Shown here: positions 1 through 47,355 of the stretch, piece by piece
Position numbering within the stretch: the first letter of the stretch is position 1
Layout: each line of letters begins with the position of its first letter
Assembly (NCBI GenBank): GCA_017532085.1
Contig: JAFXJT010000013.1
Coordinates: 1-47,355 of the forward strand
DNA: 47,355 nucleotides
Reading direction: 5' to 3'
From: Oscillospiraceae bacterium
GTDB taxonomy: Bacteria > Bacillota > Clostridia > Oscillospirales > Ruminococcaceae
Made by a program: the position numbers and the translations under genes
The notes under the pieces: generated by a model
The model's database searches: none
Told to the model about the DNA's origin: nothing
Seen by the model: the letters and a program-made list of their open reading frames with translations, nothing else

Positions 1-33
1 AAAAAACCTCCGATGCTTTCACATCGGAGGTTT
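1..33 (-). terminator. Intrinsic terminator of tRNA-Pro
   Basis: Perfect 12-bp inverted repeat (4-15 with 22-33, 6-nt loop). On the minus strand it is followed by six T at the window edge. It sits 3 bp beyond the encoded CCA of the minus-strand tRNA-Pro. Confidence 0.85.
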
Positions 34-35
34 GC

Positions 36-111
36 TGGTCTGAGTGACGGGACTTGAATCCACGGCCTCTACCACCCCAAGGTAGCGCGCTACCAACTGC
101 GCCACACCCAG
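36..111 (-). tRNA. tRNA-Pro (anticodon GGG)
   Basis: A 76-nt cloverleaf on the minus strand with the CCA encoded (36-38). The acceptor stem pairs over 7 bp (105-111 with 40-46), the D stem is GCGC/GCGC, and the anticodon loop is TTGGGGT (74-80), giving anticodon GGG. The discriminator is A73. The T-arm is odd: the 49-65 and 50-64 pairs are G-U wobbles, and the normally invariant G53-C61 pair is A53/C61. It has its own promoter and terminator, so it is a monocistronic tRNA gene. The call is firm; how stable the weak T-stem is cannot be told from sequence. Confidence 0.93.
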
Positions 112-122
112 ACAACATATAC

Positions 123-151
123 ATTATAGCACATTGCATGCTGCTTGTCAA
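123..151 (-). promoter_or_regulatory. Sigma-A promoter of tRNA-Pro
   Basis: On the minus strand TTGACA (146-151), a 17-bp spacer and TATAAT (123-128), a perfect consensus with TG upstream of the -10. It lies 12 bp before the tRNA 5' end. Confidence 0.9.
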
Positions 152-188
152 GAGAAAATGTCAAAAAAAGCGAAACGGACGAAAAATG

Positions 189-212
189 CACAAATCATAT
201 CTATGATTTGTG
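189..212. repeat. 10-bp perfect inverted repeat, possible second terminator
   Basis: CACAAATCAT (189-198) and ATGATTTGTG (203-212) pair around a 4-nt loop. On the minus strand the hairpin is followed by CATTTTTC, so it may back up the terminator of the zinc-ribbon gene. The role is inferred. Confidence 0.4.
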
Positions 213-244
213 AAAATAGACAATGCGCATAGATAAAAGCAGGG

Positions 245-280
245 AAAACGGTGTCATCCGGTTTGGATGACACCGTTTTT
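245..280 (-). terminator. Intrinsic terminator of the zinc-ribbon/TM2 gene
   Basis: A 15-bp perfect stem (245-259 with 265-279) with loop GGTTT, directly downstream of the minus-strand gene ending at 288. The minus-strand tail runs TTTTCCCT. It has a T-run on the plus strand too and could work both ways. Confidence 0.85.
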
Positions 281-287
281 AAGTATC

Positions 288-683
288 TTAGAACAACTTA
301 GTGGGATCTACTTCGTACTTATCGGTGCAGATCTTAATGAGGTCGATCAGAGCCAGAATACCGCCCAGACCGAAGCACATGCTGGCAACGATTTTCACGA
401 CACCCTTCTTGGTCTCGCCCATCATGAAGTTATGAATGCCCAAACCGCCGAGAAGCAGGCAGATAACGATCATCATTGTCTTATCCTTACCGGCCAGATC
501 GCCAGCGCCGCCAGCAGCACCGCCCTTGAGAGCAACGCCACAGTTCAGACATACAGATGCACCTGCATCAACAGTGTTACCACAGTTCTGGCAAAAAGTA
601 TTACCAGTACCTGCCTTCACACCACACTTCAAGCAGATAGCCTGATTATCATTGACTTCAGCACCACAGTTTCTACAGAACAT
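288..683 (-). CDS. Double zinc-ribbon, TM2-domain membrane protein
   Basis: 131 aa. The N-terminal half has four CxxC knuckles (C3/C6, C17/C20, C31/C34, C45/C48), enough for two zinc ribbons. A Gly/Ala linker follows, then a TM2 domain (about residues 67-125): a hydrophobic helix, the family motif around GGLGIHNFMMG, and a second hydrophobic stretch. TM2 proteins with an N-terminal zinc ribbon are common in Firmicutes; their function is unknown, though the topology suggests a cytoplasmic zinc ribbon tethered to the membrane. The ATG at 683 has a good GGAGG 8 nt upstream. The gene is monocistronic, with a sigma-A promoter at 739-767 and a terminator at 245-280. The family call is firm, the role unknown. 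Confidence 0.88.
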   Translation of the reverse strand: MFCRNCGAEVNDNQAICLKCGVKAGTGNTFCQNCGNTVDAGASVCLNCGVALKGGAAGGAGDLAGKDKTMMIVICLLLGGLGIHNFMMGETKKGVVKIVASMCFGLGGILALIDLIKICTDKYEVDPTKLF

Positions 684-738
684 AGCAAAAATCCTCCTGT
701 TAATTATTGATGCACCTGCATCTTAAGGTACCTACATA

Positions 739-767
739 AATATATCACAATTTTGTCATTTTGTCAA
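739..767 (-). promoter_or_regulatory. Sigma-A promoter of the zinc-ribbon/TM2 gene
   Basis: Minus strand TTGACA (762-767), 17-bp spacer, TATATT (739-744). Just upstream, at 774-781, is AGTCGAAA (plus-strand reading), one base off the Spo0A-box core TGTCGAA. That match alone is weak. Confidence 0.75.
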
Positions 768-800
768 CACACAAGTCGAAATTAGGCATTTTATACATAT

Positions 801-1157
801 TCATGTCGATGCCATTATGCGAATTATCCAATTTACGATGAATCCGATTAAAATAAGAGTCAGAATCAAGTGATCAATCCACGGTTTAGGGAACAATCGG
901 CCATCATACAAAAAATAGAGATAGAGAATCGGCATTGCCCAGAACATGAGATGCTCTTTGAACGCGATGGATAAATTGCCTTGGAGTGCCTGCAAAGTAG
1001 CCCTTGTCATACCGCAGCCGGGACAGGGTATGTGCAGAAGGGAGTCAAAAATGCAGGAGAAATCCAGCATACGCAGAATAGCCACGGCAAGAAAATAGCA
1101 GATTGTAAGCAGCAGTTTTCCTTTGAAATCTTTAATTTTAAAACGTGAGTATTTCAT
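801..1157 (-). CDS. DUF2752 family membrane protein
   Basis: 118 aa with hydrophobic segments at about 15-32, 60-80 and 92-112. Between the first two lies PCPGCGMTRA (about residues 43-52), the signature of DUF2752, a small integral membrane family of unknown function. Its ATG overlaps the TGA stop of glgP (ATGA at 1154-1157), so it is very probably translated by coupling to glgP. It is the last gene of the malQ-glgP operon. The position suggests a link to glucan metabolism, but nothing in the protein shows one. No convincing terminator was seen in the 117 bp after it. Confidence 0.85.
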   Translation of the reverse strand: MKYSRFKIKDFKGKLLLTICYFLAVAILRMLDFSCIFDSLLHIPCPGCGMTRATLQALQGNLSIAFKEHLMFWAMPILYLYFLYDGRLFPKPWIDHLILTLILIGFIVNWIIRIMAST

Positions 1158-3538
1158 TCTTCTGTTTCAATGGGCAGGATATGCCAGCATTCCTCTGCAT
1201 ATTGACGGATGGTACGATCAGAACTGAACGGACCGGCAGCGCATACATTATGCCATTGCTTGACAGCAAAAGCGGTTCTGTCGGAATAATCATTGATCGC
1301 ACGGAGTTTGGTTTCGACATAGGAGGGGAGATCGCCTAACAGATAGTAGTGATCAGGTGTATGCCAGCTTGCACCATCCAGCAAAGCAAAATAGAGCTCT
1401 CTGAATTCGCCGGTACCGCCATCGGATACCGTGCCGTCGATCAGTGTTTTGACAACACGAGCGATCAGGGGATTGTTTGCAAAGACAGCACGACTGCAAT
1501 ATTCGGGCTGAATCGTTTCCAGCTCTTCAACAGTAGCGCCAAAGATATAGTTATTTTCCATTCCGGCAGCGGCAACGATTTCGATGTTTGCGCCATCCAT
1601 AGTACCTAAAGTCACGGCGCCGTTGAGCATCATTTTCATATTGCCGGTACCGGAAGCCTCGGTGCCGGCTGTGGAAATTTGTTCGGAGATATCACAAGCG
1701 GCAACGAGCTTTTCAGCATAGGATACATTGTAATTCTGGACAAAAACAACCTGAATCAGATGGTTCACTTCAGGATCGTTTGCGATCAGCGCGGCGATTT
1801 CATTAATAAACTTGATAATGGCTTTTGCACGACGATAGCCCGGCGCAGATTTTGCACCGAACAAGAACGTGGTGGGGTGGAATTGTTGAATGCTGCCATC
1901 CTTGATGCCGAAATAGATCCATAAGATGGAAAAAGCATTGAGCAGTTGGCGTTTATATTCATGCAGACGTTTGATCTGAATATCAAAGCAAGAGGCAGGA
2001 TCAATGGCAATGCCTTCTGTTTTGAGAATATACTCGGCAAGCTGTTGCTTTTTCTGTTGTTTGATTGCAATAAACTGTTGTATCACATCGGGGTTTTCTG
2101 CATCCTGATGCAGAGGATTGAGCAGATCCAGATCCAAGAGGAACTGTCGGGAACCGAGTCGGCTTTCCAGCAGTGCAGAAAGCTCGGGGTTGCAGACACC
2201 AAGCCAGCGTCGCTGTGTGATACCATTGGTTTTGTTCTGGAATTTTTCGGGATTACGCCGGAACCAGTCGGAAAGCACGGTGGTTTTAAGCAGCTCGGTG
2301 TGAATCTCGGCAACGCCATTCACATAAGCACCGGCATACATGGCAAGATTCGCCATATGCACCTGTCCGTTTTTGACAATCCGCAAAGCTTCAATGGACT
2401 TTTGGGGAAGATTCTCGGTATAAAGCTCTTGGAGAAATGCTTCAGAGATCTGGAGGATAATACCATAGATTTCCGGCAACAGTTCATCCACGAGATCACA
2501 GTCCCATTTTTCCAGTGCTTCCTGCATAATGGTATGATTGGTATAGGAGAAAATATGCTTTGCAACAGAAAGCGCATGATCAAAAGCAAAGCCTTCCGTC
2601 ATAAGCAGACGAATCAGTTCCGGAATGGAGATGACAGGATGGGTATCGTTCAATTGGATCGCCAAATGATCTGCCAAAGTATCCAGCGTACCGAACTGAG
2701 CCTTATGTTTTTTCAGAGCATCGGCAAGAGAAGCAGCACAGAAGAAATACTGCTGTTTTAAGCGCAGAGCTTTGCCTTCGCGTGTATCATCATTGGGATA
2801 TAAACAACGGGAAAGATCCTCTGCCGCTACAGATTCGGCAGCAGCCTGCAAATAAGCCTGCTGATTAAAGGTATGGAAATCGAATGCATTGACAGGTTCC
2901 GCCTGCCAGAGACGCAGTGTTCCGATATGAGGCTTTTGATTCTCCTTCGGATAGCCGAAAATGGGCATATCATAGGGCACTGCACGAACAGTCTGATTGG
3001 CATAATGAACGAGAACAGCGTCCTGATCGCAGCGCTGACTCCAGCAGTCACCGAACCGTGACCAGTCATCACCGGTTTCGATTTGTCTGCCATCTTCAAA
3101 GGACTGCTTGAACAAACCGTAGCGATAGCGGATACCATAGCCGTCTACAGGCAGAGAACAGGCAGCTGCACTATCAAGAAAGCAGGCAGCGAGTCTGCCC
3201 AGACCGCCGTTGCCAAGAGCGGCATCTTCGATTTCTTCAAATACTGAAATCGAAACGCCCTCTTGCTCCAAAGCATTGCTGACGTCATCCAGCAGACCAA
3301 GGCAGTATAGATTGTTATAAATGGCACGACCCATCAGAAATTCCATAGAAAAATAGCAGGCACGTCTGGAAGCAAGATGCGCTTTTTGACACTGTGTCCA
3401 ATGAGGACGCCACACTTCCATGACAGCATGCCCCAGCGCATTGTGAAGGGACTGGATATTGACTTGTGAAAGTGGCATCTGCAATTGCTGCTTGCAGCGT
3501 TCCAGCAGAGCCTTTGCGGATATGGTTTGATTTGACAT
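1154..3538 (-). CDS. glgP: Glycogen/maltodextrin phosphorylase
   Basis: 794 aa, the usual length for GT35 phosphorylases. The enzyme releases glucose 1-phosphate from alpha-1,4-glucan ends using phosphate and pyridoxal phosphate. Hallmarks seen: the N-terminal AYFSMEFLMGRA-type motif, the GNGGLGRLAACFLDS motif, and the cofactor-binding stretch EASGTGNMKMMLNGA, where K635 should form the Schiff base. An upstream in-frame extension exists, but the ATG at 3538 is preferred: AAAGGAG lies 9 nt upstream and the protein then starts as family members do. It follows malQ by 26 bp and ends overlapping the DUF2752 start. MalQ and GlgP form the classic pair turning maltodextrin into glucose 1-phosphate. 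Whether the substrate is stored glycogen or imported dextrin is not shown. Confidence 0.96.
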   Translation of the reverse strand: MSNQTISAKALLERCKQQLQMPLSQVNIQSLHNALGHAVMEVWRPHWTQCQKAHLASRRACYFSMEFLMGRAIYNNLYCLGLLDDVSNALEQEGVSISVFEEIEDAALGNGGLGRLAACFLDSAAACSLPVDGYGIRYRYGLFKQSFEDGRQIETGDDWSRFGDCWSQRCDQDAVLVHYANQTVRAVPYDMPIFGYPKENQKPHIGTLRLWQAEPVNAFDFHTFNQQAYLQAAAESVAAEDLSRCLYPNDDTREGKALRLKQQYFFCAASLADALKKHKAQFGTLDTLADHLAIQLNDTHPVISIPELIRLLMTEGFAFDHALSVAKHIFSYTNHTIMQEALEKWDCDLVDELLPEIYGIILQISEAFLQELYTENLPQKSIEALRIVKNGQVHMANLAMYAGAYVNGVAEIHTELLKTTVLSDWFRRNPEKFQNKTNGITQRRWLGVCNPELSALLESRLGSRQFLLDLDLLNPLHQDAENPDVIQQFIAIKQQKKQQLAEYILKTEGIAIDPASCFDIQIKRLHEYKRQLLNAFSILWIYFGIKDGSIQQFHPTTFLFGAKSAPGYRRAKAIIKFINEIAALIANDPEVNHLIQVVFVQNYNVSYAEKLVAACDISEQISTAGTEASGTGNMKMMLNGAVTLGTMDGANIEIVAAAGMENNYIFGATVEELETIQPEYCSRAVFANNPLIARVVKTLIDGTVSDGGTGEFRELYFALLDGASWHTPDHYYLLGDLPSYVETKLRAINDYSDRTAFAVKQWHNVCAAGPFSSDRTIRQYAEECWHILPIETEE

Positions 3539-3564
3539 GAGCAGGTACTCCTTTGTGTTGGGGA

Positions 3565-5103
3565 TCATTGTTTCTGTACAGCTTCTTTTGCAGGCACATC
3601 GGCCGGTTCTGAAGAAACTGTACTTGCAGTTCTGCCGTAGGTATCGTTCAGCTTGCGGATTTTTTTGCAAAGCTTTTCGGTATAATCGGTTTCGGCAGTA
3701 CGATAGCACCAGTTGCCGCCTAAGGTAGATGGCGTATTGATACGATCAGAAGGCGGTGCGTTGAAAAAGTCTTGTATCGGTGCTATGGCAATATTTGCAA
3801 TGCTGCTCCATGCAGCACGAACCATAGCCTTGGGAAGCTGAGATTCTTTTTTCACTGCAAGATATTGCATAGCATAGGCATTGGTTTGCGCACTGTTGGA
3901 TTTGATCCAGCCGCGCAAGGTTGGATTATCATGTGTTCCGGTATAGCAAATGCAGTTGGGCGTTGCAAAAGAATGTGGCAGATAGGGATTCTGGGCATCG
4001 CTGTCGAAGCCAAACTGCAATACCTTCATACCGGGAAATCCGGTGCGTTTGAGCAGTCGGATGACAGCCGGCGTAATATTGCCGAGATCCTCAGCAATCA
4101 CGTGCATGGTGCCAAAACGAGCTTTTGCCGCTTGCCAGAGCGCATAATCGGGTCCTTTATACCATTTGCCGTGTTCAGCGGTTTGAGCACCGTAAGGTAC
4201 AGCATAATAGCGTTCAAATCCACGGAAATGGTCGATACGCACTACATCATAGAGGTTCATTGTAAAGGCGAGGCGATTGAGCCACCATTGATAGCCGTTG
4301 GCTTTCATAGCATCCCAGTTCCAGATGGGATTGCCCCAGAGCTGACCGGTGGTTGCAAAGGCATCAGGCGGACAGCCCGCCACAACGGTAGGGCGTTTTT
4401 CGTCATCCAGTTGAAAGAGCTTAGGCTCTGCCCAGACCTCAGCACTGTCATATGCCGCATAGATAGGAATATCCCCGACAATCTGAATGCCATGATCGTT
4501 GGCATATTGCTTGAGCGCTTCCCATTGGGTAAAAAAGCAATACTGAATAAACTGATGAAATGCGATTTCTTCAGCATATTGTTTTTTTGCTGTTGCAACT
4601 GCAGAAGCTTCATATTGTGCAAGGGAAGGATCCCATTCAAACCATGGTTTTCCGTTGTTGGCGGTTTTGATCGCCATAAACAGAGCATAGCAATCGAGCC
4701 AACGCTTATGTACTGTGCAGAATTTTCGATATCCGGAGGGCTTTCTTTTTTGAAAATTACGAAAAGCAATTTGCAATACGGGCAGCACCTGCCGGTAAAG
4801 TCTTTCATAATCAATTTTGGAAGCATCGGTATCCCATTCCAGACCGTCGTAATCAGCTGAACAGAGCCATCCTTTGGCAGCCAGAAGATCAAAATCAATC
4901 AAATAGGGATTGCCTGCAAACACAGAGCAGGACTGATAGGGAGAATCGCCATATCCGGTAGGCGAAAGGGGAAGAATCTGCCAATAGCGGCAGCCGGATT
5001 TTGCGAGAAAATCCACAAAGTCAAAGGCAGCCTTGCCGAGTTTTCCGATACCATGTCGGGATGGCAGCGCCGAGATGGGGAGCAAAATACCGCTTTCACG
5101 CAT
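3565..5103 (-). CDS. malQ: 4-alpha-glucanotransferase (amylomaltase)
   Basis: 512 aa, full length for GH77. It moves alpha-1,4-glucan segments between chains, releasing glucose and producing longer chains for GlgP. The active-site set is visible: nucleophile D291 (in RIDHF), acid/base E338 (in IAEDLG) and D392 (in GTHDN). The N-terminal start matches the family (GILLPISALPS). The ATG at 5103 is preceded by AAGAGGT at a normal distance. It is the first gene of malQ-glgP-DUF2752. A confident promoter was not found in the 100 bp upstream, which is shared with the divergent gene at 5206. The protein is cytoplasmic. The enzyme call is firm. Confidence 0.96.
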   Translation of the reverse strand: MRESGILLPISALPSRHGIGKLGKAAFDFVDFLAKSGCRYWQILPLSPTGYGDSPYQSCSVFAGNPYLIDFDLLAAKGWLCSADYDGLEWDTDASKIDYERLYRQVLPVLQIAFRNFQKRKPSGYRKFCTVHKRWLDCYALFMAIKTANNGKPWFEWDPSLAQYEASAVATAKKQYAEEIAFHQFIQYCFFTQWEALKQYANDHGIQIVGDIPIYAAYDSAEVWAEPKLFQLDDEKRPTVVAGCPPDAFATTGQLWGNPIWNWDAMKANGYQWWLNRLAFTMNLYDVVRIDHFRGFERYYAVPYGAQTAEHGKWYKGPDYALWQAAKARFGTMHVIAEDLGNITPAVIRLLKRTGFPGMKVLQFGFDSDAQNPYLPHSFATPNCICYTGTHDNPTLRGWIKSNSAQTNAYAMQYLAVKKESQLPKAMVRAAWSSIANIAIAPIQDFFNAPPSDRINTPSTLGGNWCYRTAETDYTEKLCKKIRKLNDTYGRTASTVSSEPADVPAKEAVQKQ

Positions 5104-5143
5104 AAGGGTACCTCTTTTCTGGTAATGTCCGCAGAAGGAAATG

Positions 5144-5172
5144 TGGATAACTGCGGCCGAACATCATATACT
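5144..5172 (+). promoter_or_regulatory. Probable promoter of the CmpB-type gene
   Basis: TGGATA (5144-5149), 17-bp spacer, TATACT (5167-5172). The predicted transcript start, about 5179, lies after an in-frame ATG at 5173, which supports the TTG start at 5206. Confidence 0.5.
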
Positions 5173-5205
5173 ATGCTTCAAAAGCATTGGAAAGGAGCAA
5201 TCAGA

Positions 5206-5586
5206 TTGAAGCAGGCAGGCGGTTATGTGATCGCATTTTTATATGGATTTTTCTTATATGCGCTCATTGAAATTACATTTCGGGGATATACTCACTGGAC
5301 CATGGCGCTGACCGGAGGCGTGGTATTGGCAGTGCTGTATGATATGGAGTGCAGACTCACTGCACATTGTATCGTGCGGGCATTGCTGGGTGCGTTGTTT
5401 ATTACAGCCATGGAATTTACAGTGGGCGTGTTCGATAATCTTGTTATGGGATGGATGGTCTGGGATTATTCTGAAGTACCATGGAATCTGATGGGGCAGA
5501 TTTGTCTGCCGTTTTCAGCACTTTGGTTTGTGATCTGTCTTCCGGCAGGAAGATTTTGCAGAGTCATAGCACAGCGGTTTCAGTGA
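5206..5586 (+). CDS. CmpB-type small integral membrane protein (putative ABC transporter permease, PF06541-like)
   Basis: 126 aa from a TTG start. AAAGGAG at 5191-5197 is 8 nt upstream, and the ATGs further up lie before the predicted transcript start. Four hydrophobic segments fill the chain. The conserved WDYS...PWNLMGQICLPFSALW region (about residues 83-110) matches the family annotated as putative ABC transporter permease (CmpB). No ATPase or binding-protein gene is nearby, so a transport role is not supported here; the name is inherited from the family. It is divergent from malQ and its last 7 bp overlap the end of the esterase gene on the other strand. Confidence 0.75.
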   Translation: MKQAGGYVIAFLYGFFLYALIEITFRGYTHWTMALTGGVVLAVLYDMECRLTAHCIVRALLGALFITAMEFTVGVFDNLVMGWMVWDYSEVPWNLMGQICLPFSALWFVICLPAGRFCRVIAQRFQ

Positions 5587-6632
5587 TTCCACAGCGGTTC
5601 TCCGAATGAGAGAAGATATTCGGTCAGCTCACATGCCATTTCGCATTGTTCTTGGATACGGGGATGACCGGGTGTACCGACACCACAGCGATGGAATCGA
5701 AAGCGTTTGACTCTGGGACTGTTCAGAAGCGCACAGGCTTCATCCAGCAAACCGTCCCAGAAGGGATCGTGCATAAGGATTGTCAGCAGCAGAACAAAGG
5801 TTGCCTTGGGATACTTCTGCATCAGATCACGGATCAGGCTGCAATACGTTTGCAGCCATACTTCTTTTTTCTTGTCATCGGGGATACAGTTATCCTTCTC
5901 GCCCACATGGTGATCGTTCTGGCCGATTGCGAAAAGCACCACATCGGGAGTATAGCGAGAAAAATCCCATTCCGAGGCGGGAGCGAAGGGCACATATGCC
6001 ATTTGATGGTAAGCGGTTTCCATACCGATTTTGCCATATTCAAAATAGCCGGTATTATCCAGCAGAGCAATGCCGCCCTGTGCGGTAAGATGTATCTGCG
6101 CACCCAAAAGCCGAGCTGTCTGCATCGCATAGCTATGCCATGCATTATCCAAAGCCGCATCATATACAGGCGGATCGGTTTTTCCGGTGTAATCATATGC
6201 TTCGCAGACAGCTCCTGCACTGACGCTGTCTCCATAGCATTCGATGCGCCGCTGTGGCAGCGCCGGCAGAGAAAAGACTGCTCCGTTTTCTGCAAGACTG
6301 ATTTCATTCAGTACAAAATAATGCGTTGCATCCTGACGTTTGAACAGGATACATTCATGTGCGCCATCCGATTCCACAGGAATCCATACCGTTTGAGGGA
6401 TGTTTGTATCCTTTGAGAGCGTCAGTTTGCCCTCAACCCCATCTAAAATATAACCGATGACAGGATCACCATAGGCGCGATAATCAGTCAGAGTCACACA
6501 GAGCTGTTTACCGTAAAAACCGAAACGAACCATGGAGCCTGCCCAGTAAAATGCGGGTGCATCGGGATTGTTCCTATCGATACGGCCCATATATTGCAGG
6601 GCGCTGTGAGAAGGTAAGACCACTTGCATCAT
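5580..6632 (-). CDS. CE2-like SGNH/GDSL carbohydrate esterase
   Basis: 350 aa. Residues 1 to about 125 look like the N-terminal beta-sandwich of CE2 acetyl esterases, and about 128-345 like the SGNH hydrolase fold. Seen are the GDSVSAG block with the nucleophile Ser (about 134-140), the GQND block (about 237-240) and GTPGHPR with the catalytic His near the end. As in CE2, an Asp three residues before the His is missing (TPGH), which fits a Ser-His dyad. CE2 enzymes deacetylate sugars on xylan or oligosaccharides. There is no signal peptide, so it should act in the cytoplasm on imported acetylated oligosaccharides (inference). It has a strong promoter at 6687-6715 and GGAGG 7 nt before the ATG. 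Confidence 0.82.
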   Translation of the reverse strand: MMQVVLPSHSALQYMGRIDRNNPDAPAFYWAGSMVRFGFYGKQLCVTLTDYRAYGDPVIGYILDGVEGKLTLSKDTNIPQTVWIPVESDGAHECILFKRQDATHYFVLNEISLAENGAVFSLPALPQRRIECYGDSVSAGAVCEAYDYTGKTDPPVYDAALDNAWHSYAMQTARLLGAQIHLTAQGGIALLDNTGYFEYGKIGMETAYHQMAYVPFAPASEWDFSRYTPDVVLFAIGQNDHHVGEKDNCIPDDKKKEVWLQTYCSLIRDLMQKYPKATFVLLLTILMHDPFWDGLLDEACALLNSPRVKRFRFHRCGVGTPGHPRIQEQCEMACELTEYLLSFGEPLWNH

Positions 6633-6686
6633 AAATATGCCTCCGAAGCTGTGCGGAATAGAGGATTAGAGTCAGAATCTTCAGAT

Positions 6687-6715
6687 ATTATAGCATATTC
6701 TTCAGCGAATTGCAA
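6687..6715 (-). promoter_or_regulatory. Sigma-A promoter of the CE2-like esterase
   Basis: Minus strand TTGCAA (6710-6715), 17-bp spacer, TATAAT (6687-6692) with an extended -10 TG. Diverges from the promoter at 6768-6796; a cre box lies between the two. Confidence 0.75.
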
Positions 6716-6756
6716 GGCGAATTTCACATGATATCTTGTGAGAAGCAGATGAAAAT

Positions 6757-6774
6757 TTTGTAAGCGCTTGCTTA
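6757..6774 (+). promoter_or_regulatory. Catabolite-responsive element (cre), CcpA site
   Basis: The core TGTAAGCGCTTGCT (6759-6772), with its A/T flanks, matches the relaxed Firmicutes consensus WWTGWAARCGYTWNCWWW at every position. It overlaps the -35 of the plus-strand promoter at 6768-6796 and lies about 42 bp upstream of the -35 of the esterase promoter. Repression of the 6827 operon by CcpA is inferred. An effect on the esterase is possible. Confidence 0.65.
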
Positions 6775-6796
6775 TTTTCCCAAGATGTGATAAAAT
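6768..6796 (+). promoter_or_regulatory. Extended -10 promoter of the 6827-8395 operon
   Basis: TTGCTT (6768-6773), 17-bp spacer, TAAAAT (6791-6796) preceded by TGA, an extended -10. The -35 is weak and overlaps the cre box. Confidence 0.6.
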
Positions 6797-6826
6797 AGGA
6801 GGCAGTATTATTCGGAAAGGAATCAT

Positions 6827-7804
6827 ATGATCATGCAGGATGAAAAGAAGCTTCCATCTGATGCATCAGCGGATACAGCAGAAGAAGCAGAACAATTAAA
6901 GGAACAAAAGATTTCGGCATTCCAGCAGACGCGGATGAAGGAAGCGCAGACACGACGTGCCAATGAACTGGCGGAACGGGAGCGGCAAGCTGCTGCGGAA
7001 GAAGCAGCCTATCAAGCGAGAGAAGAATATGCAAAATTGCTCAATGAAGATAAGATTGATCTCATTCGGCTGAAGCAGGGAGTCATTGAAGATAGCGACA
7101 AGGTATTCCCTCATAAAGAACCGGAAAAGAAGTATACTGTCGCTGAAAGAATCGGCAACTGGTTATACCATTCCAAGTGGTGGCTGGGCATTGCTTGTTT
7201 TTGTGTATTCATCATTGGTTTTCTGGTGTATGACCATCTGACAAAGGTAGATCCGGATTTGAATCTTCTTTTGGTCAGTCATAATTATGAGATCTATCTC
7301 AATGCAGAAACGCTCTCGGATATGCTGGAAAAGGACTGTCCGGATTATAATGAAGACAAAAAAGTATTGGCATCGGTGGTCTATGTACCGGCCTCGAAGG
7401 CAACGATGGAAGGCGGAGGATATACTGCTTCCTATAGCACCAATCTTCTGGTGCAGATGCAGAGTGATATGTGTATGCTGATGATTTGTGATGAGGGATC
7501 GGATGCTTATCTGGAGCCGGATAATATGTTTGTTAATCTTGCGGAGCTGTATCCGGATTATGATTTTATTGATGGCTATCGTGTGCGTTTGGATCAGACA
7601 AGCTTTTCGCAGTGGCTGGGCCTCAAAAAGAATTTAAATCCGGGCACATATCTTGCGCTGCGCATGCCTTCTCCGAATATGAGCGGCGATGAGGAGATGC
7701 AGGCTGCCTATGATAAGGCGATTCCTGTTCTGGAGTCATTGTTGGAGCAGCTTGCATCTGCACCACCTGCTCCGGAGCTTTCCGAAACCGAATCATCAAC
7801 CTGA
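6827..7804 (+). CDS. Single-pass membrane protein with N-terminal coiled coil, function unknown
   Basis: 325 aa. Residues about 15-85 are highly charged and rich in Ala, Glu, Gln and Arg, predicted coiled coil. A membrane helix lies at about 120-142, just after the Trp-rich stretch WLYHSKWWLG. The remaining about 180 residues should be outside the cell and end in a Pro/Ser/Glu-rich tail. I do not recognise a named domain. The ATG at 6827 has GGAAAGG 6 nt upstream. The next gene starts 19 bp on and also encodes a single-pass membrane protein, so the two may form a complex (inference). The promoter carries a cre box, pointing to carbon-source control. Confidence 0.7.
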   Translation: MIMQDEKKLPSDASADTAEEAEQLKEQKISAFQQTRMKEAQTRRANELAERERQAAAEEAAYQAREEYAKLLNEDKIDLIRLKQGVIEDSDKVFPHKEPEKKYTVAERIGNWLYHSKWWLGIACFCVFIIGFLVYDHLTKVDPDLNLLLVSHNYEIYLNAETLSDMLEKDCPDYNEDKKVLASVVYVPASKATMEGGGYTASYSTNLLVQMQSDMCMLMICDEGSDAYLEPDNMFVNLAELYPDYDFIDGYRVRLDQTSFSQWLGLKKNLNPGTYLALRMPSPNMSGDEEMQAAYDKAIPVLESLLEQLASAPPAPELSETESST

Positions 7805-7822
7805 CATGGGAGGTGTCCATAA

Positions 7823-8395
7823 ATGGAAGAACAGTTGAAGGGTGAAAATCAAGGCATACTCAATCCAAAACCCATGCAGAACGTAAAAGTGCTCAGCGGA
7901 CCGCAAAAGGCAATGCGGCTTGCGATTGCTGCAGCAGTTTTGGTGATAGCTGTTGTGATTGTGATAATGATTCGCAATCAGTATCAGAAGCCGATCAAGA
8001 CATATTATAAAGCATTGCATCAAAAAGATGCTTCGGGGATGTGTGAAGCATTTCCGAGCTGGTTGATTGAGGCACCAACCAATCCGGATGCAATGTCGAT
8101 TTATGATATGTGTTCTGTGGTGGTGTCTTCTGTGAATTCACGATATGGCGCTGCCTATCGTGTATCGGTGGATGTCAGTACAAAAACGGAAGTGGAAGCT
8201 GACTATCTGCAGAAGCTTGAGGACGGAATCCGTTCTCAGTATCAAGTCGAGGTGGATGTATCAGAAGGCTTGCGGCTTAAGCTTGTTGTAATGTATTCGA
8301 ATGGCAGTACAGAATATCAGGCAATTGAATATGCCAAAATTTATAAAATCAACGGACATTGGTATCTGTTGGATGTTCCCAATGATAAGGAGTAA
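7823..8395 (+). CDS. Single-pass membrane protein with small extracytoplasmic domain, function unknown
   Basis: 190 aa: a cytoplasmic N-terminal tail of about 28 residues, a membrane helix at about 31-50, then about 140 residues outside. The outer domain starts with a PIKTYYKALHQKD-type segment and ends with a Trp-Tyr-Leu-Leu-Asp-Val beta strand. This resembles NTF2-like or DUF4878-type extracytoplasmic domains in shape, but I cannot assign it. GGGAGGT precedes the ATG. It is probably co-transcribed with the upstream gene. No terminator stem was recognised in the 179 bp downstream. Confidence 0.7.
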   Translation: MEEQLKGENQGILNPKPMQNVKVLSGPQKAMRLAIAAAVLVIAVVIVIMIRNQYQKPIKTYYKALHQKDASGMCEAFPSWLIEAPTNPDAMSIYDMCSVVVSSVNSRYGAAYRVSVDVSTKTEVEADYLQKLEDGIRSQYQVEVDVSEGLRLKLVVMYSNGSTEYQAIEYAKIYKINGHWYLLDVPNDKE

Positions 8396-8574
8396 ATCAA
8401 TTTGTAGGATGCTTTCTGAATTGTAATACGGGGTATCTGATGAAACAGTTTCCGTCAATTTCAAGATTTTTTCTTAAGGTTTTCACAGAACTTGCATATT
8501 GCTCGATTATAACTTGAAAGAGAGATACATAAAAATAGGAATAGGGAAAACGATCAGCTCAGAAAGGATATTTT

Positions 8575-10677
8575 ATGAGTAAAGTTTTCCATTACAGTGC
8601 AAAGATGCTTAGTCTGCTTATGACAGCAGTTTTGTGTACCGGATGTACCATTGCCGATTCCAACAAGGATAGCGTTATTGTCTCAGAGGCCGAGAAGAAA
8701 GCTGAGACTAGTCAGTTATCCAATGATTCAGAGGCTTCCTCTTTACAGCAGTCTGCAGGATCTGCTCTGGAGATGGATGCCTATACGAATATTGATCTGA
8801 GCAAAGCGGATTTGAAGGATACTTGGGATGACAATGCTGTTCAGCTGCATTTTTCGGAAAACGAAGTTGTTGTGCAGCCGCAAGATGCCGTATCTTTGCA
8901 GGATCGTACACTGCGGATTACCCAAGAGGGTGTGTATGTTTGCTCCGGTGTGTGGGAGGATGGCTGCATCCTTGTAGAGCTGCCGGATGAACAGGCGAAA
9001 GCGCAGATTGTGCTCAACGGCGTATCCATTACCTCCAAAACCACGGCACCGATCCAGGTCAGACAGGCAGATAAAGTCATTCTGACGCTTGCACCCGATA
9101 CCACAAATTTCTTGACGGATGCAGAGGAGTATTCGGAGTTCTATGAGGATAATGAACCCAATGCCTGTATTTTCAGTAAAGATGATCTGACCATTAACGG
9201 CAGCGGTCATTTACAGGTCACTGCCAATTGGAATCACGGTATTCGATGCAAGAACGATTTGCGTATTGTCAATGGCTCTGTGACAGTGAATGCTGCGAAT
9301 CATGCCATTAAGGGTGATGATTCTGTAGTAATGGTAAATGGCTCTCTTACGCTCAATGCCAAAGGAGATGGTATCAAAACAGATACCATTGATGAAGACG
9401 GCAAAGGATATATTGACATGGAAGGCGGCAGAGTTTCTGTTGTTGCAGAACAGGATGCTGTGGATGCTGCCATTGCTTTTGTTATGATTGGCGGAGCATT
9501 ATCTTTGAAAAGTGGCGGGGGAATTGCAAATGCACCCTCACATTCTGATCAGTTCATGCATGGCGGCTGGAATGATTGGTTTACAGGGAACGATACCGAC
9601 GATACAACGGTTAGTACGAAAGGAATCAAAGCAGGGGCTTTGTTGGCCGTGACCGGAGGCACCATAGATGTGGAATCCTCAGATGATGCAATGCATTCTA
9701 ATGGTGATGTCTCTTTGACCGGCGGTAAAATTTCGCTTTCGGCGGGGGATGATGGCATACATGCCGATCAAGAACTGATCATTGATCAAAACACAGTGCT
9801 GCGGATTTCCGAATCCTATGAAGGGATTGAAGCCTACCATATCAATATCAATGGCGGTGAAATCCATGTGAATGCCGTTGATGACGGACTGAATGCAGCC
9901 GGTGGTGATACCGCATCGTCAATGGTTGTTCCCGATGGTGATATGTCGTTGCCGGATGGCGAAATACCGCCAAATCGGCCAAACGGCAGCTTTGGGAATG
10001 GTATGCAGGAAGAATTTGGCGGCAGTCCTCCCGAAGGCTTTGATGGCGGAATGCAGGGAGAATTTGGCGGCAGGCGTCCCGGTGGGGGACCACAAGGCGG
10101 CTTCGGCGGCGGAATGCAAGGAGGCTTTGGCGGATTTGCAGCCGGATCCGGAGAAATTGTAATCGGCGGAGGATATCTATATATCAATGCTTCCGGCGAT
10201 GGGATAGATTCCAACGGTAATATTGCAATGACCGATGGCTGTGTGATTGTCTGCGGGCCTACGAATAGTGCAAACGGTGCGCTTGACTGCGGTGATCGGC
10301 AGAATACGATTACGATCAGCGGAGGCACTTTGATCGCTTTGGGTGCAACCGGCATGATGGAAACGCCTGAAGCAAACTATATTGCAACAGGTTCGCTGCA
10401 AGCGCAGGCAGGTACCTTGATTGTTGTTACCAATGCGCTGGGAGAAGTTTTGGCTGCTCTTGAAACACCAAAGCAGGCAGCCGGTATTGTATTTAGCTGC
10501 AATGGTGCCTCTGATGGCTATATCGTTTACACCGGCGGCAGCTATGAAGGCACACGGAATGCAGATGGCTTTGGTACAGGCGGTACCTATGATCCCGGTG
10601 CTGAGATCTGTTCCGGTGGAGGCAGCTTTGATATCAGCGGCATGGGCGGTTTCGGCCGAGAACACAAAGACTTTTGA
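8575..10677 (+). CDS. Cthe_2159-family (PF14262, former DUF4353) carbohydrate-binding beta-helix lipoprotein
   Basis: 700 aa. A lipoprotein signal ends in LCTGC (lipobox Cys about residue 23). After a Ser/Glu-rich linker comes a long right-handed beta-helix built of repeated short strands with GGxI, DDGI and NGxL turns (GGTIDVESSDDAM, GGEIHVNAVDDGL, GGYLYINASGDGI). This pattern is that of the Cthe_2159 family, whose type member binds acidic plant polysaccharide with calcium. Asp-rich turns that could hold calcium recur. A Pro/Gly/Met/Phe-rich insert (about residues 442-528) interrupts the helix between turns. AAAGGA precedes the ATG and a terminator follows. It should be lipid-anchored on the outer face of the membrane. 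Binding plant polysaccharide fits the dockerin enzyme in this window but is inferred. Confidence 0.85.
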   Translation: MSKVFHYSAKMLSLLMTAVLCTGCTIADSNKDSVIVSEAEKKAETSQLSNDSEASSLQQSAGSALEMDAYTNIDLSKADLKDTWDDNAVQLHFSENEVVVQPQDAVSLQDRTLRITQEGVYVCSGVWEDGCILVELPDEQAKAQIVLNGVSITSKTTAPIQVRQADKVILTLAPDTTNFLTDAEEYSEFYEDNEPNACIFSKDDLTINGSGHLQVTANWNHGIRCKNDLRIVNGSVTVNAANHAIKGDDSVVMVNGSLTLNAKGDGIKTDTIDEDGKGYIDMEGGRVSVVAEQDAVDAAIAFVMIGGALSLKSGGGIANAPSHSDQFMHGGWNDWFTGNDTDDTTVSTKGIKAGALLAVTGGTIDVESSDDAMHSNGDVSLTGGKISLSAGDDGIHADQELIIDQNTVLRISESYEGIEAYHININGGEIHVNAVDDGLNAAGGDTASSMVVPDGDMSLPDGEIPPNRPNGSFGNGMQEEFGGSPPEGFDGGMQGEFGGRRPGGGPQGGFGGGMQGGFGGFAAGSGEIVIGGGYLYINASGDGIDSNGNIAMTDGCVIVCGPTNSANGALDCGDRQNTITISGGTLIALGATGMMETPEANYIATGSLQAQAGTLIVVTNALGEVLAALETPKQAAGIVFSCNGASDGYIVYTGGSYEGTRNADGFGTGGTYDPGAEICSGGGSFDISGMGGFGREHKDF

Positions 10678-10690
10678 GTGAACATCAAAG

Positions 10691-10729
10691 AAGCGGCGGC
10701 TTTTCGTATCAGAAAAGCACGCCGCTTTT
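10691..10729 (+). terminator. Intrinsic terminator of the beta-helix lipoprotein gene
   Basis: Long stem AAGCGGCGGCTTTT / AAAAGC-A-CGCCGCTT with one bulged A, followed by TT, 14 bp after the stop codon. Confidence 0.8.
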
Positions 10730-10732
10730 ACG

Positions 10733-10761
10733 TTGACTTTTTATGTGAAAATGGGTATAAT
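10733..10761 (+). promoter_or_regulatory. Sigma-A promoter of the asparaginase gene
   Basis: TTGACT (10733-10738), 17-bp spacer, TATAAT (10756-10761), starting only 3 bp after the preceding terminator. Confidence 0.88.
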
Positions 10762-10783
10762 GGTGTAGGAAAGGTGTGGTGTT

Positions 10784-11785
10784 ATGTCAAAAAAAATTGC
10801 TGTGATATTCACTGGCGGAACCATTTGCTGTGAAACAGTACAGGATGGCACTCGTCGTCCGCATGCCGAAACGATGGGATATCAATTGTTGGACACCTAT
10901 CGCGAACAGCATCCGGAACAAGAATTTTCCGTGGATATGCCTATGAATATGCTGAGCGAGGATTTCACACCCTTCGCATGGAATCTCTTACTGGAAGCCC
11001 TTCGCCGCGTTGCAGGCAATGAGGTGTGCGGTGTCATCATCGCACATGGCACAGATTCTCTTGCTGAAACCGCAGCCATGCTTTCCGTAGCGTTGCTGGG
11101 TTATCGGTTGCCTGTGATTCTGGTATCGGCGCATTCGCCCTTGACAGATCAGCGTACCAATGGTCATGTGAATTTTGCTGCTGCAGTGCAATTGCTGCAG
11201 CAAGAGATACCGCATGGCGTGTGGGTAGTGTATCAGAATCCCGAAGATGTGGTTTATGTGCATCAGGGAGCCCATTTGCGTGCCTGTGCCAATGAAAGCG
11301 ATTCCTTTTTCAGTCGAGATATGCAGCCGATTTCTACTTTTGTTCCACCAAAACAGAAAAAAACGCATGAGATTGCCTCACCGTTGTTTTCTATGTCGTT
11401 GTTTTCAAAAACAGATTCGGTATTGCTGATTCGTCCTTATATCGGTCAGCGCTATGATCGAATGGATCTTGAAGGGATTGCAGCAATCATACACGGTACC
11501 TATCATTCAGAAACGGCAAATTCTCAGTACGATTCTCCATATTCGGTGCGCTATCTGATAAAAGAGGCAAAGAAGAATGAGATACCGGTATTTTTAGCCC
11601 CATGCAATGCTGTTCGGCAGCAGTATGGATCGGCTGCGGATCTCGTTGAGGCAGGTGCTGTGCCTTTGACGGATGCCTCTGTACAGCTTGCTTATGGCGC
11701 AGCTTCTGTGGGAATTTCCTTAGGGTATCGAGGTACTGCGTTGTATGAATGGGTGTCTGTGGTCTGTGAATTGTTTGCCGACTGA
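10784..11785 (+). CDS. ansA: L-asparaginase, type I-like
   Basis: 333 aa, normal length for the asparaginase/glutaminase family. It hydrolyses asparagine to aspartate and ammonia. The first active-site motif TGGTI contains the nucleophile Thr (T13); the second, HGTDS, holds T90-D91. No signal peptide, so it is cytoplasmic as in type I enzymes. GGAAAGG lies 9 nt before the ATG, and the gene has its own near-consensus promoter. It ends 1 bp from the end of the convergent DUF4416 gene, with no terminator between them. Some family members act on other amides, so the exact substrate is family-based. Confidence 0.88.
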   Translation: MSKKIAVIFTGGTICCETVQDGTRRPHAETMGYQLLDTYREQHPEQEFSVDMPMNMLSEDFTPFAWNLLLEALRRVAGNEVCGVIIAHGTDSLAETAAMLSVALLGYRLPVILVSAHSPLTDQRTNGHVNFAAAVQLLQQEIPHGVWVVYQNPEDVVYVHQGAHLRACANESDSFFSRDMQPISTFVPPKQKKTHEIASPLFSMSLFSKTDSVLLIRPYIGQRYDRMDLEGIAAIIHGTYHSETANSQYDSPYSVRYLIKEAKKNEIPVFLAPCNAVRQQYGSAADLVEAGAVPLTDASVQLAYGAASVGISLGYRGTALYEWVSVVCELFAD

Positions 11786-11786
11786 A

Positions 11787-12323
11787 TCATTTTCGCCATT
11801 CTTTGCGCTGACGCATATAAATTTTTCTGGATTCACTGAGAAAAGTATGTACGTGTGTGGTTTTGAAATCCATATATGTCCATGGAAAGGGATGCCATCC
11901 ACCACGAGCGTAAAATAATGTGAGCTCGGCATAGATGCCGTTTTGCAGCGGAATCCGATGCCCTGCATTTTTGGTGGTTGCCAAAGTAAGACGTCCGCAG
12001 CCGATCAATCCCGGATCAAGATTGATTCGCCGATTGCCATCAACAGCATATTCGGCTTCGATGGCGTTGGTCTTTTCTTTGATCATGGCAAGTGTGGCAG
12101 GATCTTTGCATTCATGGAAGCTGAATAAGATTCTCTGTGCAGTACCGCCCATTTCTCGGTCGTAGTAAGGAGAGATCTCCGAGAAGCAATAGGGTGCCGA
12201 AATGACATCCATGGTACCGAATTCAGCAATCAATCGTTCTTTCAGAAGCGCTGCTTCTGCTTCACTGGTATATAACATTGCAAGAATCAGTTTTTCTCGT
12301 TCGAATTGCGCTGTGGTTCCCAT
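11787..12323 (-). CDS. DUF4416 family protein
   Basis: 178 aa. The pattern from start to end is that of DUF4416 (PF14385): an LILAMLYT-type first strand, a YYDREMGG segment, the TNAIEAEYAVDG helix, INLDPGLIGCGRLTLATTKNAGHRI, then the Tyr/Trp-rich end PFPWTYMDF. The function is unknown. It is a soluble cytoplasmic protein. AGGAGG lies 5 nt before the ATG at 12323. The promoter is at 12353-12381, divergent from nth; 76 bp separate the two starts. It converges on ansA. Confidence 0.85.
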   Translation of the reverse strand: MGTTAQFEREKLILAMLYTSEAEAALLKERLIAEFGTMDVISAPYCFSEISPYYDREMGGTAQRILFSFHECKDPATLAMIKEKTNAIEAEYAVDGNRRINLDPGLIGCGRLTLATTKNAGHRIPLQNGIYAELTLFYARGGWHPFPWTYMDFKTTHVHTFLSESRKIYMRQRKEWRK

Positions 12324-12352
12324 AGTATCCTCCTGTTATGAATATCCTATTC

Positions 12353-12381
12353 ATCTTAGCATGCAAATGAAAGATTGTCAA
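12353..12381 (-). promoter_or_regulatory. Sigma-A promoter of the DUF4416 gene
   Basis: Minus strand TTGACA (12376-12381), 17-bp spacer, TAAGAT (12353-12358) with an extended -10 TG. Confidence 0.75.
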
Positions 12382-12399
12382 GAAAGAAAGGAGCATTCC

Positions 12400-13089
12400 A
12401 TGCACCGAAAAAAGACAGAGCATACTGCTGCTTTGCAAAAAAAGGCTGTTGAAATCTGTGATCGGCTGGATACGGTTTATCCGGAAGCACCATGTTCTCT
12501 GGAATATCAGGAGCCGTATCAGCTGATGATTGCTGCAAGACTCAGTGCACAATGCACCGATGCACGTGTGAATATTGTAACAAAATCACTGTTTTTGCAG
12601 TATCCGTCCATTCAGGCGTTTGCCGATGCCGATCTTACCGAGCTGGAGGAAGCTGTGCGTCCCTGCGGATTCTATCGCACAAAAGCCAAAAGCATTCAGG
12701 AGATGTGCACACGCTTGCTTACCGTATATCATGGCGTGCTGCCCGATACGTTGGAAGAGCTTTTGACCTTATCGGGAATCGGCAGAAAAACTGCAAATCT
12801 CTTGTTGGGTGATATCTACGGAAAGCCGGCTGTTGTGACCGATACCCATTGCATCCGCATTTCCGGCAGATTGGGGCTTACAAAACGACATCTGCCCGAA
12901 CAGGTAGAGGAGGATCTGCGTATGGTGCTTCCACCGGAGCGATCGTCCCGATATTGCCATCAGATTGTTCAGTTCGGAAGGGATGTCTGCCGAGCGAGAA
13001 ATCCGCTTTGTGAACAGTGTCCGCTTCGGGATTTGTGTGTGGATCCTGCATTTACAAAGCATAAAGGTGCAAGTTCGTTAAATAAATAA
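12400..13089 (+). CDS. nth: Endonuclease III, DNA glycosylase/AP lyase
   Basis: 229 aa, typical length. It removes oxidised pyrimidines in base excision repair. The helix-hairpin-helix is at about 123-135 (LSGIGRKTAN) with catalytic K130, followed by catalytic D148 (in TDTHC). The iron-sulfur cluster loop is complete: C197, C204, C207, C213 (C-x6-C-x2-C-x5-C). The start at 12400 was chosen over a longer frame because AAAGGAG is 6 nt upstream and homology begins there. The longer frame would run through the promoter of the divergent gene. No clear own promoter was found. Confidence 0.95.
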   Translation: MHRKKTEHTAALQKKAVEICDRLDTVYPEAPCSLEYQEPYQLMIAARLSAQCTDARVNIVTKSLFLQYPSIQAFADADLTELEEAVRPCGFYRTKAKSIQEMCTRLLTVYHGVLPDTLEELLTLSGIGRKTANLLLGDIYGKPAVVTDTHCIRISGRLGLTKRHLPEQVEEDLRMVLPPERSSRYCHQIVQFGRDVCRARNPLCEQCPLRDLCVDPAFTKHKGASSLNK

Positions 13090-13105
13090 AAAAACGGAAA
13101 AGTGC

Positions 13106-13134
13106 TTGACAAAAATGAATGTGCATGCTATAAT
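13106..13134 (+). promoter_or_regulatory. Consensus promoter of the T-box leader
   Basis: TTGACA (13106-13111), 17-bp spacer, TATAAT (13129-13134) with TG one base before the -10: a perfect, extended sigma-A promoter. Confidence 0.92.
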
Positions 13135-13140
13135 CAAAAT

Positions 13141-13427
13141 CAAAGCTGTGACGAAGACAAGTTTGCGGAATGCAACGCTTTCAGAGACCCGACGGTTGGT
13201 GTGAGTCGGGAGTGCCATGCCGGAAACATCCCTTCTGAGCTGGAATGCTGAACGTATTATGAGTAAGTGTTCCCGTGAGGCTGCGTTAAAGCAAAGGACT
13301 TACTTGCAACAAATTGTGCAACGAGTTCGCTGAGTGGTGTACATATAGATGTACGCAATTTGAGTGGTACCGCGGGTAAACGTAATGTTCGCTCGTCTCA
13401 AGAGTTTTTCTTGAGACGGGCGTTTTT
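13141..13427 (+). promoter_or_regulatory. T-box riboswitch (tRNA-sensing leader) of the acyl-CoA synthetase gene
   Basis: An untranslated leader of about 290 nt. Stem I: a K-turn base (GTGACGAAG at 13148-13156 facing CTTCTGAGC at 13232-13240), the conserved AGAGA bulge (13183-13187) and the apical loop GGTTGGTGTGA (13194-13204) closed by CCCGAC/GTCGGG. A stem III candidate is AGTAAGT (13262-13268) with ACTTACT. The T-box itself, GTGGTACCGCGG, is at 13364-13375; its TGGT bulge would pair with a tRNA ending ACCA (discriminator A). A terminator hairpin follows at 13390-13427. The specifier loop (GGAAACATCC, 13222-13231) can be read as ATC (isoleucine) or ACA (threonine). Discriminator A fits both, and isoleucine is my preference. 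Uncharged tRNA should allow read-through into the gene at 13463. Confidence 0.93.
13390..13427 (+). terminator. T-box regulatory terminator
   Basis: 13-bp stem (13390-13402 with 13410-13422), then five T. It is the conditional terminator that competes with the antiterminator formed by the T-box sequence. Confidence 0.92.
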
Positions 13428-13462
13428 GTTTTATAAAACCATGTGAGAAAGGATGAACAGTG

Positions 13463-15817
13463 ATGAGTACCATGAAGCCTGTAGATGGCAAGAATACTGA
13501 GCAGAAGATCAAAGAGGTTGCACAGCGAATTCGTAGTCTGCGTGAAGATTTGGGTATTACCATTGATGAAATGGCAGACCGCACAGGTTTTTCCGTTGAT
13601 GAGTATACATTGTTTGAATCCGGAGAACAGGATTTCAGTTTTACATTTATACATAAATGTGCCGGTGTATTTGATGTTGATATCACCGAGTTGATGGAAG
13701 GTCACAGTCCGGAGCTGACCGGATATACTGTGACTCGAAAAGGCGAAGGCATGCCGATTGTTCGCCGCACCGGTTTTGTTTATAATCGTCTTGCCCATAA
13801 GTTCAAAGATAAAATTGCAGAACCGTTTCATGTGGTGATTCCCTATTCTGAGGAAGCACTGTCACGTCCGCTGCATCTGGGCAGTCATGCAGGACAGGAA
13901 ATGGATATTGTTGTAAAAGGTACTTTACGAATGATCATCGGTTCTCATACAGAGACTCTGCATGAAGGTGATTGTATCTATTATGACAGCTCGATTCCTC
14001 ATGATGAGATTGCGCTGGGCGGCGAGGATTGTGAAATCTATGCTTTTGTTATGAATCCCAAGGGCAGCGGCATGAGTGAGTATCATGAAAAAGTACAGGA
14101 GCAGGTTGTGACCAATGTGGATAAAGCTGGTTTGTCGCATCCTGTTGCGGAGCGCTTTATCTCTTGCGAAACCGATGAAAACGGTGTGCTTTCCGGAATC
14201 AACTTCCGCAATGCCGATCGCTTTAATTTCGCATTTGATGTTGTGGATGCTATTGCAGAAAAAACGCCTGATAAACTGGCGATGATCCATGTTTCTGAAG
14301 ATTATACAGAGCGTCGGTTTACCTTTTCGGATATCAAACGCTATTCCTGCCAGACTGCCAATTACTTCAAATCCTTGGGTATTCAGCGTGGTGATCGAGT
14401 TATGCTGGTGCTCAAGCGGCATTATCAGTTCTGGTTCTCGATTCTTGCACTGCATCGTTTGGGTGCAATTGTCATTCCTGCCACAAATCAGCTTATGAAG
14501 CATGATTTTGAATATCGTTTCCAGGCAGCAGGTGTTTCTGCTGTGGTATGTACTGCCGATGGTTCTGTGGCTGATGAAATTGATTTGGCAGCAGCACAGT
14601 GTCCGGAGCTGAAGGTGAAAGTATTGGTCGGCGGAAAACGCGATGGCTGGCAGGATTTCAACGATGATCTTCCGGCATACAGTACACATTTCCGTCGTGC
14701 AGAAGATGCTCCCTGCGGCACAGATCCGATGTTGATGTTCTTCACATCCGGTACAACCGGATATCCCAAAATTGCTCTGCACAGCTTCCAGTATCCTCTG
14801 GGACATTATACAACAGCACGTTATTGGCATAATGTTGATCCCAACGGCATTCATTTTACGATCTCTGATACCGGATGGGGTAAGGCATTGTGGGGTAAAT
14901 TATATGGTCAATGGCTTTGTGAGACAGCGGTATTTGTCTATGACTTTGATCGGTTCCATGCAGATGATATCTTGAAGATGTTTGCCAAATACAGCATCAC
15001 AAGTTTCTGTGCACCGCCAACCATGTATCGTTTCTTTATCAAAGAAGATCTTTCGAAATATGATCTTACAAGCTTAAAGTATGCAACCATTGCCGGTGAA
15101 GCATTGAATCCTGAGGTATTTCATCAGTTTAAGCGTGCAACGGGGCTTTCCCTGATGGAAGGCTTTGGTCAGACCGAGACTACGCTTGCAATTGCAAACT
15201 TTGTCGGAATGACACCAAAGCCCGGTAGTATGGGCAGACCGAATCCGCTGTTTGATGTGCAGATTCTTTCTGCGGAGGGAACTCCTGTGGGTGCCGGTGA
15301 AACCGGTGAAATCTGTATTCGCCTGAAAGAGGATCCGATTTGCGGATTGTCTTTGGGATACTATCGTGATGAAGAGAATACGAAGGCCGCCTGGCATGAT
15401 GGGTATTATCATACCGGTGATACTGCATGGCAGGATGAGGATGGATATTACTGGTATGTTGGCCGTGTAGATGATCTGATCAAGTCTTCCGGCTATCGTA
15501 TCGGACCCTTTGAGATTGAAAGTGTTATTATGGAACTACCTTATGTACTGGAATGTGCTGTGACCGGTGTTCCCGATGAGATCAGAGGTCAGGTTGTGAA
15601 AGCCACCATTGTTTTGACTGAGGGCACTGATCCTTCCGATGCTCTGAAGAAGGAGATCCAGGAATATGTAAAGAATGCAACCGCACCTTATAAATATCCT
15701 CGTGTGGTTGAGTTCCGTGACAGCTTGCCTAAGACAGTGGGAAGCGGTAAAATCCGTCGTTCTGAGCTGCGTAAAGAAGATGCGCAAAAAGCTGCAAAAG
15801 ATGAATCCAATTCATAA
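13463..15817 (+). CDS. XRE-cupin-acyl-CoA synthetase fusion (AMP-forming)
   Basis: 784 aa in three parts. About 15-80 is an XRE-type helix-turn-helix, about 130-200 a cupin barrel (HAGQEMDIVVKG, then EGDCIYYDSSIPH), and about 250-784 a full adenylate-forming enzyme. The last has the P-loop TSGTTGYPK (428-436), a GFGQTET motif, YHTGD, a GRVDDLIKSSGYRI hinge, and the C-terminal PKTVGSGKIRR with the adenylation Lys. HTH-cupin modules usually sense small molecules; here one is fused to a ligase that makes acyl-CoA from an acid, ATP and CoA. The ATG at 13463 lies 10 nt after AAAGG; a GTG at 13460 is also possible. It is a single gene between a T-box leader and a terminator hairpin. Substrate unknown; context suggests an amino-acid-related branched or aromatic acid. 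Confidence 0.9.
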   Translation: MSTMKPVDGKNTEQKIKEVAQRIRSLREDLGITIDEMADRTGFSVDEYTLFESGEQDFSFTFIHKCAGVFDVDITELMEGHSPELTGYTVTRKGEGMPIVRRTGFVYNRLAHKFKDKIAEPFHVVIPYSEEALSRPLHLGSHAGQEMDIVVKGTLRMIIGSHTETLHEGDCIYYDSSIPHDEIALGGEDCEIYAFVMNPKGSGMSEYHEKVQEQVVTNVDKAGLSHPVAERFISCETDENGVLSGINFRNADRFNFAFDVVDAIAEKTPDKLAMIHVSEDYTERRFTFSDIKRYSCQTANYFKSLGIQRGDRVMLVLKRHYQFWFSILALHRLGAIVIPATNQLMKHDFEYRFQAAGVSAVVCTADGSVADEIDLAAAQCPELKVKVLVGGKRDGWQDFNDDLPAYSTHFRRAEDAPCGTDPMLMFFTSGTTGYPKIALHSFQYPLGHYTTARYWHNVDPNGIHFTISDTGWGKALWGKLYGQWLCETAVFVYDFDRFHADDILKMFAKYSITSFCAPPTMYRFFIKEDLSKYDLTSLKYATIAGEALNPEVFHQFKRATGLSLMEGFGQTETTLAIANFVGMTPKPGSMGRPNPLFDVQILSAEGTPVGAGETGEICIRLKEDPICGLSLGYYRDEENTKAAWHDGYYHTGDTAWQDEDGYYWYVGRVDDLIKSSGYRIGPFEIESVIMELPYVLECAVTGVPDEIRGQVVKATIVLTEGTDPSDALKKEIQEYVKNATAPYKYPRVVEFRDSLPKTVGSGKIRRSELRKEDAQKAAKDESNS

Positions 15818-15823
15818 AGCAGA

Positions 15824-15859
15824 AAAGAGCTGTGTCAACAGAGATTGACACAGCTCTTT
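15824..15859. terminator. Hairpin terminator between convergent genes
   Basis: 15-bp perfect stem (15824-15838 with 15845-15859), loop CAGAGA. It has short T-runs at both ends and lies between the ligase stop (15817) and the flotillin stop (15891), so it probably serves both. Confidence 0.75.
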
Positions 15860-15890
15860 GTAGTCTATTAGAAAACCTTGTTTGCGGTGA

Positions 15891-17435
15891 TTATACCATA
15901 GGCTGCAGGGTTTCACTGGGAGTCTGCTCGCCGGCAGTGGGAACTGCTTGGGGAACAGCAGACTGTGCGCCGGGCAAATCTGCAAGCTTACCGCCTAAGA
16001 ATCCTGCCAGCAACGCACGCAAATCCACGCCGGTTGCGGCAGTGAGGCCATCCGTGATCTGTACTGTGGAACCAATGACATCACCGACGAGCTTGCTGCT
16101 GTTGCCATCGCCATACATCGTGATCTTATCAACCTGAGCAAGCGGCATGGCAGCATTTTTGACCACATCGGGCAGAGCTTTGAAGTACATTTCGAGAACG
16201 GCAGCTTCACCATATTTCTTCATAGCCTCAGCCTTGGCGTTGATACCCTCAGCCTCAGCAAGACCTTTTGCACGGATTGCATCCGCTTCTGCCTGACCAA
16301 CAGCAGCGATACCTTCTGCTTCCTGCATTTTTGCAAATTTCGCAGCTTCGGCTTCTGCCTTCTGTGCTTCTGCTTCCTGTTCGCGCTGGAAACGATCGGC
16401 TTCTGCTTCTTTTTTCAGTTGATAGAGCTTTGCATCGGCTTCTTGCTGTGCTTTATATTTCGCTGCTTCTGCCATCTTCTTGATCTCGGCATCCAATGCT
16501 TTTTCACGGACTTCAGCTTCTTTGGATTTCAGCTCAATATCCTTTTCCGAAGCGGCGATATCCGCATTTGCTTTCGAAACCTCGATGGTTTTACGCTGTT
16601 CCTCACGCTGGATTTCATAGGCAGCATCCGCAATTGCCAACTGCGTATCGGATTCCTTTTTCAGTTCAGCCTGACGAATTGCAAGCTCGTTGTTCTTCTG
16701 GGCGATTTCGGTTTCAGCCAGAATACGAGCATCATTTGCCTCTTTTTTGGCTTTTGCCTTTGCAATTTCGATTTCCTTTTCGGATTCCGCTTTTGCAATG
16801 GCAGCTTTTTTCTGAATCTTTGTGGTATTATCAATACCGAGGTTTTCGATCAGATTCTGGTCATCCGTAAAGTTCTGGACGTTAAAGGAAACGATCTCCA
16901 GACCCATGCGATTGAGGTCAGGGGCAGCATTTTCCTGTACTTTTTCAGCAAATGCCTTCCGGTCATTGACCATTGCTTCCAGAGTCATCTGACCAACGAT
17001 TTCACGCATATTACCTTCCAATACCTCGCGAGCAACCTTTGCGATATAATCGGTATCACGGTTGAGGAAGTTTTCAGCACCCAGCTTGATCAGCTCAGGA
17101 TCGCTGCTGACTTTGATGTTAACATTGGCATCTACATTGATATTGATGTAATCGGCGGTAGGCACGGCACTGGATGTTTTCACATCTACGGCAATCAACT
17201 GTAATTTCAGTTTATCCACACGCTCAAAGAACGGGATACGGATACTTGCTTTACCGATAATGATCTTTTTTCTTAAGCCGGAGATGATGAAAGCAGTATC
17301 TGGCGGTGCTTTGAGATATCCGGTGAACAGAATGATCAGAATCAGCAACACTGCCACAGAGATCAAGATGATCTTAGTGAGATCAAAGGGGAATTCGGTC
17401 ATTGCAAAGAGAACAGCTGCAATTGATTGTAACAC
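15891..17435 (-). CDS. Flotillin-like SPFH/Band 7 membrane protein
   Basis: 514 aa. One membrane helix (about 21-42), an SPFH/Band 7 domain (about 45-215), then a long Ala/Glu/Lys-rich flotillin coiled coil (about 220-420) full of EAEA and AKAE repeats, and a hydrophobic, Pro-rich C-terminus. It matches bacterial flotillins (FloT/YqiK type), which organise membrane microdomains. The start is GTG at 17435: an in-frame stop lies 6 nt upstream, and GGAG is 11 nt before it. The next ATG (17402) has no ribosome site. It is transcribed divergently from the amidase at 17626. Both promoters carry a Spo0A-box-like sequence between -35 and -10. No NfeD partner gene is in the window. Confidence 0.9.
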   Translation of the reverse strand: MLQSIAAVLFAMTEFPFDLTKIILISVAVLLILIILFTGYLKAPPDTAFIISGLRKKIIIGKASIRIPFFERVDKLKLQLIAVDVKTSSAVPTADYININVDANVNIKVSSDPELIKLGAENFLNRDTDYIAKVAREVLEGNMREIVGQMTLEAMVNDRKAFAEKVQENAAPDLNRMGLEIVSFNVQNFTDDQNLIENLGIDNTTKIQKKAAIAKAESEKEIEIAKAKAKKEANDARILAETEIAQKNNELAIRQAELKKESDTQLAIADAAYEIQREEQRKTIEVSKANADIAASEKDIELKSKEAEVREKALDAEIKKMAEAAKYKAQQEADAKLYQLKKEAEADRFQREQEAEAQKAEAEAAKFAKMQEAEGIAAVGQAEADAIRAKGLAEAEGINAKAEAMKKYGEAAVLEMYFKALPDVVKNAAMPLAQVDKITMYGDGNSSKLVGDVIGSTVQITDGLTAATGVDLRALLAGFLGGKLADLPGAQSAVPQAVPTAGEQTPSETLQPMV

Positions 17436-17463
17436 GGGGGGTCACACTCCATTCTGTAATAAT

Positions 17464-17484
17464 CATCTATATTTAAGATAGATG
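17464..17484. repeat. Inverted repeat in the flotillin leader
   Basis: CATCTAT (17464-17470) and ATAGATG (17478-17484) pair around 7 nt. It lies just downstream of the flotillin transcription start, so it is a 5'-UTR hairpin or an operator. Role unknown. Confidence 0.4.
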
Positions 17485-17492
17485 TCATAATC

Positions 17493-17521
17493 AGTATACC
17501 ACAAGATTCGACAAAATGCAA
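17493..17521 (-). promoter_or_regulatory. Sigma-A promoter of the flotillin gene
   Basis: Minus strand TTGCAT (17516-17521), 17-bp spacer, TATACT (17493-17498). The spacer contains TTTGTCGAA. Confidence 0.78.
17506..17516 (-). promoter_or_regulatory. Spo0A box (0A box) in the flotillin promoter
   Basis: Minus strand TTTTGTCGAAT contains the 0A-box core TGTCGAA exactly. It begins right after the -35 hexamer, a position where bound protein would block RNA polymerase. Confidence 0.6.
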
Positions 17522-17548
17522 GTAGAGTTTTGCTTTTTGAAGTGGGAC

Positions 17549-17577
17549 TTGCAATCTTTGTCGAAATATGATATACT
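17549..17577 (+). promoter_or_regulatory. Sigma-A promoter of the amidase gene
   Basis: TTGCAA (17549-17554), 17-bp spacer, TATACT (17572-17577). The spacer contains TTTGTCGAAA. Confidence 0.8.
17557..17566 (+). promoter_or_regulatory. Spo0A box (0A box) in the amidase promoter
   Basis: TTTGTCGAAA holds the core TGTCGAA exactly, just after the -35. It is placed almost as in the divergent flotillin promoter 40 bp away. Confidence 0.6.
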
Positions 17578-17625
17578 GAAGAAAAGCTTTGTTGATCTTT
17601 CGCTGTGTGTGTTCGGAGGTTATAT

Positions 17626-18405
17626 ATGGCAAAAAGACGTGTGCGATGGGATCGGATCGCCTTGGTAGCGATTCCGTTATTTGTAATTATATTGCTGATT
17701 GCAACGCAATGTACCGGAAAAAGCAATCAAAATCAAGAGAGTTCCGCAGAACTGTCGGTACAGAGCATTGCTGATACAGCACCGACGCTGAATCAGGGAG
17801 AGTTCGTTGTTGTGATTGATGCCGGTCACGGCGGCTATGACGGTGGTTCTACTGCACAGGGTGTAACGCGTCTGGAGAAGGATGACAATCTGCGTCTTGC
17901 GTTGAAGATGAAGGAAAAGCTTTCGACATACCAAGGCGTTACGATCCTGATGACACGTGAAACCGATGAATTTATTGGATTGCAGGAACGCTGTGATATT
18001 GCCAATCATGCCGGTGCCGATCTGTTTGTATCTCTGCATCGAAACTGTGCAGATGTGGGCTATGGTGTAGAGGTCTGGGTGGATAATGCTGAAGACCGCA
18101 TTGATAATTTGTTGGCAGAGTATATTCTTGAGCTGTTGGAAGACGTAGGAATCTCAAGAAACCGAGGCAAGAAATATGGTTTCCGTGGTGTTTCCGATGG
18201 CGGAGCTGATAATCATACGGATAGTTATTATGTGAATGCCAATACAGATATGCCCAGCTGTCTTGTGGAGCTTGGCTTTTTGACGGCTGAGCAAGATAAT
18301 ATCAATTTTGATACGCATCTGGAAGAATATGCCGAAGCACTTGCACGTGCCGTCATAGAGCTGGGTACTGATGAAGGTATGTATCATCCTGCTTCACTTC
18401 AGTAA
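17626..18405 (+). CDS. N-acetylmuramoyl-L-alanine amidase (Amidase_3), membrane-anchored
   Basis: 259 aa. An N-terminal membrane helix (about 10-28) is followed by a short linker and a complete Amidase_3 domain (about 59-255). Zinc ligands are seen in VIDAGHGG (H68), the downstream Glu in TRLEKDD and the His of SLHRN; the catalytic Glu is in VELGFLT. The enzyme cuts the amide bond between muramic acid and the stem peptide outside the membrane. The size and single anchor resemble CwlD-type amidases of spore formers, but family members also act in growth and division. The ATG at 17626 has GGAGG 6 nt upstream. The promoter contains a Spo0A box, which would fit sporulation-linked control. Confidence 0.9.
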   Translation: MAKRRVRWDRIALVAIPLFVIILLIATQCTGKSNQNQESSAELSVQSIADTAPTLNQGEFVVVIDAGHGGYDGGSTAQGVTRLEKDDNLRLALKMKEKLSTYQGVTILMTRETDEFIGLQERCDIANHAGADLFVSLHRNCADVGYGVEVWVDNAEDRIDNLLAEYILELLEDVGISRNRGKKYGFRGVSDGGADNHTDSYYVNANTDMPSCLVELGFLTAEQDNINFDTHLEEYAEALARAVIELGTDEGMYHPASLQ

Positions 18406-18460
18406 GCAGTGATGGTGCAAACATACTTGAGAAAACAGATAGAGAAAGGAAACAATACGC

Positions 18461-20203
18461 TTGCAACCGATTTCATTTACTGAATTAAAACGATACGCCA
18501 AGCAATCGACTTGCGGTTACCCTCAAATGAAGCTTGCGATTCTGGGAGATTCTGCAACACAGCAGCTTGCAGTTGCATGTAAAGGAGAGGGCATTCGCCG
18601 CAATTACGATCTTCAAGTGTTTGATGCGGATTACGATCAGATGGATGCTCTGACCATAGATCCGAATTCTGCGCTTTATGCCTTTGCACCGGATAATATC
18701 CTATTGTATTTTTGTACACAGAAATGCTTGCTGCGATATCAGGCACTGTCTGTTGCGGAACAAAAAAACTTTGCGGATCTGGAATGCCAAAGAATCTGTC
18801 TTTTGCTGAATCGTCTTGCAGCTCATACGAATGCAAAGGTTTTGCTTTGTGATTTTCCTGTAATAGATGACGGTGTGTTTGGTAATTATGCATTGCGTAC
18901 AGAAACATCTTTTCTTTATCAGTTACGGCAGCTCAATGCCAAACTGGATGCTTGCATAGCCAATCAATATCCGAATGTGCATCCGATTGCACTCAGTGCC
19001 ATACAAGTACAGCTTGGCAGTGCAGCATTTTCCGATGCCAGAATGTGGCATTTAGCAAAATTTGCAATGCGTAATGAGGCATTGCCCTATGCAGCTGCAG
19101 CAATTTTGGATGTGATCTCGGCTGTACAGGGGCGCATCAAAAAGTGTATTGTGCTGGATCTGGATCATACCCTTTGGGGCGGTGTGATCGGAGATGACGG
19201 CATGGATGGGATTGAGCTGGGTGAGCTTGGTGCAGGGCCTGCATTTGTGGCACTGCAACGATGGTTAAAGGCATTGCGGCAGCGAGGCATCCTGTTGGCA
19301 GTCTGCAGCAAGAATCATGAGGAAATTGCGAAAGAACCGTTTCTGCATCATCCCGATATGGTACTAAGGCTTGATGATATTGCCATGTTTGTTGCAAATT
19401 GGGAGGACAAAGCGACCAATATTATGAGGATTCAGAACACACTCAATATTGGTATGGACAGTATTGTGTTCTTGGATGACAATCCGTTTGAACGTGCCTT
19501 GGTTGCCGGTATGCTGCCGGAAATTACGGTGCCGGATCTTCCTGAGGATCCTGCGCTGGTGTTGGATTATTTGCAGTCGCTGCATTTGTTTGAGGCAACC
19601 GGCTTTTCTGAAGAAGATACAAACCGTACTGCGCAATATCAGGCGGAACTGCATCGCCATGCTGCACAAACCGAATATGCTGATTATCAAGATTATCTGG
19701 TCTCTTTGAAAATGGAAGCTGTGACTGCTCCGTTTGAATCATTTTACTTTGGGCGTATTGCACAGTTGACACAGCGTTCCAATCAGTTTAATCTGCGGAC
19801 ACAGCGGTATACAGAAGCGGAGATTCGTGCAATGGCGGAAAGTGATGCCTATCTGACACAGTATATGACACTGAGCGATCGGTTTGGCGATCATGGACTG
19901 ATCAGTGTTGTGATTCTGAAAAAACAGGAAAACGCCTTGTTTATTGATACATGGTTAATGAGCTGTCGTGTTTTGCGCAGGGGAGCAGAGCAATATCTTT
20001 TCAATCAGATCGTTGCATTGGCACGCCGATCCGGCTATGATCTTCTGATTGGTGAATATCTTCCCACATCCAAAAACACAATGGTTGCGTCCTTTTACGA
20101 AGAATGCGGTATGACTCCTGCGGAGAACGGAAGATTTATTTTGCATTGTACAGAATATCAGCCGCATTCTACTGCAATTTCTGCTAAAGATAGTGGCAAG
20201 TGA
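18461..20203 (+). CDS. FkbH-like HAD-IIIC protein with SGNH-like N-terminus
   Basis: 580 aa from a TTG start (GAAAGGA about 10 nt upstream). Residues about 22-215 resemble the SGNH-like region of FkbH relatives (LAILGDSATQQLA). About 228-370 is a HAD-IIIC domain with DLDHTLWGG (nucleophile D233, acid D235) and FLDDNPFER. About 430-575 is a GNAT-like domain (FGDHGLISVVIL, then FYEECGM). FkbH proteins load a glyceryl unit from 1,3-bisphosphoglycerate onto a carrier protein, and standalone forms occur in polysaccharide or lipid clusters. No carrier protein gene is in the window, so the pathway is unknown. It lies 55 bp after the amidase gene and may be co-transcribed. Confidence 0.85.
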   Translation: MQPISFTELKRYAKQSTCGYPQMKLAILGDSATQQLAVACKGEGIRRNYDLQVFDADYDQMDALTIDPNSALYAFAPDNILLYFCTQKCLLRYQALSVAEQKNFADLECQRICLLLNRLAAHTNAKVLLCDFPVIDDGVFGNYALRTETSFLYQLRQLNAKLDACIANQYPNVHPIALSAIQVQLGSAAFSDARMWHLAKFAMRNEALPYAAAAILDVISAVQGRIKKCIVLDLDHTLWGGVIGDDGMDGIELGELGAGPAFVALQRWLKALRQRGILLAVCSKNHEEIAKEPFLHHPDMVLRLDDIAMFVANWEDKATNIMRIQNTLNIGMDSIVFLDDNPFERALVAGMLPEITVPDLPEDPALVLDYLQSLHLFEATGFSEEDTNRTAQYQAELHRHAAQTEYADYQDYLVSLKMEAVTAPFESFYFGRIAQLTQRSNQFNLRTQRYTEAEIRAMAESDAYLTQYMTLSDRFGDHGLISVVILKKQENALFIDTWLMSCRVLRRGAEQYLFNQIVALARRSGYDLLIGEYLPTSKNTMVASFYEECGMTPAENGRFILHCTEYQPHSTAISAKDSGK

Positions 20204-20229
20204 AATTTCATAAAAATTCGTAAAAGTAC

Positions 20230-20258
20230 TTGAAATCTTCTGAAAACTGTGGTATAAT
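20230..20258 (+). promoter_or_regulatory. Sigma-A promoter of the small Cys-rich protein and probably the operon behind it
   Basis: TTGAAA (20230-20235), 17-bp spacer, TATAAT (20253-20258). About 100 nt of leader precede the ATG at 20365. Confidence 0.82.
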
Positions 20259-20364
20259 ACCAGTGTTAGGATCGTTGTATCCCGCATAAGCAACGGTCAC
20301 TTGCGTAAGAATATCGGTTTTACGTTATTCTGCAATAGTAGATGCGGAGAAATGAGGAGTAAAA

Positions 20365-20658
20365 ATGAAGAAACTTACAATTCTTGCGTTGATTGCTGCT
20401 GCAGCCGCTGGTACTGCGGTTGCCATTGCTCTGACAAAGCGTAAGCATGATGCTGCTTGTCGTTATGATGCTGACAATGCGGATGAATATGACGATGAGT
20501 GCTGCTGCGATGCTTGTGGTGTCTGCGATATCTGCGAAGACAATATGGACGTAAAGATTCCGGACGAAACACCGGATGATGCTGCTTGTGAGGCTGATGC
20601 CGCTTCTGACGCTGAAGATGCAGAGAAGTCCGATGTTGAGGATGAGGCCAACGAATAA
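20365..20658 (+). CDS. Small acidic Cys-rich membrane-anchored protein, function unknown
   Basis: 97 aa. A Lys-Lys start and an Ala-rich hydrophobic helix (about 4-24) look like a membrane anchor or signal. The rest is strongly acidic (about one third Asp/Glu). It has six Cys between residues 46 and 57 in CCC-x2-C-x2-C-x2-C spacing, which could bind a metal. I do not recognise a family, and related small acidic proteins in Ruminococcus are unannotated. It has a near-consensus promoter, GAGGAG before the ATG, and a terminator hairpin 15 nt after the stop, so it is probably made from an abundant short transcript. Confidence 0.72.
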   Translation: MKKLTILALIAAAAAGTAVAIALTKRKHDAACRYDADNADEYDDECCCDACGVCDICEDNMDVKIPDETPDDAACEADAASDAEDAEKSDVEDEANE

Positions 20659-20673
20659 TCGCAACGATTAAGT

Positions 20674-20710
20674 AAAAACGGGATGGCGTCTTTCGGCACA
20701 TCCCGTTTTT
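20674..20710 (+). terminator. Intrinsic terminator/attenuator before the eight-gene operon
   Basis: AAAAACGGGATG (20674-20685) pairs with CATCCCGTTTTT (20699-20710), and the T-run completes an intrinsic terminator. Only 22 bp separate it from the next ATG and no promoter fits there. The following operon is therefore probably reached by read-through. Confidence 0.82.
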
Positions 20711-20732
20711 GTTGTTTCAGAAAGGGCAGAAT

Positions 20733-22283
20733 ATGAAAAATGTCATTGTAATTGGAGCAGGACCTGCAGGCTTGACGGCAGCTTATGAGCTGCTGAAGGC
20801 CAATGAAGGGTACTCTGTTACGATTTTGGAAGAATCCGATGTATGCGGCGGTATTTCCCGCACCGTGAAATATAAAAATATGCGAATGGATATCGGCGGT
20901 CATCGATTCTTTACCAAAGATCCACGTGTGAATCAATGGTGGGAACATATGATGCCCACACAGGGTGCATTATCTATGGATGACCGTATTCTGAAACGGA
21001 AACGTAGACTATCGCCCGGTGGTCCTGATCCGGAAAAGACGGATCGTGTTATGCTGCTGCGGGACCGGGTTTCTCGTATTTATTATCAAAAAAAGTTCTT
21101 TGATTATCCGATTAGTGCAAAGCCGCAGACCTTTATCAATATGGGGATTCAGCAGACGATTCGTGCAGGCTTCAGTTATTTAGGTGCAGCAACACATAAG
21201 CGCTCAGAGGAATCTTTGGAAGATTTTTATATCAATCGGTTCGGAAAAACGTTGTATTCCATGTTCTTTGAGGGATATACCGAAAAGCTCTGGGGACGGC
21301 ATCCGCGTGAAATATCCGCCGATTGGGGCGCACAGCGTGTGAAAGGCTTATCTGTTACAGCCGTGCTGCGTGATATGTTCGGCAAGCTTTTGCCGGGGAA
21401 TGCTCCGAAAAAAGTTGAGACCTCTCTCATCGAGGAATTCCATTATCCGAAATATGGACCCGGTCAGCTTTGGGAACTGACTGCCGATGCTGTGAAAGAA
21501 ATGGGTGGAGAAATCTGCTTTGGTTGTAAGGTGACAGGCTTACAGACACAAGGCGATTTGATCACTGCTGTTACTTATGAAAAGGATGGCGTGCAGCAAA
21601 CCATGGAAGCCGATATGGTGCTTTCGTCGATGCCGCTGAAAGATCTTGTTGCCGGTATGCCGCAGGTTCCTGCCGATATTGCTGCCATTGCATCGGGTTT
21701 GCCTTACCGTGATTTTGTGACGGTTGGTTTGCTGGTTGATCGACTGAATCTTAAAAATGAAACAAAAATCCGTACACTGGGCAATATCGTGCCCGATTGC
21801 TGGATTTATGTACAGGATACCAATGTCAAGCTTGGCAGAATCCAGATTTTCAATAACTGGTCTCCCTATATGCTGCCGAATCCCGATCAGCAGATCTGGA
21901 TCGGGCTGGAATACTTTTGTACGGAAGGTGATGCATTCTGGAATCTTTCCGAACAGGAATGTGCCGAGCAGGCGATTCTGGAGCTGATCCGTATGGGGAT
22001 TCTTTCCAGTGCCGGCGGTGTCAAGGATTATCATCGTGAACGTGTCAAGAAAGCATATCCCGCCTATTTTGATACATATGATGAAATTGATCGTCTGATT
22101 GCATGGCTGAATACGTATGAAAACCTGTATTGTATTGGTCGTAACGGTCAGCATCGCTATAATAATATGGATCACTCTATGGCAACTGCCTTTGAGGCTG
22201 TGTATAATATTCGCCATGGTGTGACAGATCATACGAATCTTTGGAATGTAAATACCGAAAAAGAATATCATGAAGAAAAATAA
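20733..22283 (+). CDS. UDP-galactopyranose mutase-like FAD-dependent oxidoreductase
   Basis: 516 aa. It opens with a Rossmann FAD motif (VIVIGAGPAGLTAAYELL), continues with a GGISRTV segment and an IGGHRFF signature, and ends in a C-terminal FAD-contact region (RNGQHRYNNMDHSM). This is the large UGM-like amine-oxidase-fold family (PRK07208 type), longer than true UDP-galactopyranose mutase (about 370 aa). Members are thought to act on surface sugars, but the substrate is not established. The ATG at 20733 follows AAAGGG by 6 nt. It is the first gene of a tight run through rsmI, 12 bp before apgM. The FAD family is firm, the reaction unknown. Confidence 0.85.
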   Translation: MKNVIVIGAGPAGLTAAYELLKANEGYSVTILEESDVCGGISRTVKYKNMRMDIGGHRFFTKDPRVNQWWEHMMPTQGALSMDDRILKRKRRLSPGGPDPEKTDRVMLLRDRVSRIYYQKKFFDYPISAKPQTFINMGIQQTIRAGFSYLGAATHKRSEESLEDFYINRFGKTLYSMFFEGYTEKLWGRHPREISADWGAQRVKGLSVTAVLRDMFGKLLPGNAPKKVETSLIEEFHYPKYGPGQLWELTADAVKEMGGEICFGCKVTGLQTQGDLITAVTYEKDGVQQTMEADMVLSSMPLKDLVAGMPQVPADIAAIASGLPYRDFVTVGLLVDRLNLKNETKIRTLGNIVPDCWIYVQDTNVKLGRIQIFNNWSPYMLPNPDQQIWIGLEYFCTEGDAFWNLSEQECAEQAILELIRMGILSSAGGVKDYHRERVKKAYPAYFDTYDEIDRLIAWLNTYENLYCIGRNGQHRYNNMDHSMATAFEAVYNIRHGVTDHTNLWNVNTEKEYHEEK

Positions 22284-22295
22284 GGAGGCCTCTTT

Positions 22296-23504
22296 ATGAA
22301 ATATCTTGTAATGCTTTGTGATGGCATGGCGGATTATCCCGTAGAGCAATTTGACGGTCGTACACCAATGATGATGGCAAAAGCACCGTTTATGCAGCAT
22401 TTGGCTGCAAATGCTGAGGTCGGACTTGTAAAAACCGTACCGGATGGCATGAAGCCCGGCAGTGATGTTGCCAATCTTGCCGTGTTGGGATATGATCCTT
22501 CTGATTGCTATACCGGTCGTTCTCCGCTGGAGGCAGGCAGTATCGGCATTGATATGGCAGACGATGATGTATCTCTGCGATGCAATCTGGTGACAGTTTC
22601 CGATGAGCCTGTCTACGCTGATAAAACCATTCTTGATTATTGCGCTGATGATATTTCTACTGAAGAAGCAGCTGTGTTGGTGCAGTATCTTGCAGAGCAG
22701 TTCAACAATGAGGAGTTTGCATTGTATAGCGGTGTCAGCTATCGTCATTGTTTGATCTGGCATAAGGGTACTATGGATCTGGGTACGATCACACCGCCTC
22801 ATGATATTACCGGCAAACCGGTTCGGGAATATCTTCCTGTACATCCTAACGCAGCAAAGCTTCTTGCAATGATGGAGCGTTCTTATGATTTGCTGAAAGA
22901 CCATCCTGTGAATCAAGCTCGCATTGCAAAAGGCAAGCGTCCTGCCAACAGCGTATGGTTCTGGGGAGAGGGCAAGCGTGCACAGCTTGAGGACTTCCAT
23001 GCCAAATACGGTGTACATGCTGCTATGATATCTGCAGTTGATCTGTTGAAGGGGATTGGTAAATTCGCTAATATGCAGGTGATCAGTGTGCCCGGTGCCA
23101 CGGGCTATCTGGATACGAATTTTGAGGGAAAAGCACAGGCTGCTATTGATGCCTTCCGTAACGGAGCAGATCTTGTCTACATCCATGTGGAAGCGCCGGA
23201 TGAATGCGGACACCGCAATGAGCCGGAGAATAAAGTACGTTCCATTGAGCTGATTGATGAAAAGGTACTCAAACCGGTTTGCAGTGCTCTGGCGGAGATG
23301 GGTGCATATCGTGTGCTGGTAACGCCCGATCATCCTACGCCGCTTTGTCTGAAAACGCATACCAATGATGCAGTGCCGTTCTTTATCTATGACAGTACTG
23401 CACCGAAACAGGGCGTAGAGGTGTTCCATGAGAAAACTGCCGAGGCGACAGGTTTGCTGATTGAGCCGGGATATGCTATTATGCAGCGATTATTGCAGGG
23501 TTAA
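22296..23504 (+). CDS. apgM: Cofactor-independent phosphoglycerate mutase, ApgM type
   Basis: 402 aa. It interconverts 3- and 2-phosphoglycerate in glycolysis. The family is the archaeal-type alkaline-phosphatase-fold mutase (aPGAM), not GpmI. Seen are the metal-site start LCDGMADYP, the SDVANLAVLGYDP segment with the phosphorylated Ser, the HVEAPDECGHRNEPENK motif and the VTPDHPTP metal motif. Length is normal for the family. AAGGAGG lies 7 nt before the ATG. Such genes in Clostridia are sometimes labelled phosphonopyruvate decarboxylase-related; the mutase assignment fits better. It sits between the UGM-like gene and ttcA in the operon. Confidence 0.9.
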   Translation: MKYLVMLCDGMADYPVEQFDGRTPMMMAKAPFMQHLAANAEVGLVKTVPDGMKPGSDVANLAVLGYDPSDCYTGRSPLEAGSIGIDMADDDVSLRCNLVTVSDEPVYADKTILDYCADDISTEEAAVLVQYLAEQFNNEEFALYSGVSYRHCLIWHKGTMDLGTITPPHDITGKPVREYLPVHPNAAKLLAMMERSYDLLKDHPVNQARIAKGKRPANSVWFWGEGKRAQLEDFHAKYGVHAAMISAVDLLKGIGKFANMQVISVPGATGYLDTNFEGKAQAAIDAFRNGADLVYIHVEAPDECGHRNEPENKVRSIELIDEKVLKPVCSALAEMGAYRVLVTPDHPTPLCLKTHTNDAVPFFIYDSTAPKQGVEVFHEKTAEATGLLIEPGYAIMQRLLQG

Positions 23505-23524
23505 AGGCTCGGAGGCAGAAGAAT

Positions 23525-24370
23525 ATGCAAAAAATACTGGGATATTTGCGTCGTGCAGTGCAAGAGTTTGATCTGATTCAGGATGGCGACAGGATTGCCG
23601 TTGGAATTTCCGGCGGCAAGGATAGTCTTGTGCTGCTTCGGGCATTGCGGGATTTTCAGCGATTTGGTTTGGTGGAATACAGTCTCACTGCTGTTACTCT
23701 TGATCTTCAGTTTGAGGGAAGGCAAACCGACTATTCTGCGGTTTCCGAATTATGTGACTCCTTGGGAATACCCTATCATATTCTGAGAACAGAGATCGGC
23801 AGAATTGTCTTTGAATCCCGCAAAGAGACGCATCCATGCAGCTTGTGTGCCAAGATGCGACGTGGTGCACTTCATGATGCCACAAAAGATCTGGGCTGCA
23901 ATAAGCTTGCATTGGGACATCATAATGATGATGCCATTGAAACCTTTTTGATGAATCTGTTCATTGAAGGAAGAATTGGTTGTTATGCGCCCAAATCTTA
24001 TTTATCCCGTAAGGATATTACCTTGATTCGTCCGCTGAGCTTTGCTCCGGAACGTGAGATCAGACGTGTTGCAAAGCAATGTATTCCGGAGGTAGTGCGG
24101 TCACGGTGTCCGGTGGATGGACATACTGCACGGGAATCCATGAAGGATTTTATCCGTGTTCAAGAAAAAACGCAATCCGGATTCAAAACAAGAGTATTCG
24201 GTGCCATGCGTCGAGCCAATGTTGACGGATGGGGCGGAAAAACTTATTATCGTAATCTTTCTGCGGATGATCCCGAAACAAACGGAAAAGCATCTCGCTT
24301 TTATATTATGGATCAACTGCGTAATTCGGAATCAAAAGGTGAAGAAGATCATGCGAATACTGGGGATTGA
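23525..24370 (+). CDS. ttcA: tRNA 2-thiocytidine biosynthesis protein (TtcA/TilS family)
   Basis: 281 aa. It has an ATP-pyrophosphatase P-loop SGGKDS (S29-S34) and the TtcA cysteine pair C105-x2-C108 (PCSLC), with C195 (RSRCPVDG) as the third likely iron-sulfur ligand. It would thiolate C32 of certain tRNAs using an activated sulfur. TilS is excluded because it lacks this Cys arrangement. The C-terminus runs 20 bp into the tsaD coding region. The ATG at 23525 is preceded by a GGAGG-like site. CysK lies two genes downstream, so sulfur donors and a thiolase share the operon. Activity is assigned from the family. Confidence 0.87.
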   Translation: MQKILGYLRRAVQEFDLIQDGDRIAVGISGGKDSLVLLRALRDFQRFGLVEYSLTAVTLDLQFEGRQTDYSAVSELCDSLGIPYHILRTEIGRIVFESRKETHPCSLCAKMRRGALHDATKDLGCNKLALGHHNDDAIETFLMNLFIEGRIGCYAPKSYLSRKDITLIRPLSFAPEREIRRVAKQCIPEVVRSRCPVDGHTARESMKDFIRVQEKTQSGFKTRVFGAMRRANVDGWGGKTYYRNLSADDPETNGKASRFYIMDQLRNSESKGEEDHANTGD

Positions 24371-25388
24371 AAGCTCCTGCGATGAAACAGCGGCAGCAAT
24401 CGTAGAGAATGGCAGAGTGATTTTGTCCAATGTCATTGCATCACAGGCTTTGGAGCATCAGAAATACGGTGGTGTGGTACCGGAGTTGGCATCGCGTCGT
24501 CATTGTGAAAATATTCTTTCTGTGGTACAGCAAGCCTTGCGGGATGCAGATATGACTTTGCAGGATGTGGATGCGATTGCCGTTACGTTTGCACCCGGCC
24601 TGATCGGTGCATTGCTGGTGGGAGTCAGTTTTGCCAAAGGATTGGCGCTTGCCACCGGAAAGCCTCTCATTCCCGTGCATCATACCGAGGGGCATGCAGC
24701 TGCAAATTATTTGCTGCATCCGCAGCTGGAGCCTCCCTATCTTGCGTTGATTGTCAGCGGCGGACATACTCGTATTGCCGAGGTAACGGACTATACCGAA
24801 TTTCGTACCATTGGACGTACCAGAGATGATGCTGCCGGTGAATGCTTTGATAAATGTGCACGTGCAATGTCATTTCCATATCCCGGTGGCCTGCATATTG
24901 ATCTTGCAGCAAAGGAAGGAAATCCTCAGGCATTTTCGTTGCCAAAACCCAAAATCGAGGATTCTCCATATGATTTCAGTTTTTCCGGACTGAAAACAGC
25001 TGTTGTCAATATGCTGCATCATGCGGATCAATGTCATGAAATCATAGATCGCAGCGATCTGGCAGCATCCTTGCAGGAAAACATTGCTTCAGTATTGACT
25101 GAAAAAACCATTGCTGCGGCAAAGGAATTCGGATATACTACTATTGCACTTTCCGGAGGTGTTTCCGCCAATTCTGGTGTAAGGGAAAAATTATCCGCAG
25201 CTTGTGCAGCAGAAGGCTATACTTTGTATATGCCGACCATTGCGTTATGTGGGGATAATGCTGCAATGATTGCCAGTCAAGGCTATTATAATTATCTTGC
25301 AGGAATCACTGCGGATGAAAGCCTCAATGCTATGGCCTCCAAAGAGCTGCATGGGGAATCTGTGAATCTGACAGGAAGGAACACTTGA
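24351..25388 (+). CDS. tsaD: tRNA N6-adenosine threonylcarbamoyltransferase
   Basis: 345 aa, normal length. It transfers the threonylcarbamoyl group to A37 of ANN-reading tRNAs together with TsaB, TsaC and TsaE. It starts with the family signature LGIESSCDET and has the metal-binding HHTEGHAAAN and the GGHT and AGECFDK nucleotide-site motifs. A longer frame upstream is only overlap with ttcA. The ATG at 24351 was chosen because it matches family starts, leaving a 20-bp overlap with ttcA. cysK starts 4 bp after the stop. None of the partner genes tsaB, tsaC or tsaE lies in the window. Confidence 0.95.
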   Translation: MRILGIESSCDETAAAIVENGRVILSNVIASQALEHQKYGGVVPELASRRHCENILSVVQQALRDADMTLQDVDAIAVTFAPGLIGALLVGVSFAKGLALATGKPLIPVHHTEGHAAANYLLHPQLEPPYLALIVSGGHTRIAEVTDYTEFRTIGRTRDDAAGECFDKCARAMSFPYPGGLHIDLAAKEGNPQAFSLPKPKIEDSPYDFSFSGLKTAVVNMLHHADQCHEIIDRSDLAASLQENIASVLTEKTIAAAKEFGYTTIALSGGVSANSGVREKLSAACAAEGYTLYMPTIALCGDNAAMIASQGYYNYLAGITADESLNAMASKELHGESVNLTGRNT

Positions 25389-25392
25389 AGAT

Positions 25393-26328
25393 ATGAAGCT
25401 ATATCATAATTTCAGTGAGCTTGTTGGGCACACGCCTTTATTATTGCTGGAACGTTTTTGTAGTATGCATCGATTATCTGCATCCATTGCTGTAAAGCTT
25501 GAGTTTTATAACCCTGCCGGCAGTGTCAAAGATCGTGCGGCTGTGTATATGATTCAAGATCTCATGGCAAACGGTTTGCTTCACGAAGGCGATACGATCA
25601 TTGAGCCAACCAGCGGCAATACCGGCATAGGATTATCTGCTGCTGCTGCGCAATATGGTCTGCGTGTGATCTTGACTATGCCCGATAGTATGAGCGTCGA
25701 ACGACGGAATTTACTAAAAGCCCATGGCGCTGAGCTTGTATTGACCGAGGGTACTCTTGGTATGGCGGGTGCCATTGAGAAAGCATATGCTTTACAGCAG
25801 GAGATTCCTCATTCTATGATTCCGGGACAATTTGTAAATCCTGCCAATGTACGAGCTCATTATGAGACCACAGGTCCTGAAATCTGGTCGGATACCGATG
25901 GCAATGTAGCTGCCTTTGTAGCAGGCGTTGGGACAGGAGGCACATTGACCGGTACCGCTCGTTATTTGAAAGAACAGAATCCCCATGTGCAGATTGTCGC
26001 AGTGGAACCCTTTGGTTCACAGGTCCTTGCCGGTAAGGCAAAAGGGACGCATGGCTTGCAGGGGATTGGTGCCGGGTTTATTCCGGAGATTATGGATTGC
26101 TCTGTGTATGATCGCTTGGAGCCGATTACAGAGGAGGAAGCATATGCTGCCTGTCGTCAGGTGGCACAGCTTGAGGGCATCCTCATTGGTATATCCGGCG
26201 GTGCTGCATTATCTGCGGCAGTAAAACTTGCCGGACAATCTGAAATGGAAGGCAAGCTGATTGTTGCACTGATGCCTGACAGTGGTGAGCATTATCTTTC
26301 CATGAATCTGTTTTCTAATCCCGAGTAA
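25393..26328 (+). CDS. cysK: Cysteine synthase (O-acetylserine sulfhydrylase)
   Basis: 311 aa. A fold-type II PLP enzyme making cysteine from O-acetylserine and sulfide. PLP is held by K46 in NPAGSVKDR; the substrate loop is TSGNTG (73-78) and the phosphate-binding loop GVGTGGTLTG. Length is typical for CysK or CysM. The start has only a weak ribosome site, consistent with coupling to tsaD, which ends 4 bp upstream. No cysteine-responsive element was seen. The substrate is inferred from the family; CysM-like or cystathionine synthase-like specificity cannot be excluded. Confidence 0.9.
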   Translation: MKLYHNFSELVGHTPLLLLERFCSMHRLSASIAVKLEFYNPAGSVKDRAAVYMIQDLMANGLLHEGDTIIEPTSGNTGIGLSAAAAQYGLRVILTMPDSMSVERRNLLKAHGAELVLTEGTLGMAGAIEKAYALQQEIPHSMIPGQFVNPANVRAHYETTGPEIWSDTDGNVAAFVAGVGTGGTLTGTARYLKEQNPHVQIVAVEPFGSQVLAGKAKGTHGLQGIGAGFIPEIMDCSVYDRLEPITEEEAYAACRQVAQLEGILIGISGGAALSAAVKLAGQSEMEGKLIVALMPDSGEHYLSMNLFSNPE

Positions 26329-26341
26329 AGGAATAAAAGGT

Positions 26342-27433
26342 ATGAGATCCCGTGTGTTTTTGATTCCGATGTTGTGTTTGATGGTTGCTTTGCTGACATC
26401 TTGTTCTGCGCAATGGGGATCGTCGAAAATCGAGTTTCCTTCCGTGTCGCTGACTACTACAACAACCACCACATATGCAGCTACCGTTCCTACAGATACC
26501 GCACCGATTCTGAATCAGACCTTGAATCCGCTGACCGGTGAAGCCGGATATTCGGAAGCTGCTGTCGGAAAACGACCGGTTGCTGTCATGGTGAATAATA
26601 TCACAGTATCTTTGCCGCAATATGGAATTGCTGCTGCAGATATTGTGTATGAGATTCCGGTTGAGGCCGGTATTACTCGATTGATGGCAGTATACGCTGA
26701 TTATACAAAGGTACCCTCTGTTTGCTCCGTGCGCAGCTGTCGGTATTATTATCCGATCATTGCTTTTGGCATGGATGCGATTTATTGCCATTGGGGCTCT
26801 GATCAGACCATTGCGATGGATACGCTGAAGCGTTTGAAAATAGATCGTCTGGATGGTGGTACCAACGGATGGCAGAAATGCTATTTTCGTGATGCACAAC
26901 GAGCGGAGCAATATAATCCGGAGCATACCGGTTACCTGGATGGTGCCAAACTGCCGCAAACCATCGAAGCGATGGGATTTCGGACGAATACCGATAAAAA
27001 ACCTGCCTTTCATTTCCGTGCGCCGGGAGAAAAGGTAGGTGCGGGCAGCACTTGTAATACTGCGGTGCTGCATTTCTCAAAAGCGTATTGGAGCACATTC
27101 ACATATGATGCCGCTTCGTGCACCTATTTGAAACAGCATAGCGGAAAACCGCATATGGATAGTCATACGAATACGCAGCTTCGTTTTACCAATTTGTTTA
27201 TTCTGCAAACCGAGATTCAGACACGTCCAGACAAATATCTGATGGACGTGGCTCTTGATGGGGGAAGCGGATGGTATATTTCGGCAGGAACGGTGCAGGA
27301 GATTACATGGAAGAAAGCCAATGAGGCAGCGCCGATTGTCGTATATGACGCAAATGGAAGTGAACTTCCGGTGAATGCCGGAAAGAGTTATATCGGACTG
27401 ATCGATTTCGATCGCAACATTGAGTTAGGCTGA
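26342..27433 (+). CDS. DUF3048 (YerB-like) lipoprotein
   Basis: 363 aa. The lipoprotein signal ends LLTSC (C21), followed by a Thr/Ser-rich linker (about 30-55). The N-terminal DUF3048 domain starts at about 60 with NPLTGEAGY and AVGKRPVAVMVNN, then PQYGIAAADIVYEIPVEAG and a SVRSCRYYY segment. The YerB-like C-terminal domain has a GSGWYISAGTVQEITW stretch. It is exported and lipid-anchored. The function is unknown; YerB-like proteins are common in Firmicutes. The ATG is 13 bp after cysK, with AAAGG upstream. It is part of the operon and ends 1 bp before the next gene. Confidence 0.88.
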   Translation: MRSRVFLIPMLCLMVALLTSCSAQWGSSKIEFPSVSLTTTTTTTYAATVPTDTAPILNQTLNPLTGEAGYSEAAVGKRPVAVMVNNITVSLPQYGIAAADIVYEIPVEAGITRLMAVYADYTKVPSVCSVRSCRYYYPIIAFGMDAIYCHWGSDQTIAMDTLKRLKIDRLDGGTNGWQKCYFRDAQRAEQYNPEHTGYLDGAKLPQTIEAMGFRTNTDKKPAFHFRAPGEKVGAGSTCNTAVLHFSKAYWSTFTYDAASCTYLKQHSGKPHMDSHTNTQLRFTNLFILQTEIQTRPDKYLMDVALDGGSGWYISAGTVQEITWKKANEAAPIVVYDANGSELPVNAGKSYIGLIDFDRNIELG

Positions 27434-27434
27434 T

Positions 27435-28160
27435 ATGGAAGTATTTTTTGAAACATTAAAACATGGCTTGTATGTTTGCCGCAGTGAATGGCATACCTTT
27501 GGAACGGACGCTTTTTTACTGACAGGCTTTTCGAAATATCGTTCCAAGGATCGTGTGTGTGATCTGGGAACAGGCTGCGGAATCATCCCTTTGCTGATGC
27601 AGCGCAGTGGTGCTCCGAAAGAGATTTATGCGGTAGATATTCAGCCTGAAGCCATTGCACAGCTTCAAATGGCAATGGATCGTGCTGAGCAGCCGTTATC
27701 GATTCATCCGATCTGTGCCGATTTGTGTACGTTATGGGATGAAGCACCACTCTATCAATTGGATCTGGTAACATGCAATCCGCCGTATAAGTCATCCGAA
27801 ACCGGCATTTTGTCTCAATTACCTGCCCATCAGATTGCACGGCATGAGGTGGCATGTGATATTTCGGATATTTGTCACGCTGCAGCACGATTGCTGCGGT
27901 ATCATGGCAGATTTTGTCTTTGCTGTCGGCCGGAGCGCTTAACTGATGTGATGTGTGCTATGCGTGCTGCAAAAATCGAGCCAAAACGCTTGCGGCTGGT
28001 ATGTAAGGATCCGGATTCTCAGCCATGGCTTTTTCTGTTAGAGGGCAAAAAGGATGCGAAACCCTTTTTACAGATTGAACCGACTTTATTTGTACGCAGT
28101 GGTGAGGGCATGACCTCAGAGGCAGCACAGATTTGTCATTTCGGAGAGGAGTACTTATGA
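27435..28160 (+). CDS. tRNA1(Val) (adenine37-N6)-methyltransferase-like protein (YfiC/YabB)
   Basis: 241 aa. A Rossmann SAM-binding fold with the SAM loop DLGTGCGI (43-50), the acidic VDIQPEA motif, and NPPY (115-118), which marks N6-adenine or N5-glutamine methyltransferases. The N-terminus (about 20-30) has the GTDAFLL motif of the YfiC/TrmN6 group. Pairing with rsmI (ATGA overlap at 28157-28160) matches the yabB-yabC neighbourhood of Bacillus and supports the RNA methyltransferase call. It starts 1 bp after the DUF3048 stop, so translation is probably coupled. The exact target is inferred. Confidence 0.85.
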   Translation: MEVFFETLKHGLYVCRSEWHTFGTDAFLLTGFSKYRSKDRVCDLGTGCGIIPLLMQRSGAPKEIYAVDIQPEAIAQLQMAMDRAEQPLSIHPICADLCTLWDEAPLYQLDLVTCNPPYKSSETGILSQLPAHQIARHEVACDISDICHAAARLLRYHGRFCLCCRPERLTDVMCAMRAAKIEPKRLRLVCKDPDSQPWLFLLEGKKDAKPFLQIEPTLFVRSGEGMTSEAAQICHFGEEYL

Positions 28161-28990
28161 GCGGGATCTTGTATGTAGTTGGTACACCGATCGGCAATCT
28201 TGGGGATATCACCGCACGTCAGTTGGAAATTCTGGCTGCAGTGGATATTATTGCCGCAGAGGATACGCGTGTAACACGAAAACTGCTTTCTCATTTTGAT
28301 ATTCATACGCCTTTGACCAGTTATCACGAGCACAGTACACAAACGGTTCGGGATGGCTTGCTTGCACGATTAGCAGCAGGAGAATCCATGGCGGTTGTGA
28401 GCGATGCCGGTATGCCTTGCATATCTGATCCCGGTGCAAAGCTTATCTTGCAGGCACAGCAGATGCAAATACCGATTCAGGTCGTGCCGGGACCCAGTGC
28501 AGCGATTTCAGCACTTGCGATTTCCGGACAGGATACCGGCAGATTTTGTTTTGAAGGCTTCCTTTCAGTAACGAAAAAACAGAGGTATTCTCATTTGCAG
28601 GCACTGCAGCATGAAACGCGTACTATGATTTTCTATGAAGCACCCCATAAATTGAAGAATACATTACAGGATATGCTGCAGACCTTTGGTGATCGTTCCA
28701 TTTCCATATGCCGCGAATTGACGAAGCTCCACGAAGAGGTTTGCAAAACCACGTTATCGGAGGCAGTTGCCTATTATGAAACCAATACGCCGAGAGGGGA
28801 ATATGTATTGGTGATTGCAGGGGAACCGCCGCTTGCTGTAACGGATGAAATGTCCTTGGAAGATGCTTTGGTGCTTGTACGAGCACATATGGAGCAAGGA
28901 CTGCGGACTGCGGATGCTTGTCGTGAGGCGGCAGCACAAACAGGATTCTCCAAACGAGAACTCTACCAAGCGATTCTGAAGCAGGAATAA
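28157..28990 (+). CDS. rsmI: 16S rRNA (cytidine1402-2'-O)-methyltransferase
   Basis: 277 aa, usual length. It methylates the ribose of C1402 in the decoding centre using SAM. The N-terminal family signature YVVGTPIGNLGDIT is clear, followed by AAEDTRVT, the VSDAGMPCISDPG loop and GPSAAISALAISG. The C-terminal part ends with the RsmI-type TGFSKRELYQAIL helix. The ATG at 28157 has GGAGAGGAG upstream and overlaps the previous stop. It is the last gene of the operon, 3 bp before a strong terminator. Confidence 0.95.
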   Translation: MSGILYVVGTPIGNLGDITARQLEILAAVDIIAAEDTRVTRKLLSHFDIHTPLTSYHEHSTQTVRDGLLARLAAGESMAVVSDAGMPCISDPGAKLILQAQQMQIPIQVVPGPSAAISALAISGQDTGRFCFEGFLSVTKKQRYSHLQALQHETRTMIFYEAPHKLKNTLQDMLQTFGDRSISICRELTKLHEEVCKTTLSEAVAYYETNTPRGEYVLVIAGEPPLAVTDEMSLEDALVLVRAHMEQGLRTADACREAAAQTGFSKRELYQAILKQE

Positions 28991-28993
28991 TCA

Positions 28994-29033
28994 AAAGCCT
29001 GAGAAGACATAAGCTTTTGTCTTCTCAGGCTTT
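28994..29033 (+). terminator. Intrinsic terminator of the 20733-28990 operon
   Basis: 16-bp perfect stem (28994-29009 with 29018-29033), loop TAAGCTTT, then GCTTGTT. It may also stop corA, which ends at 29055 on the other strand. Confidence 0.85.
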
Positions 29034-29054
29034 GCTTGTTGTGTTATTGGAGAA

Positions 29055-29984
29055 TCAATCCTTGCGATGGCGTAGTAACATAAAAGCGACCACTGCGGTA
29101 GCACATACTGCAATTGCAGTGGGAAACCAAGTTGTGGGAATGGGCAAACCGGCAGTATTCATGCCATAGAAGCTGAAGATCATGGTGGGGATTGACATGA
29201 TTACCGTGATAACAGTTAATCGGGACATAACCGCATTTTGATTATTGGCAATGACATAAGAGAATGCATCCATCAATACAGCCAGAATACCGCTGTAAAT
29301 GCTGGCCATCTCAATTGCCTGCTTTAACTCGATGGATACGTCATCCATCAAATCCTGATCGTCTTCATAGAGCTTGACAACACGGCCTCGCTGAATCTTT
29401 TCAATGGTATTCAGATTGGCTTTAAGAGAAGTGGAAAAATAAACCAGAGATTTCTCCAGACCCATAAGCTGTACCAGCTCATGATTTTTCATAGCACCGC
29501 TGAGTTGACGCTCCATGGAATAAGAGATTTTATCAATTTGCTTCAGATAGGTGACAAATCCGGCAGAAATACGCATGAGAATTTGCAGAATGAAGCGTGT
29601 TTTCATTTGCGTATACACATTCGGCACAGCACCTTCAGCGATATTTGTCATGATCTGGTTCTGACGCAAGGAGATGGTGAAAACATAATCCGGCGTTGTG
29701 ATAATGCCAAGCGGCACAGTATAAAACAGAAGAGTATCACTTTGCTCCTGTTTTTCGGCAACAGCGGTATCTACAATAATCAGAGTCTGATTATCCTCAC
29801 GCTCCACACGGGAAGATTCTTCTTCATCCAACGATGAACGAACAAAACCCACATCCAGACCATATTCAACTGTCAGGATTTCAAATTCTTCGGATGTAGG
29901 CTCATAAACAGAGATCCAGCAACCGGGTTCCGGCTGCGGCAGTGCATGGATTTTTCCTTCGATTGTTTTGTAAAAACGGATCAT
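29055..29984 (-). CDS. corA: CorA-family magnesium/divalent cation transporter
   Basis: 309 aa. The first about 245 residues form the cytoplasmic alpha/beta funnel and long helices. Two membrane helices follow at about 254-273 and 286-303. The signature YGMN (GMN 274-276) closes the first helix and forms the selectivity filter. The C-terminus is short and basic (RHRKD), as in the family. GGGAGG lies 9 nt before the ATG at 29984. A candidate promoter is on the minus strand at 30043-30071 (TTGCAA, 17 bp, TACAAA). I saw no M-box or other magnesium riboswitch in the leader. Members may carry Mg, Co or Ni. Confidence 0.93.
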   Translation of the reverse strand: MIRFYKTIEGKIHALPQPEPGCWISVYEPTSEEFEILTVEYGLDVGFVRSSLDEEESSRVEREDNQTLIIVDTAVAEKQEQSDTLLFYTVPLGIITTPDYVFTISLRQNQIMTNIAEGAVPNVYTQMKTRFILQILMRISAGFVTYLKQIDKISYSMERQLSGAMKNHELVQLMGLEKSLVYFSTSLKANLNTIEKIQRGRVVKLYEDDQDLMDDVSIELKQAIEMASIYSGILAVLMDAFSYVIANNQNAVMSRLTVITVIMSIPTMIFSFYGMNTAGLPIPTTWFPTAIAVCATAVVAFMLLRHRKD

Positions 29985-30042
29985 ATCAAACAGCCTCCCG
30001 TGATTCTGGTGTGTTATGGGGGATCAGCAATCTCGTAATCGC

Positions 30043-30071
30043 TTTGTAACAACTTACGGGAAAAGTTGCAA
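30043..30071 (-). promoter_or_regulatory. Candidate promoter of corA
   Basis: Minus strand TTGCAA (30066-30071), 17-bp spacer, TACAAA (30043-30048) with extended -10 TG. It falls within a CAACTT/AAGTTG inverted repeat region. Hexamer matches are moderate. Confidence 0.4.
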
Positions 30072-30128
30072 TTTGGTGACAAATCTATATCAATTCGGAA
30101 CCAAAGCGGTTACAATTTGAATATTTAC

Positions 30129-30157
30129 TTGCATTTCGGTAAGAAATCTGGTATGCT
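30129..30157 (+). promoter_or_regulatory. Promoter of the orphan RNA
   Basis: TTGCAT (30129-30134), 17-bp spacer, TATGCT (30152-30157). It points away from corA into a region with no plus-strand gene. Predicted start about 30164. Confidence 0.65.
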
Positions 30158-30163
30158 GAACAT

Positions 30164-30375
30164 AAGGAAATACGCAGCATTCTGAGTCAGGCAGAAAGCC
30201 GGCGAATTCCTTAGGCAATATTGTTTGTTCGTCATGAAACAATATATCGGTAGCTGCTTTCTGCGGCACTGATGCTGCCGCAGTCATGAAATTGCGGGAT
30301 CCGGAATGAAACGCTGACAGGCATACTCTTTTGGATCCTATCCCTGCTGTTACACCCGCAGCAGGGTATTTTTTT
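30164..30375 (+). ncRNA. Probable free-standing structured small RNA, family not identified
   Basis: The 389-bp gap between alaX and corA (29985-30373) has no credible gene. On the plus strand it holds a promoter, about 210 nt rich in hairpins, and an intrinsic terminator. Stems seen: TAAGGAA/TTCCTTA (30163-30169 with 30207-30213) enclosing TTCTG/CAGAA; ATATTGTTT/AAACAATAT (from about 30219 to 30245); CTGCGGCA/TGCCGCAG (about 30261-30283); a GGATCC pair (about 30298 and 30333); then the terminator. The gene downstream is on the other strand, so it is not a leader. The multi-hairpin shape argues against a 6S-type rod, and no SRP, tmRNA or RNase P signature is present. It may be a regulatory RNA, but the identity is open. 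Confidence 0.55.
30342..30375 (+). terminator. Intrinsic terminator of the orphan RNA
   Basis: CCCTGCTG (30342-30349) pairs with CAGCAGGG (30359-30366), then TATTTTTTT. The T-run overlaps the end of alaX on the opposite strand. Confidence 0.85.
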
Positions 30376-31546
30376 ATTGTTTCGAAAAATAAGCTTCGAT
30401 TTCTGCACGTGTTGCGTGCATGGTACCTTGTATCATCTGATCGGAACCGCCGCCGCGTCCATTGAGCGCACTGTTATATTCTTTGGAAGCGCTGCGCAGA
30501 GCAATGGTGTTGCTGCCGATGATATAGCGATATCCATCGGTATCATTTCCGAGAAATGCCGCACAAACGCCGCCGCTGATGGCAACACCTGCATTGACGA
30601 GCTTACGAAGTGTATCTGCATCCAGCAGATCTTCAAAGAGCAGCAGATTGCCTTCTGTGGGCTGCAGCTGTGCAATTTTGCAGTCCAACAGAGCCTGCCG
30701 AAGCTTTGCCTGTTGTTCTCGTTCCGATTGCATATTCTTCAGCAATCGTTCTACAGCAGATGCCGTTTCAAGCTGTTTGGCAGACAGCATATTGGAGATC
30801 CGAGCAGTATTCTCAATACGCTTCGTGTAATCATCCAGAGCATCCAGACCGCAAAGCATATGCACACGAACTCCGCTTTTCCAGTTTTCGGAATCGAGGA
30901 TTTTGATGCAGCCGATCTGACCGGTTGTATTGACGTGAGGTGCGCAGCAAGCGCAGCAATCCCAATCGGCGATGGTGACAATGCGAAGATCATCGATATT
31001 GTCAAGCTTTGAGCGGTAATCCAGAGCACATGCCTCCTCCGCAGTAGGGTAGGAGACTGTCACTGCAACATTCATTGCAACCACACGGTTGGCAATATAC
31101 TCCACAAAAGCAAGCTCTGCATCTGTCAATATACCATTGAAATCAACAGTAACCTCATCGCTGCCCAGATGGAATCCTACATTGTCGTAGCCAAATTGAC
31201 TGTGGACAATACCGGAAATCAGATGCTCACCGGTATGATTCTGCATTTTTCGCAAACGCTGTTCCCAGTTGAGTACACCGACTACGGTTTCTCCAACCGG
31301 AAGAGGAACATCTGTGTAATGCAGAAGCTCGCCGTCTTGGATCTGGACATCCAGTACGACTGCATTTCCCAGATTACCGGTATCTGCGGTTTGACCGCCG
31401 CCTTCGGGAAAAAATGCAGTTTGATCCAGTATAATGGCATATTCTGCACCACAAGGGCTATCCTTACCAATCAATTGACACGAAAGAACCTGTGCGGTAA
31501 AATCACGCAGCATACCATCTGTTTCATAAAGCTTTTTGGTTACCAT
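30374..31546 (-). CDS. AlaX-type alanyl-tRNA editing protein with DHHA1 domain
   Basis: 390 aa. The N-terminal part resembles the beta-barrel in front of the AlaRS editing domain (FFPEGGGQ at 45-52). The editing domain has the zinc motifs H104-x3-H108 (HTGEH) and C200-x3-H204. The C-terminal about 150 residues form a coiled coil plus DHHA1 domain with GRGGGS near 367. There is no aminoacylation domain, so it is a free-standing trans-editor that hydrolyses mischarged Ser- or Gly-tRNA(Ala). Length fits the long AlaX class with DHHA1. It has a good promoter at 31599-31627 and a GGAG-type site upstream of the ATG. Confidence 0.9.
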   Translation of the reverse strand: MVTKKLYETDGMLRDFTAQVLSCQLIGKDSPCGAEYAIILDQTAFFPEGGGQTADTGNLGNAVVLDVQIQDGELLHYTDVPLPVGETVVGVLNWEQRLRKMQNHTGEHLISGIVHSQFGYDNVGFHLGSDEVTVDFNGILTDAELAFVEYIANRVVAMNVAVTVSYPTAEEACALDYRSKLDNIDDLRIVTIADWDCCACCAPHVNTTGQIGCIKILDSENWKSGVRVHMLCGLDALDDYTKRIENTARISNMLSAKQLETASAVERLLKNMQSEREQQAKLRQALLDCKIAQLQPTEGNLLLFEDLLDADTLRKLVNAGVAISGGVCAAFLGNDTDGYRYIIGSNTIALRSASKEYNSALNGRGGGSDQMIQGTMHATRAEIEAYFSKQ

Positions 31547-31598
31547 AGTTGAGAGAGACTCCTTTCAAAGGGAGCGCACAACGGTCGCTCTGCACAAT

Positions 31599-31627
31599 AT
31601 TATAGCACAAAAAACAGAATTCGTCAA
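31599..31627 (-). promoter_or_regulatory. Sigma-A promoter of the AlaX gene
   Basis: Minus strand TTGACG (31622-31627), 17-bp spacer, TATAAT (31599-31604) with extended -10 TG. Confidence 0.85.
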
Positions 31628-31698
31628 TGCAAAATCCAAAAACTTGATCAAAATCTGCAATCCTTATTCCAATTTCATCTATGGAATCATGGATCAAA

Positions 31699-31739
31699 AA
31701 ACAACAAAACCACTCTGACAGGATGGTCAAAGTGGTTTT
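31699..31739 (-). terminator. Intrinsic terminator of the Spo0A-C gene
   Basis: Minus strand AAAACCACT / AGTGGTTTT (31706-31714 with 31731-31739), with a TGAC/GTCA inner pairing, followed by GTTGTTTTTTG. Confidence 0.8.
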
Positions 31740-31782
31740 CATTGCAAAGTTGATTTTGGGCTTGCCGTAAACAGGCAAGCTT

Positions 31783-32238
31783 TCATAAGAACTGCAACCG
31801 GATCGTTTCGGTAAAGCTGACAAGAAACTCGCGGTTGGTTCTGTAAATGACATCGGAACTGCTTCGGGCACGCTGTTCCCAAGCAAGCGTCAGCGCATGG
31901 CGAATTGCACGTTCCACACAAGCAGGTTTGGTATGGAACTGCTCAGCAATGGCGGGATAGCTGACCATCGAGAGATTATCCAGAAACTGCGGATCCTCAA
32001 GCGCCCTCAAAATAGCGGCACGGATATACTGATATCCACGCAGATGCGGATGAATTCCTTCCACAACAATCAGCGTGCTTACGATTTTTTCCATATTGCT
32101 TTTTGCAAATGCACAAAGATCCTCATAGGATAACTGCATTAAGGCAGCAGATTCGGAAAAATGAGTGAAAATTTTGCATAGGGAATTGCGCAGTGACTCG
32201 CACCGCATTTCCAAACAGATTGATTCATGTGTCGTCAT
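31783..32238 (-). CDS. Receiver-less Spo0A C-terminal domain protein
   Basis: 151 aa. Residues about 50-125 match the DNA-binding domain of Spo0A: a GIHPHLRGYQYIRAAI helix start, then SYPAIAEQF and the recognition helix CVERAIRHALTLAW, close to the VERAIRHAIEVAW of Spo0A. The first about 48 residues are too short for a receiver and show no phospho-acceptor site, so control by phosphorelay is not expected in cis. The C-terminus keeps the TNREFLVSF-type end of Spo0A proteins. It probably binds 0A boxes (TGTCGAA). Two such boxes lie in this window at 17506 and 17557. The ATG at 32238 has GAAGGA upstream, a consensus-like promoter lies at 32341, and a terminator at 31699. It may be an antagonist or a constitutive regulator; which is not shown. 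Confidence 0.85.
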   Translation of the reverse strand: MTTHESICLEMRCESLRNSLCKIFTHFSESAALMQLSYEDLCAFAKSNMEKIVSTLIVVEGIHPHLRGYQYIRAAILRALEDPQFLDNLSMVSYPAIAEQFHTKPACVERAIRHALTLAWEQRARSSSDVIYRTNREFLVSFTETIRLQFL

Positions 32239-32255
32239 CGTTCAACGTCCTTCCT

Positions 32256-32284
32256 CATTAGTTTTTGGCAACCAGTGACTAATG
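32256..32284 (-). repeat. Hairpin at the Spo0A-C translation start region
   Basis: CATTAGT/ACTAATG inverted repeat (32256-32262 and 32278-32284) in the leader. On the minus strand its downstream arm abuts the GAGGAAGGA ribosome site, so folding could affect translation. The effect is inferred. Confidence 0.4.
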
Positions 32285-32340
32285 TGGAACTAGCGAACTT
32301 CATCAGAACACCTTTACAAGGGATACCTTCACACAACACT

Positions 32341-32369
32341 ATTTTACAACATCATTACTGTGTTGTCAA
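32341..32369 (-). promoter_or_regulatory. Sigma-A promoter of the Spo0A-C gene
   Basis: Minus strand TTGACA (32364-32369), 17-bp spacer, TAAAAT (32341-32346). The leader is about 95 nt. The 320-bp gap 32239-32558 holds only this promoter, the leader hairpin and the divergent promoter at 32482. Confidence 0.82.
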
Positions 32370-32481
32370 GGGATAATCACAAAATCTCAACTTGTTTGTA
32401 TTGATTGACAAGAATTCGCATCAAATTCGAACAATATCTGGTTGCTTTTCGTGATAAAAATAGTAAGAACAGAAAATAAGG

Positions 32482-32510
32482 TTGCAATTTTCATGGATTT
32501 GCGATATAAT
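32482..32510 (+). promoter_or_regulatory. Sigma-A promoter of the transglutaminase-like gene
   Basis: TTGCAA (32482-32487), 17-bp spacer, TATAAT (32505-32510). Confidence 0.8.
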
Positions 32511-32558
32511 AAACTCAAAGAATGCGTATCATATCTTTTGAAAATAGGAGTGATGCAA

Positions 32559-33986
32559 ATGCACAGATGCAAAGGCTCTGATATTGTGTTCTGGATTCTG
32601 TGTTTATGGCTGGGAATGCAGATGTGTTTGCTGCAGGGCTATTGTGCGGATCCGGTTTCTGTTGCATCCGCGGAAGAAATGGCAGATGCACTGGCTGGAC
32701 GCACTACACAAATAATGGTGCCATCTGATCGGATGGATGCCTTATTTCTTGAAACCTTTGCAATACGACCTGATCTTGGGTTTTACTATGATGGCTTTGA
32801 AGCATATGGTTACGGCGATTCTACGTTGATTTCCATGCATTATCATATAGAAAATACGCAGGCGGTATTGCCTGTGCATTCCAAAAAAGAATTTGCAGAG
32901 GTCGTTGTATCTGCTGCCGCATATGCGCAGACAGAGCTGTATCTCGTGTTGGTGGGGGCAGCCAATTCAGCGCCATGGGATTATGCTGAAATTATGGATG
33001 AAGCACTCATGGATTCTGTGATGGCTCGGACAATGCTGGCACAAAAAAAATGGCGGGTCTGGCGAAATGCATACAGCAACGATGTGTATATGATTCTTCA
33101 GCTGGAGTATTATGAATCCGATCCTGCAGTGGTATGGCAGAAAAAACAGCGGATTGAACAGGAAGCCGTTATGCTGGCACAATCCATTTTTCCGAAAGGT
33201 GCTTCCGATGTCTGTAAGGTATTGCTTGCCCATGATGCTTTGATTCATCGTTGTACATATGATGATACACAATTTGCAAATGGTGAGAATCATTCCGCTT
33301 ATGGCGTGTTGATCAATGGCCATTCGGTTTGCGAGGGATATGCAGAAGCCTTCCAGCTTTTGATGGATATTGCCGGTGTTGAATGCAGTATTGTGATCGG
33401 CGAAGCTGACAATGGCAGCGAGGTTGTCTTGCACGCATGGAATATCGTCAAGTTGGATGGACAGTATTACCATATCGACTGTACATGGGATGATCCCATA
33501 TCGTATTATGGCGGTCAGCTGTTATTGCATGATTATTTTTTGCTGCGCGATTCTGAGATTCGCAGTACACATACATGGGATCCTGCGAAATATCCGTCAG
33601 CCAACGGTACTCGATGGGATTTTGCATCAGCAAAAAAAGAGCTGTCTGCTGTATCAACACCGGATGCTTCCGCAGCGTTGCAATATGATTTGTTATGTAC
33701 GGACGCAAAACGACAAAGCTATCGGTATGCGCTTGAGCAATTACGAATGCAGCAGACGGTATCCTCTCATGATGCCCCATCGGGTCATGGTACGAAACCC
33801 TCGAACAGTGCGGATTCTCAGCAAGGTACTTCGAAAGAAAACGGAGACGCGTATTCCAATATGAATTCCGGATCTGCCGATGCAACTCATAAGGCTCCCG
33901 AAACCAAAGCGTTTTTTGTGTTTTTGATCTGGTGTATTGTGATTATCATTCTTGTGGGTGTGTTATATGCAAAGTTTTTGGCTTAA
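32559..33986 (+). CDS. Secreted, C-terminally anchored transglutaminase-like protein
   Basis: 475 aa. A signal peptide (about 1-30), an extracellular N-terminal region of about 210 residues of unknown fold, and a transglutaminase core. The core has catalytic Cys in GHSVCEGYAEAF, His in VVLHAWNIVKL and Asp in YHIDCTWDD. A Ser/Asn/Gln-rich linker and a C-terminal membrane helix (about 447-471) follow. Such proteins act outside the cell, often as cysteine proteases or crosslinkers; the substrate is unknown. The ATG at 32559 was chosen because GGAG is 8 nt upstream, whereas the ATG at 32553 is only 2 nt from it and the longer frame crosses the promoter. It is a single gene, divergent from the Spo0A-C gene. 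Confidence 0.87.
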   Translation: MHRCKGSDIVFWILCLWLGMQMCLLQGYCADPVSVASAEEMADALAGRTTQIMVPSDRMDALFLETFAIRPDLGFYYDGFEAYGYGDSTLISMHYHIENTQAVLPVHSKKEFAEVVVSAAAYAQTELYLVLVGAANSAPWDYAEIMDEALMDSVMARTMLAQKKWRVWRNAYSNDVYMILQLEYYESDPAVVWQKKQRIEQEAVMLAQSIFPKGASDVCKVLLAHDALIHRCTYDDTQFANGENHSAYGVLINGHSVCEGYAEAFQLLMDIAGVECSIVIGEADNGSEVVLHAWNIVKLDGQYYHIDCTWDDPISYYGGQLLLHDYFLLRDSEIRSTHTWDPAKYPSANGTRWDFASAKKELSAVSTPDASAALQYDLLCTDAKRQSYRYALEQLRMQQTVSSHDAPSGHGTKPSNSADSQQGTSKENGDAYSNMNSGSADATHKAPETKAFFVFLIWCIVIIILVGVLYAKFLA

Positions 33987-34104
33987 CAGGATAATCGATT
34001 GATTTTATCATAATTTTGTGTCAATCATGCCTCTTTTGCATAAGATAAGACGAACCGCTTTCTAAGGCGGAATGCAGACTTATGGAAAGGCATGGTGTTT
34101 TTGA

Positions 34105-35190
34105 ATGCTGCAACAGTATTTTTTAGGCGGTGCTTCCCCGGAAGGCTTTGTGTCAGATTTTCTCTCTGAACAAGAATCAAAGTATGGATATTTGCTCAAA
34201 GGCGGTCCCGGTACAGGAAAATCAACGTTGCTTCGAAATATTGCAGGAGCGTTTTCCGATGAAACAGTTTCTTTGTATCATTGTGCATCAGACCCACATT
34301 CGTTAGATGCAGTGGTGCTGGAGGATCGTGGTGTGTATCTTGCCGATGCAACGGCACCTCATGAAATGAGTATCTCGTTGCCTTATGTAAATGGAGAGCT
34401 TGTGGATCTTGGGCGGGCTTTGCATCCGGAACAGCTGATGGGGGATCGTGATGCGATTGTGTCACGATCGAAACAGAATACAGCGCTGCATGCCCGTGTC
34501 AAAACGATGCTGTCTGCCATTTCATCGCTCCAATCCATTTCAGTATCCATTGGAGAAAACGCCTTGCAGAATACAAAGCTTGCAGCTTTTTCAGAGCGGT
34601 TGGCAAAGCGTCTGGTACCTCACGGCAAAGCCAAAAAACATGGTTCTGGCGCAAAGCTTCTGTATCGTCAGTGCAGTGCGTTGACTCCTGCGGGGATGGT
34701 GACCTATCTGCCTGAAGGCTATCGCTGTGTGCTGATCCGGGATGAGTATGGTGCAGCAGCAAGCCGATTGCTGACGATGCTGACGGAAACGGTTTCTGCC
34801 GGCGGTGTGCAATGTATTTTGACGCGTTCTTTCACGCTCAAAGGCAAGCCTGTGGTTCATTGTGTGATTCCGGAATGTGAATTGATCATCTTGACAGCCT
34901 CTCAATTGGAGCAGGAGCCGAACGATCCTTTGATGCAAATCAATCTGCATCGCTTTTATGATTCTGCTGTTTTGCGTCAGCAGCGTATGATTCATCGATT
35001 TTCGATGAAATCTGCCGCATCTCTTTTGACACAGACAACTGCTCTGCTTTCTGAAGCGTTGCAAGTGCATGATGATCTGGAACAATATTTCATAGCAGCA
35101 CAGAATCGTACCGTGCTGCAAGAGATCACCGATGCGGTTTGTACTTCAATCCGAAAATATCACCCCAGAAAGCCAGAATCCGAGCTGTAA
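34105..35190 (+). CDS. P-loop ATPase of the PRK06851 family
   Basis: 361 aa. It starts FLGGASPEGFVSDF, then a Walker A LKGGPGTGKSTLLRNI (about 31-46) and an LYHCASDPHSLDAVVLEDRG stretch with a DATAPHE motif, typical of the PRK06851 group of Clostridia ATPases. The second half resembles the repeated nucleotide-binding region seen in that group, without a full second P-loop. The function is unknown; no transporter or helicase partner is adjacent. The start is the only possible one in frame because an in-frame TGA precedes it. The ribosome site GGAAAGG lies rather far upstream (14 nt). No clear promoter was found in the 118-bp gap before it. Confidence 0.78.
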   Translation: MLQQYFLGGASPEGFVSDFLSEQESKYGYLLKGGPGTGKSTLLRNIAGAFSDETVSLYHCASDPHSLDAVVLEDRGVYLADATAPHEMSISLPYVNGELVDLGRALHPEQLMGDRDAIVSRSKQNTALHARVKTMLSAISSLQSISVSIGENALQNTKLAAFSERLAKRLVPHGKAKKHGSGAKLLYRQCSALTPAGMVTYLPEGYRCVLIRDEYGAAASRLLTMLTETVSAGGVQCILTRSFTLKGKPVVHCVIPECELIILTASQLEQEPNDPLMQINLHRFYDSAVLRQQRMIHRFSMKSAASLLTQTTALLSEALQVHDDLEQYFIAAQNRTVLQEITDAVCTSIRKYHPRKPESEL

Positions 35191-35308
35191 TCCGGAATCT
35201 GCCATTGTTCCAATGTGATTGAATCACCAAAATGCAGTAGGGGAGAGCTGTCTGCTCTTTCCTGCCTTTTGGTGTTTTCAGAAAGAATGTGAAAAAGGAG
35301 TGTATCTT

Positions 35309-35911
35309 ATGGTTAAGCGAATTTTATCTGTATTTTTCATGGGTGTAATGCTGCTTCTGACCGGTTGTATGGAGATTCCGGAGGAAAACAGCAGGATTCC
35401 CAATGAACAATCTTCGTATTCCCAACAGACTACAACCATAACAACTGCTGCAACAACAAGGAATACCACCATTACCGTTCCTTCCGATACGACTGTGTTG
35501 ACAACAACGCAATCAACGGCTGATACGACTACAATCCAGACAAGTACTACGGCTGCCGTGCTGGATCGCAATGGCACCTATACTACCAAGGACGATGTGG
35601 CATTGTATCTGTATACATATGGAGAATTGCCAAAGAACTTTATTACCAAAAAAGAAGCGCAGAAACTTGGATGGCCGGGCGGTTCTCTTGAACCTTATGC
35701 GCCCGGAAAATGCATTGGCGGCAGTTATTTCGGTAACTATGAAGAGTTGCTTCCCAAGAAAAACGGAAGAAGCTATTACGAATGCGATATTGATACGCTG
35801 GGAGCAAATAGCCGAGGGGCCAAGCGCATTGTGTATTCAAATGATGGTTTAATTTATTATACAGCAGATCATTATGAAAGCTTTGAATTGCTGTATGGTG
35901 ATGTGGAGTAA
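35309..35911 (+). CDS. Lipoprotein barnase-type ribonuclease
   Basis: 200 aa. A lipoprotein signal ends LLLTGC (C20), followed by a Thr-rich linker (about 36-86) and a full barnase-like domain (about 88-197). All catalytic residues of barnase have clear counterparts: K27 to K114 (ITKKEAQKLGW), E73 to E158 (YYECDID), R83 and R87 to R169 and R173, H102 to H188 (TADHYESF). It should cleave RNA outside the cell or in a target cell. AAAAAGGAG lies 8 nt before the ATG. The barstar gene starts 11 bp downstream. Unlike barnase, which is freely secreted, this one is predicted to stay lipid-anchored. Confidence 0.93.
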   Translation: MVKRILSVFFMGVMLLLTGCMEIPEENSRIPNEQSSYSQQTTTITTAATTRNTTITVPSDTTVLTTTQSTADTTTIQTSTTAAVLDRNGTYTTKDDVALYLYTYGELPKNFITKKEAQKLGWPGGSLEPYAPGKCIGGSYFGNYEELLPKKNGRSYYECDIDTLGANSRGAKRIVYSNDGLIYYTADHYESFELLYGDVE

Positions 35912-35922
35912 GGAGAACTGCT

Positions 35923-36195
35923 ATGAAACTGACAATACATTGTGAACATATTAAAACCAATGAGGGACTTCATGAGCTGCTGGCGCTTCTTTTTGATTTT
36001 CCGTCATATTATGGAAAAAACCTTGATGCATTATATGATTGTCTGAGTGAACGTACCGATGATATCACGTTGCAATTGGACGATGTTTCGATGCTGCAAG
36101 CATCACTTGGGAAATATGCTGATGCTTTTTGTGCTGTCTGTCAGCGCGTGGCAGAGGAAAACCCCAATTTTCAATTCCTGTTGGAATCGGAATGA
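35923..36195 (+). CDS. Barstar-type ribonuclease inhibitor
   Basis: 90 aa, the size of barstar. The inhibitor helix is conserved: Y29, Y30, N33, D35, D39 and C40 in PSYYGKNLDALYDCL. D35 and D39 are the residues barstar inserts into the barnase active site; barstar Trp38 is Tyr here. It is cytoplasmic, with no signal. TAAGGAG precedes the ATG. Its place 11 bp after the barnase gene gives coexpression, so it would protect the cell from its own ribonuclease before export. It could also serve as immunity against the same toxin from neighbours. Confidence 0.93.
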   Translation: MKLTIHCEHIKTNEGLHELLALLFDFPSYYGKNLDALYDCLSERTDDITLQLDDVSMLQASLGKYADAFCAVCQRVAEENPNFQFLLESE

Positions 36196-36229
36196 GTTAT
36201 GGCTTTTTGCCTAAACTTTCAAAAGGTGC

Positions 36230-36258
36230 TTGACATTTTTTGGAAAATGTGTTATACT
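36230..36258 (+). promoter_or_regulatory. Sigma-A promoter of the 36291-36920 gene pair
   Basis: TTGACA (36230-36235), 17-bp spacer, TATACT (36253-36258), 34 bp after the barstar stop. No terminator lies between, so barnase transcripts may also read in. Confidence 0.88.
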
Positions 36259-36290
36259 CTAATTATTAAGTATGCTAGGAGGATGTACCG

Positions 36291-36515
36291 ATGGATATCA
36301 AAGCAAAAATCGACGAGCTTGTTGATAAGATCAAAGGGGATGACGATTTACTTGATCTGTTCAAGAAGGATCCTGTTAAGGCTTTGGAGCAATTGACCGG
36401 CAAGGATTTGCCCGATGATAAGATCGATTCAATCATTGATGGTATCAAGGCAAAGCTTTCTCTGGATGATGCAAAAGGTAAGCTTAGCGGTTTATTTGAC
36501 AAGTTCAAGAAATAA
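36291..36515 (+). CDS. Small charged helical protein, function unknown
   Basis: 74 aa, mostly Asp/Lys/Leu and probably all helix: MDIKAKIDELVDKI at the start, a middle KKDPVKALEQLTGKDLPDDKI segment split by Pro, and a C-terminal GLFDKFKK. The DP...LTGKDLPDD pattern recalls leader-like parts of Nif11/NHLP-type precursor peptides, but there is no Gly-Gly cleavage site, no core peptide rich in Cys/Ser/Thr, and no modification enzyme nearby. I therefore leave it as hypothetical. GGAGG lies 8 nt before the ATG. It lies 24 bp before a DUF1508 gene, under one strong promoter. Confidence 0.75.
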   Translation: MDIKAKIDELVDKIKGDDDLLDLFKKDPVKALEQLTGKDLPDDKIDSIIDGIKAKLSLDDAKGKLSGLFDKFKK

Positions 36516-36539
36516 TCAATCGGAAAGGATGTAATACCC

Positions 36540-36920
36540 ATGGGAAAATTTGAAATCAATGCAACAAAGACCGGTTTTACAATTCGTCTGAAGGCTGGCA
36601 ATGGTGAGATCATTGCTACCGGCGGTGAGGTGTATTCCAGCCTTGCATCTGCCAAGAACGGTACTGCAAGCATTACTAAGAATGCTCCGATTGCAGCATT
36701 GGAAGATCAGACCGTTGAAGGCTACACGCAGGAAAAGCATCCGAAGTTTGAGCTTTATCAGGATAAGGCAGGCGAGTATCGCTTCCGTCTGAAGGCTACA
36801 AACGGCGAAATCATTGCAGTCAGCGAAGGCTATACTGCAAAGGCAGGCTGTAAAAACGGCATTGAGAGTGTTCGTAAGAATGTTGTGGATGCTCCTGTGA
36901 TCGAACCGACCGAAGAGTGA
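36540..36920 (+). CDS. DUF1508 (YegP-like) protein with two repeats
   Basis: 126 aa containing two YegP/DUF1508 repeats: about 3-50 (FEINATKTGFTIRLKAGNGEII...SAKNGTASI) and about 64-114 (FELYQDKAGEYRFRLKATNGEII...CKNGIESVRKN). Each repeat has the GxxRFRLKAxNGEII core. The structure is a small beta sheet with a helix; the function is unknown, though such proteins are often abundant and may respond to stress. AAAGGATG precedes the ATG. Likely co-transcribed with the 74-aa gene; a terminator follows at 36995. Confidence 0.87.
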   Translation: MGKFEINATKTGFTIRLKAGNGEIIATGGEVYSSLASAKNGTASITKNAPIAALEDQTVEGYTQEKHPKFELYQDKAGEYRFRLKATNGEIIAVSEGYTAKAGCKNGIESVRKNVVDAPVIEPTEE

Positions 36921-36994
36921 GCTTTGCAGAAGCTTGTAAAGTAGTGCTCTTATTGACAGCATGCCTCTTTGGAACATGATTCAAATGAAGCAAC

Positions 36995-37032
36995 AAACTG
37001 ACCTCGTCTTGATCGATGAGGTCAGTTTTTTC
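36995..37032 (+). terminator. Intrinsic terminator after the DUF1508 gene
   Basis: AAACTGACCTC (36995-37005) pairs with GAGGTCAGTTT (37018-37028), followed by TTTTC. Confidence 0.85.
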
Positions 37033-37146
37033 TGCAGCATAGAGATGATCGGTGGTTTTTGATTTGTGTGATTGTAACATGAATGAAAGCATCATAGAAA
37101 TATTCGCTGAAAATTCTCAAAACAACATTTTGATGAAAAAGTGTTG

Positions 37147-37175
37147 TTCAGATTTTCTTTTTCGGTTGCTATAAT
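37147..37175 (+). promoter_or_regulatory. Promoter of the TetR cassette
   Basis: TTCAGA (37147-37152), 17-bp spacer, TATAAT (37170-37175) with an extended -10 TG. The -35 is weak. Confidence 0.65.
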
Positions 37176-37197
37176 AAAGATACAACGAAACCGAAAA
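37159..37197 (+). promoter_or_regulatory. Candidate operator of the TetR-type regulator
   Basis: TTTTCGGTT (37159-37167) and AACCGAAAA (37189-37197) form a 9-bp inverted repeat flanking the -10. An inner GTTG/CAAC repeat (37165-37168, 37183-37186) shares the centre. Autoregulation by the TetR protein at 37583 is inferred. Confidence 0.5.
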
Positions 37198-37208
37198 GGA
37201 GTAAAACA

Positions 37209-37562
37209 ATGAACACAGATAAAATTTATGCAGAATCCATCGCAAAGGAGTATGCTCCCAAGGACAACTCAAAAATCATTGCACTTCGAAAACTCGACAA
37301 AAGGGCAAAGATGCCTGCAACCATTTTTACATATACCTTTGGGATCCTCTCGTCGCTTGTTGCAGGTACAGGCATGTGCCTTGCTATGCAAGTGATAGGA
37401 GGAACACTTCCGCTTACTGTTCTTGGAATTATCATCGGCATAATTGGCTTTACTTGCATGAGTATCAACTATCCCATTTACAAAAGAATGCTCGAAAACG
37501 GCAAAAACAAATATGCTTATGAAATCGTGGAGCTTGCAAGGGAGATCAGCGAAGGAAAATAG
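37209..37562 (+). CDS. Small two-helix membrane protein (sometimes annotated dihydropteridine reductase)
   Basis: 117 aa. A charged N-terminus with IAKEYAPKD and ALRKLDKRAKMPA, two membrane helices (about 40-63 and 68-88), and a charged C-terminal helix. Related small proteins in Clostridia sit next to TetR genes and are sometimes labelled dihydropteridine reductase; nothing here shows a reductase site, so I do not accept the label. AAAAGGAG lies upstream of the ATG. It is the first gene of the TetR cassette, 20 bp before the regulator. Confidence 0.75.
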   Translation: MNTDKIYAESIAKEYAPKDNSKIIALRKLDKRAKMPATIFTYTFGILSSLVAGTGMCLAMQVIGGTLPLTVLGIIIGIIGFTCMSINYPIYKRMLENGKNKYAYEIVELAREISEGK

Positions 37563-37582
37563 GCTTTCACGGAGGGCGTCGG

Positions 37583-38179
37583 ATGAACAAAAATGAAGCA
37601 AAATATTTCAATACTGCGCAGAGAATGGACGAAGCCCTCATTGCGCTGCTTGAAAAGAAGGACTTTGCTTATATCACCATCAAGGAGATCTGTGATGTAG
37701 CAGAAGTAAATCGTTCCACTTTTTACCTCCACTATGATAATATAACAGATTTATTGAAGGAAACCACGCAATATATCCTTGATAAGCATTTTGCGTATTA
37801 CTCAGCTGACAAAAGAAATATAACCCTTCGCTTCGAGAAATGTGAACAAAAGGATTTGGTATTCATTACCTATGAATATCTCATCCCTTATTTGACCTTT
37901 ATCAAAGAAAATCAGCGTATTTTCAAAGTCGCAATCAAACAGTTTAATTCTATGAATATGGATGAAGTGTATGGAAAAATGTTTACGCATGTCTTCGCGC
38001 CAATCCTCGCACGCTTCCAAGTTCCCGAAAATCAACGCACCTATGTGATTAAGTTCTATCTGACGGGGATATTCGCTATCGTAATGGAATGGCTCGACAA
38101 GGATTGTGCTGACAGCATGGACATTGTTATTCAGATCATTACCGATTGCGTGTTGGGTGAGAGGCATATGAATGGATAG
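37583..38179 (+). CDS. TetR/AcrR family transcriptional regulator
   Basis: 198 aa. The N-terminal HTH (about 12-60) has the TetR pattern ITIKEICDVAEVNRSTFYLHYDN. The C-terminal ligand-binding domain (about 75-190) is helical and of the type found in Firmicutes TetR proteins. GGAGG lies 7 nt before the ATG. It lies between two membrane-protein genes and overlaps the next gene by 8 bp. An inverted repeat over the promoter at 37159-37197 is the likely operator, giving autoregulation of the cassette. The ligand is unknown. Confidence 0.9.
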   Translation: MNKNEAKYFNTAQRMDEALIALLEKKDFAYITIKEICDVAEVNRSTFYLHYDNITDLLKETTQYILDKHFAYYSADKRNITLRFEKCEQKDLVFITYEYLIPYLTFIKENQRIFKVAIKQFNSMNMDEVYGKMFTHVFAPILARFQVPENQRTYVIKFYLTGIFAIVMEWLDKDCADSMDIVIQIITDCVLGERHMNG

Positions 38180-38771
38180 AACTTTGAAAGTCGCTCTTTG
38201 CAGTCTGATATGCAACATCGCATATAGTGCGTACCATCTTGTTTTGGGGATCGTGACAACATCATGGTGGCTATTGACGCTCGGAGTATATTACTTCATT
38301 CTAAGTATTATTCGCTACTTTGTGCTCAGAGCCAAGACAAAACGGCGCTTTGCGATACACTTTGCGGGAACCATGCTTATGGTTTTGTCCCTACCGCTTG
38401 CCGGAACTGTTATTTTATCGGTTGTGCGCAACAGAGGACACGCATTTCATATGATCATCATGATTGCGATGGCAGCTTATGCATTTACTAAGATTACGCT
38501 TGCGACGATCAATCTAGTCAAATCTCGGCGCAGTACGTCTGTCACACGATTAACATTGAGAAATATCTCTTTTGCCGATGCATTGGTCTCTATCTTCGCT
38601 CTACAGCGCTCGATGCTCGTATCCTTTGAGGGAATGAGTGAAAGCGAAATACAAATTATGAATGCTGTGATCGGTTCTGTCGTATGCGCAGCAGTATTTT
38701 TGCTTGGCGCAAACTTATTCCGCAAAGAAAAAATGTTATATCGTCGCATTTCCTTAAAGTCTGATCAGTAA
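38172..38771 (+). CDS. Multi-pass membrane protein, function unknown
   Basis: 199 aa. Five or six hydrophobic segments (about 5-25, 30-50, 62-83, 92-112, 130-148, 163-182) with a basic C-terminus. I do not recognise a family. The ATG at 38172 lies within the last codons of the TetR gene, which suggests translational coupling; GAGAGG is 7 nt upstream. Because it is co-expressed with a TetR repressor it could be an inducible transporter or sensor component, but that is inference. A terminator follows at 38807. Confidence 0.75.
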   Translation: MDRTLKVALCSLICNIAYSAYHLVLGIVTTSWWLLTLGVYYFILSIIRYFVLRAKTKRRFAIHFAGTMLMVLSLPLAGTVILSVVRNRGHAFHMIIMIAMAAYAFTKITLATINLVKSRRSTSVTRLTLRNISFADALVSIFALQRSMLVSFEGMSESEIQIMNAVIGSVVCAAVFLLGANLFRKEKMLYRRISLKSDQ

Positions 38772-38806
38772 TTTAACCTATCCTTCTGTGCAAATCAATG
38801 TAAAGT

Positions 38807-38850
38807 AGAGCTTCCCAGGATGATAATCACCCGGGAAGCTCTCGTGTTTT
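38807..38850 (+). terminator. Intrinsic terminator of the TetR cassette
   Basis: AGAGCTTCCC (38807-38816) pairs with GGGAAGCTCT (38833-38842), then CGTGTTTTC. Confidence 0.75.
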
Positions 38851-38904
38851 CTATTGCAAATCGATACGGAACTTTGATAACGCATCCATCCGGTATTTTG
38901 ACAA

Positions 38905-38946
38905 AGAAAAAAGCACGATGGTTCGTATCAAAACCATCGTGCTTTT
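38905..38946 (-). terminator. Intrinsic terminator of the tRNA-Ser pair
   Basis: 15-bp stem (38909-38923 with 38932-38946). On the minus strand it is followed by TTCTTTG. It starts directly after the CCA end of tRNA-Ser(GCT). Confidence 0.85.
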
Positions 38947-38947
38947 C

Positions 38948-39037
38948 TGGCGGAGAAAGAGGGATTTGAACCCTCGCGACCCTTTCGAGCCCTACTCCCT
39001 TAGCAGGGGAGTCCCTTCACCACTTGGGTATTTCTCC
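38948..39037 (-). tRNA. tRNA-Ser (anticodon GCT)
   Basis: 90 nt on the minus strand with CCA encoded at 38948-38950. The acceptor stem GGAGAAA/TTTCTCC is perfect, the anticodon loop CTGCTAA is closed by CTCCC/GGGAG, and there is a long variable arm as in class II tRNAs. Reads AGC/AGU. Discriminator G. It is transcribed with the upstream tRNA-Ser(TGA). Confidence 0.96.
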
Positions 39038-39075
39038 AAAATAGGTGAATGATAAACATATTACACGAAAAGATA

Positions 39076-39164
<89 letters not shown>

Positions 39165-39183
39165 GTTCGGAATCAGCTTAATC

Positions 39184-39212
39184 ATTATAGCATAGATATT
39201 TCGTTTTGTCAA
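39184..39212 (-). promoter_or_regulatory. Consensus promoter of the tRNA-Ser pair
   Basis: Minus strand TTGACA (39207-39212), 17-bp spacer, TATAAT (39184-39189) with extended -10 TG. Confidence 0.92.
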
Positions 39213-39234
39213 GAGCTTTTATCAAAAAAAATTG

Positions 39235-39269
39235 AAAAAGGCGGAATCCAGCCAAGATTCCGCCTTTTT
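39235..39269 (-). terminator. Intrinsic terminator of fba
   Basis: AAAAAGGCGGAATC (39235-39248) pairs with GATTCCGCCTTTTT (39256-39269). The minus-strand tail runs through the stem T-tract into CAATTTTTTTT. Confidence 0.88.
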
Positions 39270-39290
39270 GATTTCCATAGGATGTGTCGT

Positions 39291-40154
39291 TCAAGCCTTG
39301 CCAACAGAGCCAAACAGCTGCATTTTTTCTTCAACAGTAGCGCAGATAGCATCAAAACCGGGTGCCAGCAGCTTTCTGGGATCAAAGCCCTTGCCCTGGA
39401 GATCTTTACCGGCCTCAACGTACTTTCTGGTGGCATCAGCAAAGGCAAGCTGACACTCAGTATTCACATTGATCTTAGCAACGCCCAAAGAGATCGCTTT
39501 TTTGATCATATCCTCAGGAATGCCGGTACCGCCGTGCAGAACCAGCGGCATATCACCAACTGCTTCCTTCACAGCAGCGAGTGTCTCGAAAGAAAGGCCG
39601 GCCCAGTTCTCGGGATACTTACCATGAATATTACCGATACCGGCAGCCAGCATGGTGACACCCAGATCAGCAATCTGTTTGCACTCATTGGGATCAGCAC
39701 ATTCGCCGGCACCGACAACGCCGTCCTCTTCACCGCCGATGGAGCCAACTTCAGCCTCAAGGGAGATTCCAAGAACATCACAAGCATTGACAAGAGCGGT
39801 AGTCTTAGCAATATTTTCTTCGATCGGATAGTGAGAACCGTCGAACATAACAGAAGAGAAACCTGCGTTGATGCAAGCCTTTGCTCCCTCAAAGGAGCCG
39901 TGATCCAGATGCAGAGCAACAGGTACGGTGATGTTCAAGCACTCGATCATACCCTGAACCATACCGACAACTGTCTTGTAGCCTGCCATATACTTGCCTG
40001 CGCCTTCGGAAACACCAAGGATTACAGGAGAGTTGAGCTTCTGGGCAGTCAGCAGGATTGCTTTTGTCCATTCCAGATTGTTGATGTTAAACTGACCGAC
40101 AGCATACTTGCCATCTCTTGCCTTTGCGAGCATTTCTTTTGCGGATACCAGCAT
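39291..40154 (-). CDS. fba: Class II fructose-1,6-bisphosphate aldolase
   Basis: 287 aa, normal length. It cleaves fructose 1,6-bisphosphate to glyceraldehyde 3-phosphate and dihydroxyacetone phosphate, using zinc. Seen are the N-terminal YAVGQFNINN, the zinc and catalytic HLDHGS motif, EAEVG, the HGKYP zinc His, and LHGGTGIP followed by the phosphate-binding KINVNTE. The ATG at 40154 is preferred over a longer frame because AGGAGG is 8 nt upstream and homology starts at MLVSAKEML. A promoter (40233-40261) and a terminator bracket it, so it is monocistronic. Confidence 0.96.
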   Translation of the reverse strand: MLVSAKEMLAKARDGKYAVGQFNINNLEWTKAILLTAQKLNSPVILGVSEGAGKYMAGYKTVVGMVQGMIECLNITVPVALHLDHGSFEGAKACINAGFSSVMFDGSHYPIEENIAKTTALVNACDVLGISLEAEVGSIGGEEDGVVGAGECADPNECKQIADLGVTMLAAGIGNIHGKYPENWAGLSFETLAAVKEAVGDMPLVLHGGTGIPEDMIKKAISLGVAKINVNTECQLAFADATRKYVEAGKDLQGKGFDPRKLLAPGFDAICATVEEKMQLFGSVGKA

Positions 40155-40232
40155 TATGATTTCCTCCTCAATTATCAACAGCAAAATGCCGTTTGAATCA
40201 TTATGGTGTACTGCATACACGACACCTTTTAT

Positions 40233-40261
40233 ATTATACATGATTTTACGTAAAAAAGCAA
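40233..40261 (-). promoter_or_regulatory. Sigma-A promoter of fba
   Basis: Minus strand TTGCTT (40256-40261), 17-bp spacer, TATAAT (40233-40238) with an extended -10 TG. Confidence 0.75.
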
Positions 40262-40332
40262 TAGACCTGTGAAAAAAATATCAAGCTGTCGATATCCGTT
40301 GATTGCGATTGGAAAAAAATGGTGAATTTTAC

Positions 40333-40363
40333 TGTATAAAGCGATCAAAAGCGGTTCATACTG
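40333..40363 (+). promoter_or_regulatory. Candidate forespore sigma (sigma-F/sigma-G) promoter of spoIIR
   Basis: TGTATA (40333-40338), 18 bp, then CATACTG (40357-40363). This fits the sigma-G pattern GHATR-N18-CATNHTA except for the last base. A GG pair two bases before the -10 element also recalls sigma-F sites. spoIIR is a sigma-F gene in Bacillus, so the site is in the right place. Which of the two factors uses it is not shown. Confidence 0.6.
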
Positions 40364-40396
40364 GCAGTATCCTATCGAAATCAAGGAGAATTTCCC

Positions 40397-41104
40397 ATGA
40401 AAAAACTGATATTTGCGTTATTGGTTGTCTTATTTTCTGCTGTTACGGCTGAGATGGCACAGACAGCAGAAACCTTAAGAACGATTGAAGATGGCGTATT
40501 GCGGCTGCATATTTTGGCAAATTCCGATTCAGAGCAGGACCAGTACAATAAGCTGTTGGTGCGGGATGCTCTGCTTGCCCGATCAGAAGAATGGACCACT
40601 GCAGCATCGACCAAAGAATCAGCGGCATCCGAGCTGGAAGCACGTCTTACGGTGATAGAAGCCATTGCCGAAGAGACATTGCATGCACAAGGATGTCACG
40701 ACTCTGTACAAGCGGAGATCTGTGAAATGGCATTTCCGATTCGTACTTATGGTGATGTTACGCTGCCAGCAGGACAGTATCAGGCATTGCGATTGCTGAT
40801 CGGTGAAGGCGAAGGACAAAACTGGTGGTGTGTGATGTATCCATCGTTATGTGTTCCTGCCGTTTCGGATACAGAAAAGCCCTCTGTGGTTATGTCAGAG
40901 CATTTTGATGAATCGGTTTGTGATATGACAATGCATCCGAACCGATATCGTGTGCGATTGAAATGTGTAGAATGGTTTCGTGCAGTGTATGCATATGCAG
41001 CAGATTTTGTAAAAACTACAGAGGCAGAGGATTCCGAAGAGGACAGCAGGATCGAAGAAGCGCCGCAATCAAAGTGCATAGCTGAGCTTTGTGCCATGGA
41101 GTGA
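40397..41104 (+). CDS. spoIIR: Stage II sporulation protein R
   Basis: 235 aa. A signal peptide (about 1-20), the SpoIIR signature RLHILANSDSEQDQ (about 36-49), and later FPIRTYGDVTLPAGQYQALR and GEGEGQNWWCVMYP. SpoIIR is made in the forespore, secreted into the intermembrane space and triggers SpoIIGA to process pro-sigma-E in the mother cell. AAGGAG lies 9 nt before the ATG. The gene ends with a 36-bp tail-to-tail overlap with sbcC. Together with the promoter and the Spo0A-C gene it suggests that the organism can sporulate, or did so recently. The C-terminal Glu/Ser-rich tail is longer than usual. Confidence 0.95.
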   Translation: MKKLIFALLVVLFSAVTAEMAQTAETLRTIEDGVLRLHILANSDSEQDQYNKLLVRDALLARSEEWTTAASTKESAASELEARLTVIEAIAEETLHAQGCHDSVQAEICEMAFPIRTYGDVTLPAGQYQALRLLIGEGEGQNWWCVMYPSLCVPAVSDTEKPSVVMSEHFDESVCDMTMHPNRYRVRLKCVEWFRAVYAYAADFVKTTEAEDSEEDSRIEEAPQSKCIAELCAME

Positions 41105-43693
41105 TTTGCGCACGATGATTTTGCGGTCGATTCGTTCTTTGAGTTCGGTGACATGAGAGATGACGCCGATGAGCCGTTTGCCTTCGGAAAGATCCGAAAG
41201 CAGCTTCAGAGCTTGACGTAATGCATTCTCATCCAAGGAACCGAATCCTTCATCAATAAACATGGCATCTAGGCGAATACCGCCGTTTTGCGCCTGCACG
41301 ATATCGGATAATCCCAATGCCAAAGCCAGCGATGCCATAAAGGTTTCACCGCCGGATAAAGTCGAAACATCTCGCCATTGACCGGTGCTGCGATCTAAAA
41401 CATCCAGATCAAGCCCAACCTGTGCACGCATATTTTTGGCTTCTTCTTTGCATCGGAGAGTAAACATTCCCTCAGTCAGTGTATGCAGTCTGCGATTTGC
41501 AGCAACGATTACACGCTTAAAATAATACTGCTGCACATAGGTTTCAAAGGAAAGCTTTGCTTTTTGAGAGCTTTGTCCTGCAATCGTGCGATACAGATCA
41601 TTCAAGATCGTATAACGCTGCATTATTTGGTCACGCTGTTTTTTCGTCCGTTGTAATTCATGGAATACCGTTTGGTGGATGGCAAGCTTTGTATGAGAAT
41701 GCTTTTCCGTATCCTGTAATGCAGCATAGTGTTCGCTGCAGGCTTTGTATTGTTCTTCCAGATCTGCAAGTGAAACGGATGGCTTCCCTGCGACACGTTC
41801 CTGAGCAGAAGTCAATTGTGCCGCAATGGCCGCAGCTTCTTTCTGATAGGCTTGAATTGCATCTGACATCTTCTGCATTTGCTCTTCAGAGCATTTTGCT
41901 GCTTGATAGGAGGCTTCATCAATAAATCCGGCTTCCCTCCATGCCTCTTGGAATTGAGCAAACGATTCGGTATATTGTTTTTCCAGTGGCTCTAATCGTT
42001 GTGCAGCTGCCTGCATCTGAGCACGTGCAGCTTCCATGGACGATTGTATTTGAGTCAGATTTCGCTCTGCTTGTTCCAAAGCAGTTTGAATGCTCTGCAT
42101 CGTTTCCTTGCATCGTGAAATTTGTTCTTGCAAAGAGGCTGGTTCCATATCTGGTGAGACTTTATGTGTATCAAGAGCAGCATGAATCTGATGCAGTTGA
42201 GTTTCTTGCGCATGATGCGCCTGCGTAGTCGTTTCAAGATGCTTTTGCGCATTGGCTCTGGCGGCATCAGCAGCTTCCATATCCGCTTGTGTCGCAGCAT
42301 GTTCAGAGAGTGCAGCAGGTGATGGATGCTCCAATGCACCACAGACAGGGCAGGGGGAATTAGGCTGTAAATCAGCAGCAATCAGACCATACTGGCTGCG
42401 ATAGAATGCCAGTTTGATGGCTTGATAATTGGATTCCTGCTTGTTGCTTGCAAGCAGAGCCTGCTTCAGGACATCCTTTTTCTTCTGCAGTTCCTTTTGA
42501 CAGCGTTCATAGCTTTGCAGCAGTGGAATACAAGCTTCCAATTCAGCAGCACGTTGTGCCAAAGAATCATATTGATTATAATCCTGCTTGGCATGATCAA
42601 AAGCGGCTTGGGCAGCAGGCAGCTTTTCCTCTAAGATCTGTAGGTTTTTCTGTGCAGATTCCAGTCGTTTGGTTTCATCATGCAAAGCCTTTTGTGTTTG
42701 CTGATACAGCGACTCTTTTGGCAGAATGCGAAGTGCTCGCTGCGCAGGAAGTAATTTTTCGGTCATGGTCTGGATGTCAGGCAGAGCTTCCTGATGCAGT
42801 TTTTGCTTTTTGAGCAGGTTTGTGACTTCTTTGAGATTCTGATTATGCTGTTTGCCTTCTGTAAGCTGTGCTGTCAGTGTTTCCATTGCTTTGGCAGTGG
42901 ACTGGATTTGTGATGTCAATGCTTTGATATGCTTGGTTTCAAATTCGAGGAGATCTTGCAGAAGCTTTGGTACATATTCTAAGGCAATATCATTCTCACA
43001 ATGATGCAGGAGCATGGCATATTGGGGAAAGTCCGGTTCGGGCCGGATGCGGTCAATCTGCATGGCAATGGACTGCTGAAGCTGCTCCAGCATATTTTTC
43101 TGCGTGAAATTCTGTTCTTTGAGTTCTGCCTGTAGATCAGCGAAGATGCCCGTATGAAAGAGCTTTTGAAACAGTTTTTTTCGATCATCGCTTTTGGCAG
43201 TTAGGATTTCACGAAAATCGCCCTGCGCAATCATAACGGTTTGCGCAAACTGTGTTCGGGTCAGACCCAGCAGCGCATAGATTCGTTGATTGACCTCCTC
43301 TTGTTTTGTCAGCAGCTCACCGGTAGCAGGACAGGTAAAGGAGGCTTCCGAGACTTTTGTTGTGGTGCCTTCTCCCCGAAGCTTTTGACGTTCATATTCG
43401 GGACTGCGTCTGACCGTATAAATCGTACCCCGATGCTCGAAGGTGAAAGAAACAAAAGTTTCTGTCGAAGGGGCAGCATAATCTGAGCGCAGCGAGCGGA
43501 CACTGCGTCGCTCATTGCCGCCGGATGCGGTGCCATATAGTGCATAACTGATGGCATCAAATATGGAGGTCTTACCGGAACCCGTATCGCCGGTAATCAG
43601 AAAAATGCCGTTACCGTCAAATATGGAAAAATCAATTTTGGTTTCATCGGCATAGGGTCCGAATGCAGAGATTGTCAGCGACAATGGTTTCAT
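41069..43693 (-). CDS. sbcC: Exonuclease subunit SbcC
   Basis: 874 aa. The SMC-like ATPase of the SbcCD nuclease that opens hairpins and cuts blocked DNA ends. The Walker A is GDTGSGKTS (35-43). The coiled-coil arms reach a zinc hook CPVCG (448-452). The signature LSGGE (about 780) and Walker B FIDE (about 812-815) are in the C-terminal half. The ATG at 43693 overlaps the sbcD stop (ATGA). The length is somewhat shorter than Escherichia coli SbcC (about 1050) but normal for Firmicutes. Its 3' end overlaps spoIIR by 36 bp. Confidence 0.96.
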   Translation of the reverse strand: MKPLSLTISAFGPYADETKIDFSIFDGNGIFLITGDTGSGKTSIFDAISYALYGTASGGNERRSVRSLRSDYAAPSTETFVSFTFEHRGTIYTVRRSPEYERQKLRGEGTTTKVSEASFTCPATGELLTKQEEVNQRIYALLGLTRTQFAQTVMIAQGDFREILTAKSDDRKKLFQKLFHTGIFADLQAELKEQNFTQKNMLEQLQQSIAMQIDRIRPEPDFPQYAMLLHHCENDIALEYVPKLLQDLLEFETKHIKALTSQIQSTAKAMETLTAQLTEGKQHNQNLKEVTNLLKKQKLHQEALPDIQTMTEKLLPAQRALRILPKESLYQQTQKALHDETKRLESAQKNLQILEEKLPAAQAAFDHAKQDYNQYDSLAQRAAELEACIPLLQSYERCQKELQKKKDVLKQALLASNKQESNYQAIKLAFYRSQYGLIAADLQPNSPCPVCGALEHPSPAALSEHAATQADMEAADAARANAQKHLETTTQAHHAQETQLHQIHAALDTHKVSPDMEPASLQEQISRCKETMQSIQTALEQAERNLTQIQSSMEAARAQMQAAAQRLEPLEKQYTESFAQFQEAWREAGFIDEASYQAAKCSEEQMQKMSDAIQAYQKEAAAIAAQLTSAQERVAGKPSVSLADLEEQYKACSEHYAALQDTEKHSHTKLAIHQTVFHELQRTKKQRDQIMQRYTILNDLYRTIAGQSSQKAKLSFETYVQQYYFKRVIVAANRRLHTLTEGMFTLRCKEEAKNMRAQVGLDLDVLDRSTGQWRDVSTLSGGETFMASLALALGLSDIVQAQNGGIRLDAMFIDEGFGSLDENALRQALKLLSDLSEGKRLIGVISHVTELKERIDRKIIVRKSLHGTKLSYAL

Positions 43694-44814
43694 TCGTCAT
43701 GTTCCTCCAATTTCAGCAATATTTCATCCAGAACATCCAAATGGCTTTCCGGAGGACTCTGCTGGTGATTCTGAAGCATATAAAAGTCGCAGAATAGCTG
43801 ACGTATGGATTTATCATCAATATGATCTTTGGCAAGTACATCTATTTCCTCGGATGTGCGGCTGTTATGAATCGAGAATTTCATCATGTTCGGAAATACT
43901 GTGAGAAGCGAGATTCTTGCATCGGGCGGAACGACCTCATCATGCAGAATGATGTGCACATAATCTTCGGAATAATCCGCACGAATGAGCTGCGCCAAAT
44001 TGCCTTCGATTTCTCTGACATCGTGTAGGGGAATCAGAGGAAGCTGTGTCACATTGACATTGCCCATTTCGTTCATCTCAACAAGGCAGACGCTTTTATG
44101 ATGGTTGGCTTCGGAAAAAGAATATTTCAGCAGAGAGCCTGCATAGCGCATGGTTTCTCGCCGGATTTGCTGCGGCTTATGTATGTGTCCGAGAGCGACA
44201 TAATCAAACGCATCAAATAGTGAGGCGCTGATCTGATCAAGACCGCCCACAGCATTGACCTCCGAATCACAGCATTCGGCACCGATGATAAATTGATGCG
44301 CCAAAAGAACATGACGTGCATTCATTTGCATCGGAGAGTTTGCCAAAACACATCGCACAGCATCCTCATAAGTATGGATCGGTTCATCGGGATAAAATGC
44401 TTTGACATGGGCAGGTTTTATGAAAGGGAGCAGATGGATGATCACTGTTCCATGATCATCCTCCACAGGAATCTGTTGCAGTGTTCCATCAAATTGTTGA
44501 GAGGCATAAACGCCCGCATGTCGGATCAGTGTAGAAAAATATGATATTCTCGTGTCGGAATCGTGATTGCCGCTGATCAGAAATACTTTGATCTGCAAAG
44601 CGGTAAGATCCTGCAAAAACTGATCAAAGGCAGCCATTGCTTCGCTGGGCGGAGAAGCTTTTTGATAAATATCACCTGCCAGTAATACGGCATCGACCTG
44701 ATATGTCTTTGCCATAGCAACGACCTGCTGCAAGGCATGCATCTGATCGTCCAGCAATGAGTAATCATTCATGCGTTTGCCAAGGTGCAGATCTGCAAGG
44801 TGCAGAAATTTCAT
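43690..44814 (-). CDS. sbcD: Exonuclease subunit SbcD
   Basis: 374 aa. The metallophosphatase nuclease subunit that works with SbcC. The motifs are in order: HLADLHLG (D8, H10), LLAGDIYQ, ISGNHDSD and YVALGHIHKP; the C-terminal part is the SbcC-contact domain. It starts at an ATG preceded by a perfect AAAGGAGGT, with a good promoter at 44878-44906. It overlaps sbcC by 4 bp and the pair forms a two-gene operon. Confidence 0.96.
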   Translation of the reverse strand: MKFLHLADLHLGKRMNDYSLLDDQMHALQQVVAMAKTYQVDAVLLAGDIYQKASPPSEAMAAFDQFLQDLTALQIKVFLISGNHDSDTRISYFSTLIRHAGVYASQQFDGTLQQIPVEDDHGTVIIHLLPFIKPAHVKAFYPDEPIHTYEDAVRCVLANSPMQMNARHVLLAHQFIIGAECCDSEVNAVGGLDQISASLFDAFDYVALGHIHKPQQIRRETMRYAGSLLKYSFSEANHHKSVCLVEMNEMGNVNVTQLPLIPLHDVREIEGNLAQLIRADYSEDYVHIILHDEVVPPDARISLLTVFPNMMKFSIHNSRTSEEIDVLAKDHIDDKSIRQLFCDFYMLQNHQQSPPESHLDVLDEILLKLEEHDE

Positions 44815-44877
44815 AGCAGAGACCTCCTTTGTTCTTCATAGATATCGTAGTATCGTGAGCCGCTGCTCATGAAATCT

Positions 44878-44906
44878 ATTATACCATATCTCCGATTGCT
44901 TTGCAA
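44878..44906 (-). promoter_or_regulatory. Sigma-A promoter of sbcDC
   Basis: Minus strand TTGCAA (44901-44906), 17-bp spacer, TATAAT (44878-44883). Confidence 0.82.
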
Positions 44907-44919
44907 TGTATTCTGCACA

Positions 44920-44949
44920 AAGAAAAAAGCCTGCTGATGATCAGCAGGC
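44920..44949 (-). terminator. Intrinsic terminator of the GH43 gene
   Basis: 9-bp stem GCCTGCTGA/TCAGCAGGC (44929-44937, 44941-44949). On the minus strand it is followed by TTTTTTCTTTG. Confidence 0.85.
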
Positions 44950-45000
44950 GATCCGGTATTTTTCTCCGGAAATGAGGGTTTCTATGAATAAATGAAGCGA

Positions 45001-47286
45001 TTAAGCAGAGAGAGAATCAATGATCTTTGCAAGATATTTCAAAATGGTAGTTGCATCATCGGCCGATAAGCCATCCACACCGTCGCATTCAGCATTGATG
45101 ATTCCTTGCGGGGTAATGCGCAGTGTGGAGTCTTCTCCGAGCAGACGATTGAGCATAACCACATCATCAATTTTTACAACACCATCTGTATTGACATCGC
45201 CGGGCATTTTGGGGGATTCGATCTCAGCAGGAGCAAACATCCAGCCGTCAAAAGCAATGTTTGCATCCGAGAACACGAAATAAAGATCATGTGTTCCGCC
45301 GATTGTTGCGACTTCCTGATTATAGATTGTAGAAAACTGATTGGGTGTATCAAAATCAATGCTGGTAAGCAGGTCACCGGTTGGGGCATCCAAACGGACT
45401 TCCATTCTGCCTTTACCCTTGACACTTGCAAAAAAGGAAATCGGTACTGTCAGGGGCGGTGCGGAATTGTTATCGTTTTGATCCACAATGGGAGCAGCAT
45501 AAAATCCAATGGCATCCTTTGCGCCGTCATAACGGAATTCGGCAAAGTCACCGGTATATACCGTATCACCATCCGTGAAGCCGTTCCAGATATTCTTAAG
45601 ACCATCTGCCCATTCTCTGGTGTTGGTGAGTTCTGCTGAAATATCAAAGTCATATTTGTCATTGACTGTCATGGTATCGATGACAAAGGTGATCAATGCA
45701 TCGTTGGAAGCCTTAAAAAATCCCATGTTCATAAGATAAGCAGCACCACCAATGTCACAGGTGATCGTGTACATACCGGGTCCTGTGATGGCAGTGGAAC
45801 CTACACAATCATCGCCGTTTGCTGTGGAAGGATACATCGAAATGGTAGTATCCTTATCTACTTCTTTTACGGTGATATGATAGGTAATGGTGTTGACATC
45901 GGTCAGCGTCGGCTCAGTGGATTCTGTGGGGGTGTCAGCAGCATTGGATTCCGTAAACTGTATATCTTTGACACTGATCCATGCGCCCTTTCCGTCACTG
46001 CGTACAATGGGACGATGCATATCGGTAGTATCGAAGGAAATATCCGCAGTACCATTGAGATCGGCTGCCATCTGATCGGTAAATGGATTCACATTCACAA
46101 CAGCATTGGGACCTTTTTTGGTTCCGCCGATTTTATCAAAAGTCACCGTGCTTTCATCCACATCAATCTGATCAACTCCGAGGCTGCGATAGCTGCCTTG
46201 AATTCCCATGCCGCGTTTGAGCATCATAGTATGATAAAAGAGATAATATGCACCTTTGTATTTGTGGAGGTGCGTGTGATTGTTGGAGTAATCAAAGCCC
46301 GCTGTACCTGGATTCTGGAAGTATTCGCCTCGCATCACCCAGCTGTTGGAATCCAACGGCGTTTTGGTTGTCATATAAACCATACTGCATCCGGAGGGCA
46401 CCGGACAATCATACGGCCATTCTACAGAGTGATCATTCCAGTCGGTATTATATGTATACACATAGGTGCCGTTTATATAGTTCAGCTCGCTTGCCTCAAA
46501 GAGATATGGAGCAGGGATTATGGCGAAATCGCTGGCGAAAGAAACCATATCATCGCCAAGCTTTACAATTCTGGCAGAACCGGGCATAAAATCACTGCCG
46601 TTTGCAGCTTTTCCAGCACCAAAAGAAAGCCATCCAACACCATGCTCATCAATGACGACGCCGGGATCAAAGGGGTTGGGGCAATCTTTCAAACCCGGCG
46701 TTCCTGAGGAAATCAGCGGTTTTCCCAGAGGATCGCTCCAAGGGCCCACCGGATCGGTTGCGGTAATGACACCAACGCCTGTGCCGTTATTGGAGAAATA
46801 CAGATAAAAATGGGTCAGACCATCCTCCTCCACACGAGAGGTAATGGTAGGCGCCCAGGAATTCATGATCCAAGGAGCAACAGCTCCCACATTGATTTCA
46901 CCGTGATAGATCCAGTTAACCATATCATCGGTAGAAAAAATCAAAAGCGATTTGATCTTTTCATAGGTATTATCTACATCGGGACCGGCTGCTTCAAATT
47001 GTTGATGATCGTTGGTGCCATATACATATAATCTTCCTTCATATTCCACGGCAGTGGGATCAGCACAGAAAAACTCAGAGGAAATCGGATTGTTATATTT
47101 GGTATCTTTATAATTGTTGCTGCTGATTTGATTCGTATTGATAGTAATCCCTCCTAAAGTTTCGACAGCATCCGCCATGGAAACGGAGTTTGTTTGCAAT
47201 GTCTTTGCACTGCAAACAGTAGTAGACATCAGACACATAGAAAGCGTCAGAATGCCGGCGATAAGCTTGGAATGCAATTCTTTCAT
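45001..47286 (-). CDS. Dockerin-bearing GH43 glycosidase with interrupted CBM6-like module
   Basis: 761 aa. Signal peptide about 1-27, then a GH43 five-blade propeller (about 65-400). Likely catalytic residues: base D76 (CADPTAV), pKa modulator D207 (FDPGVV), acid E264 (LFEAS). About 405-445 and 612-685 resemble the two parts of one CBM6 (EVRLDAPTGDLL, then GGTHDLYFVFS). Between them lies a separate beta-rich stretch (about 455-600) after a Thr/Glu/Pro linker. A type I dockerin ends the chain (about 694-757), with calcium loops D697-D708 and D735-D744. The enzyme would be secreted and bound to a cohesin scaffold, acting on arabinoxylan or arabinan side chains. AAAGGAG lies 10 nt before the ATG. 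The terminator is at 44920. GH43 and dockerin are firm, the exact substrate is not. Confidence 0.93.
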   Translation of the reverse strand: MKELHSKLIAGILTLSMCLMSTTVCSAKTLQTNSVSMADAVETLGGITINTNQISSNNYKDTKYNNPISSEFFCADPTAVEYEGRLYVYGTNDHQQFEAAGPDVDNTYEKIKSLLIFSTDDMVNWIYHGEINVGAVAPWIMNSWAPTITSRVEEDGLTHFYLYFSNNGTGVGVITATDPVGPWSDPLGKPLISSGTPGLKDCPNPFDPGVVIDEHGVGWLSFGAGKAANGSDFMPGSARIVKLGDDMVSFASDFAIIPAPYLFEASELNYINGTYVYTYNTDWNDHSVEWPYDCPVPSGCSMVYMTTKTPLDSNSWVMRGEYFQNPGTAGFDYSNNHTHLHKYKGAYYLFYHTMMLKRGMGIQGSYRSLGVDQIDVDESTVTFDKIGGTKKGPNAVVNVNPFTDQMAADLNGTADISFDTTDMHRPIVRSDGKGAWISVKDIQFTESNAADTPTESTEPTLTDVNTITYHITVKEVDKDTTISMYPSTANGDDCVGSTAITGPGMYTITCDIGGAAYLMNMGFFKASNDALITFVIDTMTVNDKYDFDISAELTNTREWADGLKNIWNGFTDGDTVYTGDFAEFRYDGAKDAIGFYAAPIVDQNDNNSAPPLTVPISFFASVKGKGRMEVRLDAPTGDLLTSIDFDTPNQFSTIYNQEVATIGGTHDLYFVFSDANIAFDGWMFAPAEIESPKMPGDVNTDGVVKIDDVVMLNRLLGEDSTLRITPQGIINAECDGVDGLSADDATTILKYLAKIIDSLSA

Positions 47287-47321
47287 AATGGAAGATCTCC
47301 TTTGATATTGATCGAAACTAC

Positions 47322-47331
47322 GTTCGCGAAC
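47322..47331. promoter_or_regulatory. Palindrome, candidate operator of the GH43 gene
   Basis: GTTCGCGAAC, a perfect 10-bp palindrome about 16 bp after the -10. The position fits a repressor operator; the regulator is unknown. Confidence 0.4.
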
Positions 47332-47346
47332 TGTGAAGTTATAAGA

Positions 47347-47352
47347 ATTATA
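47347..47352 (-). promoter_or_regulatory. -10 element of the GH43 gene
   Basis: Minus strand TATAAT at 47347-47352; the -35 would fall beyond the window edge, so the promoter is only half seen. Confidence 0.5.
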
Positions 47353-47355
47353 TCA

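Follow-up and report, generated by a model that had tools for sequence, protein, structure and literature searches.

The stretch of DNA analysed here (the window, 47,355 nucleotides from an Oscillospiraceae bacterium) raises the question why a T-box leader stands in front of a gene for an acyl-CoA ligase. T-box leaders of ileS, ilv and other amino-acid genes have all the parts of the leader found in the window and share with it the codon-anticodon reading and transcription antitermination, but the gene controlled here encodes an HTH-cupin acyl-CoA ligase. We are highly confident that a tRNA-Ile-specific attenuating T-box controls an AMP-forming 2-methylbutyrate--CoA ligase for isoleucine synthesis via reductive carboxylation. 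The original prediction saw a T-box on a gene outside amino-acid metabolism. The gene is indeed one for an acyl-CoA ligase, but the contrast is softened, as by this reading the ligase is itself an amino-acid synthesis gene. The locus comprises the following features:

13106..13134, plus strand: sigma-70-type promoter, TTGACA-17-TATAAT with TG ahead of the -10 (12/12 hexamer matches)
13139..13403, plus strand: T-box leader, stem I to antiterminator (RF00230 by cmscan)
13228..13230, plus strand: Ile specifier codon ATC, located in the stem I specifier loop (fold and related leaders)
13364..13375, plus strand: T-box sequence GTGGTACCGCGG with the TGGT bulge at 13365-13368 (sequence and RF00230 match)
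13390..13422, plus strand: intrinsic terminator with T tract, mutually exclusive with the antiterminator (fold and terminator scan)
13460..15817, plus strand: gene for the HTH-cupin-acyl-CoA ligase (785 aa), a predicted 2-methylbutyrate--CoA ligase (ORF and domain/family matches)
13517..13693, plus strand: HTH domain (HTH_31 residues 20-77, E 4e-7; HTH_3 residues 24-78, E 5e-7)
13874..14044, plus strand: Cupin_2 domain (residues 139-195, E 1e-9)
14249..15736, plus strand: AMP-binding (residues 264-634, E 9e-60) and AMP-binding_C (residues 685-759, E 2e-20)
14879..14881, plus strand: codon of Gly474 in TGWGK, numbered from the GTG at 13460 (comparison with the specifier)

The predicted T-box leader directly before the ligase gene was confirmed with Infernal: cmscan matched all 219 positions (1-219) of RF00230 at 13139-13403 on the plus strand with 118.8 bits (gathering score 93, E 8.1e-26), 57 bases in front of the ligase start. 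The match is full-length, specifier codon and bulge are present, and terminator and antiterminator exclude each other. A perfect promoter is present as well; a promoter scan at the looser threshold of 9/12 observed 1 site against a shuffle expectation of 0.7. The terminator fold (-23.9 kcal/mol) is far more stable than shuffled sequences (z = -7.0), and for 13358-13412, a segment lacking the terminator's 3' half, the MFE structure is the antiterminator pairing. Neither the antiterminator fold (z -0.64) nor stem I folded alone (z 0.02) exceeded shuffles in stability, and the evidence for stem I therefore comes from the covariance model and from conservation. The TGGT bulge is expected to pair with a tRNA with discriminator A, as had been proposed, and two controls from the window's genome fit this rule: the valS leader carries TGGT and tRNA-Val the discriminator A, the leader of a TrpB-like gene carries TGGC and tRNA-Trp the discriminator G. 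In related leaders the bulge is TGGT wherever the motif is readable (5 ATC rows are unreadable). A tRNA-Ile gene was found neither in the window nor in 19 further stretches scanned.

In the fold of the window, ATCC lies unpaired above a GAAG/CTTC stem. The specifier had been given as ATC (Ile) or ACA (Thr), and only ATC is kept in related leaders. Among 127 T-box-bearing ligase rows with readable specifier, 103 have ATC and 24 have GTA or GTC (Val); these codons occupy the same columns in all readable ligase leaders, with constant spacing in a gap-free alignment, and no other specifier codon was found in any of them. The value of 98/98 for ATC in the distinct Ile-type leaders is due to selection, as these leaders were chosen for ATC. 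Reading by alignment columns is unsafe for some T-boxes, e.g. the tyrS leader of locus L065, where the columns give ATC and the spacing gives TAC; this misreading is caused by alignment gaps, which the ligase leaders do not have.

We give almost no credence to a specifier in one of the overlapping codons (ACA for Thr, CAT for His, AAC for Asn, TCN for Ser) and a substrate unrelated to isoleucine. The loop of the window, GAAACATCC, does contain ACA, CAT and AAC, and the strict GAA-A-NNN spacing of other T-boxes would make CAT the specifier. T-box spacing is variable, the valS leader of the same genome reading GTC only with one extra base, and TC plus the following base forms a Ser codon in 98/98 distinct Ile-type leaders. 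However, these 98 leaders differ in the three bases 5' of ATC, so that conservation extends to none of ACA, CAT and AAC. In most Val-type leaders the Ser frame gives a TAG or TAA triplet, and the discriminator G, carried by both tRNA-Ser genes in the window, is a misfit to TGGT. Together with the identical columns of ATC and GTA/GTC, these observations led us to reject Thr, His, Asn and Ser. The amino acid of the product presumably matches the specifier codon, i.e. isoleucine.

The gene itself, starting with GTG at 13460 (ATG is also present at 13463), is not simply the ligase gene originally described but an HTH-cupin-ligase fusion. Its AMP-binding and AMP-binding_C domains place the enzyme among the AMP-forming acyl-CoA synthetases (ANL superfamily). 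The best solved relative of the ligase part is 3etc (E 4e-199, 665.7 bits over 522 residues), MacsMa of Methanosarcina acetivorans, for which 2-methylbutyrate is given as the preferred acid (PMC10455477). This nearest solved enzyme has Gly at the position equivalent to the diagnostic residue 474; it differs in being archaeal and in its solved chain (580 residues), which has no fused HTH-cupin part. The best NCBIfam match, MbcS (NF047394), reached 433.5 bits, below the curated whole-protein cut-off of 850, and this assignment was not made. MbcS of Staphylococcus aureus is described as selective for 2-methylbutyrate and isobutyrate, channelling both into lipids (PMC10026030). It represents the nearest named family, but there a single enzyme for both acids serves lipid synthesis, whereas here paralogues with two codons occur. 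2-Methylbutyrate is the predicted substrate of the ligase.

The Ile-type and Val-type copies were compared in 175 rows from 152 loci, some genes appearing twice through overlapping loci. Ligase matches below 500 bits (first set) or 400 bits (second set) were excluded, and loci L001, L075, L076, L078 and L079 were left out of the row set. Most leaders were found with a custom profile trained on 76 of them; cmscan at the Rfam threshold detected 8 ligase leaders in the loci of 29 relatives. No T-box was found in front of the ligase for 38/175 rows with upstream sequence, including a Ruminococcus clade. The motif TGW[G/A]K contains Gly in 103/103 ATC rows and Ala in 24/24 Val rows. A second set of loci, from other families, gave Gly in 18/18 ATC rows (2 of them identical to first-set rows) and Ala in 16/16 Val rows (all at most 80% identical to any first-set row). 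In a tree of 164 rows, obtained from the 175 after removal of identical or short ones, 19 of the 21 distinct Val rows and 2 unlabelled ones group in a single clade (SH-aLRT 96) that lies within the Ile copies. Judging from the motif, residue 474 may line the acyl pocket, and the Val-specifier, Ala474 paralogue is predicted to lead from isobutyrate to valine by the same route.

A VorB-type 2-oxoacid:ferredoxin oxidoreductase (VOR) gene follows adjacent ligase pairs in all 20 loci with sequence beyond the pair. It is accompanied by a VorA-like gene in 19 (in L153 the contig ends first) and by the branched-chain aminotransferase gene ilvE in 14 of these loci. In L138, VorB (534 bits, cut-off 399) and IlvE (487 bits, cut-off 307) both score above their cut-offs; VorA- and VorC-like genes score below the curated ones. 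VorB was absent beside the remaining 109 loci (129 were searched), was not found in the Val-row loci L044, L050 and L151, and was not detected near 12 of the 16 second-set Val copies within the stretches examined. Linkage of ligase and VOR is thus confined to adjacent pairs, and these clusters, often with the aminotransferase gene as well, suggest a route from acid to acyl-CoA, 2-oxo acid and amino acid. VorB was not found next to the window's own ligase; in its genome VorB (552 bits) lies on another contig, C26. The proposed pathway link thus gained genomic support from relatives but is not proved, ligase and VOR being on different contigs of the window's genome.

The original prediction of an isoleucine-starvation switch for 2-methylbutyrate activation is supported by the conserved Ile codon, the Val paralogues with their residue change, the VorB/IlvE clusters and the preference of 3etc. 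When isoleucine is scarce, uncharged tRNA-Ile would pair with the ATC of stem I and its NCCA end with the TGGT of the antiterminator, so that the terminator at 13390-13422 would not form and the ligase would be made. It would convert environmental 2-methylbutyrate to 2-methylbutyryl-CoA, which the VorB-type enzyme encoded on C26 may carboxylate reductively to 3-methyl-2-oxopentanoate; a branched-chain aminotransferase would then yield isoleucine.

Alternatively, 2-methylbutyryl-CoA might chiefly be a primer for anteiso branched-chain membrane lipids, the Ile T-box firing because isoleucine is the usual primer source. Such a role, known for MbcS with both acids (PMC10026030), would suit the best named family of the ligase and the single ligase copies, including the window's, which are unlinked to VOR. 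We nevertheless regard it as improbable, since the adjacent-copy clusters with VorB and often IlvE point to amino-acid synthesis, IlvC is missing from most genomes with a Val copy (present in 2/22), and T-boxes respond to tRNA charging and not to the lipid state. Both uses of the acyl-CoA could coexist. Breakdown, with branched acids activated in order to be oxidized or with ATP gained from Ile fermentation by the reverse reaction, appears more improbable still. VOR-type enzymes run in the oxidative direction, too, in amino-acid fermenters, but the T-box would switch the gene on when isoleucine runs short, contrary to the needs of a breakdown pathway, and in AMP-forming ligases the removal of pyrophosphate drives the reaction towards the CoA ester.

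As to the usual synthesis genes, IlvC was present in those 2/22 genomes with a Val copy, in 21/66 where only Ile copies were seen and in 38/66 without a ligase relative; it is absent also from 28/66 of the latter. The difference between Val-copy and Ile-only genomes is weak (p 0.049), and the sample consists of related genomes, one or more of them seemingly counted twice (G106 and G220 share the IlvC place). We therefore dropped IlvC loss as a clean switch for Val copies and kept it only as support. The window's genome contains IlvC and IlvD at a completeness of only 83%, and the usual isoleucine synthesis may also operate. IlvA scored above its cut-off in G188, G096, G132 and G168, and a citramalate synthase was found in G169. 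As the ilvC match of the window's genome begins 500 bases from the contig start, while in G188 ilvA lies about 8 kb before ilvC on the same contig, proof that this genome has no other isoleucine route is ruled out.

Branched volatile fatty acids were reportedly described as growth factors of ruminococci by Allison and others in 1962. Our reading would name likely genes and a switch for this effect in rumen nutrition, known for about sixty years. 2-Methylbutyrate and isobutyrate are described as precursors of Ile and Val in rumen fermentation (PMC7356843), as in the proposed pathway, and reductive carboxylation of 2-methylbutyrate was proposed for Methanobrevibacter ruminantium (PMC2812497); the portions of both papers drawn on here name no bacterial ligase gene or T-box control. 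The term acyl-CoA does not occur in the main texts, as available, of Wels 2008 (PMC2494555) and Sun 2013 (PMC3766115), and a literature search of limited coverage returned no report of T-boxes on such ligases, to which T-box control would hereby be extended.

It seems likely that a Clostridia-wide, T-box-wired salvage network converts fermentation acids to branched (perhaps aromatic) amino acids, with one ligase per amino acid. This joint reading includes the Ile and Val ligase copies, a Leu T-box on a LeuA-like gene and a TIM-barrel/AMP-binding ligase, and a probable Phe T-box on a phenylacetate--CoA ligase, and holds that after duplication the codon shift from ATC to GTA went along with the exchange of Gly474 for Ala. 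The RNA could then serve to indicate the specificity of the enzyme, one codon and one residue offering a test for the acid taken by each enzyme, and acid-dependent amino-acid synthesis would become predictable from rumen and gut genomes. In the duplicated pair, a regulatory RNA and a residue of the catalytic domain would have diverged in step.

The T-box leader proposed in front of the ligase gene was confirmed by cmscan, which matched positions 13139-13403 to RF00230 (E 8.1e-26). The region comprises:

13106-13134, promoter upstream of the leader, 12/12 match
13390-13422, strong terminator, -23.9 kcal/mol
13460-15817, plus strand, ligase gene with the domains HTH, cupin, AMP-binding and AMP-binding_C

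Nearest to the ligase part is PDB 3etc, the MacsMa structure (E 4e-199; 665.7 bits across 522 residues), and the top NCBIfam model is MbcS with 433.5 bits, under its cut-off of 850. Published work names 2-methylbutyrate as the preferred acid of MacsMa (PMC10455477), and 2-methylbutyrate and isobutyrate as MbcS substrates, isovalerate being a poor one (PMC10026030). The window ligase is strongly predicted to act on 2-methylbutyrate. A perfect hairpin with 15-base arms (15824-15859) directly 3' of its stop codon is perhaps a terminator; the ligase gene would then be monocistronic. Further downstream, an FkbH-domain protein (18461-20203; TIGR01686, 294 bits) is followed by several long plus-strand frames reaching about 28990.

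Of the family's 197 genomes, 131 encode a relative of the window protein. The specifier codon was surveyed in 30 loci from the family, 40 further stretches and at least 80 loci from named genomes, and was taken at fixed columns of a leader profile built from 76 of these leaders. With the threshold set by Rfam, cmscan detected 8 ligase leaders in 29 loci from relatives; the remaining leaders are based on our profile and the conserved T-box sequence. Among 175 ligase rows the codon was ATC in 103, GTA in 21 and GTC in 3; no T-box was found for 38, and 10 further rows gave no codon (8 with too little upstream sequence, 2 with leaders ending before it). These rows count some genes twice, and 164 distinct ones (98 Ile, 21 Val) remained once identical and short rows were dropped. 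The codon spacing was identical, without gaps, in every ligase leader long enough to include the codon, while the bases at the three positions before it differed between leaders. Of the two specifiers originally predicted, ATC is thus retained (103 rows, constant spacing) and ACA is dropped, since the preceding three bases vary. The isoleucine reading of the window T-box is nearly certain. The bulge was TGGT in all readable ligase leaders (5 ATC rows were unreadable). As a T-box, the window leader is an ordinary one.

The window's genome (1.98 Mb, 82 contigs, 83% complete; the window is contig C72) has its nearest named relatives in Ruminococcus among the matches listed, where records very near the window may be absent. 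It contains four T-box matches: the ligase leader, those of valS and a TrpB-like gene, and one below the gathering score preceding a frame broken by the contig end and taken by eye for trpB. Read by eye with the gene known, the specifiers were GTC for valS and TGG for the TrpB-like gene; their bulges, TGGT and TGGC, match the discriminators A of tRNA-Val and G of tRNA-Trp, respectively.

On a tree of the 164 ligase domains the Val label changed 5 times, compared to 20.1 times with shuffled labels. One clade of 19 Val and 2 unlabelled rows (SH-aLRT 96) is nested among the Ile copies in this quick-method tree without bootstrap; two other Val rows sit outside it. Wherever both specifiers of an adjacent ligase pair could be read, the Ile copy precedes the Val copy. 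Residue 474 in the motif TGW[G/A]K (counted from the GTG at 13460) fully separated 98 Ile from 19 Val rows; across the full set of rows it was Gly in 103/103 with ATC and Ala in 24/24 with a Val codon, both separate Val lineages included. A later sample of 40 stretches outside the family, chosen to span families and include second copies, yielded 44 ligase copies, with Gly in 18/18 ATC copies (2 identical to earlier rows) and Ala in 16/16 GTA copies (at most 80% identical to any); no T-box was found for the other 10 (5 Gly, 4 Ala, 1 Met). Survey rows without T-box show either residue, too (19 Gly, 19 Ala), and in two adjacent pairs lacking a detected T-box (L040, L146) the first copy has Gly and the second Ala. 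Like the Ile copies, 3etc carries Gly at the equivalent position. We infer that residue 474 contacts the acyl group; an Ala there would narrow the pocket to suit the smaller isobutyrate, with Gly suiting 2-methylbutyrate. Both acids are described as rumen precursors, of Val and Ile respectively (PMC7356843).

We found no paper joining a T-box riboswitch with isobutyrate, or a T-box with specifier codon with AMP-binding, and no report of a T-box on such ligases; an automatic entry in T-box databases is possible. To the extent of our searches, novelty lies in the controlled gene, the matching Val paralogue and the link between codon and residue.

The window's genome has a second ligase (L080, contig C29, 14460-11980, minus strand) of the Ala type with a separate HTH-cupin gene, for which no T-box was found. 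Upstream of it lie a small open frame rich in Leu and Val and a hairpin like that of a terminator, an arrangement reminiscent of ribosome-mediated attenuation; L056, L071 and L072 look similar.

Of 129 loci, 20 carry downstream of the ligase a gene similar to VorB of the window's genome, 19 a VorA-like and 17 a VorC-like gene, subunits of a 2-oxoacid:ferredoxin oxidoreductase. Reductive carboxylation of 2-methylbutyrate was proposed for a rumen methanogen (PMC2812497). The 20 VorB loci are all those with two adjacent ligase copies plus sequence beyond; both codons were read in 18, L040 having no detected T-box and L153 missing the start of the first leader. The remaining pair, L146, stops within the second copy. 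VorB was not found beside any single-copy locus among the 129, some with short flanks, nor at the Val loci L044, L050 and L151. In L138 an Ile T-box with its ligase and a Val T-box with a second ligase are followed, in this order, by a weakly matching CbiA-like P-loop gene, VorB (534 bits, cut-off 399), genes resembling beta and gamma subunits (below their cut-offs), the aminotransferase gene IlvE (487 bits, cut-off 307), a Leu T-box and a LeuA-like gene. IlvE occurs at 14 of the 20 VorB loci, part of the rest being cut off, and lies ahead of VorB in L039. The later loci L251, L252 and L253 show the same VorB pattern and L276 a partial one; VorB is absent from the fetched stretches of the other 12 later Val copies. 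VorB of the window's genome (552 bits) is on contig C26, together with genes resembling beta and gamma subunits. Contig C3 of this genome carries an alpha gene of indolepyruvate oxidoreductase close to one resembling phenylacetate--CoA ligase.

IlvC of the usual pathway is present in the window's genome, G188, G096 and G132, and was not found in G108, G117, G193, G169, G168, G186, G105 and G154. G108, of the window's genus and 99% complete, carries the T-box ligase; neither IlvC nor IlvD was found in it, nor IlvA or citramalate synthase above cut-off. IlvC occurred in 2/22 genomes with a Val copy, 21/66 with only Ile copies seen and 38/66 without a ligase relative at E 1e-60, counts weakened because the genomes are related and incomplete, with at least one probable double count. 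Several genomes retain both routes.

In L105 (5459-9608), L095, L107, L139, L162 and L035 a LeuA-like gene stands behind a Leu T-box, whose codon is CTC except in L035 (CTG); a Geobacter T-box before leuA has been described (PMC2700814). The LeuA-like gene is followed by a frame of about 830 aa, truncated in L139; the frame in L105 fuses a xylose-isomerase-like TIM barrel to an AMP-binding ligase. In L095 (15616-17678), L105 (3229-5354), L116 (5930-3878) and L128 (12659-14731) a gene resembling phenylacetate--CoA ligase and an ACT-domain gene stand behind a T-box with GAATTC at the specifier position, which by eye gives TTC (Phe), a putative Phe switch and likely aromatic counterpart. No T-box was found for a Gly-type fused ligase clade, mostly Ruminococcus:

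L122, L126, L127, L129, L131, L133, L135, L136, L141, L114, L020

Its short leader, which in most members starts much like GTAAGCAC and has AGGCTTGC ahead of the ATG, is perhaps an operator for the ligase's own HTH domain. In L100 (14097-15848, minus strand) an Ile T-box (ATC) precedes a frame with ACT and metallo-beta-lactamase-like domains.
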